From NCBI RefSeq assembly GCF_002906655.1, contig NZ_CP025795.1, positions 682,001 to 746,000 of the forward strand: a stretch of DNA of 64,000 nucleotides. Reading direction: 5' to 3'. The notes below the pieces were generated by a model. The model was not told where the DNA came from. It was given only the letters and a program-made list of their open reading frames with translations, and ran no database searches. Positions within the stretch are counted from its first letter, which is position 1; each line of letters begins with the position of its first letter. Source of the stretch: Vibrio hyugaensis (GTDB lineage: Bacteria > Pseudomonadota > Gammaproteobacteria > Enterobacterales > Vibrionaceae). Below, one piece after another: positions 1-64,000 of this stretch. Position numbers and translations under genes: made by a program.

Positions 1-324
1 TAGTGTCGCGTTTGCGGTTTTAACCCCGAGGTTATTTTCTACTGAAGGGTCAATAGTCACTGTACCTGGTGCGTCTTGTTCACCGGATAGATCTTCTGCG
101 TAAACCGGGATCAAATCCATGCCCATTGGGGATTTACCCGGCTTGTCGCGTTTGTAGTTCGGATCCATTGGGGCAACCCAGTAAAGTGGATCATTAGAGC
201 TTGCAGCAGATTCGCCACTCATTGCACTCATGTCGTGAGCCGAGCCCGCAAGAAAATGATTAGCACCAAACCCTAAAGCACCACCAACAATCAGCGCGAT
301 GGTTGCAATCTTTAATGTTTTCAT
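1..324 (-). CDS. CusB-like efflux RND periplasmic adaptor, N-terminal part (cut by window edge)
   Basis: The 108 visible codons are the N-terminus; the rest lies beyond base 1. The protein begins with a hydrophobic signal or anchor segment (residues about 4-27). A short heavy-metal-binding segment follows (YWVAPMDPNYKRDKPGKSP, then MGMDLIPVY), which is typical of CusB-type adaptors that link a copper/silver RND pump to its outer-membrane channel. A Met-containing stretch (HDMSAMSGE) lies just before it. It follows the outer-membrane channel gene on the same strand, as expected for a cus-type operon. The family is clear; copper and/or silver as substrate is inferred from the family and from the Met/His-rich gene upstream. 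Confidence 0.85.
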   Translation of the reverse strand, partial: MKTLKIATIALIVGGALGFGANHFLAGSAHDMSAMSGESAASSNDPLYWVAPMDPNYKRDKPGKSPMGMDLIPVYAEDLSGEQDAPGTVTIDPSVENNLGVKTANATL

Positions 325-488
325 TGTTTTACCTTATTTTTCCCTTCACATTTGACGCTACAGCGTTGTTGCCTGCTCTCGTTCACCCAAATCACATAGA
401 AGATCCCTTAGTTTGTTAGGGAAAGTGCTCATGGGATTCTCTCGTTTGCCGCCTAGCTGTAGCCCCAACTGTCTTGGGGAATCACAAA

Positions 489-1880
489 TTAATATGTCGA
501 AATAGAGCGAGCTTCCGGTGAAGTCACTTGATAGTCGAAACCACCGAGTAGGGTGGCTAAATTGCTGTTTGCGATGTTGAGGTCGGTCATCAGACGTTGT
601 TGCTCTAATTGCAGAGCCAACTCATCAGTCGTGGCAGAAATCACATCGTTAAATTGCGCTGTGTTGTTTTGATAACCCCGCTCAACGGCTTGAATGCGCG
701 CTTTCGCTTGAGGCAATAAGGTGGATTGATAACGTTCTAAACGCTGGGTTAAGTTGCCGCGATCAACCAGCAAAGTGTTTACCTTGGCATTCATCTGCGT
801 TAGTAAGGTGTCTTTTTGCGATTGTGCCGCGCCAACTTGGTATTGAGCGGCAGCAAGATTGCGATCTTGGCGGTCACCCGTGAATAGGGGAATGTCCATG
901 GTGAGGTAAGCGCTGACCAAATCAGAGGCGGGTTCACCCATCATGTTGTCGGCTTGGCGGTAGGCATACATTACTTCGACGCCAAACTGCGGGTTGTAGG
1001 CTTGCTCAGCAATTTCTACCTGAGTTTTATTGGCAGAAATGCTGACGTCGGCCATCTTAACCATCGGGTGTTGGCTGAGTTGCTGATAATGCTTGGTCGA
1101 ATTCTGACTGGCAGAGAGTTTGCTGTTCAGTGTGTCCCAGTTCAATTGATTGCTCGCGTGCAGAGCCTGTTCGTTCGCCAACCAGTCTGATCCCAACCAT
1201 TCGGAAAGTTGAGAGATAAGACGACGTTGCATCTGTGCATTGGCTTGCAGTTTCTCATCCAACTTGCTGACTTGAAGTTGGGCGTTGAGCAGATCTTGCG
1301 CTTCACTCTTACCAATCGAATAGTTGGTTTGAATAAAGCTTTCCATCTCCTTCATCAACTTGCGATTCTCAAGCATGATTTGTTTAGCTTTTTGTTGGTA
1401 ACCAAGCTCTAACCAAAGTTGAGTCATGCTGTTGGCTACCTCAAGCTCACGAGCATGAACTTGAAGCCCAAGGCCGTCGGCTTGTTGATTGGCTTTCTTC
1501 TGCTGTAAATCAAGCGTAGAGCCACGCTCAAACTGTTGCATTAAACCAACGGAGATGTTGGTCATTGGGTCTTCATCGAATTTGAAGCTGTCGACAGGCA
1601 AGCCACCAAAACCCACTTTCAGTTTTGGGTCCATCAAGGTCGCGCTCGCGACGCCCGTTTCACGCATGGCAGCAGATTGCGCTGAGTATTGCTTACGATT
1701 GCCATCATTACTCAAAGCGACGTTGATCAGTTTGGCAAGCTTGGTCGTTGAAGCTCGCTCACTTGATGCGGAATTTTTCGCTGCATGTGTCTCTTTACCA
1801 GCGGCGTTAACCAAGGTTGGCGCAGCGACCAGAGCTACCATAAAAATAGGTGCAGCTAAGCGGTATGGTTTGATATCCAT
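489..1880 (-). CDS. TolC-family outer-membrane efflux protein (CusC-like)
   Basis: This 463-residue protein has a signal peptide (MDIKPYRLAAPIFMVALVAA, cleaved near VNA-AG). It contains the two internally repeated coiled-coil/beta units of the TolC/OEP family, rich in Gln, Ala and Leu (for example QQKKANQQADGLG and the C-terminal LEQQRLMTDLN region). It would form the outer-membrane exit duct of the RND pump whose adaptor follows downstream. It sits between a Met/His/Cys-rich exported protein gene (about 135 bp upstream) and the adaptor gene, all on the minus strand and probably one transcript. Unlike many CusC proteins it shows no lipobox cysteine. The family call is firm; metal specificity comes from context. 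Confidence 0.88.
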   Translation of the reverse strand: MDIKPYRLAAPIFMVALVAAPTLVNAAGKETHAAKNSASSERASTTKLAKLINVALSNDGNRKQYSAQSAAMRETGVASATLMDPKLKVGFGGLPVDSFKFDEDPMTNISVGLMQQFERGSTLDLQQKKANQQADGLGLQVHARELEVANSMTQLWLELGYQQKAKQIMLENRKLMKEMESFIQTNYSIGKSEAQDLLNAQLQVSKLDEKLQANAQMQRRLISQLSEWLGSDWLANEQALHASNQLNWDTLNSKLSASQNSTKHYQQLSQHPMVKMADVSISANKTQVEIAEQAYNPQFGVEVMYAYRQADNMMGEPASDLVSAYLTMDIPLFTGDRQDRNLAAAQYQVGAAQSQKDTLLTQMNAKVNTLLVDRGNLTQRLERYQSTLLPQAKARIQAVERGYQNNTAQFNDVISATTDELALQLEQQRLMTDLNIANSNLATLLGGFDYQVTSPEARSISTY

Positions 1881-2015
1881 AATCTAAATCCAGTGTTCGC
1901 CGGATCGATGGAGGTGCGGATTTTATTGCGGGAACAGTAAAGCCTTGTTACCTCATCGTTCTGGCGCATTAAAACAACCTGCGATATACGCGCAGGGTCG
2001 AATGCTAGGACGGAT

Positions 2016-2438
2016 TTAGGCTATAGGAGGTCGGTACAGGTCGCGGTTGACGTGTACGACTGGGGAAGCAACTTCAGGAGTAATGGTTGTGCGATAGACG
2101 ACGGGCATTGGGCTATTGACAGGATTCGGTAGGGGGACGAAAACTATCGTACACGCGGCAGTACAGCAGGTGTGAACCATGCCGGAGCCTCCACCACAGT
2201 TCATGCTGGTTTCTCTTGCATCGCCATCTTCGGACATAGAAACGTCTGTCATGGAGACGTCCATCATGCCAGGCATACCGCAGTGTTCGCTGTCACTCAT
2301 CATTGAAGGGTGGTGAGCCATGCCAGTAGACATCATTTGAATATTCATCAACGGCTCACTGTTCGCCACACTAGATACCAATAGCACTAGTGTCGTGAAG
2401 AGAGTTAACCAGATTGTATGCAGCGATTTTAAGTGCAT
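2016..2438 (-). CDS. small exported Met/His/Cys-rich protein of the copper-efflux operon
   Basis: About 140 residues if translation starts at the Met of MHLKSLH. An ATG four codons earlier (2450) is also open. A hydrophobic signal segment (LTLFTTLVLLVSSVANS) is followed by a region crowded with Met, His and Cys (MMSTGMAHHPSMMSD, HCGMPGMMDVSM, HTCCTAAC), which are soft-metal ligands. The C-terminal half is Pro/Val-rich. I do not recognise a named family. Composition, export signal and position as first gene before the CusC/CusB-like genes suggest periplasmic Cu(I)/Ag(I) binding or sensing. It is read from a promoter with MerR/CueR-type spacing. Confidence 0.75.
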   Translation of the reverse strand: MHLKSLHTIWLTLFTTLVLLVSSVANSEPLMNIQMMSTGMAHHPSMMSDSEHCGMPGMMDVSMTDVSMSEDGDARETSMNCGGGSGMVHTCCTAACTIVFVPLPNPVNSPMPVVYRTTITPEVASPVVHVNRDLYRPPIA

Positions 2439-2480
2439 ACCCTTTCCCATGTGTTTGATGAAAATGATGAAAACCCTTCG

Positions 2481-2511
2481 ATTCTAAAGGTTAACCTAAG
2501 GGTAAGGTCAA
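2481..2511 (-). promoter_or_regulatory. MerR/CueR-type promoter of the copper-efflux operon
   Basis: On the minus strand a -35 hexamer TTGACC and a -10 hexamer TAGAAT are separated by exactly 19 bp. Ordinary sigma-70 promoters have 17 bp. The long spacer, with imperfect dyad elements in it (CCTTACCCTTAGGTTAACC), is the hallmark of promoters activated by MerR-family metal sensors such as CueR. It lies about 40 bp upstream of the first gene of the efflux operon. The rest of the roughly 300-bp gap up to 2753 must also hold the promoter of the divergent formate dehydrogenase gene; I see nothing else in it. Confidence 0.7.
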
Positions 2512-2753
2512 TCATTTATTACTCTTATTATCAAAATAGTCCACCCCTTCAGTTTTCGCACTTTCGAGGGAGTAAAACGTTTGTTAAACACCGAGTGTTG
2601 AAAGTTAGCGAAAGAAGCCCTCGCTTTTTATGACACGTGAAAAATGTGGTTTATAAGTTTTACATCACACTAACTTGTCTTACAAATGATTATCCTTATA
2701 GAATGCATGGTTTTACTTGTGCAGATTTGGATTTGCTTTGCTGCGGGGGTTGC

Positions 2754-5700
2754 ATGATAGAAATTGTCATCGATGGAAAATATAGAATTGTAGAAGAGGG
2801 TCTAACCCTTTTAGAAGCAGCAAAAGTGTGTGGGGTCGAGATCCCATCGCTGTGCGGAATGAACAAAAGTAATGAAAAAGTACCGTGTGACTTGTGTGTA
2901 GTTGAAGTCGAAAGTGGCGGTACTAAGCGTGCGTGTGAACTCGAAGTTTACCGCGGCCTTAATGTGGTCACGCAATCAGAACAATTAAGCGAGCACCGCA
3001 GAAAAGCACTCAACCGCATCATGACGGACCATTACGCCGATTGTGAAGCGCCATGTAAAACCGCGTGTCCTGCGGGCGTGGATATCCAATCGTACCTTTA
3101 TCACATCGCACAGAACGATCATCAAAAAGCGATTGAAGTGATTAAGCGTACGCTTCCTATGCCACTATCGATTGGCCGTGTATGCCCAGCATTTTGTGAG
3201 AGCGAATGTCGCCGCTCGTTAGTCGATGAGCCTATTGCAATTCGTCAGCTAAAACGTCATGCCGCGGATGCGGATTTGTCTGCGCATGAAGCCTACGTAC
3301 CAGAAAAGAAACCAAGCAAAGGTTTGAACATTGCCGTCGTCGGCAGTGGTCCTGGTGGTCTAACGGCTGGCTACTACCTATCGAACGAAGGCTATGACGT
3401 TACGGTCTTTGAATCCATGCCAAAAGCGGGCGGTTGGTTGCGTTACGGTATTCCTGAATACCGTTTGCCAAAAGACATTCTCGATAAAGAAATCGAACTG
3501 ATGTGCCGTAATGGCATGCAAGTTCACACTAATCAAAAGCTGGGTGTGGATTTCACGCTTTCTCAATTGAGCGAAGAATACGATGCGGTGTGTTTAGCTG
3601 TCGGTGCGTCTCAAGCAGTTGAAATGCATTACACAGGCAGTGACCTTGAAGGTTGCTACTTAGGCGTTGATTACCTTAAAGATTACGTTACCGAGCAAAA
3701 CTATGTAACGGGTCAGAAAGTCGCGGTGATCGGTGGTGGTAACACGGCAATTGACTGTGCTCGTACTGCGCGTCGTGCTGGTGCAGACACCACGTTGATT
3801 TACCGTCGTACCCGTGACGAAATGCCAGCAGAAGACTACGAGATTGTCGAAGCGGAACACGAAGGGGTGAAATTCCACTTCTTGACCAACCCTGCAGAAA
3901 ACCTTGCCGATGAAACCGGACGCGTGAGTGCGATTCGTCTAGAGCGCATGGCGTTGGGTGAGCCGGATGCATCTGGTCGTCGAAGCCCTAAACCAACTGG
4001 CGAGTTCTTTACCGAAGAGTTCGACACCGTGATTGCGGCAGTATCGCAAAAGCCAGATCTGAGCTTCCTCGAAGGCGAAGATTTGTCGATTCCGCTTACG
4101 CGTTGGAACACCTCTGATGCAGATGAAAAGACCATGCACACCGGCACGGGCAACATCTTCAGTATTGGTGATTTCCGCCGTGGTCCTGCAACGGCAGTTG
4201 AAGCGGTGGGTGATGGTCGCGTTGCGGCAAAAGCCATTGACCTGTTTTTGAATGGCGATATGGCGGATATGCCAAAGGCGGCGTTCAACTCGCGCAAAGA
4301 GAAGAAACTCTCTCAAGTCGATCCGCTTCACTTCGAGAACATCCAAAAAGTCGCTCGCTCTATCATGCCAGAGCTGACTCCAACACAACGCGAGCAAAGC
4401 TTCGCTGAAGTGGAGTTGGGCTTTGATAACGAAGAAGCAATGAAGGAAGCCGCGCGCTGTCTAGAATGTGGCTGTCAGGCCAATACCGATTGTGCGCTAC
4501 GTGACTACTCCACCGAATATGAAGCCGAGCAGAGCTTTGACTTCTCCTTGCAGATTAAATCACATCAAGATTGGTTAGATCTTCGTGCGAAAGACTTGCG
4601 TCATAAGTACGAAGTTGACCGCAGCTCTGAGTTTATTGAGTTTGATGCTAACCGCTGTATTAGCTGTGGTCAGTGCATCCAAGCGTGCCGCGACAAAGCC
4701 GTACACGGTGTACTGAACTTCGTGTGCGATAAACAAGGTCGTCCGGCATTACGTCCTGATGATCGTCCACACTTTGGAAGTAACAAGAATGGCTTAACCC
4801 TAATGGGTGATTCGAACTGCGTGCAATGTGGCGCGTGCGTTCAAGTGTGTCCAACGGGCGCAATGGTCGATAGTCGTGACCGTTCGCAAGGCCGTACTGA
4901 AGATCTGAAAGCGGTCGACACCATTTGTACATACTGTGGTGTGGGCTGTAAGTTGACCATGTACGTGGACGAAGCAACCAATACGATTCGTTACGTGAAG
5001 GGCGGTGACTCACCGGTTAACCAAGGCATGCTGTGTGTGAAAGGGCGCTTTGGTTTTGATTTCATCGGCAGTGAAGAGCGTCTTACCACGCCATTGATCC
5101 GTAAAGACGGTTGGCTGCAACCTGCAAGCTGGGAAGAGGCGATTCAACTGATTGCGAGCAAGTTCTCTGGCATCAAGCAAGATTTTGGCAGCAACGCATT
5201 GGCAGGTTTCTCTTCAGCAAAAACCACCAATGAAGACAACTACGCGTTCCAAAAATTTGTCCGTCGTGAACTGGGCACCAATAACGTCGATCACTGTGCG
5301 CGCTTGTGTCACGCATCGAGTGTAACGGGTCTTGAGGCGTCACTGGGCAGTGGTGCAATGACCAACGACATTCCAAGCATTAAGCACTCGGATGTGATCT
5401 TTATTATCGGTTCGGATACCACATCGGCGCACCCGATCATCGCTTCACACATCAAACAAGCAATTCGCCACCACGGCGCTCGTTTGATTGTGTCTGACCC
5501 GAAACGTGTCGATATGGCAGAGCATGCTGAGTTGTACATGGCGCACCGTCCGGGTACGGATGTGATGCTCCTAAACGGTGTCATGCAGCAGATCATCAAG
5601 AACGGTTGGTATGATCAAGAATACATCGAAGAACGTGTCGACGGTTTTGATACCTTACTGCAAGAAGTAATGTCGCCAGCTTACAATCTCGATAAAGTGG

Positions 5701-6992
5701 AGTTGGTTACGGGAGTTAAAGCCGAAGACATTCAAGCAATGGCGCGCATGATCGGTACGGCAGATCGTACGGCTGTGTACTACTCGATGGGTATCACTCA
5801 GCACACGACAGGTCATGACAACGTGCGTTCTATCGCTAACCTGCAATTGCTGTGTGGCAACATCGGTATTGAAGGTGGTGGTATTAACCCGCTGCGTGGT
5901 CAATCAAACGTGCAAGGCGCGTGTGATATGGGCGCTTTGCCAAACAGCTTCCCGGGCTACCAAAAGGTATATAACCCAATTGTGCGTCAGAAGTTTGCGA
6001 TTGAATGGAACGCACCAAATCTGCCTTCTGAGCAAGGTCTAACCCTGACAGAAATCATTGATGCGGCTTGCCATCGTGACGTTCGTGGTATGTACATCAT
6101 GGGTGAGAACCCAGTGTTGAGTGACCCGAACCAAGCGCATGTGATTGAAGGTTTAGAAGCACTCGACTTCTTGGTGGTTCAAGACATTTTCCTAACGGAA
6201 ACCGCGCAATACGCGGATGTGGTTCTGCCTTCTTGCTCGTTTGCAGAGAAAGCGGGTCACTTCACCAATACGGAGCGTCGTGTTCAGCGCGTGAATCCGG
6301 TTGTCACGGCGCCGGGTGAAGCGAAAGAAGATTGGTGGATTATTCAAGAAATCGCCAATGCCATGGGCAGTGATTGGGATTACCACTGCGTGTCTGATAT
6401 CACCAATGAAATCGCACGTGTGACACCTCAATACGCGGGTCTTCGTTGGGATGCCATTACGCCAAACGGTGTGCAATGGCCGAGCAACAAGAACAACCCT
6501 GCGGGTACTCGCATCATGCACCAAACCCAGTTTACTCGTGGTAAAGGGCAAATGGTGGGCGTACCGTTCCGTTATGCGGCTGAGCTGCCAGATGAAGAGT
6601 ACCCACTAGTGTTAACAACAGGTCGTGTACTTGAGCAGTTCCATACCGGTACTATGACGCGCAAAACCAAAGGGTTGGATAACCTTGCTGGCCCTCGCGC
6701 AATGGTGAGTGTGGAAGACGCAGAAGCGCTAGGCATCAGTAATGGTCAGCGTCTGACGGTGTCTACACGTCGCGGCAGCATTGAGATTGATGCCTTTGTG
6801 ACTAAGCGGATTCAAAAAGGTGTGGTGTTCATTCCTTTCCACTTTGTTGAATCGCCAGTCAACCGTCTAACGACAACGGCGACTGATCCGCATGCGAAGA
6901 TCCCTGAGTTCAAGGTCGCTGCGGTTAAAGTGGAAGTGAGCGAAAAAGCGCTGCTCACAGAGCCTGCAACGGAAGCGGTTCATTCCATTTAA
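2754..6992 (+). CDS. formate dehydrogenase alpha subunit fused to a GltD-like NAD(P)H oxidoreductase
   Basis: A 1412-residue cytoplasmic iron-sulfur molybdoenzyme. In order: a 2Fe-2S ferredoxin-like domain (about 1-80); a Cys-rich GltD/DPD-like linker; an FAD site (GSGPGGL, about 195) and NAD(P) site (IGGGNTAIDCA, about 325); two 4Fe-4S motifs (CISCGQC about 633, CVQCGACVQVCP about 688); then a molybdopterin formate dehydrogenase domain from CTYCGVGC (about 724) to the C-terminal MGD-binding fold. The residue that is Sec in E. coli FdhF is Cys here (RLCHAS, about 851). One chain thus carries both formate oxidation and a nucleotide-reducing module. I chose ATG 2754, preceded by a G-rich Shine-Dalgarno; the 39 codons upstream look noncoding. 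No fdhD or other subunit gene is adjacent. The cofactor (NAD or NADP) is not decidable here. Confidence 0.88.
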   Translation: MIEIVIDGKYRIVEEGLTLLEAAKVCGVEIPSLCGMNKSNEKVPCDLCVVEVESGGTKRACELEVYRGLNVVTQSEQLSEHRRKALNRIMTDHYADCEAPCKTACPAGVDIQSYLYHIAQNDHQKAIEVIKRTLPMPLSIGRVCPAFCESECRRSLVDEPIAIRQLKRHAADADLSAHEAYVPEKKPSKGLNIAVVGSGPGGLTAGYYLSNEGYDVTVFESMPKAGGWLRYGIPEYRLPKDILDKEIELMCRNGMQVHTNQKLGVDFTLSQLSEEYDAVCLAVGASQAVEMHYTGSDLEGCYLGVDYLKDYVTEQNYVTGQKVAVIGGGNTAIDCARTARRAGADTTLIYRRTRDEMPAEDYEIVEAEHEGVKFHFLTNPAENLADETGRVSAIRLERMALGEPDASGRRSPKPTGEFFTEEFDTVIAAVSQKPDLSFLEGEDLSIPLTRWNTSDADEKTMHTGTGNIFSIGDFRRGPATAVEAVGDGRVAAKAIDLFLNGDMADMPKAAFNSRKEKKLSQVDPLHFENIQKVARSIMPELTPTQREQSFAEVELGFDNEEAMKEAARCLECGCQANTDCALRDYSTEYEAEQSFDFSLQIKSHQDWLDLRAKDLRHKYEVDRSSEFIEFDANRCISCGQCIQACRDKAVHGVLNFVCDKQGRPALRPDDRPHFGSNKNGLTLMGDSNCVQCGACVQVCPTGAMVDSRDRSQGRTEDLKAVDTICTYCGVGCKLTMYVDEATNTIRYVKGGDSPVNQGMLCVKGRFGFDFIGSEERLTTPLIRKDGWLQPASWEEAIQLIASKFSGIKQDFGSNALAGFSSAKTTNEDNYAFQKFVRRELGTNNVDHCARLCHASSVTGLEASLGSGAMTNDIPSIKHSDVIFIIGSDTTSAHPIIASHIKQAIRHHGARLIVSDPKRVDMAEHAELYMAHRPGTDVMLLNGVMQQIIKNGWYDQEYIEERVDGFDTLLQEVMSPAYNLDKVELVTGVKAEDIQAMARMIGTADRTAVYYSMGITQHTTGHDNVRSIANLQLLCGNIGIEGGGINPLRGQSNVQGACDMGALPNSFPGYQKVYNPIVRQKFAIEWNAPNLPSEQGLTLTEIIDAACHRDVRGMYIMGENPVLSDPNQAHVIEGLEALDFLVVQDIFLTETAQYADVVLPSCSFAEKAGHFTNTERRVQRVNPVVTAPGEAKEDWWIIQEIANAMGSDWDYHCVSDITNEIARVTPQYAGLRWDAITPNGVQWPSNKNNPAGTRIMHQTQFTRGKGQMVGVPFRYAAELPDEEYPLVLTTGRVLEQFHTGTMTRKTKGLDNLAGPRAMVSVEDAEALGISNGQRLTVSTRRGSIEIDAFVTKRIQKGVVFIPFHFVESPVNRLTTTATDPHAKIPEFKVAAVKVEVSEKALLTEPATEAVHSI

Positions 6993-7079
6993 GCCAATCT
7001 GTTTAGATACAGTTCAGCTGCGCACTGGCGAGTTGGTCGATTACATATAAGCTTATGATATGTAATCGCTAAATGAGCC

Positions 7080-8021
7080 GTGCGTGTGCTGAGAGTCATT
7101 CAATGGATTGTGTTGTTTTTACCCGCTTCAATTTGGCTGGTGACAAGGCAATATAATGATATTTGGTGGGCGGAGAATCTAACCTCGATTCCCGCTCTCC
7201 TTTTATTCGTCTACCTAGGTTTTGCTCTGGTACTTTTGGTTTGTCGTCACTGGGCGAAAGCCATTTTCTCTGCTTTAATCGGCTTCGCTTCTATTCCGTT
7301 TCTCTTACCCACTCAAATCACAAACAACCAAACCTGCGAAAATCCGCTGACGATAGTCCAATTCAACCTGTTCTACGAAAATCGGGACATCAATCAGTTC
7401 ATTAATTACTTGCTTAAACACCCTGCGGATTTGGTGGTGATGCAAGAGCTCTCGCCTCAAGTGGGGGAGAAGCTTCATCTTCTCGACGATATTTATCCTT
7501 TCTATTATGGCGGCCAGCGCGGCGTTGGTTACCCGTCAAATCAGATGATTTTGAGCCGTTATCCTTTGGAGCCTGTTTCGATTTATCACACTCCAGATGG
7601 TCAAGAGGTGATTCGAGCAACATGGCAAGTGGACAACCCGATTACCTTGATGACGGCGCATCCTCCCTCGCCAAGAACTGAGCCGTTATGGCAACGCCGC
7701 AATGCACTGATTCGAACCATAGAAACCCTTACTGATTTGTATCCAACACCGGATATGATCGTGATAGGGGATTTCAATCTCTCTGCTGCAAGCCCGAGGT
7801 TTAATGGGCAGTTTTCTCGTTTCCAAACTCAACCTGTTGCCAGTTGGCCAACATCAGTAAAAGGCTTGCCTGTTCCTGCCTTCGCGATGATAGGGATTGA
7901 TCACCTTTGGCTTAAATCAGAAAAAGCCCACAAGAAAATCTGTTCCCGCTTATCGACAAATCAGCCAGTTGGTTCGGATCATCGGTTGGTGAAAACTGTC
8001 ATTGGTAATCCTATGAACTGA
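7080..8021 (+). CDS. endonuclease/exonuclease/phosphatase-family protein with N-terminal membrane segments
   Basis: A 313-residue protein starting at GTG 7080. The first 85 residues form about three hydrophobic helices (LFLPASIWLVT, ALLLFVYLGFALVLLVC, AIFSALIGFASIPFLL). The rest is an EEP-fold hydrolase with the usual motifs: N-terminal Asn and Glu (VQFNLFYENRD, VVMQELSP), GDFNLS, and the terminal SDHRLVK. Members act on DNA, phospholipids or phosphoinositides, so the substrate cannot be read from sequence. The membrane anchor would place the domain at the inner membrane, probably on the periplasmic side, as in YafD-like proteins. Start-site support is weak; other GTG codons are near. Confidence 0.78.
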   Translation: MRVLRVIQWIVLFLPASIWLVTRQYNDIWWAENLTSIPALLLFVYLGFALVLLVCRHWAKAIFSALIGFASIPFLLPTQITNNQTCENPLTIVQFNLFYENRDINQFINYLLKHPADLVVMQELSPQVGEKLHLLDDIYPFYYGGQRGVGYPSNQMILSRYPLEPVSIYHTPDGQEVIRATWQVDNPITLMTAHPPSPRTEPLWQRRNALIRTIETLTDLYPTPDMIVIGDFNLSAASPRFNGQFSRFQTQPVASWPTSVKGLPVPAFAMIGIDHLWLKSEKAHKKICSRLSTNQPVGSDHRLVKTVIGNPMN

Positions 8022-8034
8022 AGGAAACCATTTT

Positions 8035-8166
8035 ATGTTTCATTCTCAAGATTGTGAGCTAAATCGGTTCAACACTGACAAAAGCCGTCTTTACTTTATA
8101 CACCATCGCCCCTTTTTTTGGGAACGGGATTCCATAACAACAGTAGTCAATAAACTAGCGATATAA
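8035..8166 (+). CDS. possible 43-residue small protein
   Basis: An ATG at 8035 follows a good Shine-Dalgarno (AAGGAAA, 8021-8027) right at the stop of the upstream gene. The frame stays open for 43 codons and ends 9 bp before the next start. The product has no membrane segment and mixed aromatic/charged composition (MFHSQDCEL, HHRPFFWERD). It fills the whole gap between two real genes and could be translationally coupled. I recognise no family; length alone is compatible with chance. Confidence 0.3.
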   Translation: MFHSQDCELNRFNTDKSRLYFIHHRPFFWERDSITTVVNKLAI

Positions 8167-8175
8167 GGGATAGAA

Positions 8176-9984
8176 ATGAAATCACTCGAACGAACGTTAC
8201 TAGCTGGGGCTATTCTCGGCTTGATGGGAACACTCACGGCGTGCAGCCCAGCAGAAGAAGCAAAGCAAACTCCGCAAGAACCAAAACCAGAGGTACAGGC
8301 CGAAAATCAAGCGAGTGTTCCGGCTGATAGTGGTGAGACAATTTACCTCGCAGATACCATCATCACCATGGATGAAGGCCAGCCTCGCGTCGAAGCGGTC
8401 GTTGCTGATGATGACGGTACTATCGTGTTTGTTGGGCAAGAGGCACAAGCACTCAAGCAGTTCCCAAATGCCGACAAAGTCGACTTGGAAGACAAAGTAA
8501 TCATGCCAGGCTTTATCGAGCAGCATTTGCATCCGTTCCTGGGTGCTCTAACGCTGAGTATGCCTGTAATTGCGCCAGAAGAATGGCAGTTGCCAAGCCG
8601 TACATGGCCAGCAGTCAATGGGCATGAAGAATATCTTGCTGCACTTAGCGCAGTGGAAAAAGAAATGAAAGATCCGAATGAAGTTCTGTGGACGTGGGGA
8701 TACAACAATTTCTTTCATGGAGAACTGACTCGTGCCGATCTTGATAAGATCTCTAAGACACGTCCAATCGGTGTTTGGCATCGTTCTGCGCATGAGTTTT
8801 ACGTCAATTCTGCCTTCGTCGAGAAGTTTGGCTTAAACCAAGGTGACATTGATAAGCAAGGTAAAGACGTCGTTGCACAGTCAGACTTAGAAAGCGGCCA
8901 CTTTTGGGAAGGTGGTGCGCTGATTTACCTATTGCCGCGGATCTACAAAGATCTAGGCAGTGAAGCGAGATTCCGTTTTGGTCTCGAACAAATGGTGGAA
9001 TTGTTGCATGAGAAAGGGGTAACAGCCTACAACGAACCAGGCGCGTTTATACCAGAGGATATGGTTGGCCTTTACAAAGAAATTCTCGGTGCAGATGAGA
9101 CGCCAATGTACTCCTTCTTCACACCAGAAAGTAAGACGCCTTACTTTATGAAAGGCAAAGAAGGTGTGGTTCAGGCGGTGGAAGAGATCACTAAGACGTT
9201 CCCTGATGAAGGCAAAGTTCGCTTCTTTAAAAACCAAGTTAAGCTATTGTTCGATGGCGCGATCATCTCTCAGTTGATGATGATGAAAGACGGTTATCTT
9301 GATGGTCACCACGGCGAGTGGATTCAAACACCCCAAGAAGTAGAAGACATCACCAAACTGTTTTGGGAGAAGGACTATCAGATTCTTGTGCATGTGAATG
9401 GTGATGAAGGGGTCGAGAAGCTGATTGAGATTTTAAAACGTCGTCAGGCGGAATATCCTCGTGAAGACCATCGTTTCACTATCGTGCATTTTGCTAATTC
9501 TACGGATGAGCAAGTGAAAGAGTTAAAAGAACTCGGAGCCATCATCAGTGTGAATCCATATTACGTCACTGGCTTTGGTGACCGTTTTGGTGAAGTCGGC
9601 TTAGGTGAAGAGCGTGCTCATGCCATGGTGCGTCTGGCGACCATCGAGAAAGAGCAAATACCGGTGTCTCTGCACTCAGATATGCCAATGGCTCCAGCTG
9701 ACCCATTGTTACTAGCTTGGAGTGCCGCAACACGTCAAACCAATAATGGCAATGTACTACGTAAAGACTTGGCGTTATCTCGTGAAGCAGCATTAAAAGG
9801 CATCACTATAGAAGCCGCGTACTCTTGGGGAATGGAAGACACCCTTGGCAGTATTGAGGTGGGTAAAGTTGCCAACTTTACCGTACTTGAAGAAGACCCA
9901 TACAAAATCGATATCAACAAGCTTAAAGATATACCAATCTATGCCACCGTATTTGAAAGCAAATTGTTTCCTATCGATAAGTAA
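8176..9984 (+). CDS. amidohydrolase family 3 (YtcJ-like) lipoprotein
   Basis: A 602-residue protein with a lipoprotein signal (GLMGTLTAC, lipobox Cys at about 23) and a short acidic/Gln linker. The amidohydrolase-3 domain opens with DTIITMDEGQPRVEAVVADD and has the metal-binding HxH in EQHLHPF (about 117-119). Further metal/active-site residues are visible in LVHVNGDEGV, IVHFAN and SLHSDMPM, and the C-terminal VGKVANFTVLEEDP returns to the composite sandwich domain. Family members hydrolyse amide or formamide bonds of small molecules. Lipid anchoring means it acts in the periplasm or at the outer membrane. The substrate is unknown and neighbours give no clue. Shine-Dalgarno AAGGGA precedes ATG 8176. 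Confidence 0.85.
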   Translation: MKSLERTLLAGAILGLMGTLTACSPAEEAKQTPQEPKPEVQAENQASVPADSGETIYLADTIITMDEGQPRVEAVVADDDGTIVFVGQEAQALKQFPNADKVDLEDKVIMPGFIEQHLHPFLGALTLSMPVIAPEEWQLPSRTWPAVNGHEEYLAALSAVEKEMKDPNEVLWTWGYNNFFHGELTRADLDKISKTRPIGVWHRSAHEFYVNSAFVEKFGLNQGDIDKQGKDVVAQSDLESGHFWEGGALIYLLPRIYKDLGSEARFRFGLEQMVELLHEKGVTAYNEPGAFIPEDMVGLYKEILGADETPMYSFFTPESKTPYFMKGKEGVVQAVEEITKTFPDEGKVRFFKNQVKLLFDGAIISQLMMMKDGYLDGHHGEWIQTPQEVEDITKLFWEKDYQILVHVNGDEGVEKLIEILKRRQAEYPREDHRFTIVHFANSTDEQVKELKELGAIISVNPYYVTGFGDRFGEVGLGEERAHAMVRLATIEKEQIPVSLHSDMPMAPADPLLLAWSAATRQTNNGNVLRKDLALSREAALKGITIEAAYSWGMEDTLGSIEVGKVANFTVLEEDPYKIDINKLKDIPIYATVFESKLFPIDK

Positions 9985-10183
9985 AAGTAATTTCCAGTAC
10001 TTAAGAACTGCAAAGTGTCTAGTTATTTAGAATTAGGTTAAATCAAGCGGCGGCTTGTCATGGAATTGACTGACTCTGACCGTCGCTTGTTATTTGTGTG
10101 AATTTTTAACCTAAACTTCATCCGCTTTCTATACTGAAGTAATAGAGAAAAGCAGAAATTCATAACGATAAGAGGCAACTTGC

Positions 10184-10555
10184 ATGACAAGAACTACCTC
10201 AGCAGTGTTAATTATTCTTTTGATGACCGTCTACTTTGCCTATAACCGTCTCTACGTTTATCCGCAAAAGCTAGAAACACAGGCGGAATCGATGCTGATC
10301 CAAATGGCCAATCGTGAAGAATGGCTTGATGTTCCACAAATGATGGAACGTGTCGAAGCACATAAAGCACATTTAGAGCTGGATGCCGACATCACTTCAA
10401 CCAGTGGCAAACGTGCTTATGGTGAAGGCTATATTACTTACAGTGACCGTAGTAGGAACGTATGCAAACAAGTGGTTTTTAATTTTAAAATCAACTCGTT
10501 GAGAAACTACATTATCTCCGATTTGCACGATTGTTCACTCGGTGAGTACTACTGA
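10184..10555 (+). CDS. small single-pass membrane protein, unknown function
   Basis: 123 residues with one N-terminal hydrophobic segment (AVLIILLMTVYFAYNRLYVY) and a soluble remainder ending with two cysteines (NVCKQ and LHDCS), which could pair if periplasmic. Shine-Dalgarno AAGAGGC precedes ATG 10184. It is monocistronic, flanked upstream by about 200 bp and downstream by a strong bidirectional terminator. I recognise no family. Confidence 0.65.
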   Translation: MTRTTSAVLIILLMTVYFAYNRLYVYPQKLETQAESMLIQMANREEWLDVPQMMERVEAHKAHLELDADITSTSGKRAYGEGYITYSDRSRNVCKQVVFNFKINSLRNYIISDLHDCSLGEYY

Positions 10556-10573
10556 CGTTCTACTAGCTTTGAT

Positions 10574-10606
10574 CAATAACGCCTCCGAATGTGGAGGCGT
10601 TATTGT
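10574..10606. terminator. bidirectional intrinsic terminator
   Basis: A perfect 12-bp stem (AATAACGCCTCC paired with GGAGGCGTTATT) around a short loop. T-rich on both exits, it separates the convergent small membrane protein gene and the ABC exporter operon. Confidence 0.85.
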
Positions 10607-10623
10607 TTCTTGTATTACAAGTG

Positions 10624-11724
10624 TTAATCGAGAGATTTCTTAAAGCGCAATGAGGCGATGACCAATCCGACGACCGTGAAGCCAAGCAACCAAGTCGTAT
10701 CTCGCCATAGTTCCATCAAATCTGCACCACGCAACACCACACCACGAATAATGCGCATAAAGTGAGTGGCTGGTAGGGCTTCGGATATCCATTGTGCGGC
10801 GACGGGCATTCCTTCATAAGGGAACATAAATCCGGACAGAAGAATCGACGGCAAAAGAATAAATACCGTCATCTGCATCGCTTGAAGCTGGGTTGTAGCG
10901 ATGGTGGATATCACCAAACCTAAGGTTAAACTCGCGGCGATAAATAACAGCGTGCCAAACAATATCTGACTGATGGCACCGTTTATCGGCACACCAAATA
11001 TCCAATGTCCTAAGCCTAGAATGATGAAGACTTGAATCAAACCAACAAAGATATATGGAATGATCTTTGCCACCATGAGTTCGATGGAGTGAATTGGTGT
11101 GGTAATCAGTAACTCTAAATTGCCACGTTCCCGTTCTCGAACAATGGCTGCACTGGTGAACAAGATCATCGTCATGGTCAGAATTACGCCCAATAAACCG
11201 GGGACAATGTTCACCGCCGAGCGCCGACTGGGGTTGTAATACAGGGCGACTTCAAAGGTCTTGGTTGGGGCTGGTCGTATCTTAAAATCAAAATCCGTTA
11301 ACGGCATGGTTTGCAGTGACAAAATCGCAGAGCTGATCATGGTGTCTGAACCATCCACAATCCACTGCCCAAGTTCTCGGCCTTGCACCATACGTTGGGT
11401 TAAGTCGCTAGGCAGAATCAAAGCCGCACGCACCAAACCGTCTTGAATGGCTTGCTCGGCTTCTGAAGCGGTAGCGAAAGTTTCAACCACATCGACCACT
11501 TGCGTGACTTTGACGGACTCGGTGATCACACGCCCGGCGGTACTGCCACTTTGATCGACGACGCCAACGGGAATATTGCGAATATCGGTATTAATGGCAA
11601 AGCCGAACAGTAAAAGCTGAATCAGCGGGATCATCACGACCATGCCAAAGGTAATGCGGTCACGCGAGAGCTGACGGATCTCTTTGATCACTACCGCTTT
11701 CATACGGGCGATAGATTTCATCAT
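10624..11724 (-). CDS. ABC-2 type exporter permease (YhhJ/YbhR-like)
   Basis: A 366-residue permease. One N-terminal membrane helix (FGMVVMIPLIQLLLFGFAI) is followed by a large periplasmic domain and a block of five C-terminal helices with the ABC2 signature region (VRERERGNLELLITTPI). It overlaps the ATP-binding gene by 4 bp. It is the only permease in the operon, whereas E. coli YbhFSR has two, so it probably works as a homodimer. Related systems export drugs or other hydrophobic compounds with a HlyD-type adaptor and TolC. The substrate is unknown, and the adaptor gene upstream is frameshifted. Confidence 0.87.
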   Translation of the reverse strand: MMKSIARMKAVVIKEIRQLSRDRITFGMVVMIPLIQLLLFGFAINTDIRNIPVGVVDQSGSTAGRVITESVKVTQVVDVVETFATASEAEQAIQDGLVRAALILPSDLTQRMVQGRELGQWIVDGSDTMISSAILSLQTMPLTDFDFKIRPAPTKTFEVALYYNPSRRSAVNIVPGLLGVILTMTMILFTSAAIVRERERGNLELLITTPIHSIELMVAKIIPYIFVGLIQVFIILGLGHWIFGVPINGAISQILFGTLLFIAASLTLGLVISTIATTQLQAMQMTVFILLPSILLSGFMFPYEGMPVAAQWISEALPATHFMRIIRGVVLRGADLMELWRDTTWLLGFTVVGLVIASLRFKKSLD

Positions 11725-12647
11725 TGGCGACCTTCTCCCGTCACGCTGACAAAAACATCTTCCAAGCTAGGACGAGCAATGTTCATCTCGCAGCCCTTAA
11801 GCTCAGGAAAGGTTTGGGTTAACCATTCGATCGGTTGTTCGATGTGCTGGTGGATCAAAATGCGCAAGCGAATGCCTAGTTGTGCGGCAGAACGGACTTC
11901 TTCACGCTGAATGACTTTCTCTTTGAGCTCTCGTAAGTTATCCGCTTTGACTTCGACGATGTTAACGCCCAATTGCGCCATGAGCTCTTCTGGCTCACCA
12001 TCGGCGCGGATTTCCCCCGCTTCCATAATCGCCAGACGATGGCAACGTTCCGCTTCGTCCATGTAGTGCGTAGTGACCAAAATCGTGGTGCCTTGGTCAG
12101 AGAGATCAAACAATTGCTCCCAGAAATCGCGTCGGTTCTCTGGGTCAACCGCAGATGTTGGTTCATCAAGAAACAACAGTTCTGGTTTGTGCATGGTGGC
12201 TGCGGCGAGAGACAAGCGTTGTTTCTGGCCACCACTCATTCCGCCGACGCGCTGTTTACGCAGTTGGTCGAGACCGTAGGTTGATAGTTGTTCTTCGATG
12301 CGAGCTTTTAGGGCCTTGGTTTCCATTCCAAAGATTTGTCCAATAAACTCAAGATTCTCTTGAACCGTCAGGTCATCATAGAGGGAGAACTTTTGCGTCA
12401 TGTAGCCTATCTTGAGACGCAGAAGCTCAGATTGTTTTGGGATCTCTAACCCGAGCACATCTACATTGCCCTCGCTTGGACTAAGCAAGCCAGTCAACAC
12501 TCGAATGGTTGTCGATTTACCGCAGCCGTTAGGGCCAAGAAAACCATAAATACTGCCTTTGGGCACATTGAGCGTGATGTTGTTGATGGCGGTGAAGTCA
12601 CCAAACTTCTTCACTACATTTTCAGCTTGAATCGCGTATTCGGTCAT
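11721..12647 (-). CDS. ABC exporter ATP-binding protein (YbhF-like half)
   Basis: A 308-residue ATPase with Walker A GPNGCGKSTT, Q-loop TQKFSLYDDL, signature MSGGQKQRLSL, Walker B LLFLDEPTSAVD and switch His in VTTHYMDEA. The last 90 residues are the accessory domain seen in exporter ATPases. It starts 4 bp after the adaptor gene and its end overlaps the permease start by 4 bp, indicating translational coupling in a three-gene operon. It energises the ABC-2 permease; the substrate is not indicated. Confidence 0.9.
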   Translation of the reverse strand: MTEYAIQAENVVKKFGDFTAINNITLNVPKGSIYGFLGPNGCGKSTTIRVLTGLLSPSEGNVDVLGLEIPKQSELLRLKIGYMTQKFSLYDDLTVQENLEFIGQIFGMETKALKARIEEQLSTYGLDQLRKQRVGGMSGGQKQRLSLAAATMHKPELLFLDEPTSAVDPENRRDFWEQLFDLSDQGTTILVTTHYMDEAERCHRLAIMEAGEIRADGEPEELMAQLGVNIVEVKADNLRELKEKVIQREEVRSAAQLGIRLRILIHQHIEQPIEWLTQTFPELKGCEMNIARPSLEDVFVSVTGEGRQ

Positions 12648-12651
12648 TGGC

Positions 12652-13603
12652 TTACTCCACCAAATCCACTTGCGCTGGAATACCTGAAGGCAAGGATTGT
12701 GCTGAGTCTTGAAGGTCGACTTCTGCTAGGTACATCAAACGCGAGCGTTCTTCCTCGGTAAGCGCGAAATAAGGTGTGAATGAAGGCTCAGTAGCAACCC
12801 AACGAACCGTGCCACTATAAGGTTGCTCAACGCCATCTACATGCACGTTAACCGTTTTACCCGGCACAAAGTCGACTCGGTAGTTGGCAGGAACATAAAC
12901 GCGAGCGTATGGGACGCGACTGGCTTGAATCACAGCAACCACGCCATTCACAGGAACGCGCTCGCCAAGGTTAAACGGTAGGTTGTCGAGTAAGCCGTCA
13001 CGCGTGGCAGTGATGGTGAGTTCTGCCAGTTTTTGTTCTTGCAGTGCCACATCAGCTTTTGCTGCCATGAGTGCGGCTTTCGCTTGTTCAATATCTTCAG
13101 GGCGAGAGCCAGCAGTCAGTTTGCTGAACTCTTCTTGTGAGGAGTCTAGCTCTGCACGGGCAGAATCTCTGGCTGCTAAAGCAGTATCTTTTTCTGATTG
13201 GCTGATGAGTTTTTTTGCGAACTAACTCTGCTTTACGTTGATAGTTCTTTTGCGCTTCAACCAATTGAGCCTCCGCTCTGGCAACGCGAGCTTGCGCTGC
13301 GGCAATGTCTTCCGGTCGCTCACCATTGGTCAATTTCAAAAGATAGGCGTCAGCCTTGGCTTGTTCGGCTACGGCGTGAGCTAAAACGGCTTCTTGGTTC
13401 TTTGTATCGAGCTGAACCAGCACTTCTCCTTCGGTGACTTGGCTGCCTTCCTTGATGGGTAGGGCACGAATTATCTCGCTAGAGGTAGCAGTAAAGGTTA
13501 CGCGGTCACGTTCTAATGTACCAAGGGCTTGCTGTCCGTCATCTTTGGAACAGGCAGTTAAAAGAGTCAGGGCTAGGGTGCCAAGAATGATTCGCTTCAT
13601 CAT
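12652..13603 (-). pseudogene. HlyD/YbhG-family adaptor lipoprotein, frameshifted in a 7-A tract
   Basis: The N-terminal frame (from ATG 13603) has a lipoprotein signal (LALTLLTAC-SK), the first biotinyl-lipoyl-like strand (LVQLDTKN) and coiled coil up to AELVRKK, then runs into a nonsense tail. The rest of the coiled coil, the second lipoyl half (LAELTITATRDGLLDNLPF) and the beta-barrel continue in the next frame to the stop at 12652. The switch is at 13210-13216, a run of seven A on the coding strand. Six A would restore a normal product of about 316 residues. It may be a real mutation, a phase-variable or slippage site, or a base-calling error. If truly broken, the exporter lacks its adaptor. 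Confidence 0.8.
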
Positions 13604-13896
13604 GCGACGCTTCCTCTAAGAAGGTGAGCTCGAATTCGTATCAAGCTATAGAAGAGTGTGGGACTGCATTCAGTGTAACGTGAGTCAGTTTTGTCCGGCT
13701 AGGAAGTAAATTCCTTCAATATTCATCAATTGATTAATTATTGAAACTAGCCTCACCTTTGAATGCGTCTCTAAGAATATTCTCATTCAAATATAGTGGG
13801 TTACCGTGATGATGGTGGGATTAGGAAAGATAAATTAAAGAATCGAGACAAGGATCAGGTTTACTGTGCACGCGTAAAGAAACGGCGAGATAAAGC
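13604..13896. other. intergenic region before the exporter operon
   Basis: With the adjoining terminator this makes a 365-bp gap. It should hold the promoter of the minus-strand ABC exporter operon near its left end. I see no convincing ORF or repeat in it. Confidence 0.4.
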
Positions 13897-13924
13897 AAAG
13901 CCCGATGGTTGAGCATCGGGCTTT
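13897..13924 (-). terminator. intrinsic terminator of the chemoreceptor gene
   Basis: The hairpin AAAGCCCGATG / CATCGGGCTTT lies about 45 bp past the stop of the MCP gene. A nearly identical stem is used after the RpiR gene at about 15.95 kb. Confidence 0.8.
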
Positions 13925-13968
13925 ACAGAGCGCGCTAGGACAAAGTTAACGCAACCTTTAATGGCTGT

Positions 13969-15600
13969 TTAAGCCGTTTTAAACTGACTGACGATTTCTT
14001 GTAGACCAACCGCCAGTTCACTTAAGTCTCGGCACGCAATCGCGGTTTGACGAGAGCCTGTTGCGACTTCGCTAGAGAACTGGTTGATGTGCTCAACATT
14101 GCGGTGGAGCTCTTCAGTCACAGAGCTTTGCTCACTGCACGCACTCGCGATTTGGATGCTCTTCTCAGCAATGTTGTCAGCGCTTTGTTCGATGTGACCA
14201 ATCGTCGTGCCCGCTCGCTGAGCTTGCTCAACACACACTTGAATCAAATCGCTGCTGTTGTTTGTAGCCGATACCGCGGTTTTCGAGCAGTTCTGAAGCT
14301 TACTGATGATGGCAATGATCTCTTCTGTCGATGCTTGTGTGCGACTCGCTAGCGTACGAACTTCATCAGCCACAACCGCAAATCCACGGCCTTGTTCACC
14401 CGCTCGGGCAGCTTCGATTGCGGCATTGAGAGCAAGCAGGTTAGTTTGCTCTGCGATGTCTTGAATTACGTCAACCACCACGCTGATGTTCGATGCGTCT
14501 TGCTCTAGCTCGCTTACCATGGTGCCAACCGATTGAATCGCGACCGAGGCTTCGTTGATCTGCTCAATACACTCTTGAACCACTTCTAAGCCTTCTTTGG
14601 CTTCTTGAGAGGCACTGTTTGCAGTTTCTGAAGCGGCTTCTGTGTTGCTTGCAACATCATGCACCGTTGCTTGCATTTCGTTCATGGCAGTCGCAATCAG
14701 GTTAAGTTGTTGCTGCTGCTCATCCATACCTGAAGAGGTTTGTTCTGAAATTGCGCTCACTTCCTCGGTAGCGGTGCTCACCTGAGCGGTAGTGGAAGAG
14801 ATGCTGTCGACCAGACTCAATAGCTTGGCTTGCATATCTTCACATGCGTCTGCCAATAAACCGAGCTCGTCGTTACCAATTTTATTGCGCGGAAGTTTGT
14901 AGGTAAGGTCGCCGGAAGCAATCTTAGAGGCCATTTCAACCACGTATTGTAGTGGGGAACAGATTTGTTTTGTAAGGAATAAGCCGAGCACGAAGCTCAA
15001 TGCCAATAAAGCAACAATCGCGATAATGCTATAAGTGATGGCGTCTGCAACTACATCGTGAGTGCTGTTTATGTCTTCTTTAATGAAGGTTTGGTTTAAC
15101 TCAACCAGATCTTTAATCGAGCTAGAAAGTGTTTGGAACGTTGAAAAACCATCCAGCAGCATGGCGTTGGCTTCATCAATGCGTTTCGTGGTTAATAACT
15201 CTGAATATTTGTCGTTGAAGTTACGGTATTTTGACCACGCACTCGATACTTCATTATAAGCATCACGGTCGCGCTGATCCCAAAGTGATTTACCGTATTG
15301 CTCAATATAGTTGTCGATTTTATTTTCTGATTCATCCAAACCTTTAAGCCAAGTGTTAAATTCAGCATGGTTTACATTAGTCAGCAAAGAGAATTCGTCT
15401 TTTCTTAAGGTGCCAATTTCGATTTCAATATTTTTTACCAATAAAATACTTGGCACTGTGGTGTCAGAAAATTCAGTCATCTTGCCATCAATAAGTTTTA
15501 TTTGAGAGGTAAAGAAGAAAGATAACGCAATGACGGCAGCGGAGATAACAAGTATCAACGCACTGATTTTACTTTTAATACTTAGGTTAGAAAGTTTCAT
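13969..15600 (-). CDS. methyl-accepting chemotaxis protein, four-helix-bundle sensor
   Basis: 543 residues. TM1 (about 11-32, [19 protein letters not shown]) is followed by an all-helical periplasmic domain of about 155 residues with the 4HB_MCP look, then TM2 (about 190-212, [20 protein letters not shown]), HAMP, and the cytoplasmic signalling hairpin with the conserved tip ([20 protein letters not shown]). There is no C-terminal CheR-docking pentapeptide. The ligand is unknown; 4HB receptors sense small organic acids, amino acids or aromatics. It stands alone beside the sugar-acid island, which is suggestive but no evidence of function. Its upstream region is AT-rich. Confidence 0.92.
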
Positions 15601-15945
15601 AGATTCACTGCAAATTGGGGGGCTTGAAAGGATCGGAGTCTATTCCTGAGATTTGAAATTTAGTGTGATGAAAGTCTCAAATAGTTTTATCGGAAACGAA
15701 AATAAAATGGAAACTTAATGTTCATATTTCGTTTGAAAATAAGTTAATAGTTAATCAATATTGATGAGGAAAATAATTAATTAACTTATAAATTATTTCG
15801 AGTACGAATTGGTATTAATCTTGATAACCTTACATTCAATCAGAATTTTCTTATTGATGAATTTCGTTATTTATGTGTTAGCAAGTTTTCCTAAATATTA
15901 AAACAAGACATCGTACCGAATTGAAGTATTATTTCGGTAAAATAA
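15601..15945. other. AT-rich intergenic region, MCP promoter
   Basis: This stretch is strongly AT-rich. On the minus strand a sigma-28-like -10 element (TCCGATAA) lies near 15690, but the matching -35 (TTAAGTTT) is about 5 bp too far away, so I do not call a flagellar promoter. No ORF or repeat is seen. Confidence 0.35.
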
Positions 15946-15971
15946 AAGCCCGATGCTGAACATCGGGCTTA
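15946..15971 (-). terminator. intrinsic terminator of the RpiR-family gene
   Basis: An AAGCCCGATG / CATCGGGCTT stem with a 4-nt loop lies about 50 bp past the stop codon of the regulator gene. Confidence 0.8.
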
Positions 15972-16020
15972 ATTGTTTGAGTTTTATGAGCGAGATTTTA
16001 GGTACCTAGACCACGTCGGT

Positions 16021-16884
16021 TTAATCACCGAGAGGCTGTCTTTCCAAACCGCCGCGATAAGAATCGAGGGCAACTTTGAGTCGGCGAAGTTTATCGCGCG
16101 AGCGTCGCTTATGATTAACGGCTAATGCCATCGAAAGTACATCAACCAAAGCCAACATCGCGTAACGAGAAGCCGATGGTTTATAGATGAAGTCCGTCTC
16201 TTGGTGCTCAATAGGCAGAACCAAATCGGCTTGCTCAGTCAAAGGCGTGTCTTTCGGAGTAATCACAATGACTTTTACGCCGTATTGCTTAGCTAATTGT
16301 GCGGTTTCTATGATGGCAGGGGTATAGCCAGTGGCTGAGATCATCACTAGCACATCGTTCGCGTCTGCAGTCGCCGCAATCATGCGCGATAACAAGCCAT
16401 CGTTGTACGCCACAACAGGGTAGCCCAGACGGAACAAACGGTGCTGCATCTCCTGTGCTGCAATGGTCGAGCCGCCACCCATGCCAATACAGATCACTTG
16501 TCTTGCGTTGTGCAGCCAGTTCACGGCAGTGTCGATATCTTCTTCAACAATCAAACTACGGTTTACATCAAGGGATTGCTTGATCGACTCATAGATGCCT
16601 TGGTAGCCACTTTGATCAGGTGGTTCAAGGATGAATCGTTGTCCAACCGTTAAGGTTTGTGCCAGTTTGATCTTCATATCACGCACGTTTTTGCAGCCAA
16701 CAGCTTTAGCAAAACGGGTGATGGTGGCTTCACTCACTTCTGCGCTTTCTGCCAGTTCAGTAATGCTGGCGTTAGCGGCAGTTTGAATGTCGTCCATGAT
16801 CAACTTCGCGACCTTCTTTTCGGCATCGCGCAGCGCACTGAAACGTTCAGTGATTTGAGAGATAATATCGACTTCTAAACTCAA
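16021..16884 (-). CDS. RpiR/MurR-family transcriptional regulator (HTH + SIS)
   Basis: 287 residues. The N-terminal RpiR helix-turn-helix (about 1-77) contains the recognition region ITELAESAEVSEATITRFAKAVG. A C-terminal SIS sugar-phosphate-binding domain (about 125-255) contains ICIGMGGGSTIAAQEMQHRL and VLVMISATGYTPAIIE. RpiR proteins usually sense a phosphorylated sugar intermediate of the pathway they control. Here KDPG or a related sugar acid phosphate would be a natural effector, because KDG kinase and KDPG aldolase lie in the adjacent island. It is on the same strand as, and downstream of, the PLP deaminase gene. The role as local regulator is inferred from position. Confidence 0.85.
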   Translation of the reverse strand: MSLEVDIISQITERFSALRDAEKKVAKLIMDDIQTAANASITELAESAEVSEATITRFAKAVGCKNVRDMKIKLAQTLTVGQRFILEPPDQSGYQGIYESIKQSLDVNRSLIVEEDIDTAVNWLHNARQVICIGMGGGSTIAAQEMQHRLFRLGYPVVAYNDGLLSRMIAATADANDVLVMISATGYTPAIIETAQLAKQYGVKVIVITPKDTPLTEQADLVLPIEHQETDFIYKPSASRYAMLALVDVLSMALAVNHKRRSRDKLRRLKVALDSYRGGLERQPLGD

Positions 16885-16973
16885 GCTGTGTTCCTATCTT
16901 TTGCATGGAGACGATTGTGCCGCCTCCACTGGTTTGGCATGCAGTATAACGAAAAGCCTCACTAAGCTCATCA

Positions 16974-18245
16974 TCAGAAACGGGTTTTCACCCAATGAGT
17001 GACTTGATACTCATCATCACAAACCGCCACGGCACGCCACTTATCAAACGTTAAACATGGATGAGAGGTTGAGAAGGCAATCATATCACCCACTTGAAGG
17101 TCGCTGTTTGCGTCTACTTCGATGAACGCATGCTGATCCATCACCGCGGTCGTTACCGCACTTTCAATAGAGATTGACTCACCATCGCGGTAAGCGCGCT
17201 CGGGGATTGGTAACCCGGCATCAAACGCCACGTCACGTTTGCCAAAGCCGGCAACTAGCTTGGTTGGCTCGGGGCGAGAAATGACATAAGCCCAAAGCTC
17301 TAGTGCCGATTCCAAGTCACCACCTAAATCACACGCTGCACCTTGGTTATTTTCAGCGCGCTGCATGACTTTGTTTTGTGCGTCTAGGTAAATGCCTGTG
17401 TCATGAATCGCGTAGCAACCTGGGCGAATGACGGCATCAAAATCTTCTAGGTTGGCGAAGCATTCAGAAACCACGTCATACCAAGCAGAGCCTGCGCCAG
17501 TAACAAGAGGTTTAGACTCAATCAAGTTGTCGTTTTGTAGTTGAGCCGCGATTTCTAATGTGGTGTTGAGGAAGTCACGGATGTCCTGCTCAGCATTGTC
17601 ACCATGAATGACACCTTCGTAAACCTCGATACCTTTTAGCGTGAGGTGAGGTTGCTGGTGGATGAGTGTGGCGAGCTCAACCACATCTTGTTGATTTCGG
17701 CATCCACAGCGACCGCCTTCGACACCAAACTCAATCAATACATTAAGCGGCAATTGATGTTCAGCGAACGCACGTTCGAGCGCTTTGACGTTTCGGCTCG
17801 AGTCCACACAGCAGTAGAAGTTGATCCCGTGTGTTTCAATCAAGTTGGCAATGATAGTCATGTTCGCGCGCCCCACTAGTTGGTTCGCCATGATGATGTT
17901 TTTCGCTCCGCCGAGTGCCGCAATTTCTGCTTGGGCTGGCGTTGCGACGGTAATACCCCAAGCGCCGTTTTCTAATTGCTGCTGAAAGAAAGCGGGAGTC
18001 ATGGTGGTTTTACCGTGCGGCGACAGCTTCACTTTGTGCTGATTGGCAAAACGCTGCATCCAATCGAGGTTGTTCTTCAATGAAGAAGATTTGATTACCG
18101 CAGCGGGCAAGGTGATCTCTTCATGGATCAAACTGTGTAACCCATCCGAATTGCACGCAACAGGTTGAGCCTTTTCTCCGTAACCTGGCGTGGTAACACA
18201 CTCATTATGATAGTTTTTATCACACTTTTGGCGATTGTCTTTCAT
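16974..18245 (-). CDS. PLP-dependent D-amino-acid / sugar-amino-acid deaminase (DSD1 / D-threonine aldolase fold)
   Basis: 423 residues with an alanine-racemase-like PLP barrel. The Schiff-base Lys lies in KLSPHGKTTMTP, and the C-terminal metal-binding motif SHPCLTFDKWR is that of eukaryotic-type D-serine dehydratase. The N-terminal 40 residues look nonconserved. Usual annotation would be amino acid deaminase or D-serine deaminase-like. Beside a deacylase, a RidA, KDG kinase and KDPG aldolase, the likely reaction is elimination of ammonia from D-glucosaminate (2-amino-2-deoxy-D-gluconate) to give 2-keto-3-deoxygluconate. That assignment is inference from pathway logic. It is divergent from the deacylase gene, with 179 bp between them. 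Confidence 0.82.
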   Translation of the reverse strand: MKDNRQKCDKNYHNECVTTPGYGEKAQPVACNSDGLHSLIHEEITLPAAVIKSSSLKNNLDWMQRFANQHKVKLSPHGKTTMTPAFFQQQLENGAWGITVATPAQAEIAALGGAKNIIMANQLVGRANMTIIANLIETHGINFYCCVDSSRNVKALERAFAEHQLPLNVLIEFGVEGGRCGCRNQQDVVELATLIHQQPHLTLKGIEVYEGVIHGDNAEQDIRDFLNTTLEIAAQLQNDNLIESKPLVTGAGSAWYDVVSECFANLEDFDAVIRPGCYAIHDTGIYLDAQNKVMQRAENNQGAACDLGGDLESALELWAYVISRPEPTKLVAGFGKRDVAFDAGLPIPERAYRDGESISIESAVTTAVMDQHAFIEVDANSDLQVGDMIAFSTSHPCLTFDKWRAVAVCDDEYQVTHWVKTRF

Positions 18246-18256
18246 GGCGTACCTAC

Positions 18257-18323
18257 TTCTAACATGGTCTAAGTGATTGATATTAAGTGTTTGTTGCTAA
18301 CTACTATAAATAATATGTTAGAA
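18257..18323. promoter_or_regulatory. inverted-repeat operator candidate between divergent catabolic genes
   Basis: TTCTAACAT (18257-18265) and its exact reverse complement ATGTTAGAA (18315-18323) are separated by 49 bp in the divergent promoter region of the deaminase and deacylase genes. They are candidate half-sites, possibly looping, for the nearby RpiR regulator. Assignment to that regulator is inference. Confidence 0.4.
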
Positions 18324-18424
18324 AGTATCAAACAAACTTGAGTTTTTTGTGTGTTTCTTCACTGTTTAAATTTCAAGAATTATTAAGATGGAATCATGTT
18401 AACGACGGACGAAGAGAGTGAAGT

Positions 18425-19870
18425 ATGTTGTTCGATACCATTATCAAAAGCGTAGAGGTATTTGACGGTACGGGTGCAGCACCATTCATTGCTGATGTTG
18501 CGATTCGTCAAGATCGTATTGAGCAAGTAGGGCAGCTAGACGAGCTTTCTGCAAAGAAGGTTATCAACGGTCAGGGTCTTGCGTTGGCTCCGGGATTTAT
18601 TGATGTGCACACGCACGATGACACCAATGTGATTCGTTACCCTGACTGCTTGCCAAAGATCAGCCAAGGCGTGACGACGGTAATCGTAGGCAATTGCGGA
18701 ATTAGCGCGAGCCCTGCGGTACTCAGTGATACTCCGCCAGACCCAATGAATCTATTGGGCAAGCAGGAAGATTTCAAATACCCAACTTTTGCGGAGTATG
18801 CGAAGGCGGTACAAGCGGCGAACCCTGCGGTCAACGTTGCAGCGTTAGTCGGTCACACCACTTTACGTAACAACGTGATGGACGACTTACTGCGCACGGC
18901 AACCGATGAAGAAATCGAGCAAATGCGCCAAACACTGGCACAAGCGATGGAAGAGGGCGCATTGGGTTTGAGCTCGGGTCTTGCTTATGCGAGTGCCAAG
19001 CAAGCCAACGCGGATGAAGTGATGCGCCTAGCGGAAATTCTCGGTCATCACGGTGGTATCTACACCACACACATGCGCACCGAGTTTGAAGAAATCATCA
19101 GCGCAATGGAAGAAGCCTTTGAAACTGGGCAGTATGCCAAAGTGCCAGTGGTGATTTCTCATCTGAAATGTGCAGGTGCAGGCAACTGGGGACGCACGGT
19201 AGAAGTGCTGGATTTGATGGATAAGGTTTCTGAGCATCAAGACGTGTCTTGCGATTGCTATCCATATTCTGCCAGTTCTTCAACGCTGGATTTAAAACAG
19301 GTGACGGATGAAATCGACATCTTCATCACTTGGTCTGAAAGTAAACCTGAACACGCTGGCAAGATGCTGAAAGACATTGCTGACGAGATGCAACTGCCTC
19401 TTATGGAAGCAGCAAAAGCGTTGCAACCTGCGGGTGCGGTTTATCACTGCATGGATGAAAACGACGTCAAACGTGTCCTTAAGTATAAGTTGACCATGGT
19501 GGGCTCGGATGGATTACCAAATGACCCGCATCCACATCCACGTTTGTGGGGCACATTCCCGAAAGTCTTGGGGCATTACTGCCGTGAAGAACAGCTTTTC
19601 CCATTGGCAGAAGCGATTCACAAGATGACGGGGATGTCAGCAACACGCTACCAATTGAAAGATCGTGGGGAAATAAAAACAGGCGCTTACGCAGACTTGG
19701 TTTTATTTAACCCAAATACAATTAAAGATACTGCAACGTTCGAAAATCCAATTTCTGTTGCGCAAGGTATTGAATCTGTATTTGTAAATGGCGAACTATC
19801 TTATTTAAAAGATAAAGTCACCAAAAATAGAAATGGTGTATTTATTTATAGAAATAATACCCATCAATAA
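18425..19870 (+). CDS. N-acyl-D-amino-acid deacylase family amidohydrolase (probable N-acetyl-D-glucosaminate deacetylase)
   Basis: 481 residues. D-aminoacylase-type amidohydrolase with HxH in DVHTHDD, the metal-bridging Cys in GNCGIS, ligands in TTHMRTE and ISHLKCAG, and the catalytic Asp region VGSDGLPND. The C-terminal KTGAYADLVLFNP completes the composite domain. The characterised activity of the family is removal of N-acyl groups from D-amino acids. N-acetyl-glucosaminate is chemically an N-acyl-D-amino acid, and the downstream genes process the deacetylated, deaminated product, so deacetylation of GlcNAc1A is the favoured function here (inference). It is first gene of a plus-strand operon with ridA, transporter, kinase and aldolase. 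Confidence 0.85.
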   Translation: MLFDTIIKSVEVFDGTGAAPFIADVAIRQDRIEQVGQLDELSAKKVINGQGLALAPGFIDVHTHDDTNVIRYPDCLPKISQGVTTVIVGNCGISASPAVLSDTPPDPMNLLGKQEDFKYPTFAEYAKAVQAANPAVNVAALVGHTTLRNNVMDDLLRTATDEEIEQMRQTLAQAMEEGALGLSSGLAYASAKQANADEVMRLAEILGHHGGIYTTHMRTEFEEIISAMEEAFETGQYAKVPVVISHLKCAGAGNWGRTVEVLDLMDKVSEHQDVSCDCYPYSASSSTLDLKQVTDEIDIFITWSESKPEHAGKMLKDIADEMQLPLMEAAKALQPAGAVYHCMDENDVKRVLKYKLTMVGSDGLPNDPHPHPRLWGTFPKVLGHYCREEQLFPLAEAIHKMTGMSATRYQLKDRGEIKTGAYADLVLFNPNTIKDTATFENPISVAQGIESVFVNGELSYLKDKVTKNRNGVFIYRNNTHQ

Positions 19871-19921
19871 CTTATTAAATAAATTAATTTTATAGATTAA
19901 TCATTATCACTGGAGAATATT

Positions 19922-20314
19922 ATGTCAATTAAACGTTATGGTGTAGAAGGCGGCGTAGGTACTGGCGGTCAACATTTACCATTTGCACGTGCAACAGAAG
20001 CGGGCGGCTTCTTATACGTATCGGGTCAAACACCAATGACTGACGGCGAAGTGGTAGAAGGCGGTATCGTTGACCAGTCTCGCCTAGCGATTCAAAACTG
20101 TGTCGATATCATGGGAGAAGCAGGTTACACGTTAGCTGACGTGGTACACGTAAAAGTGGTACTAACGGATTCTCGTTACTTCCAATCGTTCAATAAAGTG
20201 TTCAGAGAGTTCTTTGGCGATCACCCACCTGCACGTATTTGCATGGTGTGTGATCTGGTGGTGGACGTGAAAGTCGAAGTCGATGTGACTTGCTACCGCG
20301 AAGATCGCCGATAG
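19922..20314 (+). CDS. RidA-family enamine/imine deaminase
   Basis: 130 residues with the RidA/YjgF fold, including the Arg in ARICMVC near the C-terminus that binds the carboxylate. RidA proteins hydrolyse the reactive enamine/imine released by PLP-dependent dehydratases, giving the 2-keto acid and ammonia. Here it would act on the product of the divergent PLP deaminase. It lies 51 bp after the deacylase gene with Shine-Dalgarno TGGAG. A second RidA gene closes the island at 27.7 kb. Confidence 0.9.
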   Translation: MSIKRYGVEGGVGTGGQHLPFARATEAGGFLYVSGQTPMTDGEVVEGGIVDQSRLAIQNCVDIMGEAGYTLADVVHVKVVLTDSRYFQSFNKVFREFFGDHPPARICMVCDLVVDVKVEVDVTCYREDRR

Positions 20315-20344
20315 AAATCACACTTTACCTAATTAAATAAAATA

Positions 20345-20391
20345 GAGTGCCGGAAACAATTACTTTCCTGTTATTATCGTTTTGGCACTCT
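20345..20391. other. imperfect hairpin between ridA and the symporter gene
   Basis: AGAGTGCC and GGCACTCT pair over a 32-nt loop that itself contains GGAAA/TTTCC. No T-run follows, so it may be an attenuating or RNA-stability structure rather than a clean terminator. The remaining gap to 20548 is AT-rich promoter-like DNA. Confidence 0.35.
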
Positions 20392-20548
20392 CACTCCCTA
20401 CATAAATATAATTTCATAAAGCAGTAGTGCCTAATATATTTAGCAAAAGCTATAAAAATAAAATTAGATAATTTCTGGAATAAAATCTAATACTTGCTGC
20501 TGGAATTATATCAATCTGAAAGATGGATTTTGATATGAGAGGTGTTCA

Positions 20549-22072
20549 ATGAACAGTACACTTTTTCTTACCGGCTTCGGTGCGTATGTCTTATTTTTAA
20601 TTTGGTTGGGATGGTTTGTCTCTCGCAATCAAAAATCAGGTGAAGACTTTCTACTCGGTGGTCGAGGCTTACCTCTGTTCCTCGTATTAGGTACCACGGT
20701 AGCAACTATGGTTGGCACGGGCTCTAGTATGGGCGCGGTTGGCTTTGGTTACTCAAACGGTTGGGCTGGCGCGCTTTATGGCATTGGCGGCGCAATTGGT
20801 ATCTTGCTATTGGCACTGTGGTTTGCGCCTGTTCGTAAACTCAACTTTATGACCATGAGTGAAGAACTCGCATACTACGTAGGTGCAAACCGCATCGTAA
20901 AGAACGTGGTTGGTCTGCTTATCTTTATCGCTTCTATCGGCTGGTTGGGCGCACACATCCTTGGTGGTGGTATGTACCTAGCGTGGATTGCTGATATTGA
21001 GCTGAGCACTGCGAAGATGATCATCGCAGCAGCGTTTACCATTTACGTGGTTATTGGCGGCTACACCGCGGTGGTTTGGACGGATACCATTCAAGCTATC
21101 ATCTTATTCGTTGGTTTCATCCTAATGGCGGTACTGTCTGTGCAACACATTGGCGGCTTGGATAACCTGTACTCAGCCATGGACCCAGAAGCGGTGAGCT
21201 TCCTTGCGATTGATAAGCTTGGTCTAATTCCAGCGGTTTCTCTTGCCGTCGTGATTGGTGTGGGTGTACTTGCAACGCCTTCATTTCGCCAACGTATCTA
21301 TTCAGGCAAAGATGTGTCAACCATCCGCCGTTCGTTTGTGGCTTCTGGTGTGCTGTACTTGTTCTTCTCCATCATCCCTGCAGTCATTGGTATGGCGGCG
21401 CATGCGATTGACCCTGAACTGAACAACGCGAACTTTGCTTTCCCATACATCGCGGCAACAGTATTGCCAGTAGGCGTTGGTCTTATCGTTCTGATTGCAG
21501 GTCTATCGGCAACCATGTCGAGTGCGAGTTCCGATGCGATTGCGGGCGTGTCTATCTTACTGCGTGACGTTTATGTCATGTTCACAGGTCGCGTGCCAAA
21601 CAAAGAATCCATGTTGAATTACTCTCGCTTGGCTTTGGTTGTAGTGATCGGTTGTGCATTGCTGTTCGCTCTAACTTCTAACGACATCATCGGCTACATC
21701 ACTAAGATGATCTCGACGGTTATGTCTGGCATGTTCGTGTGCGGTATGTTGGGTCGCTTCTGGAAGCGTTACAACTGGCAAGGTGCATTGGCAACATTGG
21801 CAGGTGCGTCTATCGCTTCATTTGCAGTAATGATGAGCCCAGACCTAACCGCTTTCTGGGGCAACCCAGTGATTCCGTCTTGCTTGTTTGCCCTAACTGC
21901 TGGTGTGGCAGTGAGCCTAGTGACTCCAGCTAACCAAGTTTCACCAGAAATGGCGCGAGCAATCCTAGATGATGAGCGTGCTCTGATGGAAATGGAACTG
22001 TCTGACAAAGGCGTTCTGGAAGAAGACGCTTCTCTGCAAAACCGCGCAACGGCGGCAAATCAAAACGCTTAA
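20549..22072 (+). CDS. sodium:solute symporter (SSSF family)
   Basis: 507 residues with about 13 hydrophobic helices starting MNSTLFLTGFGAYVLFLIWL. The SSSF core is evident (GEDFLLGGRGLPLFLVLGTT, VVWTDTIQAIILFVG, GLSATMSSASSDAIAG). It is an inner-membrane Na+-coupled importer of small organic solutes. In this operon the probable cargo is the substrate of the deacylase: N-acyl-D-amino acid by the naive reading, N-acetylglucosaminate by the pathway reading. The acidic C-terminal tail is cytoplasmic. It is followed 103 bp later by the kinase gene. Confidence 0.88.
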   Translation: MNSTLFLTGFGAYVLFLIWLGWFVSRNQKSGEDFLLGGRGLPLFLVLGTTVATMVGTGSSMGAVGFGYSNGWAGALYGIGGAIGILLLALWFAPVRKLNFMTMSEELAYYVGANRIVKNVVGLLIFIASIGWLGAHILGGGMYLAWIADIELSTAKMIIAAAFTIYVVIGGYTAVVWTDTIQAIILFVGFILMAVLSVQHIGGLDNLYSAMDPEAVSFLAIDKLGLIPAVSLAVVIGVGVLATPSFRQRIYSGKDVSTIRRSFVASGVLYLFFSIIPAVIGMAAHAIDPELNNANFAFPYIAATVLPVGVGLIVLIAGLSATMSSASSDAIAGVSILLRDVYVMFTGRVPNKESMLNYSRLALVVVIGCALLFALTSNDIIGYITKMISTVMSGMFVCGMLGRFWKRYNWQGALATLAGASIASFAVMMSPDLTAFWGNPVIPSCLFALTAGVAVSLVTPANQVSPEMARAILDDERALMEMELSDKGVLEEDASLQNRATAANQNA

Positions 22073-22175
22073 CAGCATAGAGTTTCCGGCTCGAACAGAA
22101 ACTCGCTCATAAGCTCCTAACAAACTGGTGGTTCCCCCGAGCCACCATTCTAAATTTATCCAAAGTAGGTGAACG

Positions 22176-23120
22176 ATGACCGATTCATCCCAGACTAAAA
22201 TTGCTTTCTTTGGCGAATGCATGATTGAACTGAGCGGAGACCCAATTCGCAAAGGCTTTGGTGGCGACACGCTCAATACCGCACTTTACCTTTCTCGGCT
22301 CACTGCTCAGCAGCCTGTCCAAGTGTCCTACGCGACCGGTCTAGGGGAGGACGTACTTTCTCAAGAACTTCTGGAAAACTGGCAACAAGAAGGCATTGCT
22401 ACTGATCTTGTCGAGATCTTCCCAGCTCAACTACCGGGTTTGTACATGGTGCAGACCGACCAAGAAGGTGAACGCAGCTTTCTATACTGGCGTGACAGCG
22501 CAGCCGCTAAAAGTTACTTCTCTACCTCTTCGCTCAACAAATTAGAAGCCGCGATTGCAAACCGAGAGCTGGATTATCTCTACCTAAGTGGCATCAGCAT
22601 TGCGATTCTAAATGACGATAGCAAAGTAAGGCTTAAAAAGGCGTTAAGTCAGTTCTCACAAGATGGAGGCAAGGTTATCTTCGATAATAACTTCCGTCCT
22701 CAACTTTGGTCTGCACAAGAGGCGAAACATTGGTACAGCCAAATTTTGCCTTTAGTCGACATTGCGCTTATCACAGAAGACGATGATGTCTTGGTGTGGG
22801 GTGAAGAGGAAAGTGCCGAGCAGCGTTGCCTTCGCTTTGGTTGCCAAGAAATCGTGATTAAACATGGCTGCGAGCCTTGCAAACTGGTTTGGTCGCAAGG
22901 TGACGACAAGCAAAGTGCTTACGTAGCTGCCGAGAAGGTTGCCAAAGTGGTCGACACCTGTGCCGCCGGCGATTCGTTTGCTGCTGGTTACCTTGCAGGA
23001 CGATTGACCGGACAAAGTTGCGAGCAATCTGCCCAACTCGGTCACGCACTAGCGGTAACCGTTATTCAATATCCTGGCGCGATCATTCCAAACGACGTCA
23101 TGACTCATCTAATTCGATAA
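22176..23120 (+). CDS. kdgK: 2-keto-3-deoxygluconate kinase (PfkB family)
   Basis: 314-residue ribokinase-family sugar kinase. The N-terminal substrate motif (FGECMIELSG, FGGDTLNTALYL) is characteristic of KdgK, and the C-terminal ATP/catalytic motif DTCAAGDSFAAGYLAG carries the general-base Asp. It phosphorylates KDG to KDPG, the substrate of the aldolase encoded 16 bp downstream, so the two are surely cotranscribed. The call rests on the family motif and the neighbouring aldolase. A kinase for another keto-sugar acid is possible but less likely. Confidence 0.88.
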   Translation: MTDSSQTKIAFFGECMIELSGDPIRKGFGGDTLNTALYLSRLTAQQPVQVSYATGLGEDVLSQELLENWQQEGIATDLVEIFPAQLPGLYMVQTDQEGERSFLYWRDSAAAKSYFSTSSLNKLEAAIANRELDYLYLSGISIAILNDDSKVRLKKALSQFSQDGGKVIFDNNFRPQLWSAQEAKHWYSQILPLVDIALITEDDDVLVWGEEESAEQRCLRFGCQEIVIKHGCEPCKLVWSQGDDKQSAYVAAEKVAKVVDTCAAGDSFAAGYLAGRLTGQSCEQSAQLGHALAVTVIQYPGAIIPNDVMTHLIR

Positions 23121-23136
23121 TTTCCGAGAACGTATT

Positions 23137-23766
23137 ATGTCCCAAGCAATGATTAAGCAACTTCAGCAATTCAAAGTTATTCCTGTTATTCAAATCAACA
23201 AGGTTGAGCACGCGATTCCATTGGCGAAAGTGTTAGTAGAAAACGGTCTGCCAGTCGCAGAAGTGACGTTTCGAACAGAAGCCGCTGCCGAGGCGATTAA
23301 AGCCATGCGCGATGCTTATCCGCAAATGTGCATCGGTGCTGGCACCGTACTGACGCCAGAGCAGATTACCCAAGCGAAAGACGCGGGTGCAGAGTTTATT
23401 GTCGCGCCGGGTTTGAACCCAAACACCGTGCGTCGCTGCCAAGAAATCAACATGCCAATCGTACCGGGTGTGAACAACCCAAGTCAGGTTGAACAAGCAC
23501 TTGAGCTGGGTTTGAACTTCCTCAAATTCTTCCCGGCAGAAGCGAGCGGTGGTATCGCGATGGTGAAGTCGCTACTGGCTCCATACGTTGATGTGAGTCT
23601 GATGCCGACAGGCGGTATCGGTAAGAGCAACGTCAATGATTACCTAGCCATCGACCGTGTGGTTTGTTGCGGTGGCACTTGGATGGTGGCACCGAGCTTA
23701 ATTGAAAACGAGCAGTGGGATGAAATTGGCAAGCTGGTTCGTGAAGCAGTAGAGCTGGTTGCGTAA
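23137..23766 (+). CDS. eda: KDPG (2-keto-3-deoxy-6-phosphogluconate) aldolase
   Basis: 209-residue class I aldolase. The Schiff-base Lys is in NFLKFFPAEASGG, the catalytic Glu region is PVAEVTFRTEAA, and the phosphate loop is MPTGGIGKSN. It cleaves KDPG into pyruvate and glyceraldehyde-3-phosphate, the final step of the sugar-acid route begun by the deacylase/deaminase/kinase genes. Vibrios usually also carry an Entner-Doudoroff eda elsewhere; this copy is pathway-dedicated by position. A hairpin and a mobile repeat element follow it. Confidence 0.92.
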   Translation: MSQAMIKQLQQFKVIPVIQINKVEHAIPLAKVLVENGLPVAEVTFRTEAAAEAIKAMRDAYPQMCIGAGTVLTPEQITQAKDAGAEFIVAPGLNPNTVRRCQEINMPIVPGVNNPSQVEQALELGLNFLKFFPAEASGGIAMVKSLLAPYVDVSLMPTGGIGKSNVNDYLAIDRVVCCGGTWMVAPSLIENEQWDEIGKLVREAVELVA

Positions 23767-23784
23767 ATCAAACAGAGCTCTTTT

Positions 23785-23824
23785 ACCCAAGTCGCGAGAC
23801 CCCATGAAATAGCGTGACTTGGGT
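23785..23824 (+). terminator. hairpin after the KDPG aldolase gene
   Basis: ACCCAAGTCGCG pairs with CGTGACTTGGGT (one G-T mismatch) about 20 bp past the stop. The following sequence is not T-rich, so termination strength is uncertain. Confidence 0.5.
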
Positions 23825-23836
23825 TGAACAATTATA

Positions 23837-24127
23837 GGGTCTGTTGACCTTTCGAGCTGATTTTTGCAGCGAATTGTTGGATATTTATACAAGGCAGAGA
23901 CTTTGCTGTGTAGCTAGCCTACATGAGAAGTCGATAACGCAGTAGAAATGACCAACAAACGCTGCCCGGAGGGTTCGGCTAGGCGCCCCCGACTAAAATC
24001 GTTTTATGCTTTGTTAAGGAGTATTTGCTTAGAATGACTAGGCGACACACTCCTTGCCTCGCCTAAAACGATTTTGACTAGGCGTCCCCATCCGAACAAA
24101 ATTTAACCGCGAAAGATCAACAGACCC
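23837..24127. mobile_element. MITE-like element, long copy (291 bp)
   Basis: It is bounded by imperfect terminal inverted repeats: GGGTCTGTTGACCTTTCG at the left and the complement of GGGTCTGTTGATCTTTCG at the right. It is flanked by TA on both sides, a possible TA target duplication. There is no transposase. A 192-bp relative lies at 50707-50898. This copy has an extra block of about 99 bp between two near-identical segments (CTAGGCGCCCCC and CTAGGCGTCCCC). The block forms a near-perfect hairpin (ACTAAAATCGTTTTA with its complement, and AAGGAGT/ACTCCTT inside). Its right end is 22 nt before the hexosaminidase start. Confidence 0.75.
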
Positions 24128-24149
24128 TAGTAACGACAGGATGGCGCGG

Positions 24150-26603
24150 ATGAACAAAGGTACATTAGCACTACTCATTTCAGGCTTAATCACAATTCCA
24201 ACGGTAGCGATGGCGATGACTCCCAACACCGATCTTAACCTAATGCCTTACCCACAAAATGTAGAGTTGGGGCAGGGTAAAATCACACTGGATAAATCCT
24301 TCAGCATTTACATCAAAGGCTACGATTCACCGCGCGTGCAGTTCAACGCAAAGCGCACCATGGACCGTCTATATCGTCAAACTGGCTTACCAATGTTGAA
24401 CTGGCATGCTGAGTCGGAAAAAGACGCGACCTTGGTGATTGATATTCGTAATGCGCCTAAGTCAGAGGTGCAAGACATCAACAGTGATGAATCGTATCAA
24501 CTTGAATCGCGTAATGGTCAGATCATCATTCGCTCCGAACGCCCTTACGGTGCTTTCCATGGTTTAGAAACCTTCTTGCAGTTAGTGACTACGGACGCTA
24601 GTGGATACTTTGTGCCTGCGGTATCGATTCAAGATGAGCCGCGTTTTCCTTGGCGTGGTGTTTCTTATGATACTTCTCGTCACTTCATTGAGCTCGACGT
24701 GATTCTTCGTCAACTCGATGCGATGGCATCAGCAAAAATGAACGTCTTCCATTGGCATATTTGGGATGACCAAGCGATCCGTATCCAGCTCGATAATTAC
24801 CAAAAGCTGTGGCAAGACACAGCAGATGGTGATTACTACACCAAAGATGAAATCCGCCATGTGGTGAATTATGCGCGCAACCTTGGCATTCGAGTTATCC
24901 CTGAAATCTCTCTGCCTGGACATGCTTCGGCAGTGGCGCACGCATACCCTGAATTAATGTCTGGCATGGGTGAGCAATCTTATCCGCATCAACGTGGCTG
25001 GGGTGTGTTTGAGCCGTTAATGGACCCTACCAACCCTGAACTCTACAAGATGCTGGCGAGCGTGTTTGACGAAGTGGTTGAGCTCTTCCCAGATGAATAC
25101 TTTCATATCGGCGGCGATGAACCAAATTACCAACAGTGGAAAGATAACCCGAAGATTCAGCAATTCATCAAAGACAACAATCTGGATGGAGAGCGTGGTC
25201 TGCAATCGTATCTGAACACCAAGGTTGAACAGATGCTGGAAGCACGTGGCAAGAAGATGACTGGCTGGGATGAAATCTGGCACAAAGACCTTCCAACCTC
25301 GATTGTGATTCAAAGCTGGCAAGGGCACGACAGTATCGGTCGAGCAGCAAAAGAGGGCTACCAAGGCATTCTTTCTACGGGCTATTACTTAGACCAGCCC
25401 CAACCAACCAGTTACCACTATCGCAATGACCCAATGCCGAAAGGAATCACGGTTGATGACCAACTTCATCAAGGTGAGAAATTCGCGACTTATGACTGGG
25501 TGAAACCACGCAATAAGGGTGGTCCACGTACAGGTAATCTAACCATTATTGAAGCGAAAGATGGCAGCTATCGTGCGCTTACCGATTACAACGGTAAGTC
25601 CCGCGAAGAGGTGTTCATCATCGAGTACGTGCCGGGTGTGAAATTTAGAGGTCACTTCGATAACTTTATGTCTTACACCGAATTCAACTATGACTTTGCA
25701 GACGGCAAGCTGAAAGGCACCAGTTACCAATTGATAGGCAATGTGCGTTGGCCTGCGACTGGAGAATTGGTCGCGAGCAGTGACATGGCAGGGAGTGTCA
25801 TTCCTGAGCCGAATGGTGGCTATCCGGCTGAGCTGACCGAGAAAGAACAGCAGTTAATCTTAGGTGGAGAAATCACCATCTGGGGCGAAAACCTCGATTC
25901 AACGACCATTGAGCAACGTTTATGGCCGAGAAGCTACGCGATTGCTGAGCGTCTATGGTCGAGTCAAGAACTGACCGATGAGCGCAGCATGTACAAGCGC
26001 ATGAAGGTGATGGATACATGGTCTGAGATTTCGCTTGGCCTGCGTCATCATGCCGATGCCAATATGATGCTAAAACGTCTTGCTAATGGTGCGGACGAAA
26101 CACCGCTACAAACATTAGCGAAGTACATCGAACCAGCTCAATACTACGCCCGTCATTGGGAGAAATGGATCTCTACGCCAAACGAAGGTGATTTATACAA
26201 TCAGTATGAGCGATTAAACCGCTTTGCGGATGCACTGCCAGTAGAAAGCCTAGCAGTGTATGAGATGAAAGATTTAGTCGCGGCTTATGCTCAAGGTGAT
26301 ACAGCAGCGTTGGATGCGTTAGCGATGCATTATCAAAGAGTTAAGTTGGCGGCGCAGCAAGCCAAACCTATTTTCGCGGCCAACGTTGCGTCAGTAGAAA
26401 CGGTGCGAGTTGCAGAAGCAGCAATCAAAGTTGCCGATTTAGGTTTAACCCTGATTGAGCTCGCCAAGCAGGGCAGTGGTATTGGTCAATCTGACGCTAA
26501 AGCGTATCAACGCATCATCAATGAAAATGCGATTATTTTTGATGAAACGATTGTCGCCATCGTAGTACCAACCGAGCAGTTGCTTCACACTTTAACCGAT
26601 TGA
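24150..26603 (+). CDS. exported GH20 beta-N-acetylhexosaminidase
   Basis: 817 residues from ATG 24150. An ATG three codons earlier lacks a spaced Shine-Dalgarno, whereas CAGG fits this one. A signal peptide (TLALLISGLITIPTVAMA) targets it to the periplasm. A GH20b-type domain precedes the barrel, which carries the catalytic Asp-Glu pair in HIGGDEP (about 323-324), the entrance motif HWHIWDDQ and the C-terminal WGENLDSTTIEQ / RLWPRSYAIAERLW substrate loop. It removes non-reducing GlcNAc. In this island it would trim chitooligosaccharides with an oxidised end and free N-acetylglucosaminate. The upstream mobile element probably separates it from the original operon promoter. Confidence 0.9.
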   Translation: MNKGTLALLISGLITIPTVAMAMTPNTDLNLMPYPQNVELGQGKITLDKSFSIYIKGYDSPRVQFNAKRTMDRLYRQTGLPMLNWHAESEKDATLVIDIRNAPKSEVQDINSDESYQLESRNGQIIIRSERPYGAFHGLETFLQLVTTDASGYFVPAVSIQDEPRFPWRGVSYDTSRHFIELDVILRQLDAMASAKMNVFHWHIWDDQAIRIQLDNYQKLWQDTADGDYYTKDEIRHVVNYARNLGIRVIPEISLPGHASAVAHAYPELMSGMGEQSYPHQRGWGVFEPLMDPTNPELYKMLASVFDEVVELFPDEYFHIGGDEPNYQQWKDNPKIQQFIKDNNLDGERGLQSYLNTKVEQMLEARGKKMTGWDEIWHKDLPTSIVIQSWQGHDSIGRAAKEGYQGILSTGYYLDQPQPTSYHYRNDPMPKGITVDDQLHQGEKFATYDWVKPRNKGGPRTGNLTIIEAKDGSYRALTDYNGKSREEVFIIEYVPGVKFRGHFDNFMSYTEFNYDFADGKLKGTSYQLIGNVRWPATGELVASSDMAGSVIPEPNGGYPAELTEKEQQLILGGEITIWGENLDSTTIEQRLWPRSYAIAERLWSSQELTDERSMYKRMKVMDTWSEISLGLRHHADANMMLKRLANGADETPLQTLAKYIEPAQYYARHWEKWISTPNEGDLYNQYERLNRFADALPVESLAVYEMKDLVAAYAQGDTAALDALAMHYQRVKLAAQQAKPIFAANVASVETVRVAEAAIKVADLGLTLIELAKQGSGIGQSDAKAYQRIINENAIIFDETIVAIVVPTEQLLHTLTD

Positions 26604-26682
26604 TAACTAAAAGGGATTGCCGTCTGGTAACGCAGGCGGCATCTTATCGGTTAAGCACTCTTTTATCTCCTAAAGGTTTCCC

Positions 26683-27729
26683 ATGATAGTAAATGGTCAC
26701 TTACATTTTTATGTAGGCACCTATACCGATTCACCAAGCCAAAGTCAGGGCATTGCGTGTGTTTCTCTCGATACTGCTACTGGCGCATTAACGCTCACCA
26801 ATGAACATGTTCCAGAAGCGGTAAAAACGGTTCGTAACCCTTCTTACCTTGCGCTCAAAGGAGAGGGTTTATATACCTTTAATGAAGTCGATCGCTTGGA
26901 AGGTGCAGAGCTGATATTTGCTGAAAAAACAGGCAGCTATGCACTGCCAATAGAAGGTGACTACCCTTGCCATATCGACATTAAAGAACCTTTACTCGCT
27001 GTTGCAAACTACGGTTCCGGCAATGTGAGTGTTTACCAACTTGATGAGCAAGGTAAGCCTTTGAAATCCATTGCAGAATTGTATGTGGAAGGCAATGGAC
27101 CGAATATTGACCGTCAAACTTCACCTCATGCGCATCAAGTCACTTTTCTAAAACATTCCGCGCAATTGGCTGTGGTCGATTTAGGCACAGACAGTGTTCA
27201 TTTCTATGACTACGACAATGATGGTGAGACAGTTAAGTTTTCACTTTCTCAAAGCATCGCTATGCCTGCTGGTTCTGGGCCTCGTCATTTGGTCTTCAAT
27301 CGTGATGAGTCTGTCGCCTACGTTGTTTGCGAACTGTCCGAAACGCTAGCGGTACTTCACAAGCAAAGCGGGCAATGGAATCTGACTCAGCAAGTGAAGC
27401 TGCTAGCCGATGAAGAGAACAAAGAAGCGGCGTCTGCTATTCGTCTCTCCGTGGATGAGCGCTTTGTCTATGTCTCATGCCGTGCGCACAATCTGATCAG
27501 TACATTTGATGTAACGAGTGATATTCCGGTTCAAATTGCCGCGTCCGATTGTGGTGGCGCGTTTCCAAGAGATTTTGTTTTATCCCGTGACGGGCAGTGG
27601 ATGCTCGTTGCCAATCAACATTCACATAATGTCGCTAGCTTCCATAGGAATCCGGAAACTGGCGCTATCACTCCAACCGGATATTCGTGCGACATCGGTG
27701 CGCCTGTGTGTTTGGTTGAGAAGCCGTAA
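26683..27729 (+). CDS. lactonase family protein (seven-bladed propeller, YbhE/Pgl-like)
   Basis: 348 residues. The repeating propeller pattern (YVGTYTDSPSQSQGI at the N-terminus, NYGSGNVSVYQLDEQG, HAHQVTF, SGPRHLVFNRDESVAYVVCELS, FPRDFVLSRDGQWMLVANQ) is that of the cycloisomerase/6-phosphogluconolactonase family. It has no signal peptide. In this neighbourhood a sensible role is opening the 1,5-lactone of a sugar acid, since C1-oxidising LPMOs yield lactones. That is inference; 6-phosphogluconolactonase activity cannot be excluded. It lies 80 bp after the GH20 gene and 15 bp before a ridA-like gene. Confidence 0.85.
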   Translation: MIVNGHLHFYVGTYTDSPSQSQGIACVSLDTATGALTLTNEHVPEAVKTVRNPSYLALKGEGLYTFNEVDRLEGAELIFAEKTGSYALPIEGDYPCHIDIKEPLLAVANYGSGNVSVYQLDEQGKPLKSIAELYVEGNGPNIDRQTSPHAHQVTFLKHSAQLAVVDLGTDSVHFYDYDNDGETVKFSLSQSIAMPAGSGPRHLVFNRDESVAYVVCELSETLAVLHKQSGQWNLTQQVKLLADEENKEAASAIRLSVDERFVYVSCRAHNLISTFDVTSDIPVQIAASDCGGAFPRDFVLSRDGQWMLVANQHSHNVASFHRNPETGAITPTGYSCDIGAPVCLVEKP

Positions 27730-27743
27730 TTAAGAGAAATAAC

Positions 27744-28106
27744 ATGACAATTCATCGTATTAATCCATGCAAACGTTGGTCAGATGTAACGGTATTTAAT
27801 GGCATCGCCAACTTTGTTGAGGTGGCAGAAGCTGACACTACTGCGGATATGAAAGGGCAAGTACAGCAGATCTTCGACCAAGCCGAGCAAATGCTAGCCA
27901 GTGTTGATAGCGATAAATCGCGCATTCTATCTGTGACGATTTACGTGACAGATTTTGCTAACTTCGATGCCCTCAACGAAGTATGGGATGCGTGGTTCCC
28001 TGAGGGCTGTGCACCAAGCCGTGCTTGCGTCAAAGTTGAATTGGCAAATCCTGAACTGTTGGTAGAAATGGCTTTTGTTGCTGCTGCGGGTGAGAAGTTC
28101 CAGTAG
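27744..28106 (+). CDS. second RidA-family protein
   Basis: 120 residues with RidA-type fold features (FNGIANFVEVAEADTTADMKGQ, ILSVTIYVTDFANFDALNEVW, SRACVKVELANPELLVEM). The Arg equivalent lies in PSRACVKVEL. It is more divergent from canonical RidA than the copy at 19.9 kb. It follows the lactonase by 14 bp and closes the catabolic island. Probably it hydrolyses an imine/enamine intermediate or a related small substrate; the exact role is unknown. Confidence 0.85.
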   Translation: MTIHRINPCKRWSDVTVFNGIANFVEVAEADTTADMKGQVQQIFDQAEQMLASVDSDKSRILSVTIYVTDFANFDALNEVWDAWFPEGCAPSRACVKVELANPELLVEMAFVAAAGEKFQ

Positions 28107-28151
28107 TTCGACATCACTCTACTCAAACCATCAAGCCCAGTGTTATCCTCA

Positions 28152-28190
28152 AGCCCAGCGCTATATTATTCAATCACGCTGGGCTTTGTT
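28152..28190. terminator. intrinsic terminator ending the catabolic island
   Basis: AGCCCAGCG / CGCTGGGCT stem with a 16-nt loop followed by TTGTT. It serves the plus-strand ridA-like gene and possibly the convergent PhzF gene. Confidence 0.75.
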
Positions 28191-28223
28191 CTATTGGGCT
28201 AATGCTAAAGACAAGCTAAAGGT

Positions 28224-29015
28224 CTACACAAAAATCTTACCTTTCATGTAAAGCACGCCGTCACCAGATACTTTTACTTGTTCGCCGTTTACCTCACAGT
28301 GCAAAATGCCTCCGCGCAGAGAAGCTTGATAAGCAACCAGGGATGTTTTGCCTAATTCTTCTGCCCAGAATGGTGCTAATCCAGCGTGAATCGAGCCGGT
28401 TACGGGGTCTTCGTCGCCACCATTTGCAGGCCAAAAGTAACGCGATACAAAGTCTTGTTGATCGCCTTTCGCAGTAACGACCACATCGTAAGGAGCAAGT
28501 GTTTTGAGGTGCTCGGAACGGTACTGAACCTCAAGTACCTCCTGTTGGCTGTCGACCACCACGAAATAAGCTTGAGGGCTAAGCAGTACGCGTTCCACAT
28601 GGCAGCTTAAGCCTTCAATCAACGCCGAGGGAATATCAGAAACGGCTTTTGGAGGACGAGCAGGGAACGTCATTTCAATCTTGCCTTGCGCATTCTTCTC
28701 TACGGTGAGTGTTCCTACTTCCAGAGTATGAAATTCAATGGTGCCACTAATGCCAAGCTCATCAAACAGCACTAACGACGAGGCTAGCGTTGCGTGTCCA
28801 CAGAAATCGATTTCGGTAATCGGAGATAACCAACGAATCTCATATCGGTTTGCGCCAATGGATTTTAGAAAAGCCGTTTCCGACAAGTTGTTTTCTGCCG
28901 CGATATTTTGCATCAACTCTGGAGCAAGCCATTCCTCTAGCGGTACGACCGCTGCAGAGTTGCCTTTGAATTGCGTATCGGTGAAGGCGTCCACCACGTA
29001 GATATCCAGTTCCAT
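28224..29015 (-). CDS. PhzF-family epimerase/isomerase
   Basis: 263 residues with PhzF-fold hallmarks: the N-terminal DIYVVDAFTDTQFKGNSAAVV, the catalytic Glu in NLSETAFL (about 45), ITEIDFCGHATLASSLVLF, and the C-terminal Asp/Gly motif GGDEDPVTGSIHAGLAPFW. Family members are isomerases acting on small cyclic or amino-acid-like substrates. Most, as here, lie outside phenazine clusters and have no assigned reaction. It is monocistronic and convergent with the catabolic island. Confidence 0.9.
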   Translation of the reverse strand: MELDIYVVDAFTDTQFKGNSAAVVPLEEWLAPELMQNIAAENNLSETAFLKSIGANRYEIRWLSPITEIDFCGHATLASSLVLFDELGISGTIEFHTLEVGTLTVEKNAQGKIEMTFPARPPKAVSDIPSALIEGLSCHVERVLLSPQAYFVVVDSQQEVLEVQYRSEHLKTLAPYDVVVTAKGDQQDFVSRYFWPANGGDEDPVTGSIHAGLAPFWAEELGKTSLVAYQASLRGGILHCEVNGEQVKVSGDGVLYMKGKIFV

Positions 29016-29050
29016 TTACGCTTCCTTGTTTGCTTTTGGGCTAATGAGCA

Positions 29051-29317
29051 TATACCCAAGTAACCTCGAGATGCTAGGTTCAGCGAGAATGAATTGGTTT
29101 GTAGACGCGGCGGCGATTTAAAGGTCTAGTGGATCTAAATCAAGAATCGACAACAAAGTATACAAGCCAAATCAACTCGCCCTTTGGGAGCGTGTCATTG
29201 CCCCGATTGCTGCGTCAAACAACTTGGAAAGAGCTGGCTATTACGCTGCGTTGTTTTCCTTGAACTCGAGTCAATGACAACGCTCTGAATCCTGCATCTT
29301 GAAGTCACTTGGGTATA
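29051..29317. mobile_element. MITE-like Vibrio intergenic repeat (267 bp)
   Basis: It has 24-bp terminal inverted repeats, TATACCCAAGTAACCTCGAG plus ATGC on the left and the complement of TATACCCAAGTGACTTCAAG plus ATGC on the right (21 of 24 match). There is no plausible ORF inside. I recall the same TATACCCAAGT end in many Vibrio intergenic regions, but copy number is not testable here. It fills most of the gap between the PhzF gene and the PEBP gene. The remaining 29318-29469 should hold the PEBP promoter. Confidence 0.7.
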
Positions 29318-29469
29318 CACCAAATAAGACGTAGATAAGCACGAATTTGGAAATGTTACGCAAAGTGTCACTTCTTGGCTTAAAATGAGTCCAATTGATA
29401 CTTAATGAAAGGTTGTTGTTTCTTTTGAGGCATACACTTATGCCGAACTTAAGAAATAGGAGCATCATC

Positions 29470-30003
29470 ATGAAAGTAATCACGACATCAGTATTAGCAA
29501 TGAGCTTATTGGCGGTTGGTTCAGTGCAAGCATTTGAGTTAACCAGTAAAGACATCCAAGAAGGTCATCCTATGGCGAAGACTTTCGAATACAACAGCTG
29601 GGGTTGTAATGGTGGCAACCAGTCACCACAGTTGATGTGGAAGGATGCGCCCGCAGGTACAAAGAGCTTTGCAATTACTGCGTACGATCCGGACGCGCCA
29701 ACAGGTAGTGGTTTCTGGCACTGGGTTGCGTTCAACATTCCAGCTTCAGTAAGCGAACTACCACGCGCAGTGAACATTGAAAAATTGGGCGGTAAAGAGT
29801 CGCGTATTGACTACGGAACGGTTGGTTTTGGTGGCGTTTGCCCACCGGAAGCAGACGGCATGCACCGCTACCAATTTACGGTTTGGGCATTGCCAACGGA
29901 TAAATTGAACCTTGATGAAAACACGCCAGCTGCTGTGGTGGGCTTTACACTCAACAGTATGGCATTAGACAAAGCGAAACTTACGGCGACATACACACGT
30001 TAA
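29470..30003 (+). CDS. exported YbhB/YbcL-type PEBP (Raf-kinase-inhibitor-like) protein
   Basis: 177 residues from ATG 29470 (Shine-Dalgarno AGGAG), with a signal peptide (VITTSVLAMSLLAVGSVQA). PEBP motifs include NSWGCNGGNQSPQLMWKDAP, FAITAYDPDAPTGSGFWHWV and GFGGVCPPEADGMHRYQFTVWAL. Bacterial homologues have the ligand-binding pocket of PEBPs but no settled physiological role. Export suggests the periplasm. The AraC regulator 31 bp downstream is on the same strand and may be cotranscribed. Confidence 0.88.
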   Translation: MKVITTSVLAMSLLAVGSVQAFELTSKDIQEGHPMAKTFEYNSWGCNGGNQSPQLMWKDAPAGTKSFAITAYDPDAPTGSGFWHWVAFNIPASVSELPRAVNIEKLGGKESRIDYGTVGFGGVCPPEADGMHRYQFTVWALPTDKLNLDENTPAAVVGFTLNSMALDKAKLTATYTR

Positions 30004-30034
30004 GACGTCTTAGAATAAAGAGCGAGGGGAGTTG

Positions 30035-30817
30035 ATGAGTCACCAATACCAAGTCACGATATTTCGTGCAGAGCAGTTGCAGAAGTTGCGTAATGTGAGG
30101 ATTCATTCCCCAAGCATCATTCAAATCATCACTGGTAGTAAGCGTCTTTTCTGGAAGGAATCGGCGTTGGATCTGTCGCATTCTGAGCTGCTACTTTGTG
30201 AGGCTTCTGCATCTCTGAGTTTTGAGAACTTACCGCAAAAAGGTAAGTTTCTCTCCAGAATGTTCAGCTTTCATTGCTTACCGACAGAAGCGATGCTTGA
30301 CCTAAGCATTAGTATTGGAGAAAGCGAAGAGGTGCCTACGTTAGCGGCGGATAAAGCATTGCAAGACACCTTGAATGCTTTGTTTTCGTTTGACCAACAA
30401 AGCATGAGTAAGGAGACCCAAACGTTTTGGGTGATGGGCCTGTATCAACAGCTTGCTGAGCGCGGTGTATTGCATCACCTATTTGTCAATGCGAACACCA
30501 CATTCAGCCAAAAGCTAAGTCGTTATCTAGCTCATTCTCCGGGAGAAGAACACACCTTGGAGGTTGTAGCAGGGCGTTTTGCTATGAGCCGTGCGACTAT
30601 GATTCGTAAGCTCAAGCAAGAAGGCACTCAGTATCGAGAAGTGTTGGCGGAAGTACGTCTAAATCATGCTCTGTATTTGATGCAAAACGGACATTATAAC
30701 GTTGCGATGTTGGCACAACTGTGCGGGTATCAATCAGAAGGGCGTTTTAGCCAACGCTTTAAAGGCAAGTTCGGACTAACTCCGAGTGATTACATTAAAA
30801 CGGTCGTCGTTAGTTAA
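30035..30817 (+). CDS. AraC-family transcriptional regulator
   Basis: 260 residues from ATG 30035 (Shine-Dalgarno GAGGGGA; the TTG one codon earlier is less likely). The C-terminal 100 residues contain the double helix-turn-helix (LEVVAGRFAMSRATMIRKLKQ, then YNVAMLAQLCGYQSEGRFSQ and FKGKFGLTPSDY). The N-terminal 150 residues are a sensor domain I cannot assign; short beta-like segments resemble a cupin. It follows the PEBP gene closely. Target and effector are unknown. Confidence 0.88.
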   Translation: MSHQYQVTIFRAEQLQKLRNVRIHSPSIIQIITGSKRLFWKESALDLSHSELLLCEASASLSFENLPQKGKFLSRMFSFHCLPTEAMLDLSISIGESEEVPTLAADKALQDTLNALFSFDQQSMSKETQTFWVMGLYQQLAERGVLHHLFVNANTTFSQKLSRYLAHSPGEEHTLEVVAGRFAMSRATMIRKLKQEGTQYREVLAEVRLNHALYLMQNGHYNVAMLAQLCGYQSEGRFSQRFKGKFGLTPSDYIKTVVVS

Positions 30818-30832
30818 TTGATGCTGTGGAAA

Positions 30833-31051
30833 CTATGCACGCTTCACTGAGTTTATCGTTGTCCCAGACTTGGAATCCACAATAGCTAGATCAGACAGCA
30901 GTTGTTGCAAGAGTTCTGCTGCATGAACGTTCGCTCGGACCTTATCTATATCGCTGAAATTAGTATTGTTCTCTTCTTCTAGGTATTTAATCGTCTGTTG
31001 TGAAAGCTTGAGAACAGCATGCCACTTCAGTTTTTTGTACTCTATATTCAT
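30833..31051 (-). CDS. small hypothetical protein (72 residues)
   Basis: A helical, charged 72-residue protein (MNIEYKKLKWHAVLKLS, then NVHAAELLQQLLSDLA) with a strong Shine-Dalgarno (GAGGAG) 9 nt upstream. It has no signal peptide or membrane segment and ends 16 bp from the convergent AraC stop. I recognise no family. The good ribosome site and sensible composition support a real gene. Confidence 0.6.
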   Translation of the reverse strand: MNIEYKKLKWHAVLKLSQQTIKYLEEENNTNFSDIDKVRANVHAAELLQQLLSDLAIVDSKSGTTINSVKRA

Positions 31052-31149
31052 TACTCACGCTCCTCTATGAACAATCAATTTAAAACATTGTTCAAAACTT
31101 TGTGTTAGCAAATCGGATTTTGTTGATTCAGTGATGCCTAGAACAATAA

Positions 31150-31182
31150 AAAAGCGCCTTTCGTGATGACGAGAGGCGCTTA
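31150..31182 (-). terminator. intrinsic terminator of the acr3 gene
   Basis: AAGCGCCTTTCGT / ACGAGAGGCGCTT stem with a 4-nt loop. The A-run on its left gives a U-run on the minus-strand transcript. Confidence 0.85.
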
Positions 31183-31202
31183 TAAGTGACTAAAATAATA
31201 TA

Positions 31203-32258
31203 TTATTTGTAGTATTTCTGTTTCATTTTCAGAGCGACATTAACCAGAGCAATCAAGACAGGAACCTCGATTAGAGGACCAATCACACCAGCAAAAGCTT
31301 GGTCTGAGTTTAGGCCAAACACCGCGATAGAAACCGCAATTGCCAATTCAAAGTTGTTGCCTGTTGCAGTGAAAGCAATCGACGCATTTTTGTCGTAGTC
31401 GATGCCCATTTTCTTACCAACGAAGAAGCTTACAAAGAACATCAATACGAAGTAAATTGCCAGCGGAATTGCTACACGGAATACATCCATTGGCAGTTCA
31501 AGAATCATTTCACCTTTTAAGCTGAACATCAGTACGATGGTCGCAAGCAGGGCGATAAGCGTAATTGGTGAAATGCGTGGGATGAACACTTCGTTGTACC
31601 ATTGTTCACCTTTCGCAGCGACCAGCCATTTACGGCTTAGGAAGCCCGCTAGGAATGGGATACCAAGGTAAATCAGTACACTTTCCGCGATGTCCATCAT
31701 CGAGATATCTACCACGAAACCTTCGTAACCAAAGACTGGTGGCAACACAGTGATGAACAACCATGCCATTACACTGTAAGTCACGATTTGGAAAGCACTG
31801 TTTAGTGCAACTAGGGCTGCGCCGTATTCTTTGTTACCGCCACCGATATCGTTCCATACAAGCACCATCGCAATACAACGAGCAAGACCGATCAGAATGA
31901 TACCGACCATGTAACCCGGATGATCACCTAGGAAAGTCAATGCAAGGATGAACATCAAAATAGGGCCGACAATCCAGTTCATCACCAATGACAGCGTAAT
32001 TGCTTTTTTGTCTTTAGTGACGGTGCCTAATAAGTTGTAGTTCACTTTTGCTAGCGGTGGGTACATCATCAAAATCAAACCGATCGCTAGCGGCACGTTA
32101 GTACTGCCTACAGACATAGATTCGTTCCATTCTGCAACTTGTGGGAAAGCAGCGCCAATACCCACACCAATAGCCATAGCGACAAAGATCCAAACCGTAA
32201 GGTAACGGTCGAGGAAGCTCATTTTGTTGCCGGCACTATCTAAAACTTGAGTTGTCAT
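31203..32258 (-). CDS. acr3: Acr3-type arsenite efflux transporter
   Basis: 351 residues with about 10 helices. The Acr3 signature around the functional Cys is present ([18 protein letters not shown]), together with [19 protein letters not shown] and [18 protein letters not shown]. It exports As(III), and in some members Sb(III), across the inner membrane. It lies behind arsR on the same strand but has its own operator-like palindrome directly upstream, so it is probably repressed directly by ArsR. No arsenate reductase (arsC) is adjacent. Confidence 0.92.
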
Positions 32259-32276
32259 AGTGTTCTCTTATTCGTT

Positions 32277-32294
32277 TATCGTCGAAAGGCGATA
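32277..32294. promoter_or_regulatory. ArsR operator candidate upstream of acr3
   Basis: Palindrome TATCGTCGAAAGGCGATA, about 20 bp before the acr3 start. It matches the sequence before arsR at 15 of 18 positions. Confidence 0.65.
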
Positions 32295-32343
32295 CTTAAA
32301 GGTATAGTTTACCCCGGCGCACCTTACAAGTGCGCAAGGATAA

Positions 32344-32685
32344 TTAATTAAAAAGGTTAGAAAATCCCAGATTGAACTTATCAAATGCGTCGCGTTGAAT
32401 GCGGTAACACACCTTAGGCGGGTTAGGCTCTGCGCTGATAAAACCAGCTTGCTTTAAGATACGCAAATGTTCAGAAACCGTCGATTGTGCAAGACCTAGC
32501 TCAGAAACCAAATCACTGTTCAAACAACCGCCCATGGTATCGAGAGTGTGCAGGATATGCAGAATGCGCAAACGTGCTGGGTGTGACAGAGCTTTCGCTT
32601 GCGCTGCCAGAGTTTGTTCTTTCTCGAGTTGTTGTTGCGTTGTCTGAAAAGCAACTTCGCAAGTGTCGTTGCATTTATCACTCAT
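32344..32685 (-). CDS. arsR: ArsR-family As(III)-responsive repressor
   Basis: 113 residues with a winged HTH (SHPARLRILHILHTL, then LGLAQSTVSEHLRILKQAGF). The classical ELCVCDL arsenic site is absent. Instead there are N-terminal Cys5 and Cys9 and a Cys54 (GGCLN), an arrangement like Corynebacterium glutamicum CgArsR, which binds As(III) with two N-terminal Cys plus a Cys near residue 55 of the other subunit. It heads the arsR-acr3 pair. Shared palindromes before both genes suggest autoregulation and control of acr3. Confidence 0.88.
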   Translation of the reverse strand: MSDKCNDTCEVAFQTTQQQLEKEQTLAAQAKALSHPARLRILHILHTLDTMGGCLNSDLVSELGLAQSTVSEHLRILKQAGFISAEPNPPKVCYRIQRDAFDKFNLGFSNLFN

Positions 32686-32703
32686 TCGCTGGCCTTAATA
32701 GTT

Positions 32704-32721
32704 AATCGTCGAATTGCGATA
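32704..32721. promoter_or_regulatory. ArsR operator candidate upstream of arsR
   Basis: AATCGTCGAATTGCGATA lies 18 bp before the arsR start and shares ATCGTCGAA and GCGATA with the acr3 site. Confidence 0.6.
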
Positions 32722-32841
32722 AAGTTTACGCCTGCAGAGCTCAGGATGCAACTATAGAATCGAAACTAAGTAAAAAACGAAAGGCAAGTATGAATAAATT
32801 GCGGGGTTTAATTGCAAAGTTAGGTCATTGGCTTGATGAAA

Positions 32842-32904
32842 AAGAAAAGCAGAACTTAAAGATACAACGAAGTGGGGGTGTAGTATCAGGAGCTAAGTTC
32901 TGCT
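32842..32904 (-). terminator. intrinsic terminator with a long C-rich loop
   Basis: A perfect 11-bp stem AGCAGAACTTA (32894-32904 on the minus strand) / TAAGTTCTGCT (32848-32858), followed by TTTCTTTTTC on the minus strand. It sits 11 nt after the stop of the small gene. Confidence 0.75.
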
Positions 32905-32914
32905 TAAGGTTCGT

Positions 32915-33046
32915 TTACCAGTTGAAGAAGTCGTTCATTGTTACCAGAGCCATAACTTCAAGCTTGTTGTCTGAATAAGCGACGCGTTCTCGAAAATAGG
33001 TTGCCATCGTAGGCATGTCTTTTGCTGATCGAATTTGGAATCGCAT
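32915..33046 (-). CDS. 43-residue small protein divergent from sgrR
   Basis: ATG 33046 is preceded by AAGGAGGAAACACT, a near-perfect Shine-Dalgarno. The product begins MRFQIRSAKDMPTMATYF and ends MNDFFNW. It is soluble-looking, with internal Met codons at 11 and 14 that would give 33- or 30-residue forms. A strong terminator follows the stop by 11 nt, confirming a genuine short transcription unit on this strand. I see no sequence match to E. coli SgrT from memory. Function is proposed only from position: sugar-phosphate stress or carbon-flux control. Confidence 0.65.
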   Translation of the reverse strand: MRFQIRSAKDMPTMATYFRERVAYSDNKLEVMALVTMNDFFNW

Positions 33047-33145
33047 AGTGTTTCCTCCTTGTTGCTGACAGGGGCAGTATGCAAAGAAAAGGGGAGCTGA
33101 AAAAGAGAGTGAATTTCTGGGGTTTATTCCTAATAAGACCCAGAA

Positions 33146-33161
33146 GGTGCGCTAACTCACC
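33146..33161. promoter_or_regulatory. CRP-like half-conserved site between sgrR and the small gene
   Basis: GGTGC-N6-TCACC resembles the CRP consensus TGTGA-N6-TCACA at 7 of 10 positions. It would overlap the -35 region of the minus-strand small RNA, a repressing location. The match is moderate. Confidence 0.4.
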
Positions 33162-33273
33162 GATTTTTACTCTTGGGGGGAATAAAAGGGGAACAAAGTG
33201 ATTGGAAGTTTTCTTATTTTCTATTACTGAAGTTGAGTAAAATAAAGCTATACCCACTTATTGAGGGCGCTCG

Positions 33274-35046
33274 GTGTCTGATCTCAACTTGTTTCGTTAC
33301 TACCAACGACTTACTCCCTTTGGGATTGGTGGTGAAGTCAAAACCACATTACAGGAAGTCTCTGACTTGCTGTTCACTTCTCCTCGTCATGCTCGCAGCT
33401 TATTATCGCAAATGCAGGATCAAGCGTGGTTAAGCTGGCTTCCAAAAGCGGGCCGAAACCAACGTTCTACTCTGTTGTTGAACATCGAGTTGAGTGCATT
33501 GAAAGAGAGTCTTGCTCTGGAACGTATCAAACTAGGTAAATACGAGAAAGCGCTGGCGATCCTCGATGAAGATGAAGCGGCATTTGGACGTTTGCTGAAA
33601 ACCACCTCTGGCGCGTCTGTTCAAGAAGGGCGGCTCAATATCCAGCTTACCTATAAGCGTATGTTTGAGCGTATTGTTCCTCATCAACTTCATCGTAGCA
33701 GTGAGCGTTTCTTCCTGCGTCAAATCTATTGTTGTTTAGTGTCGAGTGATTACAACGGTGTGGTGAAACCAGAGCTTGCCCACCATTGGCGCTACGACGA
33801 GAAAAGTTATGAATGGACGTTTTACCTTCGCCCGGGGCTGACATTCCATAATGGTACGCCAATTGATGCCGATACGGTCGTATCCCTTTTTGCTAAACTT
33901 AGCTCGCTGGAGTATTACCAGAAAGAACTTGCGCACGTCGCTAACATTACTGCGCCAAATCCTCTCAAAGTCGTGTTTACTTTGAGCAAGCCGGATCTAG
34001 GCTTTGCAGGGCTTATTTCCGGCGTAAAATACGGCATTCAACCCGTTAGCCAAGTTAATGTCGCGAACAACAATTTGGTTGTTGGTAGTGGGCCATTCTC
34101 TGTGATTGAACACAGTGCTCATCGATTGAAGCTACAAGCGTTTGACAGCTATTACACCTGTCGAGTACTGACCGATGTGGTGACGATCTGGATTGTCAAT
34201 GATGAGAAAATGGAGAACCCATCCCTAGCCGCGAACACACCGCCAAAGCAGGTGGAGAAAGCGGACGATGAGCTTGCCGACAGCATGTGCGGGCACTATA
34301 TGTCGACCCAAGATGCAGAGGTCGCTCCGGCGAGTCAACACAGTCGCACAGAGGACGGCTGTTTGTTTACGCTTTTTAACCAGCATGCCAAGCATCCCTT
34401 GTCTCAAGCGCAGCGTCGCTACATTGCTGAGCTGATTCAACCAGAGCAACTTGCTGATGTCATGCGCAAAGAAAAAATTGTGTTTGGAAGTGTGCCGGCT
34501 TACAACATGTTGCCAACGTGGAAGCCTGTGCTAAGACCGTTTGGTTATGAGAGTAAGCTGCCAAAAAATATCACCATCGCAGGTTACAACTACACGGCGC
34601 TGCGTCGATGTGCTCGTGCGATTGCCAACCGTTTAGAAGGAACAGGAAGCAAAGTTTGTATTGTTATGTACTCCTACCGAGAGCTGAGTGAAAAGGCAAA
34701 AAATGGCATTTTGGATGAGACGTTGGTGGTCACTAACATCAACTTGGATGACAACCGTCATGCGTCTGCTTTTAGCAATTTTTTCACTAATACCGTATTG
34801 CATCACACCTTGGGCGAAGAGAACTCGACTTGGTTGGACGACCAATTAGAGAAAGTACGGGGCTACACTGAATTAGAAGGCTATCTTAAAGCGTTGGAGC
34901 CTATTGCCTCAACACTCGTTAGTGAATACTGGATTGCCCCAATGTTCCACCACACGCAAACGTTGCGCTTTCAAGGCGTTCTAGAAGACGTGGCGCTCAC
35001 CAACTGGGGGTGGCCAGATATTCGGTCAGTGTGGTCGGCAGATTAA
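33274..35046 (+). CDS. sgrR: SgrR-family transcriptional regulator (HTH + SBP_bac_5)
   Basis: 590 residues from GTG 33274. The N-terminal winged-HTH (about 1-110) is followed by a periplasmic-binding-protein-like domain of the SBP_bac_5 class (YKRMFERIVPHQLHRSSERFF, then LAHHWRYDEKSYEWTFYLRP and LTFHNGTPIDADTVV). This is the SgrR architecture. In E. coli SgrR senses sugar-phosphate accumulation and activates the divergent sRNA sgrS. The same divergent layout with a short RNA-like gene is seen here. It is slightly longer than E. coli SgrR (551 residues), with an extra loop around residues 315-360. Confidence 0.88.
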   Translation: MSDLNLFRYYQRLTPFGIGGEVKTTLQEVSDLLFTSPRHARSLLSQMQDQAWLSWLPKAGRNQRSTLLLNIELSALKESLALERIKLGKYEKALAILDEDEAAFGRLLKTTSGASVQEGRLNIQLTYKRMFERIVPHQLHRSSERFFLRQIYCCLVSSDYNGVVKPELAHHWRYDEKSYEWTFYLRPGLTFHNGTPIDADTVVSLFAKLSSLEYYQKELAHVANITAPNPLKVVFTLSKPDLGFAGLISGVKYGIQPVSQVNVANNNLVVGSGPFSVIEHSAHRLKLQAFDSYYTCRVLTDVVTIWIVNDEKMENPSLAANTPPKQVEKADDELADSMCGHYMSTQDAEVAPASQHSRTEDGCLFTLFNQHAKHPLSQAQRRYIAELIQPEQLADVMRKEKIVFGSVPAYNMLPTWKPVLRPFGYESKLPKNITIAGYNYTALRRCARAIANRLEGTGSKVCIVMYSYRELSEKAKNGILDETLVVTNINLDDNRHASAFSNFFTNTVLHHTLGEENSTWLDDQLEKVRGYTELEGYLKALEPIASTLVSEYWIAPMFHHTQTLRFQGVLEDVALTNWGWPDIRSVWSAD

Positions 35047-35418
35047 TCAACCTGAGTTCAGGTTAATCAATACCCGTCGTTTGGCGAGTTGTTTGTATCT
35101 GCTATTAGGTGAAAGTAAGCAACGTTTCGATTTCTTTTAGCAAACAAGTGTGATGACTATCCATATTTGAAACTCACTGATGACAAATTTACGGAAAATG
35201 AAGTTTGAATTTAATTACGATAAATAACGAGTCAATAGTCGTAATGTGATCAAGTTAGATCATTACGTATTTATGAAAATGTATGAATAGATGCGGAAGT
35301 TCAAATTGTGCCTATTGATATGTTGCTAAGAGGCAAACCAAGAATACTTGAGTTCGTGACTTTATACTAAGCTTAGCTGTGTTCTGTAATAGACCTGTAA
35401 TTAAGTCGTTCTAAAAGT
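35047..35418. other. convergent intergenic region with two hairpins
   Basis: Just past sgrR, AACCTGA/TCAGGTT (35043-35070) can form a hairpin, possibly a terminator without a clear T-run. A second inverted repeat, CGTAATGTGATC and GATCATTACG (35240-35267), has no evident role. Otherwise AT-rich with no ORF I would support. Confidence 0.4.
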
Positions 35419-36363
35419 TTACTTTGTTATTGGTTGCTTGAGTTGTTCATAGAGTCGTTCGTCAAGATTTAATTCTCGCGGCTTATCTTCTTGGAAGTAA
35501 TGGGCATATACTGGATGATATTGTACCGCTAAGCTTAGAAGTTTTGGGTTGCTACAAAGCTTTTGGGTATTGATATGATAAATGTACATGTTGCCCAGAC
35601 CTTTAACTTGTTGACGGGAATGAACCAAGTTGGCGCCGAGCTCTTCTAAAAAGCGCATGCTGGTAGCCCCTCTGGCAACAAGCAGAGTATCTGGAATATT
35701 AAAATAAGAGTGAATCAAACGATTCAACGCTAATCCTAGCAGGACTTCGCAATGAACAGAGGATCTAAAATACGTTAAACCAAAGAAGAGCAGATTATCT
35801 ATATCGATATTTAATTCATTAATTTTTTCTTCTACACCAAACTTCTCGATTATTCCCTCACAGTACTCATGAAAGTATACGCAAGATTCAATATCTTCAG
35901 AGCTCTCGATATAGAAGGTCTCTACGTCGAATGTAATGTTTTGTTTGTCTAAATGTTCAACGACCTCTGTTATAGACGGAATGTTAAATGTGTATTCATA
36001 AAGATGTCTTGTCGTTTTGTTTGTACTTTTGAGGTATTTGACTTTTGAATCAATCGATTGTGTCTTGATTTGGTGGTAGGAGGAATCAAACTGTGACGTA
36101 TACTGTCTAAATTGAACCTCGTTGATCTTTGGAACTTTGGGTACATCACACCGCTCGAAGTACTCATCTAAACAACCTACACAGTGAGCAATTAGAAGCT
36201 GTCGATACAAAGAGGGCTTTGTTACCCCATTACTCCAACGACTTAAGGTGATGGCATCGAGCCCCGCAAACTCATCGTACTTTAGCTGTAGCTTTATCAT
36301 CAATTCTGAACGAGGCATCTGTTTTAAAATTTTTTCGTTTAGAAAACTCATAAAGTCTTGCAT
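35419..36363 (-). CDS. HTH-domain protein of unknown function (314 residues)
   Basis: The N-terminus contains a putative Cro/XRE-like helix-turn-helix (LQLKYDEFAGLDAITLSRWSN, about 24-65), followed by a cluster with two Cys (AHCVGCLDEYFERCD). The remaining 230 residues match nothing I know; they are mostly helical with aromatic residues and no membrane segment. Shine-Dalgarno AAGGAGC is 10 nt before the ATG. Its AT content is higher than its neighbours, suggesting acquisition. An inverted repeat 70 bp upstream may be its own operator. Confidence 0.7.
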   Translation of the reverse strand: MQDFMSFLNEKILKQMPRSELMIKLQLKYDEFAGLDAITLSRWSNGVTKPSLYRQLLIAHCVGCLDEYFERCDVPKVPKINEVQFRQYTSQFDSSYHQIKTQSIDSKVKYLKSTNKTTRHLYEYTFNIPSITEVVEHLDKQNITFDVETFYIESSEDIESCVYFHEYCEGIIEKFGVEEKINELNIDIDNLLFFGLTYFRSSVHCEVLLGLALNRLIHSYFNIPDTLLVARGATSMRFLEELGANLVHSRQQVKGLGNMYIYHINTQKLCSNPKLLSLAVQYHPVYAHYFQEDKPRELNLDERLYEQLKQPITK

Positions 36364-36432
36364 TGTTGCTTGCTCCTTATCGTTATTTTTTGGGCTGGAA
36401 GCTATGTTGGCTAAAGCACTCTATAACAAAAG

Positions 36433-36468
36433 TTAGCATCTTTGATCTAATTGTCTAGATGATGCTAA
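36433..36468. promoter_or_regulatory. inverted repeat upstream of the HTH gene
   Basis: TTAGCATC (36433-36440) and GATGCTAA (36461-36468) are perfect complements separated by 20 bp, about 70 bp upstream of the minus-strand HTH gene. It is a candidate operator or promoter-proximal hairpin. Confidence 0.4.
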
Positions 36469-36605
36469 TGTAATTAGCAGTTGAAGGTACTTATTGAGTT
36501 AGTCGTCTCATTTTAATTACATAAGACTTCCTATTTACAATGTTTTATTATGCCTAGCCTTTGATTTTCAATGGAAAGCGACTCCGCTTTGACTTACCCC
36601 TTACT

Positions 36606-36850
36606 CGCTTGTTTATTTAACACCAAGAAGATCAGTTTGGTTAGGAACGATGCGTTTCTGGGGACTGCAATCTGACCGCAGACAGCACACCTTCGGTTCC
36701 AATGCTATCTACTCCTCGTACATCTAAGGCGGTATCAAGAGCGGTCAAATTCAGTGCACGTCAATGGAGCGATATTGAGAAAGCTTAAGAGCCGATTCAA
36801 TTCTTTGATAGGTTATTTGCACTCATCTCTGCAACAAAACTCGCCATACG
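36606..36850 (-). pseudogene. decayed copy of the XRE-family regulator at 37.7-38.0 kb
   Basis: About 240 bp align closely with the intact regulator gene in the same orientation. Shared blocks include ATCAGTTTGGTTAG, CGGTCAAATTCAGTGCACGT and CGATATTGAGAAAG, roughly 80 percent identity by eye. There are substitutions and at least one 7-bp deletion (the TCCTCGC segment before the CAATCCTTTG region), so no full frame survives and the N-terminal part degenerates. It lies on the other side of the Pro/Tyr-rich gene from the intact copy, indicating an old duplication. Confidence 0.75.
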
Positions 36851-36883
36851 CGGGTTTGCTTGTTTTATAGGCAGTGCACAGTG

Positions 36884-37615
36884 CTATAAAGGCGACTCCA
36901 CCACGACAAACTTACGTTCTTCTCTGAGTGGTGCAAACCAAGTGTTGTTGTACTTAAAGTAGCTTTGCCCATCAACGACAACCGTTTCTTTTGTGTGTGG
37001 CAGCGAATTCACGATCTCACCGAGTTTGTATGGGCTTGGTTCTGGAGCTGGAGCTACTTGGGCTACATGTGCAGAACTCGAACTTGGCGAAGAGGACACA
37101 ATCTGACCTGAAGGTGGTGCGTAGTTTGAAGCGGTCGAGGACGACGTGGTTACGCTATTGCCATTCACTATGGTGTAGTTACCACTTGGCGGATAACGGA
37201 CATAGTCATATCTGTCCCCATTTCTACGATAGTAAGAGTCTTGAACAATGGCGTAGGTAATGCCGGAAAAAATCGCGAAGGTCGCAATGCCCACCAAATC
37301 GCTGTGATAGTAGTAGTAACGCCCACGATACGGTGGATACCAATATCCGGGTCTTACAAAGATAAACGACGAATGATTATGTGGTGGTCTCGCAACATAC
37401 GGTGGCCGATGATAATAAGGTGGCCGGTAGTAGGGCGGCCGATGATAATGAGGTGGTTTACTTGGCCTATGAGGGCGATTTACTGGGCGTAAATCATGTT
37501 TGTTTCCTGGCTGCGTGATCGGCTTTACTGCGGGTTTCACTTGCGGTTGTGCAGACAAGCTTGCTGTCCCAAGCAGACAAATAGTGGTTACTGTAATGAC
37601 CCAGGTGCTTCTCAT
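36884..37615 (-). CDS. exported Pro/Tyr/His-rich protein (DUF6515-like)
   Basis: 243 residues with a signal peptide (TVTTICLLGTASLSAQP), a low-complexity region of repeated Arg-Pro-Pro-Tyr-His units (about 50-85), a hydrophobic stretch (LVGIATFAIFSGITYAIV), a Ser/Thr-rich linker and a compact C-terminal domain (YKLGEIVNSLPHTKETVVVDG, FKYNNTWFAP). The C-terminal domain resembles DUF6515-type periplasmic proteins. The role is unknown; envelope association is likely. Nucleotide repeats coding the RPPYY units could vary in number. Confidence 0.7.
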   Translation of the reverse strand: MRSTWVITVTTICLLGTASLSAQPQVKPAVKPITQPGNKHDLRPVNRPHRPSKPPHYHRPPYYRPPYYHRPPYVARPPHNHSSFIFVRPGYWYPPYRGRYYYYHSDLVGIATFAIFSGITYAIVQDSYYRRNGDRYDYVRYPPSGNYTIVNGNSVTTSSSTASNYAPPSGQIVSSSPSSSSAHVAQVAPAPEPSPYKLGEIVNSLPHTKETVVVDGQSYFKYNNTWFAPLREERKFVVVESPL

Positions 37616-37704
37616 AAGACGCCCTCCATAGGTTAGGAGTATCGAAGCGCTAATTTTTTAAGTTTAGCTCACCATAACTTTGTTTGAGTTAGGAGTCTAG
37701 GGAT

Positions 37705-38040
37705 CTACTTTTTGTTCTCGTTGGCTTTTTGCTCTAGCACCAAGAAAATCAGTTTGGTTAGCATCGATTGTGCTTCTGGAGATAACAATCTTGCCGCAGA
37801 CAACACATCTTCTGCTGCAATGTTATCTATTCCTCGCTCATCTAAGGCGATATCAAGATCGGTCAAATTCAGTGCACGTAAAATGGATCGATATTGAGAA
37901 AGTTTAAGATCCGATTCTCCTCGCTCAATCCTTTGGTAAGTTTTCGCACTCATCCCTGCGACTTTTGCCATTTGTTCACGCGATACGCCTTTCATTTTAC
38001 GTCGCCTGATCAGAACTTCTATCAGCGGGTCAACTTGCAT
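37705..38040 (-). CDS. XRE-family helix-turn-helix regulator
   Basis: 111 residues with an N-terminal Cro/C1-type HTH (MKGVSREQMAKVAGMSAKTYQRIERGESDL, about 17-45). The C-terminal helical segment (LLSPEAQSMLTKLIFLVLEQK) probably dimerises. A palindrome with AGGACA/TGTCCT arms lies directly before the start, fitting autoregulation. A decayed relative lies about 1.1 kb away. The divergent gene at 38.18 kb may be under the same control. Confidence 0.82.
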   Translation of the reverse strand: MQVDPLIEVLIRRRKMKGVSREQMAKVAGMSAKTYQRIERGESDLKLSQYRSILRALNLTDLDIALDERGIDNIAAEDVLSAARLLSPEAQSMLTKLIFLVLEQKANENKK

Positions 38041-38053
38041 GTTCTCTCCTTAT

Positions 38054-38069
38054 AGGACAGTTTTGTCCT
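38054..38069. promoter_or_regulatory. operator candidate of the XRE regulator
   Basis: The inverted repeat AGGACAGTTTTGTCCT has perfect 6-bp arms and a 4-bp spacer. It lies 14 bp upstream of the regulator start, between divergent genes. Confidence 0.6.
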
Positions 38070-38179
38070 TAAGCACGCAATAAACGGACCAGTTTAACCA
38101 GCCCTTATTTACCCAAGCTTTGATTGGGATAAGAATGGCATTCCACAAAAAATGCCGGGATATCAGTTAGTTTCATAAA

Positions 38180-38491
38180 ATGGAAAAATATCAGTTTTAT
38201 AAATCGGTCGATGGCGAAATTAGCATTCGCAAAATGCAACGCATTTTAGGGCAACTACTTGATGAGATTCGTGCTCGATGTCGAGAGACTAGATTGGATT
38301 TAGGTTGGCTGACAAGAGAGGCACAGAAACGTTTGATGATGTACAAAGAGTTGTATCTACATCGTAGCGACATTGATGAAGCTGAACTGAATAAGTCTTA
38401 TGAAAAAATGAGTCTTATGGAGCGTCTAATTGCGGATATGGGTTTAGCTGCGATGACGTATATTATTGATGCGTTGGACAAAGAACTTTGA
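38180..38491 (+). CDS. hypothetical helical protein (103 residues)
   Basis: A charged, alpha-helical protein (MEKYQFYKSVDGEISIRKMQ, EAQKRLMMYKELYLHRSDID) with no signal or membrane segment. The ribosome site is weak. It is divergent from the XRE regulator across about 140 bp containing that regulator's likely operator. I recognise no family. Confidence 0.5.
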   Translation: MEKYQFYKSVDGEISIRKMQRILGQLLDEIRARCRETRLDLGWLTREAQKRLMMYKELYLHRSDIDEAELNKSYEKMSLMERLIADMGLAAMTYIIDALDKEL

Positions 38492-39200
38492 TTTTTTTCG
38501 CTAAGCGACAGGTAAACGAAATAACAGCATGAGTTAAGAGTAACAGGGATTATTTTTAGAGAGGATGTAAATGCTGGGGAACCACTCCCAGCATTTAGAA
38601 CACTCATTTACCAAAATCTTCGAACCGTAAATCAGTGTTTAGAGGTATGTGAACCGAAATGTGTCGGTATGAAGCGAATAATAACGACATTGGCGGATCT
38701 AGGCTATGTTCTGGGTTTCTAATGCCCTTCCACATAATGTACACTTTTATGTACACCCTCAAAATTGTGAGCCTCAACTCGCTTTTTATTCTTTATAGCG
38801 ATAAAAGTCTAACCATCGGTTAAAAATGCAACATATATTTTGCAAGTCATCAGAGTCGTTAAAATATACGGCTATAAGATGGCGCTTTTGCTTTTCAATT
38901 GTCCTATTTATGCCTTACAATCCTCCCGAACCAAATCCATTCAGTAGAGAATGGGATTGACGAAAAGGATGTGCTGATTTTGCTTCGAACCCAAAATGAG
39001 ACGTTCCGTGAATCAAAACTCTGCCCGGAAATGCTTCTCCTTAGACATAAACGCTTTTGCAGAGTCGAACCTGCTTGAGTCGTGGTTTTTTGCGCTCTGA
39101 ATTTCAGTTGCGTAAGAGCCGGGCATTTTCGTAGATCGCGTTTCTAACCAAACTCGCGATAAGTCATGAATAAAACGGATTAAATTTAGAGGTATTAACC
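38492..39200 (+). other. 709-bp region: hairpin, TyrR-like box and long leader before the aromatic permease
   Basis: It holds a perfect 10-bp hairpin (AAATGCTGGG / CCCAGCATTT, 38569-38596) without a T-run, a TyrR-like box at 38738-38755, a possible promoter near 38870 (TATAAGAT) and about 300 bp of leader. The leader contains small inverted repeats (CCATTC/GAATGG near 38940, ACTCTGC/GCAGAGT around 39000-39065). No convincing ORF was found. The leader could carry an attenuator or a small RNA. Confidence 0.4.
38738..38755. promoter_or_regulatory. TyrR-box-like palindrome
   Basis: TGTACACTTTTATGTACA fits the TyrR consensus TGTAAA-N6-TTTACA at 10 of 12 positions, with the essential G and C 14 bp apart. 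It lies upstream of an aromatic amino acid permease gene, a typical TyrR target, though about 445 bp from the start codon. Confidence 0.55.
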
Positions 39201-40358
39201 GTGAACTTAAAACTTGTTGGCAGCTCCCTGATCGTTGCAGGTACTGCTCTTGGCGCAGGTATGCTTGCTATACCAATGGTGCTTGCTCAATTCGGCCTCC
39301 TTTGGGGTACGCTTCTTATGCTGTTCATCTGGGCGGGTACCACCTATGCGGCGCTTCTTCTATTGGAAGCAAGCTGTAAAGTCGGTGGTGGCGTGAGCAT
39401 GAACGCTATCGCTCGTGAAACACTAGGTAAAGGCGGTCAGTTTGTCACGAATGGTCTTCTTTACGCCTTACTTGTTTGCTTGTTAATGGCTTATATCATT
39501 GGCGCTGGTGACCTTGTACAGAAAGTCACAGCGTCAATGGGCATTCCAGTTTCAACTATTTCTAGCCAAGTTGGCTTTACTGTTCTTGTTGGTCTGATTG
39601 TGTCTGCTGGTACTGGCGTTGTTGATAAGCTTAACCGTGGTTTGTTCATCGGTATGATCATCGCACTCGTTCTAACGCTATTCTCTCTTGCGCCAAACGT
39701 GTCGTTTGAAGGGCTAAGTGAAGTTGTAAACGCTGATAAGATGGCACTTATCAAACAAAGCTCTGTTCTGTTTACCAGTTTCGGCTTTATGGTGGTTATC
39801 CCTTCTTTGGTGACATACAACAAAGAGGCGAGTAAGACACAACTTCGCAATATGATCATTGTCGGCTCAACTATCCCTCTCGTGTGTTACCTATTATGGT
39901 TGTTCGCGGTAGTGGGTAACTTGCCTCCGCATGAGCTGGTTCAATTCTCTAACGTATCTGAGTTGATCTCTGTACTTGGCCAACAGTACAAAGGCCTTGA
40001 GTTCATTCTTTCTATGTTCACGGGTTTGGCACTACTGACGTCTTTCTTAGGTGTGGCAATGGCGCTTTACGACCAAAACGCTGACCTACTCAAAGCAAGT
40101 AAGCCAGTGGTATTCGTGACGACGTTCATTTTGCCACTGCTTGGCGCAGTATTTGCTCCAGAACACTTCCTAGCGATCCTAAGTTACGCAGGTATTATCC
40201 TTGTGTTCCTAGCGGTGTTTGTTCCTCTGTCGATGACAATGAAAGTGCGTCGTGTACCAGTAGAAGACAACAACGTGTACGAAGCTGGTGGTGGCACGAT
40301 GGGCATGAGCGTAATCTTCCTATTCGGTTGTTTCTTGCTGTTCGCTCAGGCCGTGTAA
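39201..40358 (+). CDS. aromatic amino acid permease (TyrP/Mtr family)
   Basis: 385 residues with 11 helices. The N-terminus (VGSSLIVAGTALGAGMLAIPM) is the hallmark of the HAAAP family, and the family helix NGLLYALLVCLLMAYIIGAG follows. It imports tyrosine or tryptophan by proton symport; tyrosine versus tryptophan is not decidable here. It is monocistronic and ends in an intrinsic terminator. The upstream TyrR-like box supports regulation by aromatic amino acids. Confidence 0.88.
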   Translation: MNLKLVGSSLIVAGTALGAGMLAIPMVLAQFGLLWGTLLMLFIWAGTTYAALLLLEASCKVGGGVSMNAIARETLGKGGQFVTNGLLYALLVCLLMAYIIGAGDLVQKVTASMGIPVSTISSQVGFTVLVGLIVSAGTGVVDKLNRGLFIGMIIALVLTLFSLAPNVSFEGLSEVVNADKMALIKQSSVLFTSFGFMVVIPSLVTYNKEASKTQLRNMIIVGSTIPLVCYLLWLFAVVGNLPPHELVQFSNVSELISVLGQQYKGLEFILSMFTGLALLTSFLGVAMALYDQNADLLKASKPVVFVTTFILPLLGAVFAPEHFLAILSYAGIILVFLAVFVPLSMTMKVRRVPVEDNNVYEAGGGTMGMSVIFLFGCFLLFAQAV

Positions 40359-40405
40359 CCTTGCTCGTTTTACGTTGAGCATTTAGCTGAACGAAAGTAA
40401 TTGTT

Positions 40406-40440
40406 AAAGCCGTTTGTCTGATTGAGCAAGCGGCTTTTTT
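40406..40440 (+). terminator. intrinsic terminator of the aromatic permease
   Basis: AAAGCCGTTTG / CAAGCGGCTTTT stem followed by a T-run. Confidence 0.85.
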
Positions 40441-40607
40441 GTGCGTGTTTGTAAGTGCAATATCAGCATTGCTTATGGCTCTGACGATTGCTTGATAAAT
40501 CACGCTGATATTTGACCAAAAGGTGAAATAGTCTCGCTTAAGACTGACAACTATGGCGTCGACTCTCCTTATGATGACCGTTAGGTTATAAAGTAAAGGG
40601 GAACAGA

Positions 40608-40931
40608 GTGTCTAAGCGACTTTCTCTCACGATTGCTGGAATGGTACTTTCTTTAGGCGTGTTCAGTGCTGAAGCCGTTGCGCATCCAAAACATAAGCAT
40701 GGTCAGCATGGCCATCACCATGATCACAAACATAAACATAAACATAAACATAAACATAAACATAAAAAAGTGATAGTGGTAAAGCACAAGCGACCAAAGC
40801 ATCACTATTACCATTACAGACATATCCCGCCACGTAGTACTTATATTCAGATTGGCAATTTTACTTACCTGAAAGTGGATGATCATTATTACAAGCGTTC
40901 TAAAGATCGTTATGTTCATGTGGTTTTGTAA
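40608..40931 (+). CDS. exported His/Lys-repeat protein
   Basis: 107 residues from GTG 40608 (Shine-Dalgarno AAGGGGA). A signal peptide (SLTIAGMVLSLGVFSAEAVA) is followed by a His-rich stretch (HPKHKHGQHGHHHDHKHK), an uninterrupted His-Lys dipeptide run, and a basic Tyr-rich C-terminal domain (IQIGNFTYLKVDDHYYKRS). The His cluster is a likely metal-binding segment (Zn, Ni or Cu); a role in metal storage or envelope binding is inferred. The run is encoded by six perfect CATAAA hexamers, so replication slippage would change length without breaking the frame. Confidence 0.72.
   Translation: MSKRLSLTIAGMVLSLGVFSAEAVAHPKHKHGQHGHHHDHKHKHKHKHKHKHKKVIVVKHKRPKHHYYHYRHIPPRSTYIQIGNFTYLKVDDHYYKRSKDRYVHVVL
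40731..40766 (+). repeat. six tandem CATAAA hexamers (coding)
   Basis: Perfect hexanucleotide repeats inside the His/Lys-rich gene, each adding one His-Lys pair. Copy-number change is in frame. Confidence 0.9.
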
Positions 40932-40938
40932 CCGATAA

Positions 40939-40970
40939 AAAACAGCGAGCACATAGGCTCGCTGTTTTGT
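40939..40970. terminator. bidirectional intrinsic terminator
   Basis: AAAACAGCGAGC / GCTCGCTGTTTT stem with A- and T-rich flanks, between the convergent His/Lys-rich gene and the dCache chemoreceptor gene. Confidence 0.88.
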
Positions 40971-40992
40971 TTTAAGTGAGTATAAAGAGAGG

Positions 40993-42864
40993 TTATACCG
41001 TAAAGCGGTTAAGGATCTCGTCTTGTTTACGAACATCTTCATGCTGTGCTTGCATCGCATCGTTGGTGCGATTTGCGGAGTCAGCAACTTGGGTCGAAAG
41101 ATCTTTAATGTTGACTGTGTTGTTGTTGATCTCTTCTGCAACTAGGCTCTGTTCTTCTGCCGCTGACGCAATTTGCAGGTTCATATCAGAGATACGTTGA
41201 ATTGCATCACGAATACGTTGCAGTGCACCATTGGCGAATTCGGCTTTCTCCACCGCTTCTACTGCGCTGCTCTTGCTTTGTTGCATAGCACTTGCCACTG
41301 ATGATGCACCAGATTGAAGTTGTTCAATCATGCTGCGGATTTCTGTGGTTGATTCTTGAGTTCGCTGCGCCAATGTGCGGACTTCATCTGCTACTACGGC
41401 GAAGCCTCGGCCAGATTCGCCGGCACGTGCGGCTTCTATTGCAGCGTTAAGTGCAAGTAGGTTAGTTTGGTCAGCAATATCGTTGATCACCTTCAAGATG
41501 GTTTCAATATTTGCTGTTGCTGATTCAAGTCCTTGTACTTCTTCAACCGCTTGATCGATGCTGTCTGAAAGCAGGTTGATCGTTTCGGTTGATTCGTTCA
41601 CGACAGAAGAACCTTGTACGGTTGCGTCGTCTGCTTCTTTCGCCGCACTTGCTGCGCCTTGCGCGTTGTTCGCCACTTCTGTTGCCGTCACAGACATCTC
41701 GTGCATCGCTGTTGCTAATTGTTCAAGTTCTTGAAGCTGAGTCTGAATCGCAGAAGCAGAGTCACGAGCGCCTTCTGCGGTAATTTGCGTACCACTTAGG
41801 ATCTGATCAGAAATACTCTTCGACTCAACGATTTGATGCTGCAAGTTCTCCATAAAGGTATTGAAGCCCTTCGCTAACTCAGAGAACTCTTGGTCTGTGT
41901 TGGTATCCAGACGCTGAGTCAAATCACCTTTGCCTGAAGCGACAGCTTGGATTGCGCTGTTTAGCTCATCAAGTGGGCGCATCAATGTACGTATAAGAAT
42001 GGTTAGCGCAATAATAGAAGCAATCACAGCAATCAGAGAATAGATGATGGCACTATTACGTAATGTAGCAACCGCAGCATAAGCAATGCTCTCATCGACT
42101 ACGGCACCCACATACCAGTTCTCACTAGGGATATGAGTCAGGCTGACCATGTACTTGTCGCCGTCCATCTCAATGTGTTGAGCTCCAGATGTGATGTCAA
42201 CTTGAGGCAGATAGCTTGATAGCTTCTCACCATTGTATTTCGCTTCTGGGTGAGCGATGGTTGTGCCATCAGCGGTGACTAAGAACAAGTAACCAGCGTC
42301 AAACAGATTAACTTGGTTCACTAAGTCGGAAAGAGTTGTTAACTCCATGTCGTAGAACATGGCCGCAAGGAATTGGCCAGCTTCATGAACTGGCGTACCG
42401 ATAGAAATGATCACTTTCTTCGAGGATACGTCAACATATGGATCAGTGACGATCAATTTACCTTGTGCTTTTGCCGATACAAACCAAGGACGGACACGAG
42501 GGTCGTAATCGGCGCTAGCTTCCCAACCATCATCATTTTCGATCAAGAAGCCGTTGTTATCGTACGCGTAACCAATCGCCAGGAAACTGGACTTTGGCAT
42601 TGGCTTTTCAAGCACTTCTTGCACGTAGTTATGGATGGTAGGATTTATTTCTAGAATCTCGGTTATGGATTGAGCGAGTTCTTTCTTGGCGTTCATTTCT
42701 GATTCTACGGTGTTCCCCACACCAGATAAGATCTCATTAACACTGGTATCAATGTGATCCTGAATATGTGAACGGATAGTAATAACTTGCTGTGTCGACA
42801 GCAATGCCACTGTAACAAGCAATAAAATTGAAGAGGCGGTAACAACCTTATGTCTGAACTTCAT
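40993..42864 (-). CDS. methyl-accepting chemotaxis protein with dCache sensor
   Basis: 623 residues from the ATG at 42864 (Shine-Dalgarno GAGAGGG; the 28 upstream codons look noncoding). TM1 (about 9-28) is followed by a dCache_1-type periplasmic domain of about 250 residues, with the membrane-distal pocket motifs [29 protein letters not shown] and [14 protein letters not shown]. Then come TM2 (about 275-297), HAMP and the signalling hairpin ([20 protein letters not shown]). The DPRVRPW region is typical of dCache domains that bind amino acids or amines. No CheR-docking tail is present. Confidence 0.92.
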
Positions 42865-43276
42865 AGTTTTCCCTCTCGAGTCTCCCGGCTGGTTTACTCT
42901 GCTTTCACCTCTTTTACTTGGATGAATTACGCAGATGTGAACACACAATTGTGTTTGTTATTTTCCTTATCGACTGATATGTCAAAAACCTAAAGGTGAT
43001 TTGTTTAATTTCTTAACAATTACCTGATTGTGTTCAAAAGTTGTGAGATTGATCTTCTTTGCAAGACTTCGTCATCAAACTGTTAAAAACATACAAATAG
43101 TATCATTGAGCCTTGCAGAAACAAGTCTGACTAGACGTATTTAGCTAATTTAAATCGATGAATTTAAAGTAATATTTATAAGTTTTTTATTGAAAATGAG
43201 ATGTTTCTAAAGAGGCGGTTATCAGAAAGGTGGTAATAAATTGGAACGGAAATAACAAAATGAAGTTACTAATACA
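42865..43276. other. chemoreceptor promoter region
   Basis: AT-rich intergenic DNA upstream of the dCache MCP. A perfect 12-bp palindrome ACACAATTGTGT (42943-42954) lies about 80 bp before the start and could be a regulator site. No ORF seen. Confidence 0.35.
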
Positions 43277-43304
43277 AAAAAGGCTCCGACGATGCGGAGC
43301 CTTT
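43277..43304 (-). terminator. intrinsic terminator of the yjiH gene
   Basis: AAAGGCTCCG / CGGAGCCTTT stem with a 6-nt loop and A-run to the left (U-run on the minus strand). Confidence 0.85.
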
Positions 43305-43320
43305 ATTAAAAATTGCGATT

Positions 43321-44685
43321 TTAGAAAATCAAATGAGCAACACCAGCAATGACTGGGAGTGTAATCAGAGTACGTAGAATGAAGATGATAAACAGCTCTA
43401 CAATGTTTACTGGGATCTTACTGCCTAGTAGTAGTGCACCGACTTCTGACATGTAGATAAGCTGAGTTACCGACATTGCCGCAATCACAAAGCGCGTCAT
43501 TTCGTTGTCGATAGAAGCCGCAAGGATTGCTGGTATAAACATGTCAGCAAAACCAACTACGATAGTTTGAGAGGCTGCAGCGGCTTCTGGAACTTGTAGT
43601 AGCTCTAGGTAAGGGATAAATGGCTGACCTAGGATTTCGAATACTGATGTGTACTCTGCAATCACCAACGCCACGGTACCAAGGCCCATTACAACAGGTA
43701 GTACGCCAAATACCATGTCGATCGCGTTGTGTACGCCTTCTTTAAACACTGACTGTACTGATTTCACTTGGCCTGCACGTTTCAGTGCTAAGTCCATACC
43801 CCAAGAGAACGTTGTGTGACCGGCAGGTACTGCATCCGCGTCTTTCTTGGGCTTACTGCCATCCATGTAACGGTCTTTCTTGAGGCTTAGTGGTGGTAAG
43901 CGAGGAATAATGATCGCTGCGATAACACCGGCCAAACAGATTGCACCGTAGAAAGGAAGGAATAGATGCTCTAGTTGAACTTGAGCAAGTACAACCAAAC
44001 TGAACGTGATGGATACCGCAGAGAAGGTGGTACCGACTACCGCCGCTTCACGTTGGGTGTAGAAGTTATTTTCGTATTGCTTGCTGGTTAAAAGGATACC
44101 AACACTGCCGTCACCTAACCAAGACGCCATACAGTCAATTGCGCTACGACCTGGAAGGTTAAACACAGGACGCATTACTTTACTCAGTAGTGCACCGAAT
44201 AGTTCAAGCAGACCGAAGTTCAAAAGTAGCGGCAATAGTAGACCTGCAAAAATGAATACAGCAAATAGCGTCGGCAATAGACCAGTCAGAACAAGACCAC
44301 CGGTGTTTTCTTCCCAGATCGCTTTAGGACCTACTTGGAAGAATGTCATCAAAACCGCAGCACCACCAATTAGGCGAACAAGCAACCATAGAGGTGATGG
44401 GTTGAACAAACCATTTAAGAAACCGTTACGCAAAACTGCCGCTGGCTTGAAAATTTTGCAAAGGACAGAAGCGACAGCCATGAAAGCAATAATAGCGGTA
44501 ACGATAGCGATTAATGTATCGCCAAGAACAGCAGGAATGACTTTTGCCATTACCGCAACAGGAATTGTTAGACCACCATCGTAAGAGATAGGTGCCATGA
44601 AGAGTAGAAGACCAATCAGGGATGGGATGAAGAACATCCAGAAATTGCCCTTAGGCGCTTCAGCAGCATTGGTGTTGTTATGCAT
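43321..44685 (-). CDS. YjiH-family membrane protein (nucleoside-recognition/Gate domain)
   Basis: 454 residues with about 10 helices. The N-terminal MFFIPSLIGLLLFMAPISYDG and the internal gate-type region (GLLELFGALLSKVMRPVFNLPG, CMASWLGDGSVGILLTSKQYE) mark the YjiH family. The family is predicted to transport small molecules, but no substrate is established. It lacks the YjiG partner found beside it in E. coli. It is monocistronic with its own terminator. Confidence 0.85.
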   Translation of the reverse strand: MHNNTNAAEAPKGNFWMFFIPSLIGLLLFMAPISYDGGLTIPVAVMAKVIPAVLGDTLIAIVTAIIAFMAVASVLCKIFKPAAVLRNGFLNGLFNPSPLWLLVRLIGGAAVLMTFFQVGPKAIWEENTGGLVLTGLLPTLFAVFIFAGLLLPLLLNFGLLELFGALLSKVMRPVFNLPGRSAIDCMASWLGDGSVGILLTSKQYENNFYTQREAAVVGTTFSAVSITFSLVVLAQVQLEHLFLPFYGAICLAGVIAAIIIPRLPPLSLKKDRYMDGSKPKKDADAVPAGHTTFSWGMDLALKRAGQVKSVQSVFKEGVHNAIDMVFGVLPVVMGLGTVALVIAEYTSVFEILGQPFIPYLELLQVPEAAAASQTIVVGFADMFIPAILAASIDNEMTRFVIAAMSVTQLIYMSEVGALLLGSKIPVNIVELFIIFILRTLITLPVIAGVAHLIF

Positions 44686-45153
44686 ATTTGTCTCGTGTTA
44701 CTACTAGTCAATACTTGCCATATCCCATGACATAAATATTCACTAAACATCCGTATTTAATCACAGTGTGCGGAGGTTACCCGCAAACTGCATCCATTGC
44801 AATACTATTCATTAAATACATCTAGTTATTCAGCCGTTTTTTCGGTTAAAAGTGCCAAACATAGAATCTTGTATATGAATTTGTTGATCATGTTGGAAAA
44901 TTGTAGCACGTGAGCTGCTCGGCGCAGACTGTTAAGTGGTACAGTGTGACTAGAACAATAAAAAGCGTAGTAAATGTGATTCGGATCTCAAGGCATATGC
45001 AACGTTTTCTGTTAGTAGTATTACTTTATGTAGGGGTTTATAGGATAAAACTCTGAGTGCTACTTGAAAGTGAAGTTCTTTAGATAAAGCAAAGATGAAG
45101 AGGGTGTATAAAGAGGACGGTTCAAGACAAATGCTTAAACCGTCATAATTGCG
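44686..45153. other. 468-bp intergenic region, no gene seen
   Basis: AT-rich. It carries the yjiH promoter at its left end. A short dyad (TGCGG around 44768 with CCGCA) is the only structure noticed. I found no ORF, repeat or RNA gene. Confidence 0.35.
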
Positions 45154-45825
45154 TTAGGTGGTTTGATTGCGACTAATGAGGAAAAGATAACCCCAATATG
45201 CAAATGCGATGATGAAGGCCAAAATCGCAGGGAATGCTAATGCATAGAGTTCAAACGCATTAAACAACGTGGCTCCGGCAGTACCACCCAATAAAAAGCC
45301 AAAGAATATAAAGATAAACAGCTTGGCTTTACGACGGTCAAATTGGCGACCACGTAAGCTTTCCCCAATCATGATACCAAGATCGGTAATAATGCCGGTC
45401 ATATGAGTGGTACGCACAACCGCGCCACTAAAAGTGGTGATCATAGCGTTCTGCAATCCACATGCAGCAGAAGCAAGGTACTGGCCATAGACATTACCTT
45501 GAACCAGAAAGCCCAAGCTGAGAAGCAACAAGCTACCTTCAATACAGAGTGCCACGCCGTAGCGACGGCCTAGCTTAAGTGCGCTGCTTTCGATAAAGAA
45601 TCCACTAAACGCAGAACCAATCAAAAAGCTGAATACGATGAAGAGCAGATGGATAGTGCTGTCTGCATCGGTTAATAAGCTGTTCCCTAGCTGAGTTACG
45701 GTTCCGGAAAGATGCGTTATCGCTTGATGTTGAAAGCCAAGGAGACCCACGGCATTGACACAACCTGCTAAAAGAGCAAGTAAAAATGCGCCATATTCCA
45801 CCCAACGAGGAAGTCTGGAAATCAC
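45154..45825 (-). CDS. YoaK-family (DUF1275) membrane protein
   Basis: 223 residues with six hydrophobic helices. DUF1275 features include ALLAGCVNAVGLLGFQHQAITHLSGTVTQLG, AACGLQNAMITTFSGAVVRTTHMTGIITDLG and a C-terminal GFLLGGTAGA. These are inner-membrane proteins of unknown transport role. It is monocistronic with no informative neighbours. Confidence 0.85.
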   Translation of the reverse strand: MISRLPRWVEYGAFLLALLAGCVNAVGLLGFQHQAITHLSGTVTQLGNSLLTDADSTIHLLFIVFSFLIGSAFSGFFIESSALKLGRRYGVALCIEGSLLLLSLGFLVQGNVYGQYLASAACGLQNAMITTFSGAVVRTTHMTGIITDLGIMIGESLRGRQFDRRKAKLFIFIFFGFLLGGTAGATLFNAFELYALAFPAILAFIIAFAYWGYLFLISRNQTT

Positions 45826-45977
45826 AATAAAACCTCACCAAATGTTAGGAGCAGATTATAGCGCTCATGGCACGGAACGAAAGTACTTCCGCTACTACTT
45901 GGTTGATCATTCTCAATAAAGTCTCAACTATTATTGAGCCGATTCAAATAAATAAAGAGCGAGTAGAGAATAACAGC

Positions 45978-46379
45978 TTAGATTATGTGTTCCATGGGGC
46001 ATTCAAAACTGACCCAACCGTGTTTTCTTTGCTCATAAATAGAAACGGTCGGTTCAGGGAATTCTTTGTCATTAAACAATCCCATAGGAATCACGGCGTA
46101 ATCGGGTGCGTCCAACAATTGTAAACGCATGGTCGTGCCGCACGCAGGGCAGAACTCGTATTGAACTTGATTGCCTGAATCAGCAATTCGAATGTAACTG
46201 GTGACGTTACCATCAAGGATGACTTGGTCTTTGTTGAATCGAGCTTGAACGCCGAACACACTTCCCGTGCGTTTTTGGCACTCGAAGCAATGGTAGACAG
46301 AAGTGCGAATAGGTTCTGCGGTGCAGCGCAGTTGAACTAAACCACAGGCGCATTCACAGGTGTGGGTGATTTTTGTCAT
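45978..46379 (-). CDS. GFA/CENP-V-family zinc protein
   Basis: 133 residues from the ATG at 46379 (GGGAAG Shine-Dalgarno; an upstream ATG at 46403 is less well placed). Zn-binding cysteines are in CECACGLVQLRC, HCFECQKRTGS and FCPACGTTM. The fold is that of glutathione-dependent formaldehyde-activating enzyme (Gfa) and CENP-V. Whether it binds glutathione or formaldehyde is unknown; most bacterial members are uncharacterised. Confidence 0.85.
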   Translation of the reverse strand: MTKITHTCECACGLVQLRCTAEPIRTSVYHCFECQKRTGSVFGVQARFNKDQVILDGNVTSYIRIADSGNQVQYEFCPACGTTMRLQLLDAPDYAVIPMGLFNDKEFPEPTVSIYEQRKHGWVSFECPMEHII

Positions 46380-46589
46380 CGTTCTTCCCAATCGGTTGCT
46401 CATCATTCAACCATCTCACTTCACGATACTGGCTCAATGATAAGATCTTGGTTTGACGTCACTTGAGTACAGTTTAGTTTAATTTTGAAACACTTGAGGT
46501 TCGACACCTCAGTGGTGGATGCGGTGATGACATCTGATTTGGTATATACTCCGTGCATAATTAGAGAACAAGAACACAAGGAAGTCTTC

Positions 46590-47222
46590 ATGGCTCGTAA
46601 AAGAATCCTACCTATTCCCCTCATTCTACTTATCCCGATCGTTTTGCTTGCAGCAGTGATTATCGCTGGTATTTATCGTTTTAGTCTTTCTGATGACGAA
46701 ATCATGGCGAAGTTTCCTCAAGCGCAGGCCCAATCCAATCCCATTGTCGAAGAAGTATTGGGCATTCAGTCACGAAACCCATGGACCGTCCAAGTCCCAG
46801 AACAGGGGGCGGTGACTTTCTTACAAGAGTGGGATAAAGAGCATGGCTACTTAAAAGGGGAGTACGATGCGGGCGGAACAAAAGGATCTGTACTGGTACC
46901 AACTGAATTTATTGCCAAGCGAGACATTGAGGATACCACTTGGATTGCCGCTCCAGTGATAGTGACGACACAAGGTTCAGGCGCATTTTACTACCTTGGT
47001 TTGTTTAAGTTTGATCCCGTGCCAAGTCGTGTGGTGTTACTTAATAGCGTGTTTGTTGGCGATCGAATTCAAATGTCGCAGCTTGAATGGATAGATGACA
47101 AACAGATATCGCTATCTTACTTAGAACATGGTGAGGATCAAGCGATGGCAGAACAACCAGAACAATTGATATCGAAGACGCTCAAGCGTGTAGGTAATGA
47201 CCTACATATGCAACAGTACTGA
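46590..47222 (+). CDS. hypothetical membrane-anchored protein
   Basis: 210 residues from ATG 46590 (Shine-Dalgarno AAGGA). One N-terminal membrane helix (ILPIPLILLIPIVLLAAVIIAGIY) is followed by a soluble, beta-rich domain likely in the periplasm (WTVQVPEQGAVTFLQEWDKE, GSGAFYYLGLFKFDPVPSR). I recognise no family. It is followed 120 bp downstream by a cell-wall endopeptidase gene. Confidence 0.7.
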   Translation: MARKRILPIPLILLIPIVLLAAVIIAGIYRFSLSDDEIMAKFPQAQAQSNPIVEEVLGIQSRNPWTVQVPEQGAVTFLQEWDKEHGYLKGEYDAGGTKGSVLVPTEFIAKRDIEDTTWIAAPVIVTTQGSGAFYYLGLFKFDPVPSRVVLLNSVFVGDRIQMSQLEWIDDKQISLSYLEHGEDQAMAEQPEQLISKTLKRVGNDLHMQQY

Positions 47223-47342
47223 ATTTTTTTGTCTTCTGTAAAAAATAAGTGTTTTCTGCGCTAGATCTCGTAATTACCTAGTGATTTCTTATGCGGGAAT
47301 GCATAAGCTATGAGCCTTGTTATAAAGGAGATAGTAATTCCC

Positions 47343-48629
47343 GTGTCTACAAATGAAATTACAACAAGACGGTTGCCGAATCTGACAAGTCGTAAAGCGC
47401 TACTGTTGTACTCCTTGCCAGTATTAGTTGCGATTGGTGTTTCCAACTCTCTCAAAGAGTCTTCCCTTACCAAAACCATCGCCTTAAACCTGCCAGAGTC
47501 GCAGGTTGTTGAAAAAATTCTTGATGCGAAGACAGCCGTCGTTGTCACGCCACCCAATTTTGAATATCAAATCCAAGCAGGTGACAACCTGAGCACCATT
47601 TTCAGCCAATTGGGTCTTGGCTACAGTTCGCTGATGAAAGTGATGGAAACGGATTTAAACTTCCTTGCCCTTGATACGCTGAAACCAGGCAATACGCTGC
47701 GTTTTTGGCTTGATGAATCGACAGGTGAATTAGATAAGATGGAGCTGCAATTCTCCATCGCAGACAAAGTGGTTTACCACCGTAATGATGACGGCAGCTA
47801 CGATTTCTCAGATATCTCTATCCCAGGTGTATGGCACCAAGAGCCTCTCGTCGGTGTGATTCGTGGCAGCTTCTCTTCTTCTGCACATCGTTTGGGCTTA
47901 AGTTCGGCTGAAATTAGCCAAGTTGTGAACTTACTTAAAGAGCAAGTGAATTTCGGCAAAGACTTGCGTGCAGGCGATCGTTTTGAAGTCGTGCGTCGTT
48001 CTCAGACGATTGATGGTGTATCGACGGGTAAAAACGAAATTGAAGCGATTAAGATCTACAATCGTGGCCGTGAAGTGACGGCTTACCTTCATACTGATGG
48101 TCAATTCTATAACGCAAAAGGTGAAAGCCTACAGCGTGCCTTCCAACGCTACCCTGTTAGCCGAAATTGGCGTATTAGCTCGGGCTTTAACCCGAACCGG
48201 CTACACCCAGTAACGGGGCGTGTAGCTCCTCACAATGGTACTGACTGGGCTGTGCCGATTGGTACTCCTGTAGAAGCGACGGGTGATGGTACGGTGATCA
48301 TGACACGTAAACACCCATATGCGGGCAATTATGTGGTGATCGAGCACGGCAGCAAATACAAAACTCGCTACCTTCACTTGAGTAAGATCTTAGTCAAGAA
48401 AGGTCAGAAAGTTTCTCGTGGCCAACGTATTGGTCTATCCGGTAAAACGGGTCGTGTGACTGGCCCACACCTCCACTATGAGTTGATTGAATACGGTCGT
48501 CCGGTGAACGCGATGCGCGCGAAGATCCCGATGGCAAGTTCAGTACCTAAGAAAGAAATGGCCTCTTTTGTAGCAAACCGTAATGAAATGGATAAGCTGC
48601 TTAAAGACAAAGAGAAAGCTGTTCTTTAA
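47343..48629 (+). CDS. M23 peptidoglycan DD-endopeptidase with LysM-like domain (Shy family)
   Basis: About 428 residues if GTG 47343 is used (AAGGAG 12 nt upstream). An in-frame ATG at 47310 has no ribosome site. One N-terminal membrane or signal segment is followed by an OapA/LysM-like domain (YQIQAGDNLSTIFSQLGLG), a Csd3-like domain and a C-terminal M23 domain with the zinc ligands in PHNGTDWAVP and GPHLHYEL. It cuts peptide crosslinks to allow cell-wall growth. Vibrio homologues are ShyA/B/C; which one this is cannot be decided here. It ends in a strong terminator. Confidence 0.87.
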   Translation: MSTNEITTRRLPNLTSRKALLLYSLPVLVAIGVSNSLKESSLTKTIALNLPESQVVEKILDAKTAVVVTPPNFEYQIQAGDNLSTIFSQLGLGYSSLMKVMETDLNFLALDTLKPGNTLRFWLDESTGELDKMELQFSIADKVVYHRNDDGSYDFSDISIPGVWHQEPLVGVIRGSFSSSAHRLGLSSAEISQVVNLLKEQVNFGKDLRAGDRFEVVRRSQTIDGVSTGKNEIEAIKIYNRGREVTAYLHTDGQFYNAKGESLQRAFQRYPVSRNWRISSGFNPNRLHPVTGRVAPHNGTDWAVPIGTPVEATGDGTVIMTRKHPYAGNYVVIEHGSKYKTRYLHLSKILVKKGQKVSRGQRIGLSGKTGRVTGPHLHYELIEYGRPVNAMRAKIPMASSVPKKEMASFVANRNEMDKLLKDKEKAVL

Positions 48630-48634
48630 TTGAA

Positions 48635-48666
48635 TAAAAAAGACCAAACATTGTTTGGTCTTTTTT
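48635..48666. terminator. bidirectional intrinsic terminator
   Basis: AAAAAGACCAAACA / TGTTTGGTCTTTTT nearly perfect stem; shared by the endopeptidase and the convergent GGDEF-EAL gene, whose stop codon lies in the right arm. Confidence 0.9.
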
Positions 48667-50497
48667 ATGCGCTCTTGGCTTGCTTTTCATTGATGATTGA
48701 AACGAGTTCTTCGACACTATGCGGCCTTGAATAAAAATACCCTTGAATGTGATGACACCCCATCTCAATTAGTTTTTGCAATGCTCGGTCGTCTTCCACT
48801 CCCTCTGCAATTAAGTCGACTTCAAGCAATTGCGCTAACTGGGCAATCAGCAAAACCACTTGCTCGGATGTCGTATTGGTTAGCATGTTGCGCACAAATG
48901 TTGCGTCGATCTTGATGCTATCAATCGGGTAGTTGTGGATGTAGTTCAAACTCGAATAGCCAGTACCGAAGTCATCCAATGCAACCTTGAACCCCAGGTA
49001 GCGGAGTGAGTTCAATACCATCTGTTCTCTGCCACTTTGCGATAACAGCACTGTCTCTGTGAGCTCTATAACAAAGTCTGAAGCTTGATGATCATATTTC
49101 TCCAAAATTCTTGTTAGGTAGTTTATATAGCGGTTGGAATCGACCAGTTCATGTGCAGAACAATTGACCGACAGCTTCACTGTGTATCCTAATTCTCTTT
49201 CCAGATTTTGTTTCGCTCGGCAGGCTAATTCAACAATGCGCTCTCCCAATTCAATGATCAAACCCGATTGTTCAGCAGCTTCGATAAACTCGACAGGAGA
49301 GACACTGCCATAAGTGCTGCTGTTCCAACGTGCCAATATTTCAAAATAATCCCAACGGTCATTGGTGATATCGACAATAGGCTGAACGACGACATAGAGT
49401 TCTTCGTTTTCATCGATACTTAAGCGCAATTGGCCTCGTAATGCTTCTATTAATTGTGTTTGGCGGTGGTACAAAGCACTCAAGTGAGTATCGTAGTGTT
49501 GTATGCGAGTATCTCGGTGCTTTTTACAATCTTTCAGGGCGAGGCTCGCATTCAGAATTAAATCGTCGCTATTGAGCATATGAACGGGTGCGCGAGCAAT
49601 ACCAATGCTGACAGTGAAAGAAATTCGGTTTGATTTATCGATATAGCCAGCTTCTATCTTGTCCAAAATTTCTTGGCACACCGCAACAGGATCTTCATCG
49701 TAAGTAATGAAAGCAAACTCATCTCCAGCAACACGGAAAGCATTGTTTGGTGAGGTGAGGCTCTGTTGTATGGCATTGGCCGTGAATTTGATGATCTGGT
49801 CACCAATGTAATTGCCGTTAATGTCGTTGATGGACTTGAAATTATCAATGTCTAAATAGGCAAGGCTAAAAGGGCGGCTAGCGAGTTGAGTTAAGGTTTC
49901 AAGGGTATCGGCTAGGCAACTTCGATTAAGTAACCCCGTTAGGTTATCGTGCGAAACTTCATAACTCAGTTGGTTTAGTAGCTTGTCTGACCGTTCGCTT
50001 ATCCATTTTTCACGTAGACTGTGAATAATCACGTTGGAAAAAAAACGGTGATTCTCAATGATATCTTTCGCTTCTTTTTCTCCAACCGCGCGAGGAAAAG
50101 TCGAAAGCAAAATCCCCAGTACTTCGCCGGCATGCGTCTTTAACGGCAACCCTATGTAGGCTTGGATCCCTGCATCTTGAAACATCTGATCTTCGGGATA
50201 GAGGCGATAGACCTCTTCTTGATAGAAGATGACCTCACCAATGTCTTGTGCGACTTTTTCACAAGGCGTCCCGGCGAGTCCATAGCTCATGTTGTCTGTA
50301 ATGGTTCCGCTGCTCGAATGAGAGAGAGTAACCGCGCAGTGTTGGAGGTGCGCGATCTCCACCACACATGTACAGTGACTTTGAAATTGCTGATGAAGAT
50401 CTAGCGTTACTCTGTTGAGTAAGGCATTGCCATTCAACTTCAGAATTTCATCAAGCACTTGGATACTAATTTGTTCACGACCCATTGAACACTTCAC
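48665..50497 (-). CDS. GAF-GGDEF-EAL cyclic-di-GMP signalling protein
   Basis: 610 residues. A GAF-like sensor (about 15-165, with AYIGLPLKTHAGEVLGILL) precedes a GGDEF domain with AGDEF at the signature (about 260). A complete-looking EAL domain follows: E in FEILARW (about 385), LSVNCS, DDFGTGYSS, IKIDATFV, AEGVED and HIQGYFYSRP. The EAL residues needed for c-di-GMP hydrolysis are present, so phosphodiesterase activity is likely. AGDEF can still be catalytic, so synthesis is possible. No membrane segment is seen. GTG 50497 and ATG 50485 are alternative starts. Confidence 0.9.
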   Translation of the reverse strand: MKCSMGREQISIQVLDEILKLNGNALLNRVTLDLHQQFQSHCTCVVEIAHLQHCAVTLSHSSSGTITDNMSYGLAGTPCEKVAQDIGEVIFYQEEVYRLYPEDQMFQDAGIQAYIGLPLKTHAGEVLGILLSTFPRAVGEKEAKDIIENHRFFSNVIIHSLREKWISERSDKLLNQLSYEVSHDNLTGLLNRSCLADTLETLTQLASRPFSLAYLDIDNFKSINDINGNYIGDQIIKFTANAIQQSLTSPNNAFRVAGDEFAFITYDEDPVAVCQEILDKIEAGYIDKSNRISFTVSIGIARAPVHMLNSDDLILNASLALKDCKKHRDTRIQHYDTHLSALYHRQTQLIEALRGQLRLSIDENEELYVVVQPIVDITNDRWDYFEILARWNSSTYGSVSPVEFIEAAEQSGLIIELGERIVELACRAKQNLERELGYTVKLSVNCSAHELVDSNRYINYLTRILEKYDHQASDFVIELTETVLLSQSGREQMVLNSLRYLGFKVALDDFGTGYSSLNYIHNYPIDSIKIDATFVRNMLTNTTSEQVVLLIAQLAQLLEVDLIAEGVEDDRALQKLIEMGCHHIQGYFYSRPHSVEELVSIINEKQAKSA

Positions 50498-50706
50498 CCG
50501 ACGTTGTCATTAATACGTATCGTGCTTTTGATAGTTTTATTACACGACCATCTCTTATTTAATCGATATGCATCAAGTTAACTATTGTTTACTTCCCACG
50601 ATTTTTCAAACTCTGAATGCTCAGGAAGGTATTTTTCAACCATTAGGTGAGGTAGGTATGAATAGGCTCTCATCAAAGTGGTAGTAACAGTGGGTGGAAG
50701 TAGTTA
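50498..50706. other. intergenic region before the GGDEF-EAL gene
   Basis: Together with the repeat element and the next 29 bp this gives a 430-bp gene-free stretch. It must contain the promoter of the minus-strand GGDEF-EAL gene; nothing else was recognised. Confidence 0.35.
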
Positions 50707-50898
50707 GGGCCTGTTGACCTTTCGAGCTGATTTTTGCAGCGAATTGTTGGGTATTTATACAAGGCAGAGGTTTTGATGTGTAGTAGCCTACATAAAAAGT
50801 CGATAACGCAGTAGAAATGACCAACAAACGCTGCCCAAAGGGTTCGAGCTAGGCGCCCCCATCCGAACAAAATTTAACCACGAAAGATCAACAGGCCC
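50707..50898. mobile_element. MITE-like element, short copy (192 bp)
   Basis: This is the same element as at 23837-24127, with terminal inverted repeats GGGCCTGTTGACCTTTCG / complement of GGGCCTGTTGATCTTTCG. It lacks the roughly 99-bp hairpin block and retains a single CTAGGCGCCCCC segment, as expected if the block was deleted by recombination between the two copies of that segment, or was never inserted. TA lies on the left, but GA on the right, so no clear target duplication remains. Confidence 0.75.
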
Positions 50899-50927
50899 GA
50901 GTCTCTAGTACTTAAAGCACAAGAAGG

Positions 50928-51815
50928 CTAGTCTCTTTTCTCTTCAGCAAGGCGTGTTTTTAGGTAATCCAAAAACAGTTGAGTACGCGTGTGCTGGTAA
51001 TCTAACTTTGGATAATAAGCGTAAACCGTTGCTTCATCTGCGGTAACGTCTGGAAGAATAGGTACCAATGCACCTGATTTGAGTTCTTCTTTAATCATGA
51101 CATTGTTGGACAGTAATATCCCCATGCCTCGTTTTGCGCCATGGAAAAGCGCTTCAGGATTGGTTGTGGCGAAGTTGCCTGAGAGGCTGATCCGCTTGCC
51201 GCGGTTTGTTTTGAGTTCTCTGGTTGGTTTCTCACCCCAGATCAACATGTTATGTTTCGCCAGTTCTTCAATCGTTTGTGGCGTTCCGTGTTTCTCTAGG
51301 TAACTCGGCGCTGCGTAGAATTGTGCTTTGTGCTCGAACAGTGGGCTCGCTTTAAAACTTAGAGAATTGAGGTGTTCCAATTCTCTGCTGATGAACAAGT
51401 CCAAGCTCAACTCTGGAATTTGACCGGGCAATGTGGTGATGAGTTGAAGTTTAATGTCTGGGTATTTTTCTAGAAAATCATCAAGATAATGGACAAGGAA
51501 CTTAGAACCAACCGCAAGTGTTGCACCGATCTTAAGTAAGCCTGCTGGAGATTGATTTACCGAGCGTGTTTCGTCTAAAACAGACTGCCAAGAGTCTAGC
51601 TGTACTTTGGCTCGCTCGTAGAACAGCGCACCAGCTTCCGTTTGGCTAATGGAACGCGTCGTTCGCTTAAGCAATTGTACGCCAATTTTATCTTCTAGCC
51701 ATTGGATGCGTTTGCTGATGGCTGAGCTGGTGGTGTTGAGTTTTCTGGCTGCTGCGTTGAAGCTTCCTTCTTCCACCACACGAATATAGCTATTTACACT
51801 CTGAATCCAATCCAT
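50928..51815 (-). CDS. LysR-family transcriptional regulator
   Basis: 295 residues with an N-terminal winged HTH (VNSYIRVVEEGSFNAAARKLN, SAISKRIQWLEDKIGVQLL) and a periplasmic-binding-like effector domain. It is divergent from a Bcr/CflA-type MFS exporter gene across 108 bp, the classic layout for a LysR regulator controlling its neighbour. The effector is unknown. Confidence 0.92.
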   Translation of the reverse strand: MDWIQSVNSYIRVVEEGSFNAAARKLNTTSSAISKRIQWLEDKIGVQLLKRTTRSISQTEAGALFYERAKVQLDSWQSVLDETRSVNQSPAGLLKIGATLAVGSKFLVHYLDDFLEKYPDIKLQLITTLPGQIPELSLDLFISRELEHLNSLSFKASPLFEHKAQFYAAPSYLEKHGTPQTIEELAKHNMLIWGEKPTRELKTNRGKRISLSGNFATTNPEALFHGAKRGMGILLSNNVMIKEELKSGALVPILPDVTADEATVYAYYPKLDYQHTRTQLFLDYLKTRLAEEKRD

Positions 51816-51923
51816 TTTATTCTATCCTCGGTGGAAATAATGCCTTTCCATTTTGGTTTATTATCACCTTTGAGTAACTAATATACACTGTCTGTCGTGA
51901 AACTGTCATGATGTAAGGAGGAT

Positions 51924-53120
51924 ATGTTGCGTAAAACACCATTATTATTGGCGATGATGATCATCGCGACCGGTCAAGTGGGCGTCAGCATTTATCTTCC
52001 ATCTTTACCACTGATTGGTCATGATCTTAATCTACCGCAACACGCGATTCAAAATCTCGTCACGTTATTTCTCGTGGGCTTTGGCGTATCTCAGCTTTTT
52101 TATGGGCCGCTATCCGATTCAATAGGGCGCAGACCAGTGTTCATTCTCGGTCAAAGCGTGTATCTGGTTGGTACGGTTATCTGTATTGCGTTTGCAGAGC
52201 ATATTGCTGCGTTAGAAGCAGGACGCTTATTACAAGGCTTAGGCGCGGGCAGTGCTTCTGTTCTTGGTCGCTCTGTATTGCGAGACAGTTATGATGGTTC
52301 GCAATTGACTAAGGCGCTCTCTTATATTTCGGTGACTGCGTCAGTGATGCCGATTGTCGCCCCTTTATTTGGCGGCTGGATTGCCTATCACTTAAGTTGG
52401 CAAGCGGTTTTTGTTTTTGTCCTGTTTTATCTTGTTGCGATTTTTACTCTGGGCTTTATTGTGTTGCCGGAGACCTTACCTTATCCGAAACGTCGTTTTG
52501 AGCCTAAACGAGTCGCGCGAAATTATCTCACTCTACTAACCAACAAGCAGGTGATTGGTAGTGCGAGTTATAACTGGCTCAGTTACCTTTCTGCTTTGGT
52601 GACTTTGTCGTTATATCCATTCTTGATGCAGCAAGAGCTTGGTTTGACCGCCGCAGATTATGGCACATTGATGATTGTCCCTTCCGCTGGTTTATTGATG
52701 GGGAGCTTGGTGCTTAACTTCATCAATTCACGCTACAAAGAACAGCAGATTCTGTTGATGAGTTTTATTGTCGTTGCGGTATCTGGGGCTATGCTGTTGG
52801 TCTTGCCATTTACGGTAACGTCACTATTCATTGCATTTACCTGCTTGAGTTTCGCGCAAGGGATGTCATTCCCAGTTTCGATCAGTTTGTTGCTATCACC
52901 ACACAAGCAACAAGCCGGAGCCGTTTCTGCGCTGTCAGGATCGATACAAATGTGTCTTGCAGGTTTGTTTGGTGGGTACTTAGTAGAATATTGGGTGACC
53001 AGCCAGCATCAATTGGGTGTCTTCTATGTGTTGATTGCAGGGCTAAGCTGCGTGATTTTAGCACTGGGTCAGATTAGGACGCCTACTAACGATTTAGTGC
53101 AGCCAGAGAGCTTACGCTGA
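51924..53120 (+). CDS. Bcr/CflA-family MFS drug exporter
   Basis: 398 residues with 12 helices. The N-terminal IYLPSLPLIGHDLNLPQHAIQ and motif A-like GPLSDSIGRRPVFILGQ followed by RLLQGLGAGSASVLGRSVLRD are those of Bcr/CflA transporters, which are proton-driven exporters of bicyclomycin, sulfonamides, dipeptides or cysteine. Shine-Dalgarno AAGGAGG. It is probably controlled by the divergent LysR regulator. Confidence 0.9.
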   Translation: MLRKTPLLLAMMIIATGQVGVSIYLPSLPLIGHDLNLPQHAIQNLVTLFLVGFGVSQLFYGPLSDSIGRRPVFILGQSVYLVGTVICIAFAEHIAALEAGRLLQGLGAGSASVLGRSVLRDSYDGSQLTKALSYISVTASVMPIVAPLFGGWIAYHLSWQAVFVFVLFYLVAIFTLGFIVLPETLPYPKRRFEPKRVARNYLTLLTNKQVIGSASYNWLSYLSALVTLSLYPFLMQQELGLTAADYGTLMIVPSAGLLMGSLVLNFINSRYKEQQILLMSFIVVAVSGAMLLVLPFTVTSLFIAFTCLSFAQGMSFPVSISLLLSPHKQQAGAVSALSGSIQMCLAGLFGGYLVEYWVTSQHQLGVFYVLIAGLSCVILALGQIRTPTNDLVQPESLR

Positions 53121-53234
53121 ATATGCTTGCAAGCTTACGAGCTCCTTTCTAAAATGCGCAGCAAATTACGCTCGCTTAATGTTGACTCAAAAGAGTCATG
53201 CGAGCAAAACACCCGCTAATCGTTAGGTGAAACC

Positions 53235-53582
53235 ATGCAACAGAACGAATTTGAAGCTCTACTGAAAGAAATCGGTCAGAAAGAAAACCTACCTCAAGCG
53301 CTAGAATTATTGAAAGCGTCAGAAGAAGAGGAAGTGGCACTCGCTGCTGAATCATTAACTGGTCAATTTGGTCTTGCTGAAGTTGAAGGCGAAAAACGTA
53401 TTTACCACATTTCCGTTCAAACGGATGAGTCTGGTGAAGAGAAAGAATTCGTTGAACACGTTATGAACGAAGGCGATCACCTGATCAAGTTTGCGGCATG
53501 GTTCTTTGAGACCTTCTTTGAAATCAAACCAAAAGATACGTACAAAGCGGCAGGTAAAACGTACCAACAACCGAAACGTTAA
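53235..53582 (+). CDS. hypothetical acidic protein (115 residues)
   Basis: A soluble acidic N-terminal half (ALLKEIGQKENLPQALELLKA) is followed by a region with EKRIYHISVQTDESGEEKEF and an aromatic helix (IKFAAWFFETFFEI). No signal peptide. I recognise no family. It stands alone between the MFS gene and a short basic protein gene. Confidence 0.65.
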   Translation: MQQNEFEALLKEIGQKENLPQALELLKASEEEEVALAAESLTGQFGLAEVEGEKRIYHISVQTDESGEEKEFVEHVMNEGDHLIKFAAWFFETFFEIKPKDTYKAAGKTYQQPKR

Positions 53583-53716
53583 TCACGGTTCTAATTCGCT
53601 AGGATAAAACTTCTTGTAAGTAAATTACATATACTTTGTGATTTACGTCTTGTTTTTGCTGGTTTTCGGTGTAAAATTACAACATAAACCAGTCAATTAC
53701 TTCTTAGGAGAAGGTC

Positions 53717-53851
53717 ATGGGTTACGAACTTGGTGGCGTTTACATTGGCCAGATGATCGCAAAAGACGCGATGCACAAAGCGCTTTACGGCAAAACAAAG
53801 AAGAAGAAACCTTCAATGTTTGCTCGAGTGATGAAAAAGCTAGCGAATTAA
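53717..53851 (+). CDS. 44-residue basic small protein
   Basis: ATG 53717 follows a strong Shine-Dalgarno (TAGGAGAAGG). The product (starts MGYELGGVYIGQMIAKDAM, then KTKKKKPSMFARVMKKLAN) is basic at the C-terminus and could bind nucleic acid or membrane. An intrinsic terminator lies directly after the stop. This supports a real short gene over the longer overlapping frame at 53638, which has no ribosome site. Confidence 0.65.
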   Translation: MGYELGGVYIGQMIAKDAMHKALYGKTKKKKPSMFARVMKKLAN

Positions 53852-53855
53852 TACG

Positions 53856-53885
53856 AAAAGCCCTGATGTGATATCAGGGCTTTTT
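53856..53885 (+). terminator. intrinsic terminator after the 44-residue gene
   Basis: AAAAGCCCTGAT / ATCAGGGCTTTT stem with a 5-nt loop and T-run. Confidence 0.88.
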
Positions 53886-53921
53886 GCTTTCTTGTACGTA
53901 ACGTTTTTCTTATGAGCGATG

Positions 53922-54536
53922 TTATGCGCTTTGACTAGGGATCTCGACGACGTTATCAGGTACTTTATCTAACCCTTTTGCTGCTAACCACTTTTCCAAG
54001 TTGTCCGCCCCTCCTATGTACTCACCATCTAACCAAATTTGAGGAACCGTTACAGGTGTTTTCTCTCCAATGATGGCTTTCACTTCAGGAATCATTCGGT
54101 AAAGCGCTGCGCTGTCTTTGACTACATCGTGGTAGGTGTATTCTATACCAGTCTCATCCAGTAACTTCTTGGCTTTAACACAGTAAGGGCACGTTGCCTT
54201 GCCATAAACGATATTGCCTTTAAGCTGGTCTTGCTTGGTCCATTCTGCGATAACAGACTGTACAAGAACACCTCGGTTTAACGCTTCCCCTTGGCTAACT
54301 ACTTTACCTTCAACGACTAGGATAGGGGCGTGCCATGCGCCAAGTTTTAGTGGCTCCCACCAGTGAGACAACCAATCTTTTACTTCCAGCTCAACAGGAA
54401 CTTCAGCTAATTCGTTTTCAAAAGTATCCGCAAGAATGTCTTTAGTTAGGGTACATTCCCCGCATGGAATATTGACTTTGAATGGTCCCCAACTGCCTGC
54501 CCAACGATAAAGTGTAATTTTGATTGGCTGTGTCAT
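53922..54536 (-). CDS. double glutaredoxin-like protein (CGEC + CPYC)
   Basis: 204 residues. The N-terminal half (about 1-100) looks like a thioredoxin-fold domain with CxxC as CGEC (residues about 25-28) preceded by RWAGSWGPFK. The C-terminal half (about 105-190) is a glutaredoxin with CPYC (KATCPYCVKAKKLL), the cis-Pro region TVPQIWLDG and the glutathione-binding GGADNLEKW. Probably a cytoplasmic disulfide reductase. The two-domain architecture with different active sites is unusual. It is followed on the same strand by the EamA gene end upstream. Confidence 0.82.
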   Translation of the reverse strand: MTQPIKITLYRWAGSWGPFKVNIPCGECTLTKDILADTFENELAEVPVELEVKDWLSHWWEPLKLGAWHAPILVVEGKVVSQGEALNRGVLVQSVIAEWTKQDQLKGNIVYGKATCPYCVKAKKLLDETGIEYTYHDVVKDSAALYRMIPEVKAIIGEKTPVTVPQIWLDGEYIGGADNLEKWLAAKGLDKVPDNVVEIPSQSA

Positions 54537-54598
54537 ACGATTATCCTCATTTCCTTTCCTGAAAATATAGAACTCAAAACCAAAGAAATTCTTTCAAT

Positions 54599-55507
54599 TT
54601 ACTTTCTTTTTTTTGCTTCCCAGTGAGTAATGAATGCAATTGAACCGATAATAATGGCAGCGCCAAGCCATAATCTGCCTGGCGGAACCCAGTTGAATAC
54701 CAGCCAACCGGCAAATACATTAAGTGGCAACTTCGCGTGATCAAAAGGTTGAACAAAAGACGCGTCAGCAACTGCATAGGCTTTTACTACTGCCCACTGT
54801 GCTAAAGCGGTTAAGGCACCGGCTGCAATCAGAATACCCCATACACTCCAACCCTCCGGCATGACGAATGTCGGTACGGCGAGCATGATGTTGAACGGGG
54901 TAATGAGTAGCAATAGATAAACCACCATTGTTGACGGTGGATCGTTGACTGACAATTTTTTCACCATCAATGAGTAAGACGCCCAGAAAAACGCTGCGCC
55001 AACGGGTAACAGTGTTGCCCATGTAAAGGAGTCAGACCAAGGTTCTAAGATGATCATCGCACCAATAAACCCTGTCACGGTAGCAACCCAGCGCGCCATA
55101 CCAACTTTTTCTTTTAGTATCAGACCTGAACCAATGGTGGCAAAGAGTGGGGAAGTCATCAATAGTGCAATGCCTTGCCAAATCGGTACAGGGTAAGCGA
55201 GTGCCCACAACCAAAGTTGGATACCAATAACGGCAAGGAAAATACGCAGCGCATGCCACCCAAAGTGATTAGTACGAAGTGATTGGCGAATACCTAAAGT
55301 ACGTAAGTAAGGCAAAATAGCGAAGAAGGCTATAGCATACTGGAATAGTGCGAATGTAGTGGATGACACACCAAAGTGAATACTTGCGATTTGAGCAAAG
55401 CTATTGACGATAGCGAATGCCAAACCCGCAGTAAGCATCCAAGATGCCCCTTGAACAGGATGATGGTTCAATTGGATATTTCCGATTTTTAATAATGTCC
55501 GGATCAT
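54599..55507 (-). CDS. EamA-family (DMT) transporter
   Basis: 302 residues from ATG 55507; a TTG at 55531 could extend it by 8 codons. Ten hydrophobic helices in two EamA repeats (for example FALFQYAIAFFAILPYL, SGLILKEKVGMARWVATVTGFIGAMII, AVADASFVQPFDHAKLPLNVFAGWL). DMT exporters of this type move amino acids or related metabolites. Just upstream on the same strand is a sigma-54 promoter and a 105-nt terminator-ended RNA, so expression probably needs read-through or regulation at that terminator. Confidence 0.87.
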   Translation of the reverse strand: MIRTLLKIGNIQLNHHPVQGASWMLTAGLAFAIVNSFAQIASIHFGVSSTTFALFQYAIAFFAILPYLRTLGIRQSLRTNHFGWHALRIFLAVIGIQLWLWALAYPVPIWQGIALLMTSPLFATIGSGLILKEKVGMARWVATVTGFIGAMIILEPWSDSFTWATLLPVGAAFFWASYSLMVKKLSVNDPPSTMVVYLLLLITPFNIMLAVPTFVMPEGWSVWGILIAAGALTALAQWAVVKAYAVADASFVQPFDHAKLPLNVFAGWLVFNWVPPGRLWLGAAIIIGSIAFITHWEAKKRK

Positions 55508-55532
55508 ACGTCCTAATCTTGGGGTAGCCAAT

Positions 55533-55637
55533 AAAAAAATGCCTCCCAGAGGGAGGCGACATTACCAATTTAAAGGACGTGCCTACTGAAGTAGGTACAA
55601 AGAACGAGAAGCACAAACGCTGCCATGCATTTGCTCG
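55533..55637 (-). ncRNA. candidate sigma-54-dependent small RNA (or attenuator) upstream of eamA
   Basis: On the minus strand, a predicted transcript of about 105 nt from the sigma-54 start to a strong terminator (GCCTCCC-TCT-GGGAGGC plus seven U). Two hairpins precede the terminator: ACGAG/CTCGT enclosing CAAATGC/GCGTTTG, and CCTAC-TTCA-GTAGG. A single-stranded stretch (GTCCTTTAAATTGGTAAT) lies between hairpin 2 and the terminator. A 15-codon ORF starting MHGSVCASRS overlaps hairpin 1 but lacks a Shine-Dalgarno. The size and promoter class recall Qrr RNAs, but the Qrr core sequence is absent. Confidence 0.6.
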
Positions 55638-55647
55638 TTTTAACTAA

Positions 55648-55663
55648 TGCAGCTAGTGTGCCA
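55648..55663 (-). promoter_or_regulatory. sigma-54 (-24/-12) promoter
   Basis: TGGCACACTAGCTGCA matches TGGCAC-N5-TTGCA at all but one position, with the invariant GG and GC exactly 10 bp apart. Expected start about 55637. Possible activator sites lie upstream: GCCTT-GGA-AAGGC (55703-55715) and TGCAC...GTGCA arms (55725-55749), at -66 to -112, the usual enhancer distance. Confidence 0.7.
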
Positions 55664-55794
55664 ACTTTTAATTAATTGATTTTAAAGGGCTGAAAGGGAA
55701 TTGCCTTGGAAAGGCTAGAGAAAATGCACTAACTTCGGGATTCGGTGCATTAAAAGAGGGCAGGGTGTTTGGTATTCTTTAATTCAAACAAAAA

Positions 55795-55822
55795 CGGCCG
55801 ACACAAAAGTGCCGGCCAAAAG
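55795..55822 (-). terminator. intrinsic terminator of the minus-strand porin
   Basis: GGCCGGCAC / GTGTCGGCC stem (one G-U pair) followed by U-rich sequence on the minus strand. Confidence 0.8.
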
Positions 55823-55846
55823 ACTCGCTATTAGGACAAGTTTTTA

Positions 55847-56815
55847 TTAGAAGTCGTAACGTACGCCCAGACGTAGTGTGTCTTCACCTTCAGTCACTTT
55901 ACCTTCCGCACTCTTCTCCTCATCAAGTTGGTTCATGTAGTAAGAAAGATAAGTACGGAAGTTGCTGTTAAGTTTGTAGTAACCAACTAGCTCAAAACCA
56001 TCAACAGCGTCGTATTTTGCAGCGCCATTTGGATCGTTCTCTTGATATGTGTAAAGACCAACGACAGTGAACTTGCTTGCTAGCTTGTAGCTTGCTGCGA
56101 TTTCGTAAGCGGTAAAGTCTTCAGAGTCATCAATTGCGCCTTGAGAGTAAGTACCTGCAAGGTAAAGGTTCTCAAGAGAGTAAGCTATACCACCAAGAAT
56201 TTGATCTTCTGAGTTATCTTTATCTACATCACCACCTGAGTATGCAAGACCTAGGTCTAGACCCATTGGTAGAGAGTAAAGACCAGAGATGCCGTATTTA
56301 TCTTGGCTGTCACCAGAGTTAGCTTGGTAAGTGGCTTGAACTTGTAGAGCGTCAAACTCGCCACGGTAAGCAAAAACGCTGTCTTGCTTGTCAGAAGATG
56401 AATCAATAACCTGCTGAACACCTGAGAATTCGGTGATATCCGTCATGTCAGAGATGATTACCGCAGCCATGTCTTGACGACCAACAGAGAAGTCACCTGC
56501 ATCAGCGCTTACACCTGCATACATGTAGCGGTTTTTGAATTCGCTTTTACCTGTTTTTTGCTCAGCTTCGTAAACACCAAAAGCTGAAAGACCGTTACCG
56601 ATATCGGTCTTACCTTTTAGGTTTAGACGAGCACGAGACGCATCTTCCATAGAACCATCAATTTCAGCGCCGTCTGAACCGATGAAGTCACCACGAAATT
56701 CAACACGACCGCCAACTTTTAATTCAGTGCCGTCGTCTTTGTAAACTGTTGCTGCGAAAGATGGTGATGATACCAATGCTGTAAGAACTGCAGTAGTTAG
56801 TGCTGCCTTTTTCAT
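55847..56815 (-). CDS. general outer-membrane porin
   Basis: 322 residues with a signal peptide (ALTTAVLTALVSSPSFA-AT), a first strand YKDDGTELKVGGRVEFRGDF, alternating amphipathic beta strands, the Asp/Glu-rich constriction loop region (GSDGAEIDGSMEDASRARLN) and a C-terminal Phe (LRLGVRYDF) recognised by the BAM machinery. It forms a 16-strand trimeric porin for small hydrophilic solutes. It is divergent from a second porin across about 570 bp. It is of the OmpU/OmpC-like class; the exact orthologue is undetermined. Confidence 0.9.
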   Translation of the reverse strand: MKKAALTTAVLTALVSSPSFAATVYKDDGTELKVGGRVEFRGDFIGSDGAEIDGSMEDASRARLNLKGKTDIGNGLSAFGVYEAEQKTGKSEFKNRYMYAGVSADAGDFSVGRQDMAAVIISDMTDITEFSGVQQVIDSSSDKQDSVFAYRGEFDALQVQATYQANSGDSQDKYGISGLYSLPMGLDLGLAYSGGDVDKDNSEDQILGGIAYSLENLYLAGTYSQGAIDDSEDFTAYEIAASYKLASKFTVVGLYTYQENDPNGAAKYDAVDGFELVGYYKLNSNFRTYLSYYMNQLDEEKSAEGKVTEGEDTLRLGVRYDF

Positions 56816-57382
56816 TTTCTTATTACCCTAGTTGTAATCAATGAGCTTTCTTGCTCGATTTGTGTCGATGACGCTTAAGGTAAACCGCGAAAATGAAAGA
56901 TAGATTTCTGTTAAGTTATGATTCTATTGCATTTTTATTTCAAATGAATGAATGCGCTCTTATTCATGAGGGTAAGATGAAGAGGCTTTTTATTTTTTTT
57001 GATATTTCTGTATTACTAAATTGACAATGCGTTTTTAAAAAAGTTCCTAATCATATTTTTCTTTTTGAAATGTAACAAAACGTATTGTTGGTTATGATTT
57101 TAATTGCTGTTTTTCAATGCTTTAGATTGGTTACTCGTTATAAGTGTAACAAAGTGTTTCAAGTTTTAGGTTTTGTTTTCTTAGTTTGTAGGCTGCTTTT
57201 GGGTAAACGTTTGCCATTTTTCTTTTTTATTACATCTTTTCACTCTGTTCTTGGGAACTTCTGAAATACAGTGTGCAGCAGTTGTTAAGCAAAAGTGACG
57301 CAACATTGGTGGAAGAGATGCCCCAATCCACTTTTGTATAAAACTGACTTATAAACTAATGAATAAATACATGGATTTTATA
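56816..57382. other. 567-bp divergent porin control region
   Basis: Very AT-rich with several near-repeats (TGTAACAAA around 57071 and GTGTAACAAAGTG around 57144) that could be regulator sites, for example for ToxR, CRP or OmpR. No single site is convincing. Long untranslated leaders are likely. No ORF that I would support; the 8 codons before ATG 57383 are dropped. Confidence 0.4.
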
Positions 57383-58399
57383 ATGAACAAAAAATTCCTA
57401 GCAGCAGCGATCGCAGCAGCAACATTCGGTACACAAGCAGTAGCGGTGGAGCTTTACAACAACGATGGCACTACTTTCTCTATCGGTGGTCACGTTTCAG
57501 TTAACGTAAATGGTTCTGAGCAAGGCGACACAGAAGTAGGTACTAACTCTCCACGTATCAACTTCACTGCAACTCAAGACCTAGGCAACGGCTTTACAGC
57601 TGATGCTCGCGGTGAGTGGGCTCTTAACTACCTAGACGGCGGTGAAGAAACGTTCACTACTCGTCTTGGTTACCTAGGCCTAACTCACGATGTATACGGT
57701 CGTGCAGTGGGTGGTACTCAATGGGCTCCTTACTACGATGTTGCTGGTGTTGCTGATATGCCAATCGCGTTTGCGAACGACTTTATCTACGATGACCACG
57801 GTAACCTAGGTACTGGTCGTGCAGATAAAATGCTTTCTTACCGCAACGCTATCGAGCTAGGTGAAGCTGGTGCAATCAACTTCGGTCTAGGTTGGCAAGG
57901 TGCTAAAACTGACGGTTCTGAGTACGATGATCGCATGCAAGTTGCACTTTCTTACGCAATCATGGGCGCGAAAATCGGTTACACATACAACGGCGGTGAC
58001 ATCAAAGATGGTCTTCGTACAGAGTCTGCTGAATCTCACTTAGTATCTGCATCTTACGGTTCATACGGCCAAGGCCTTTACGTAGCGGCAGTTTACGGTT
58101 CAAACGAGAACATGAACTTTGACGGTAACCAACGTCTAGTTGAAAGTGATGCGTACGAAGCGCTACTAGCTTACGCTCTTCCAAGCAGCCTGAACCTAAG
58201 CATTAACTACGAGATGGTTGAAGGTAAAGCATTCAACAACTCTAAGACTGAAACTGCACGTGAAGAGATGGCTGTTCAAGCTGAATACAACTTCACTCCT
58301 AAGTTTGTTGGTTACGCTGGTTACCAGTTCGACCTAAACGATGCAGACGGTCGTGATACAGACGACAAATGGGCACTTGGTGCTCGTTACTACCTATAA
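57383..58399 (+). CDS. outer-membrane porin (second, divergent)
   Basis: 338 residues from ATG 57383, giving a clean signal peptide (KKFLAAAIAAATFGTQAVA). Porin strands (VELYNNDGTTFSIGGHVSVNV, PRINFTATQDLGNGFTADARG) and a C-terminal aromatic strand (DKWALGARYYL) are present. Codon use is strongly biased (GGT, GAC/GAA, CTT/CTA), unlike most neighbours, indicating very high expression. Similarity to the divergent porin is limited to fold-level motifs. The substrate range is unknown. Confidence 0.9.
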   Translation: MNKKFLAAAIAAATFGTQAVAVELYNNDGTTFSIGGHVSVNVNGSEQGDTEVGTNSPRINFTATQDLGNGFTADARGEWALNYLDGGEETFTTRLGYLGLTHDVYGRAVGGTQWAPYYDVAGVADMPIAFANDFIYDDHGNLGTGRADKMLSYRNAIELGEAGAINFGLGWQGAKTDGSEYDDRMQVALSYAIMGAKIGYTYNGGDIKDGLRTESAESHLVSASYGSYGQGLYVAAVYGSNENMNFDGNQRLVESDAYEALLAYALPSSLNLSINYEMVEGKAFNNSKTETAREEMAVQAEYNFTPKFVGYAGYQFDLNDADGRDTDDKWALGARYYL

Positions 58400-58449
58400 T
58401 AGTAACCTGTCCTAGTTACTATAAAAGCCAGCTTCGTGCTGGCTTTTTT
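58400..58449 (+). terminator. tandem hairpins after the second porin
   Basis: ATAGTAAC / GTTACTAT (58398-58422) is followed directly by AAAAGCCAGC-TTC-GTGCTGGCTTTTTT (58423-58449), a strong intrinsic terminator. The first hairpin may protect the abundant mRNA. Confidence 0.8.
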
Positions 58450-58605
58450 CGTATTTGGTGTTGGATAAGTGTTTGTGTTTCAACTTGATGAAAGCCTATG
58501 TAAAACGGGCTGAATGTCTTGTTTTTAACATCTGAGACTGGGAACTAGTGTTAGCAATACAATCAGTTCGATTATGATATGTGTTTTGTTTTGCAGGGAA
58601 GAGCA

Positions 58606-59220
58606 ATGAGCGTCATTCAGGTTGAAGAGAAGAAAGTCGAAGTTGGCAAAGTTCTGTGCGTTGGGCGCAACTACGTTGAGCACATTCAAGAGCTCAATAA
58701 CGCGATGCCAGAGCAGATGGTCGTGTTTAACAAGCCAGCGACTTCTGTCTCAACCAAACTCACCTCATTCCATCAAGAGCCTTTACATTACGAAGCAGAA
58801 ATCTGTTTTTTGATCAAAAATGGTCAATACACTGCGGTAGGGCTTGGTTTGGATCTGACCAAACGTGGTTTGCAATCTACCCTCAAAGAAAAAGGGCTAC
58901 CTTGGGAACGTGCCAAAGCATTCGATGGTTCTGCGGTATTCAGTCGTTTCCGTTCTCTTCAAGGCGTTGTTATAGACGATCTCCATTTAGAGCTTTTGAT
59001 TAACTGTGTTCATGTGCAAAAAGGGCACGTTAATCAGATGCTTTACCCGCCAATGACCATTCTTGATGAACTCAAGAGTTACACAACGCTAGAAGATGGC
59101 GATATTGTGATGACAGGCACACCAAAGGGCGTGGGAGAAGTGCATCAAGGCGATGTCTTCCTTGGGCGTTTGAAGTGTGGAGACATCACCTTATTAGAGA
59201 TTGAATGGTTGGCTGCTTAG
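58606..59220 (+). CDS. fumarylacetoacetate hydrolase (FAH) family protein
   Basis: 204 residues from ATG 58606 (Shine-Dalgarno AGGGAAG). FAH fold motifs: VLCVGRNYVEHIQEL, the metal-binding HYEAEICFLI (Glu-x-Glu), GLDLTKRGLQ, KAFDGSAVFSRF and VMTGTPKGVGEVHQGD. Members act as acylpyruvate hydrolases, oxaloacetate decarboxylases or isomerases; the short length fits the acylpyruvase/YcgM group. Monocistronic and convergent with azlD. Confidence 0.88.
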   Translation: MSVIQVEEKKVEVGKVLCVGRNYVEHIQELNNAMPEQMVVFNKPATSVSTKLTSFHQEPLHYEAEICFLIKNGQYTAVGLGLDLTKRGLQSTLKEKGLPWERAKAFDGSAVFSRFRSLQGVVIDDLHLELLINCVHVQKGHVNQMLYPPMTILDELKSYTTLEDGDIVMTGTPKGVGEVHQGDVFLGRLKCGDITLLEIEWLAA

Positions 59221-59228
59221 TCACGAGC

Positions 59229-59540
59229 TTACAACCAAATTCGAAGCAGTAAAAACGCCACCATACTCACAATGGTGGTGAGCAATACATTCTTGGTGAG
59301 GTATGCAATTGCAGCGGCTAATAGGGCAGCCAATAGAAATGGGTTTTGCCAACTGACGCTCAGTTCACCCTCTGGTATAAATACAATTGGAGTCCAGATT
59401 GCGGTGAGCACTGCTGGGCTTGCGTAGCTCAAGACTTTCTGAGTTCTTACCCCTAATTTAAGCGGCAATTTCGGTTCTAGAAACAGATAACGGCTAGTGA
59501 ATACCAAGGCTGTCATGGCTAAGATAGACAAAAAGATCAT
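59229..59540 (-). CDS. azlD: AzlD-family branched-chain amino acid exporter subunit
   Basis: 103 residues with four hydrophobic helices (FLSILAMTALVFTSRYLFLE, VLSYASPAVLTAIWTPIVF, FLLAALLAAAIAYLTKNVLL). AzlD is the small partner of AzlC in a two-component exporter of branched-chain amino acids and analogues. It overlaps azlC by 4 bp. Confidence 0.9.
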   Translation of the reverse strand: MIFLSILAMTALVFTSRYLFLEPKLPLKLGVRTQKVLSYASPAVLTAIWTPIVFIPEGELSVSWQNPFLLAALLAAAIAYLTKNVLLTTIVSMVAFLLLRIWL

Positions 59541-60280
59541 TGTCGCTCCTCCGGTGTACTCTCAAGGCTTGGTGTTTTCGTCGTAAATTGTTCAACAAAA
59601 TAGCCCGTCAACATGGCGAGAATACTCGCGAATATCAAGCTTCCTTCCACTTGGTAATAGTTCATCGCCACTGAGCTAACTAATGCCACCAACACACTAC
59701 ATAACACAGGAACGCTTTTTATCGTTGGCACCACAATCGCGATAAAGGTGGCAGCAACCGCAAATTCCAATCCGAGCTCATTCAATTCAGGTATCAAACT
59801 GCCAGCGACGATGCCAGCAAGTGTTGCGAAGTTCCAAAATAAGTAGAAGCTTAATCCAGCGCCAAGGGCGTACCATCGATCAAATTGTTTATCGGATTGG
59901 TGTCCGACGATGGCAAACAGCTCGTCAGTGAGTAAGAAGCCAAGTGAAAGACGCCACTTTAGTGGTAAAGGCGAAATCTTACTGCGCATTGAAACGCTGT
60001 AGAGAAAATGGCGAGAGGTAATGAAAAAGGTAGTCAGCAACATAGTAGTTAAGCCAGCACCCGCTTTAATCATCCCCATGGCAACAAGCTGTGCGGAGCC
60101 TGCAAACAGAATGGCGGAAAGCGCCTGACCTTCCAAAGGGTGTAAGCCAGTATCAACGGCAAATGAGCCCGCAAGTAACCCCCAGGGTAATACGGCGATG
60201 CTCAATGGCATCATTGCGATGGTGCCTTGTAAAAAGAGCGAGGATTTTGAGTCTTGATGAGTTGGCAAAGTAGTATCCAT
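59537..60280 (-). CDS. azlC: AzlC-family branched-chain amino acid exporter subunit
   Basis: 247 residues with about seven helices. The AzlC hallmark is present at LPWGLLAGSFAVDTGLHPLEGQALSAILFAGSAQ, with ITSRHFLYSVSM and LTDELFAIVGH further on. It works with AzlD. It lies 71 bp downstream of an AraC regulator gene on the same strand; the gap contains a 16-bp motif also found upstream of that regulator. Confidence 0.9.
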   Translation of the reverse strand: MDTTLPTHQDSKSSLFLQGTIAMMPLSIAVLPWGLLAGSFAVDTGLHPLEGQALSAILFAGSAQLVAMGMIKAGAGLTTMLLTTFFITSRHFLYSVSMRSKISPLPLKWRLSLGFLLTDELFAIVGHQSDKQFDRWYALGAGLSFYLFWNFATLAGIVAGSLIPELNELGLEFAVAATFIAIVVPTIKSVPVLCSVLVALVSSVAMNYYQVEGSLIFASILAMLTGYFVEQFTTKTPSLESTPEERQ

Positions 60281-60338
60281 AACTTCAACTTGAATAGAAA
60301 AACATGCTGTTAAGGTAGGCTGACCTCAGCATGCTGCC

Positions 60339-60354
60339 TTGTACAAAATTGCTA
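60339..60354. promoter_or_regulatory. 16-bp motif before azlC (copy 1)
   Basis: TTGTACAAAATTGCTA occurs exactly here, 59 bp before the azlC start and overlapping the AraC stop codon. It recurs at 61254-61269 between the AraC and LysE genes. Likely binding site of the AraC regulator. Confidence 0.55.
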
Positions 60355-61179
60355 ACAATGCTTGATGTACTGCCCAGGCGTTACGCCCATGGCTTTTTTA
60401 AAATGACGATGCAAATGGCTTTGATCGTGAAAGCCACATTCTTGAGCAACATCGGAAATCTTTTGCCCCAGCTTGAGCAGCTTTTTCGCCATTCTTAGTC
60501 TCTGTTGAATCTGAAACGCGTGCGGTGGGAAGCCAAACTGTTTTTGAAACTCACGCAACAAGTGAAAAGGGCTTAATCCCGCTAATTTCGCAAGTTCTTC
60601 TAAAGAGACATCGGCTTGAGGAAAGTCTTCAAGAAACTCTTTGACCAGATACACTTGCTTTTGCGCTTTGGTCGCGTCTTGAAGCGGGGCTCGATGTGTA
60701 CTGTGCTTGCTGGCAAGTTTTACCAACGTACCGTAGACAAGCGCCTCTCTTAGTAAGCGGTTATCGGACTTCTCTAGAGTATCGAACACCAATCGCAGTT
60801 GGTTTGCGAGTTCTGGATCGTAAACAACGGGTTGGGGGAAATAGGGCTGAGCTACATTGGGTGCACCAAGCTCTTCCCCCAGAGTTTGAAACTGCTCAGG
60901 GACGGGATACATGGCTTTGTATTCCCAGCCTCCTTCTGACGCTGAGTGACCATTATGCACCTCGTCGGCGTTTACAAGAATGATACTGTCTTGCGGTGCA
61001 ATGTGATTTCCACCAGTACGAAAGAATTGTTGTGCGCCTTTTTCAATCACGCCAATGGTGTAGCCTTCATGGCTATGGCGAGAGAAGTTCTGTTTTTCGT
61101 ACTTTGCGTCGAGCAGCTCCAAGCCACCCAGCTCTTGAGCAATCTTAAAAGTCGCGATTTCCTTATTCTTTTCTTTCAT
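60352..61179 (-). CDS. AraC-family regulator of the amino-acid export module
   Basis: 275 residues. The N-terminal cupin (AraC-binding) domain contains RHSHEGYTIGVIEKGAQQFF and SIILVNADEVHNGHS. The C-terminal double HTH contains VSLEELAKLAGLSPFHLLREF and ISDVAQECGFHDQSHLHRHFKK. This type often regulates LysE/RhtB or AzlCD exporters nearby. Here it is flanked by azlCD on one side and a divergent LysE gene on the other, and a shared exact 16-bp motif sits before both. Confidence 0.9.
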   Translation of the reverse strand: MKEKNKEIATFKIAQELGGLELLDAKYEKQNFSRHSHEGYTIGVIEKGAQQFFRTGGNHIAPQDSIILVNADEVHNGHSASEGGWEYKAMYPVPEQFQTLGEELGAPNVAQPYFPQPVVYDPELANQLRLVFDTLEKSDNRLLREALVYGTLVKLASKHSTHRAPLQDATKAQKQVYLVKEFLEDFPQADVSLEELAKLAGLSPFHLLREFQKQFGFPPHAFQIQQRLRMAKKLLKLGQKISDVAQECGFHDQSHLHRHFKKAMGVTPGQYIKHC

Positions 61180-61253
61180 CTCGTTCCGAATTGCTCAAGC
61201 GTAAATAGTGGCACCACATCATTTGGAGTCTACCGGATCCATCCTGCGTATTT

Positions 61254-61269
61254 TTGTACAAAATTGCTA
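61254..61269. promoter_or_regulatory. 16-bp motif between araC-type and lysE-type genes (copy 2)
   Basis: TTGTACAAAATTGCTA, identical to the copy at 60339-60354. It sits 75 bp upstream of the regulator start and about 160 bp upstream of the exporter start. Confidence 0.55.
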
Positions 61270-61429
61270 TCGGTATTAAAAATAAACACCAAAAAGGTTA
61301 ATTGTTTTTAAATTGAACATTAAACCTTTTCTATTTTCTGAATTTTACTCCTTGGTTAGACATTTGGTCTGGTTGTTATCTATTCATTGGTATAAGATCC
61401 GCCGCCTGTTTTTGAAAGCCAGTTCCACC

Positions 61430-62062
61430 ATGATCGATTTATCTGTACTCCCTGTTTATCTCACTGCTGTTGTTGCACTTCTTCTATTACCTGGACCTGA
61501 CATGTTGCTGATTGCCAGCTCTAGCATGAGCTATGGTAAGAAAGTTGGTTTGTTTGCGAGCTTGGGTAACGCGACATCTGGTGTGATCTTAACCCTATTG
61601 GCAGCAATGGGTGTATCAACCTTGATTGCGATGAGCCCAATCGCGTTAAAAGTGCTTCATCTACTCGGTGGTGCGTACTTGCTAAAAATGGGCTGGGACT
61701 GTTTAAGAGCGGATGTTTCTGCTGCACCAGAGCTTGACCAGAAAAACAAAATGGCATCGACTTACTATCAACGTGCTTTGATGAGTAACCTGCTGAACCC
61801 GAAAGCCTTGGTGTTCTTCGTGATGTTTTTGCCTCAGTTTGTCTCTAGCAACATTACCGCATCGTCGGGTGAGCAAATGCTCGCGCTTGGTTTGCTGCTA
61901 AACGTTTTAGGTTTGCTATTCAACATCTTGCTGGTTGCACTGGCGGGTACATTGGGTAAAGGGCTATTGGAAAACGATAAATTCCGTATGTACCAAGGCA
62001 AATTGATGGGCTTGGTGTTCGTTATCCTTGCGGTGTGGATGCTAAGTAGCTTCGCGATGTAA
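61430..62062 (+). CDS. LysE/RhtB-family amino acid exporter
   Basis: 210 residues from ATG 61430, the usual family length; the 39 upstream in-frame codons look noncoding. Six helices and the family motif LLLPGPDMLLIASSSMSYGKK with NLLNPKALVFFVMFLPQF. It exports amino acids (threonine, lysine, homoserine and others). It is divergent from the AraC regulator, which likely controls it. An intrinsic terminator follows. Confidence 0.9.
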   Translation: MIDLSVLPVYLTAVVALLLLPGPDMLLIASSSMSYGKKVGLFASLGNATSGVILTLLAAMGVSTLIAMSPIALKVLHLLGGAYLLKMGWDCLRADVSAAPELDQKNKMASTYYQRALMSNLLNPKALVFFVMFLPQFVSSNITASSGEQMLALGLLLNVLGLLFNILLVALAGTLGKGLLENDKFRMYQGKLMGLVFVILAVWMLSSFAM

Positions 62063-62089
62063 TTTGCCAGAACAATCAGATTTTTGAAC

Positions 62090-62115
62090 AAAAGCCAGCA
62101 CTCGCTGGCTTTTTT
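62090..62115 (+). terminator. intrinsic terminator of the lysE-type gene
   Basis: AGCCAGC / GCTGGCT stem with a short loop and T-run. Confidence 0.85.
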
Positions 62116-62151
62116 GCATTAGGATGGGCCGATTTCCAAGGAGTGGCAGTA

Positions 62152-62571
62152 ATGAAACTTGAGTTTAAACTAAACCCAGAGCAAAACGATTTAGACTTTA
62201 TCCGTGATGGCATTAAGGCTTATAACCGTATGCATCTACCAGAAGGCGAGGTTAATGCCATTGGCTGTTTTGCTCGCGATGATGGAGGCAATGTTGTCGG
62301 TGGACTCACGGGGGAAATGTTCAACAATACTGTGTTTGTTGAATACCTTTGGGTTGATGCAGAGGCACGTACTTCTGGATTAGGAAGCAAGCTTATTGGT
62401 CTACTGGAAGAGCAAGTAAAGCTACATGGGGTAACGCATTTGTACCTTGATACTTATAGCTTCCAAGCGCTCGATTTTTACTTGAAATTGGGATTTGAAA
62501 AAGTAGGACAGTATTCAGGTTACCCAGCAGCAGGCATCGATAAGCACTTCCTGCAAAAACAGATTGTTTGA
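62152..62571 (+). CDS. GNAT-family N-acetyltransferase
   Basis: 139 residues from ATG 62152; AAGGAG lies 9 nt upstream, whereas the GTG at 62143 abuts it. GNAT motifs: VEYLWVDAEARTSGLGSKLIGLLEE (acetyl-CoA pyrophosphate loop) and LYLDTYSFQALDFYLKLGFEKVG. The substrate is unknown. Monocistronic, ending in its own terminator. Confidence 0.88.
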   Translation: MKLEFKLNPEQNDLDFIRDGIKAYNRMHLPEGEVNAIGCFARDDGGNVVGGLTGEMFNNTVFVEYLWVDAEARTSGLGSKLIGLLEEQVKLHGVTHLYLDTYSFQALDFYLKLGFEKVGQYSGYPAAGIDKHFLQKQIV

Positions 62572-62591
62572 CACGTAGTCAATAGAACGGA

Positions 62592-62618
62592 AAAAGAGGC
62601 GCTCGATGCGCCTCTTTC
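62592..62618. terminator. bidirectional intrinsic terminator
   Basis: AAAGAGGCGC / GCGCCTCTTT stem with a 5-nt loop, between the convergent GNAT and phospho-sugar mutase genes. Confidence 0.88.
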
Positions 62619-62659
62619 GCTATTTGCCGTTCTTACAAAACCGATGCTTCAAAATTGCA

Positions 62660-64000
62660 TTACAAGCTTTGTTGATGCGCTTCAATCAGGGCATTCATCT
62701 TCGCCTCTGCCGCTTGGTTAGCTTGCGCGTAATTCATCTCTGCAGGGAAGTCACTGATCACTTCGTAGTAACACTTCAACTTAGGCTCAGTACCTGAAGG
62801 ACGAACAATCACACGTGACTTATCTTCTAGGTGGTAAACCAATACGTCACTTGCTGGTAAGTTAATCGCTTCTGTTGGGCCATCGGTCACAAAGCGAAGT
62901 GACGACTTAAGATCTTCGATCACTTCGATACGTTTACCCGCAATCTCTTTCGGTGGATTTGCACGAAGCTTGTCACCGATAGGTGGTGATTTAGGGTCAA
63001 GGGCAATACTGCGTTGCGCGTTGAAGTAGAAACCGTGTTGGCGGTATAGCTCTTCTAACTTATCCCACAGCGTTTTGCCTTGCGCTTTCAATTTACCTGT
63101 CAATTGAGAGAAAGCGACCAGTGCTGACAAACCATCTTTATCCCATACCTTATTACCTACGGTGTAGCCTAGTGCTTCTTCGTAAGCGAATAGGAATGGG
63201 TTCGCTTCCGTCTCTTGTGTCATTGCTACATTGGTTAGCCATTTAAAACCAGTTAACGTTTGGTAGTATTCTGCGCCGTGTGCTTTAGCAATGCTGCTCA
63301 ATAGGCGAGAAGACACAATGGTATTACCAACGAGTGCGTTTGGTTGAGCTTGCAGTAAGTAATCACCAAACAATGAACCCACTTGGTCACCCGTTAGCAT
63401 CTGGTATTCGCCATCTGGACGTTTTACAGCCACCGCAAAACGGTCTGCATCAGGATCGTTCGCGCAAGCAATGTCAGCATCGACAGATTTACCTAGCGCC
63501 ATCACCATGTCCATTGCGCCTGCTTCTTCAGGGTTCGGGAAGTTTACGGTAGGGAACGTGCCGTCCGGTTCGCGCTGCTCTGGAACGCTTGCCACTTTTT
63601 TAAAGCCAGCGTCTGCGAGCAACGTTTCTGCCATGTCCGCACCGACACCGTGCATTGCTGTATAAACAATCGAGATATCTGTGTTGCTGTCCGGTGTTAG
63701 CAGGGCATTGTCGTTCATTGTTTTGCGGTATGTTTGGTAGTACTCGTCTTCGAGCCAAACCAATAAGCTTTTTTGCTTCGCATCGTCCAGAGATATCAGA
63801 GGAAGCGGTTTTGTTGTTGCTTCATCGATTTTTGCAGCAATACCTGAATCGTGCGGTGGAATGATTTGTGCGCCATTTTCCCAGTACACCTTAAAGCCGT
63901 TGTATTCCGGTGGGTTGTGGCTCGCTGTGACAACAACAGCCGCAGCTGCATTTAATTCACGAACGCCAAAAGCAACAATTGGTGTCGCCGCTACTTTATA
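62660..64000 (-). CDS. phospho-sugar mutase (phosphoglucomutase/phosphomannomutase), 5' end beyond window
   Basis: 447 codons are visible. The frame is open to base 64000 and the N-terminal ~120 residues are missing. The catalytic phosphoserine loop (TASHNPPEYNGFKVY) is just inside the edge. The Mg-binding loop NDPDADRF, the sugar-binding YEEALGYTVGN and the phosphate-binding RPSGTEPKLKCYYE follow. The overall length (about 570) fits the PGM2/PgcA-like branch, converting glucose-1-phosphate to glucose-6-phosphate or acting on pentose phosphates. It ends before a bidirectional terminator. Confidence 0.92.
   Translation of the reverse strand, partial: YKVAATPIVAFGVRELNAAAAVVVTASHNPPEYNGFKVYWENGAQIIPPHDSGIAAKIDEATTKPLPLISLDDAKQKSLLVWLEDEYYQTYRKTMNDNALLTPDSNTDISIVYTAMHGVGADMAETLLADAGFKKVASVPEQREPDGTFPTVNFPNPEEAGAMDMVMALGKSVDADIACANDPDADRFAVAVKRPDGEYQMLTGDQVGSLFGDYLLQAQPNALVGNTIVSSRLLSSIAKAHGAEYYQTLTGFKWLTNVAMTQETEANPFLFAYEEALGYTVGNKVWDKDGLSALVAFSQLTGKLKAQGKTLWDKLEELYRQHGFYFNAQRSIALDPKSPPIGDKLRANPPKEIAGKRIEVIEDLKSSLRFVTDGPTEAINLPASDVLVYHLEDKSRVIVRPSGTEPKLKCYYEVISDFPAEMNYAQANQAAEAKMNALIEAHQQSL

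What the first reader, a model, noticed from the sequence alone, without database searches (positions are those of the whole stretch)
32842..33161. Candidate dual-function RNA beside sgrR: 43-codon ORF plus terminator loop with anti-Shine-Dalgarno C-rich sequence
Divergent from sgrR lies a short unit with a near-perfect ribosome site, a 43-codon ORF and, 11 nt later, an 11-bp-stem terminator. Its 35-nt loop exposes CTCCTGATACTACACCCCC, suited to pairing with mRNA ribosome sites. This copies the sgrR-sgrS/sgrT layout of enterics and matches the general plan of the Vibrio RNA VcdRP (small protein plus base-pairing part, CRP-repressed). A CRP-like site overlaps its probable promoter. The ORF is under 60 codons and easily missed.
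Basis: partly seen in the sequence, partly recalled or inferred. Interest (0 to 1): 0.85.

Follow-up and report, generated by a model that had tools for sequence, protein, structure and literature searches.

The report
Vibrio dual-function RNA beside sgrR relative
A short Vibrio gene beside a sugar-stress-type regulator appears to make both a tiny protein and a small RNA that can pair with the start of the glucose transporter's messenger, a role that recent papers on a related Vibrio say is missing or not yet found.

Summary
On the minus strand at 33081-32836 lie a promoter-like stretch, a ribosome site, a 43-codon ORF and a 12-bp hairpin whose 35-nt loop begins GCUCCUGAUACUACACCCCC. The ORF belongs to a real small-protein family (dN/dS 0-0.36). 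The loop motif GCUCC...CCCC sits on covarying stems at 74 of 90 Vibrio loci of the same SgrR-type regulator, 23 of them without the ORF. A genome-wide search of 196 Vibrio genomes with a model of the hairpin gave one match in each of 87, 83 of them 176-450 bp from that regulator. The loop pairs with two sites of the ptsG leader (-31.7 kcal/mol; best of 40 other starts -18.8). By sequence it is neither SgrS (RF00534) nor SgrT (PF15894); its layout is not that of VcdRP; the CRP site is not supported. Relatives carry the same kind of ORF before a glyoxalase gene without the hairpin, which suggests that the RNA arose from an mRNA. Transcription, Hfq binding and ptsG repression are inferred. Most likely it is an SgrS/SgrT-like brake on glucose uptake: a new RNA family, a functional analogue rather than a proven homologue.

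The parts
32915..33046 (-). 43-codon ORF, MRFQIRSAKDMPTMATYFRERVAYSDNKLEVMALVTMNDFFNW; small-protein family with core M-A-x-Y-Y-x-x-R-L ... E-R-x-A-L-x-x-L-x-x-L-x-x-W
   Evidence: profile over 20 bits at 58 of 90 loci; dN/dS 0-0.36; two-helix model, mean pLDDT 81.6
33053..33060 (-). ribosome site AAGGAGGA before the ORF
   Evidence: sequence
32894..32905 (-). 5' arm of the terminal hairpin, AAGCAGAACTTA
   Evidence: stem covaries across Vibrio
32859..32893 (-). 35-nt loop with the two pairing elements GCUCCUGAUA and ACACCCCC
   Evidence: GCTCC invariant and the C-run nearly so in 40 hairpins; pairing with ptsG leader
32847..32858 (-). 3' arm of the terminal hairpin, TAAGTTCTGCTT
32836..32846 (-). 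U-rich tail TTCTTTTTCAT; likely RNA 3' end near 32840 (inferred)
   Evidence: sequence
33076..33081 (-). likely -10 element CATACT; start of transcription predicted near 33069 (inferred)
   Evidence: CATA[CA]T in 12 of 12 aligned loci
33087..33109 (-). conserved promoter stretch CTCTCTTTTTCAGCTCCCCTTTT, possible activator site
   Evidence: loose pattern of it in 33 of 90 Vibrio and 10 of 12 other-genus loci against 1.6 (max 4) in shuffles of the 90
33184..33194 (-). GTTCCCCTTTT, candidate SgrR-family box
   Evidence: pattern TTCC[CT][CT][AT]TTT at 46 of 90 loci against 1.3 (max 5) in shuffles and 7 on the other strand; same letters abut the E. coli sgrR start
33274..35046 (+). divergent SgrR-family regulator (SgrR_N plus SBP_bac_5), a paralogue of the gene most like E. 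coli SgrR

Best explanation
The unit is a dual-function small RNA gene of Vibrio, about 230 nt, driven by the adjacent SgrR-family regulator (inferred). Its 3' hairpin presents an anti-Shine-Dalgarno loop that pairs at two places with the ptsG leader: ACACCCCC with the GGGGGUGU stretch of a leader hairpin, and GCUCCUGAUA with the Shine-Dalgarno UAUCAGGAGC, so that ribosomes cannot start and glucose uptake falls (pairing computed, repression inferred). The ORF makes a 43-aa two-helix protein (conservation shown; function inferred: a second brake on sugar uptake or metabolism, as SgrT and VcdP act on such steps). It works like SgrS/SgrT but is a separate RNA family by every sequence test made; the small ORF probably began as the first gene of a small-protein plus glyoxalase operon, and the hairpin was added later.
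For: ORF: profile over 20 bits at 58 of 90 regulator loci (the profile was grown from this one peptide on the same loci), dN/dS 0-0.36 in unsaturated harveyi-clade pairs, 17 database hits, the named ones all Vibrio and of unknown function. RNA: 74 of 90 loci with the hairpin (L020, L054 and L100 bear variants of the motif and were placed by hand, L051 passes only a looser pairing rule), 23 of them without the ORF; all 6 consensus pairs with changes on both sides, 31 such cells against 5.6 in shuffles (A3) and 46 against 8.6 (A4). Genome-wide model search: 87 of 196 genomes, one match each, 50 of them in genomes that gave no hairpin to the model; 83 lie within 450 bp of the regulator. Target: own ptsG -31.7 kcal/mol; 40 long window frames mean -11.2, sd 3.1, best -18.8; 67 loops against their own genome's ptsG: median -21.6, stronger than all 40 window starts for 63 of 67; strongest of the 18 genome sites TCAGGAGC-N3-9-ATG. 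Regulator: promoter boxes.
Against: No transcript, protein or Hfq data were available. ptsG's GGGGGT and Shine-Dalgarno are kept also in genomes without the hairpin (G003, G093, G107, G083, G111; G073 lacks both hairpin and GGGGGT), so they need not be kept for this RNA; VcdR, which needs four Cs to repress ptsG, could be the reason. Cognate pairing beats swapped pairing only mildly (mean -0.63 kcal/mol, median rank 24%), and single pairs are weak (weakest -11.6, L100). Six other PTS-type frames gave -6.7 to -14.4 at their likeliest starts (start choice uncertain). The number of pairs with changes on both sides is itself reached by 26 of 500 (A3) and 50 of 500 (A4) shuffles. The regulator link rests on position and short motifs.
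Confidence: 0.74

Rival explanations
1. A true but very diverged orthologue of enteric SgrS/SgrT rather than an independent analogue.
For: Same neighbour family and divergent layout, similar size (SgrS 227 nt, SgrT 43 aa), same target region of ptsG; SgrT's C-terminus LEGLMQW resembles LIQLCQW (hhalign probability 22.7%, E 0.0009 for the single pair, 17 columns); GTTCCCCTTTT abuts E. coli sgrR and recurs here.
Against: The Rfam SgrS model scores 228.8 bits on E. coli and appears at none of 16 Vibrio loci (E up to 1) nor in the window; Pfam SgrT matches none of 38 peptides at E up to 0.1; E. coli SgrR's best match in this genome is another gene; the seed sits in the terminator loop, in SgrS upstream of the terminator.
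Confidence: 0.2
2. The RNA is real but its main targets are other mRNAs; the ptsG leader is kept for VcdR or for its own structure.
For: The ptsG elements persist without the hairpin; the loop is a generic anti-Shine-Dalgarno; weaker sites exist, for example frames of 215 and 231 codons at -23.5 and -23.9 kcal/mol.
Against: ptsG is the best by 6.6 kcal/mol among the 18 sites scored and uses both loop elements.
Confidence: 0.2
3. Only a small-protein mRNA: the hairpin is its terminator and the loop acts in cis on its own ribosome site.
For: CUCCU can pair with AGGAG of the ORF's own ribosome site (sequence).
Against: 23 of 74 hairpin loci have no ORF of the family, and the loop motif is kept there.
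Confidence: 0.05
4. It is a copy or homologue of VcdRP.
For: C-run in the 3' part and ptsG as likely target.
Against: VcdRP: over 300 nt, 29-aa ORF at 104-193, CRP-repressed. Here ORF length, position and promoter differ, and a genome at or next to V. cholerae (G034) carries this locus with an ORF of about 54 codons. The VcdRP sequence itself was not compared.
Confidence: 0.01

Closest known systems
SgrS/SgrT of E. coli (RF00534, PF15894)
   Same: Divergent from an SgrR-family gene; about 230 nt; about 40-aa ORF in the 5' part; 3' pairing part complementary to the ptsG ribosome site; in both, part of the members have the RNA without the ORF (for SgrS as told in PMC8672173).
   Different: No match to the SgrS covariance model or the SgrT profile; seed lies in the loop of the terminator hairpin and has two contacts with ptsG; the regulator is a paralogue; the next gene here is an ArsR regulator, in E. 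coli it is setA.
VcdRP of V. cholerae
   Same: Dual-function RNA of Vibrio, C-run in the 3' part, ptsG among its targets.
   Different: 29-aa VcdP, over 300 nt, CRP-repressed, different position of the ORF; no SgrR-family neighbour is mentioned in the passages read. Sequences not compared.
DsvR (Vca0578) of V. cholerae
   Same: SgrR-family regulator; a putative 11-bp box directly upstream of its start codon (letters not given in the text read).
   Different: Reported 54% similar to SgrR, which fits own2 here (53% positives) and not the window's regulator (46-47%); own2 shows no such RNA beside it. That Vca0578 is own2's orthologue is inference.

Membership tests
SgrS (RF00534) | matches the family covariance model | tested here: not met
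   not in the window nor in 16 Vibrio loci; E. coli control 228.8 bits
SgrS (RF00534) | gene divergent from and next to sgrR | tested here: inconclusive
   next to an SgrR-family gene (PF12793 103.5 bits), but NF010149 scores 240.6 under its cut-off of 476 and another gene of this genome is nearer to E. coli SgrR
SgrS (RF00534) | seed complementary to the ptsG translation start | tested here: met
SgrS (RF00534) | represses ptsG through Hfq under sugar-phosphate stress | not testable with these tools
   needs experiment
SgrT (PF15894) | matches the Pfam profile | tested here: not met
   none of 38 peptides at E up to 0.1 (8 of them also at E up to 10); E. coli SgrT 49.6 bits
SgrT (PF15894) | profile-profile similarity to enteric SgrT | tested here: inconclusive
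   probability 22.7%, 17 columns; the enteric alignment held only 7 close sequences
VcdRP | 29-aa VcdP at positions 104-193 of an RNA over 300 nt | tested here: not met
   length of the RNA here is predicted
VcdRP | CRP site in the promoter | tested here: not met
dual-function small RNA (kind) | conserved ORF plus independently conserved pairing part with terminator | tested here: met
   as sequence conservation only
dual-function small RNA (kind) | is transcribed, translated and acts by pairing | not testable with these tools
   needs experiment

The most novel reading that the evidence does not exclude
Vibrio invented its own SgrS/SgrT independently: an mRNA for a small protein and a glyoxalase, beside an SgrR-family activator, gained a hairpin with an anti-Shine-Dalgarno loop between the two genes, became a dual-function RNA, lost the glyoxalase from the locus (a relative of it lies elsewhere in the window's genome), and in several lineages lost the small ORF, leaving a pure small RNA. 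Loci of each stage are found in living species.
Probability: 0.5. Interest if true: 0.88.

Novelty: new variant of a known kind. Interest (0 to 1): 0.78.

Why it matters
Two recent papers state that V. cholerae lacks, or has no identified, SgrS; each speaks of one SgrR homologue (passages). This locus offers a ready candidate beside a second SgrR-type regulator, present also in a genome at or next to V. cholerae. If true it would give Vibrio a sugar-phosphate-stress RNA, a new small-protein family of unknown action, and a rare series of living stages that shows how a dual-function RNA can arise from a coding operon and end as a plain small RNA.

Tried and rejected
CRP control: 3 of 10 mismatches, not conserved. 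VcdRP membership: rejected on length and layout. SgrT homology: Pfam, NCBIfam and hhalign gave nothing firm (at E up to 0.1 only unrelated families, each in 1 or 2 of 38 peptides). SgrS by Rfam: nothing. Whole-RNA folding energy: uninformative (z -0.81). Coevolution of loop and ptsG: weak. A plasmid search for named chromosome-like records gave some Vibrio hits that I did not follow. The peptide model was not searched against solved folds, since a 43-residue helical pair would match very many.

Corrections and rows treated by hand: a first pass missed the hairpins of minus-strand matches because genome-search loci are in contig orientation; mended, so the 'NONE' lines for those are void. For the distance count I kept 102 genomes whose regulator is the closer type and dropped the rows of about 37-45% identity (122 genomes in all there). 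L025-L031 (a second regulator copy of one clade; neither ORF nor hairpin) were skipped by the script and are counted among the 90; L020, L054 and L100 were placed by hand there. Of 80 genomes searched for ptsG 76 matched and 76 leaders were read; 75 have GGAGC-N4-9-ATG, by which the leaders were picked, and G084 (a 60% paralogue) does not. Of the 74 rows of the model alignment A4, 8 are spurious (7 on the opposite strand of a hairpin, 1 elsewhere in L062), and the model missed L032 and L051 and 12 of the 74 hairpin loci's genomes.

Full report
What is there. The window is Vibrio of the harveyi clade (regulator 95% identical to V. owensii and V. jasicida; 93% to a protein named V. campbellii). 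On the minus strand, divergent from an SgrR-family gene (33274-35046), are in order: GTTCCCCTTTT (33194-33184), CTCTCTTTTTCAGCTCCCCTTTT (33109-33087), a -10-like CATACT (33081-33076), AAGGAGGA, a 43-codon ORF (33046-32915), nine bases, and a 12-bp hairpin with a 35-nt loop and a U-rich tail (32905-32836). The transcript start near 33069 is my inference and gives about 230 nt.

The ORF is a gene. Starting from this peptide, a profile grown on the ORFs found divergent from the regulator reached 48 ORFs and, run over all open frames of that strand, scored above 20 bits at 58 of 90 regulator loci. The core is YYxxRL...ERxALxxLxxLxxW. In nine harveyi-clade copies (30 C-terminal codons) dN/dS is 0-0.36 where not saturated. 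Against 5.8 billion proteins the alignment of 38 peptides finds 17, the named ones all Vibrio and of unknown function. At E up to 0.1 Pfam and NCBIfam give only scattered unrelated matches, 1 or 2 of 38 peptides each. A model shows two helices, residues 13-24 and 28-40, mean pLDDT 81.6.

The RNA is conserved apart from the ORF. At 74 of 90 loci a hairpin of 9 or more pairs carries GCUCC, a spacer and CCCC in its loop (variants at L020, L054, L100); 51 have ORF and hairpin, 23 hairpin only, 7 ORF only, 9 neither. The control figures are 71 by the strict detector against 1.25 in shuffles and 4 on the other strand. In an alignment of 40 hairpins GCTCC is invariant, while all six predicted stem pairs show changes on both sides, 31 cells against 5.6 in shuffles; in 72 distinct model-aligned matches, of which 8 rows are spurious, it is 46 against 8.6. 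Sliding the partners lowers every measure. The bare count of six such pairs is less telling (reached by 26 and 50 of 500 shuffles). A model of the hairpin run over 196 Vibrio genomes without regard to position gave 87 genomes with one match each. The model was built from 40 of these hairpins, so those match by construction; 50 of the 87 come from other genomes, 20 of them with no locus fetched before. Of the 87, 83 lie 176-450 bp from the regulator. Of the four others, G194 has hairpin, ORF and a similar upstream region 5.6 kb from its regulator, G172 has ORF and a 45%-identical regulator beside the hairpin, G135 has a hairpin of the same kind but no regulator in 4 kb, and G028 is doubtful. 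Among the 102 genomes with the closer regulator that I kept, 84 have a match; the stricter filters of that search missed the genomes of 12 of the 74 hairpin loci.

The likely target. The ptsG leader of the same genome reads ...GGGGGTGTGCC...TTTATCAGGAGCATAAACATG; it folds with four of the Gs as the loop of a hairpin. The RNA loop is complementary to both places, GCUCCUGAUA over the ribosome site and ACACCCCC over the G-run, -31.7 kcal/mol, against a mean of -11.2 (sd 3.1, best -18.8) for the starts of 40 long frames of the window and -15.4 to -25.1 for the 17 other TCAGGAGC-N3-9-ATG places in the genome (most of these are not true gene starts). For 67 loops set against their own genome's ptsG the mean is -23.4 (range -39.2 to -11.6), the median -21.6, and ptsG beats all 40 window starts for 63 of 67. 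GGGGGT-N20-50-GGAGC occurs 11 times in the genome (10 for the reversed control), and ptsG is one. Of 76 leaders read 75 have GGAGC before the ATG, all 75 as TCAGGAGC, and 74 of these have GGGGGT upstream. This cuts both ways: the elements are kept also where the hairpin is absent, and VcdR needs its four Cs to repress ptsG. Cognate pairs are only slightly better than swapped ones.

The regulator. E. coli SgrR's best match in this genome is another gene (own2, 34%, 330 bits; the window's regulator 162 bits plus a second piece). End to end own2 has 33% identity and 53% positives with E. coli SgrR, the window's regulator 26% and 46-47%. Own2's divergent side reads as coding sequence with no hairpin of this kind (by eye). 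Own2's similarity fits what is reported for DsvR/Vca0578, 54% (PMC13060122, passages and section 10); that paper and PMC12345230 (passages) say that SgrS is absent or not identified in V. cholerae. A protein named V. cholerae (P0049) is 98.6% identical to the regulator of genome G034, which carries ORF and hairpin. So the statement may reflect looking beside another paralogue; this is inference. The box TTCC[CT][CT][AT]TTT is at 46 of 90 promoters (7 on the other strand, 1.3 in shuffles); GTTCCCCTTTT also directly precedes E. coli sgrR. These support control by the regulator but do not prove it.

Where it came from. In 12 loci of other genera (one holds a protein named Photobacterium aquae; two are 97-98% identical to a protein named Aliivibrio fischeri; the rest unnamed) an ORF of the family lies at the same place in 8, and none has the hairpin. 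In four of these 8 (L213-L216) and in three Vibrio loci (L108, L110, L111) a glyoxalase-family gene (PF00903) follows at once, overlapping by four bases in the Vibrio ones; three more of the 12 have the glyoxalase gene without the ORF. In L115 (no ORF) the hairpin is followed by the glyoxalase gene, and in L099 ORF, hairpin and a glyoxalase start with GTG follow in this order (by eye). In the window's genome the only relative of that gene found lies elsewhere (C2:483788, 59%); it has CTCTCTTTTTT upstream, ten letters shared with the RNA's promoter (E 0.016), but does not fit the looser promoter pattern. This is a plausible series from operon to dual RNA to plain RNA; its direction is inferred, no tree was built.

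What is known. SgrS homologues were described in enterics (PMC4021124, passages; Horler and Vanderpool 2009 itself not held). VcdRP (PMC8672173, sections 6 and 11 and passages) is a different gene by layout; its sequence was not compared. Searches for this RNA in print: (listings, capped), with passages of PMC9732341, PMC8545128 and PMC6597380, found none. It may still sit unnamed in start-site tables that I could not read.

Verdict. A real and widespread dual-function RNA locus by conservation, not described in the papers searched; transcription, target, regulator and protein action are inferred. It works like SgrS/SgrT; membership was tested and not met.

Noticed in passing
L108, L110, L111, L213-L216: The same kind of small ORF followed at once by a glyoxalase-family gene, without the C-rich hairpin; a glyoxalase beside this kind of regulator would fit a link to methylglyoxal and sugar-phosphate stress (inference).
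   Followed up: partly
L119-L194 (ptsG leaders): The Vibrio ptsG leader holds a conserved hairpin-forming stretch with TACGGGGGTGT, kept also in genomes without this RNA; it may be a shared docking site for several RNAs.
   Followed up: partly
L025-L031: Seven genomes of one Vibrio clade have two copies of the regulator; the copy more like the window's has no RNA beside it, the other (about 50-51%) has in six of the seven (no match listed for G178).
   Followed up: partly
L263 (G135): A hairpin of the same kind with no regulator gene within the 4 kb fetched, possibly an orphan copy of the RNA.
   Followed up: no
window 31203-32685: ArsR-family repressor and ACR3 arsenite efflux gene on the same strand directly downstream of the RNA; whether they are read through from it was not tested.
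   Followed up: no
L116, L117: ORF present, and in L116 a C-run stretch without GCTCC before a glyoxalase gene, perhaps an early or decayed form of the RNA.
   Followed up: no
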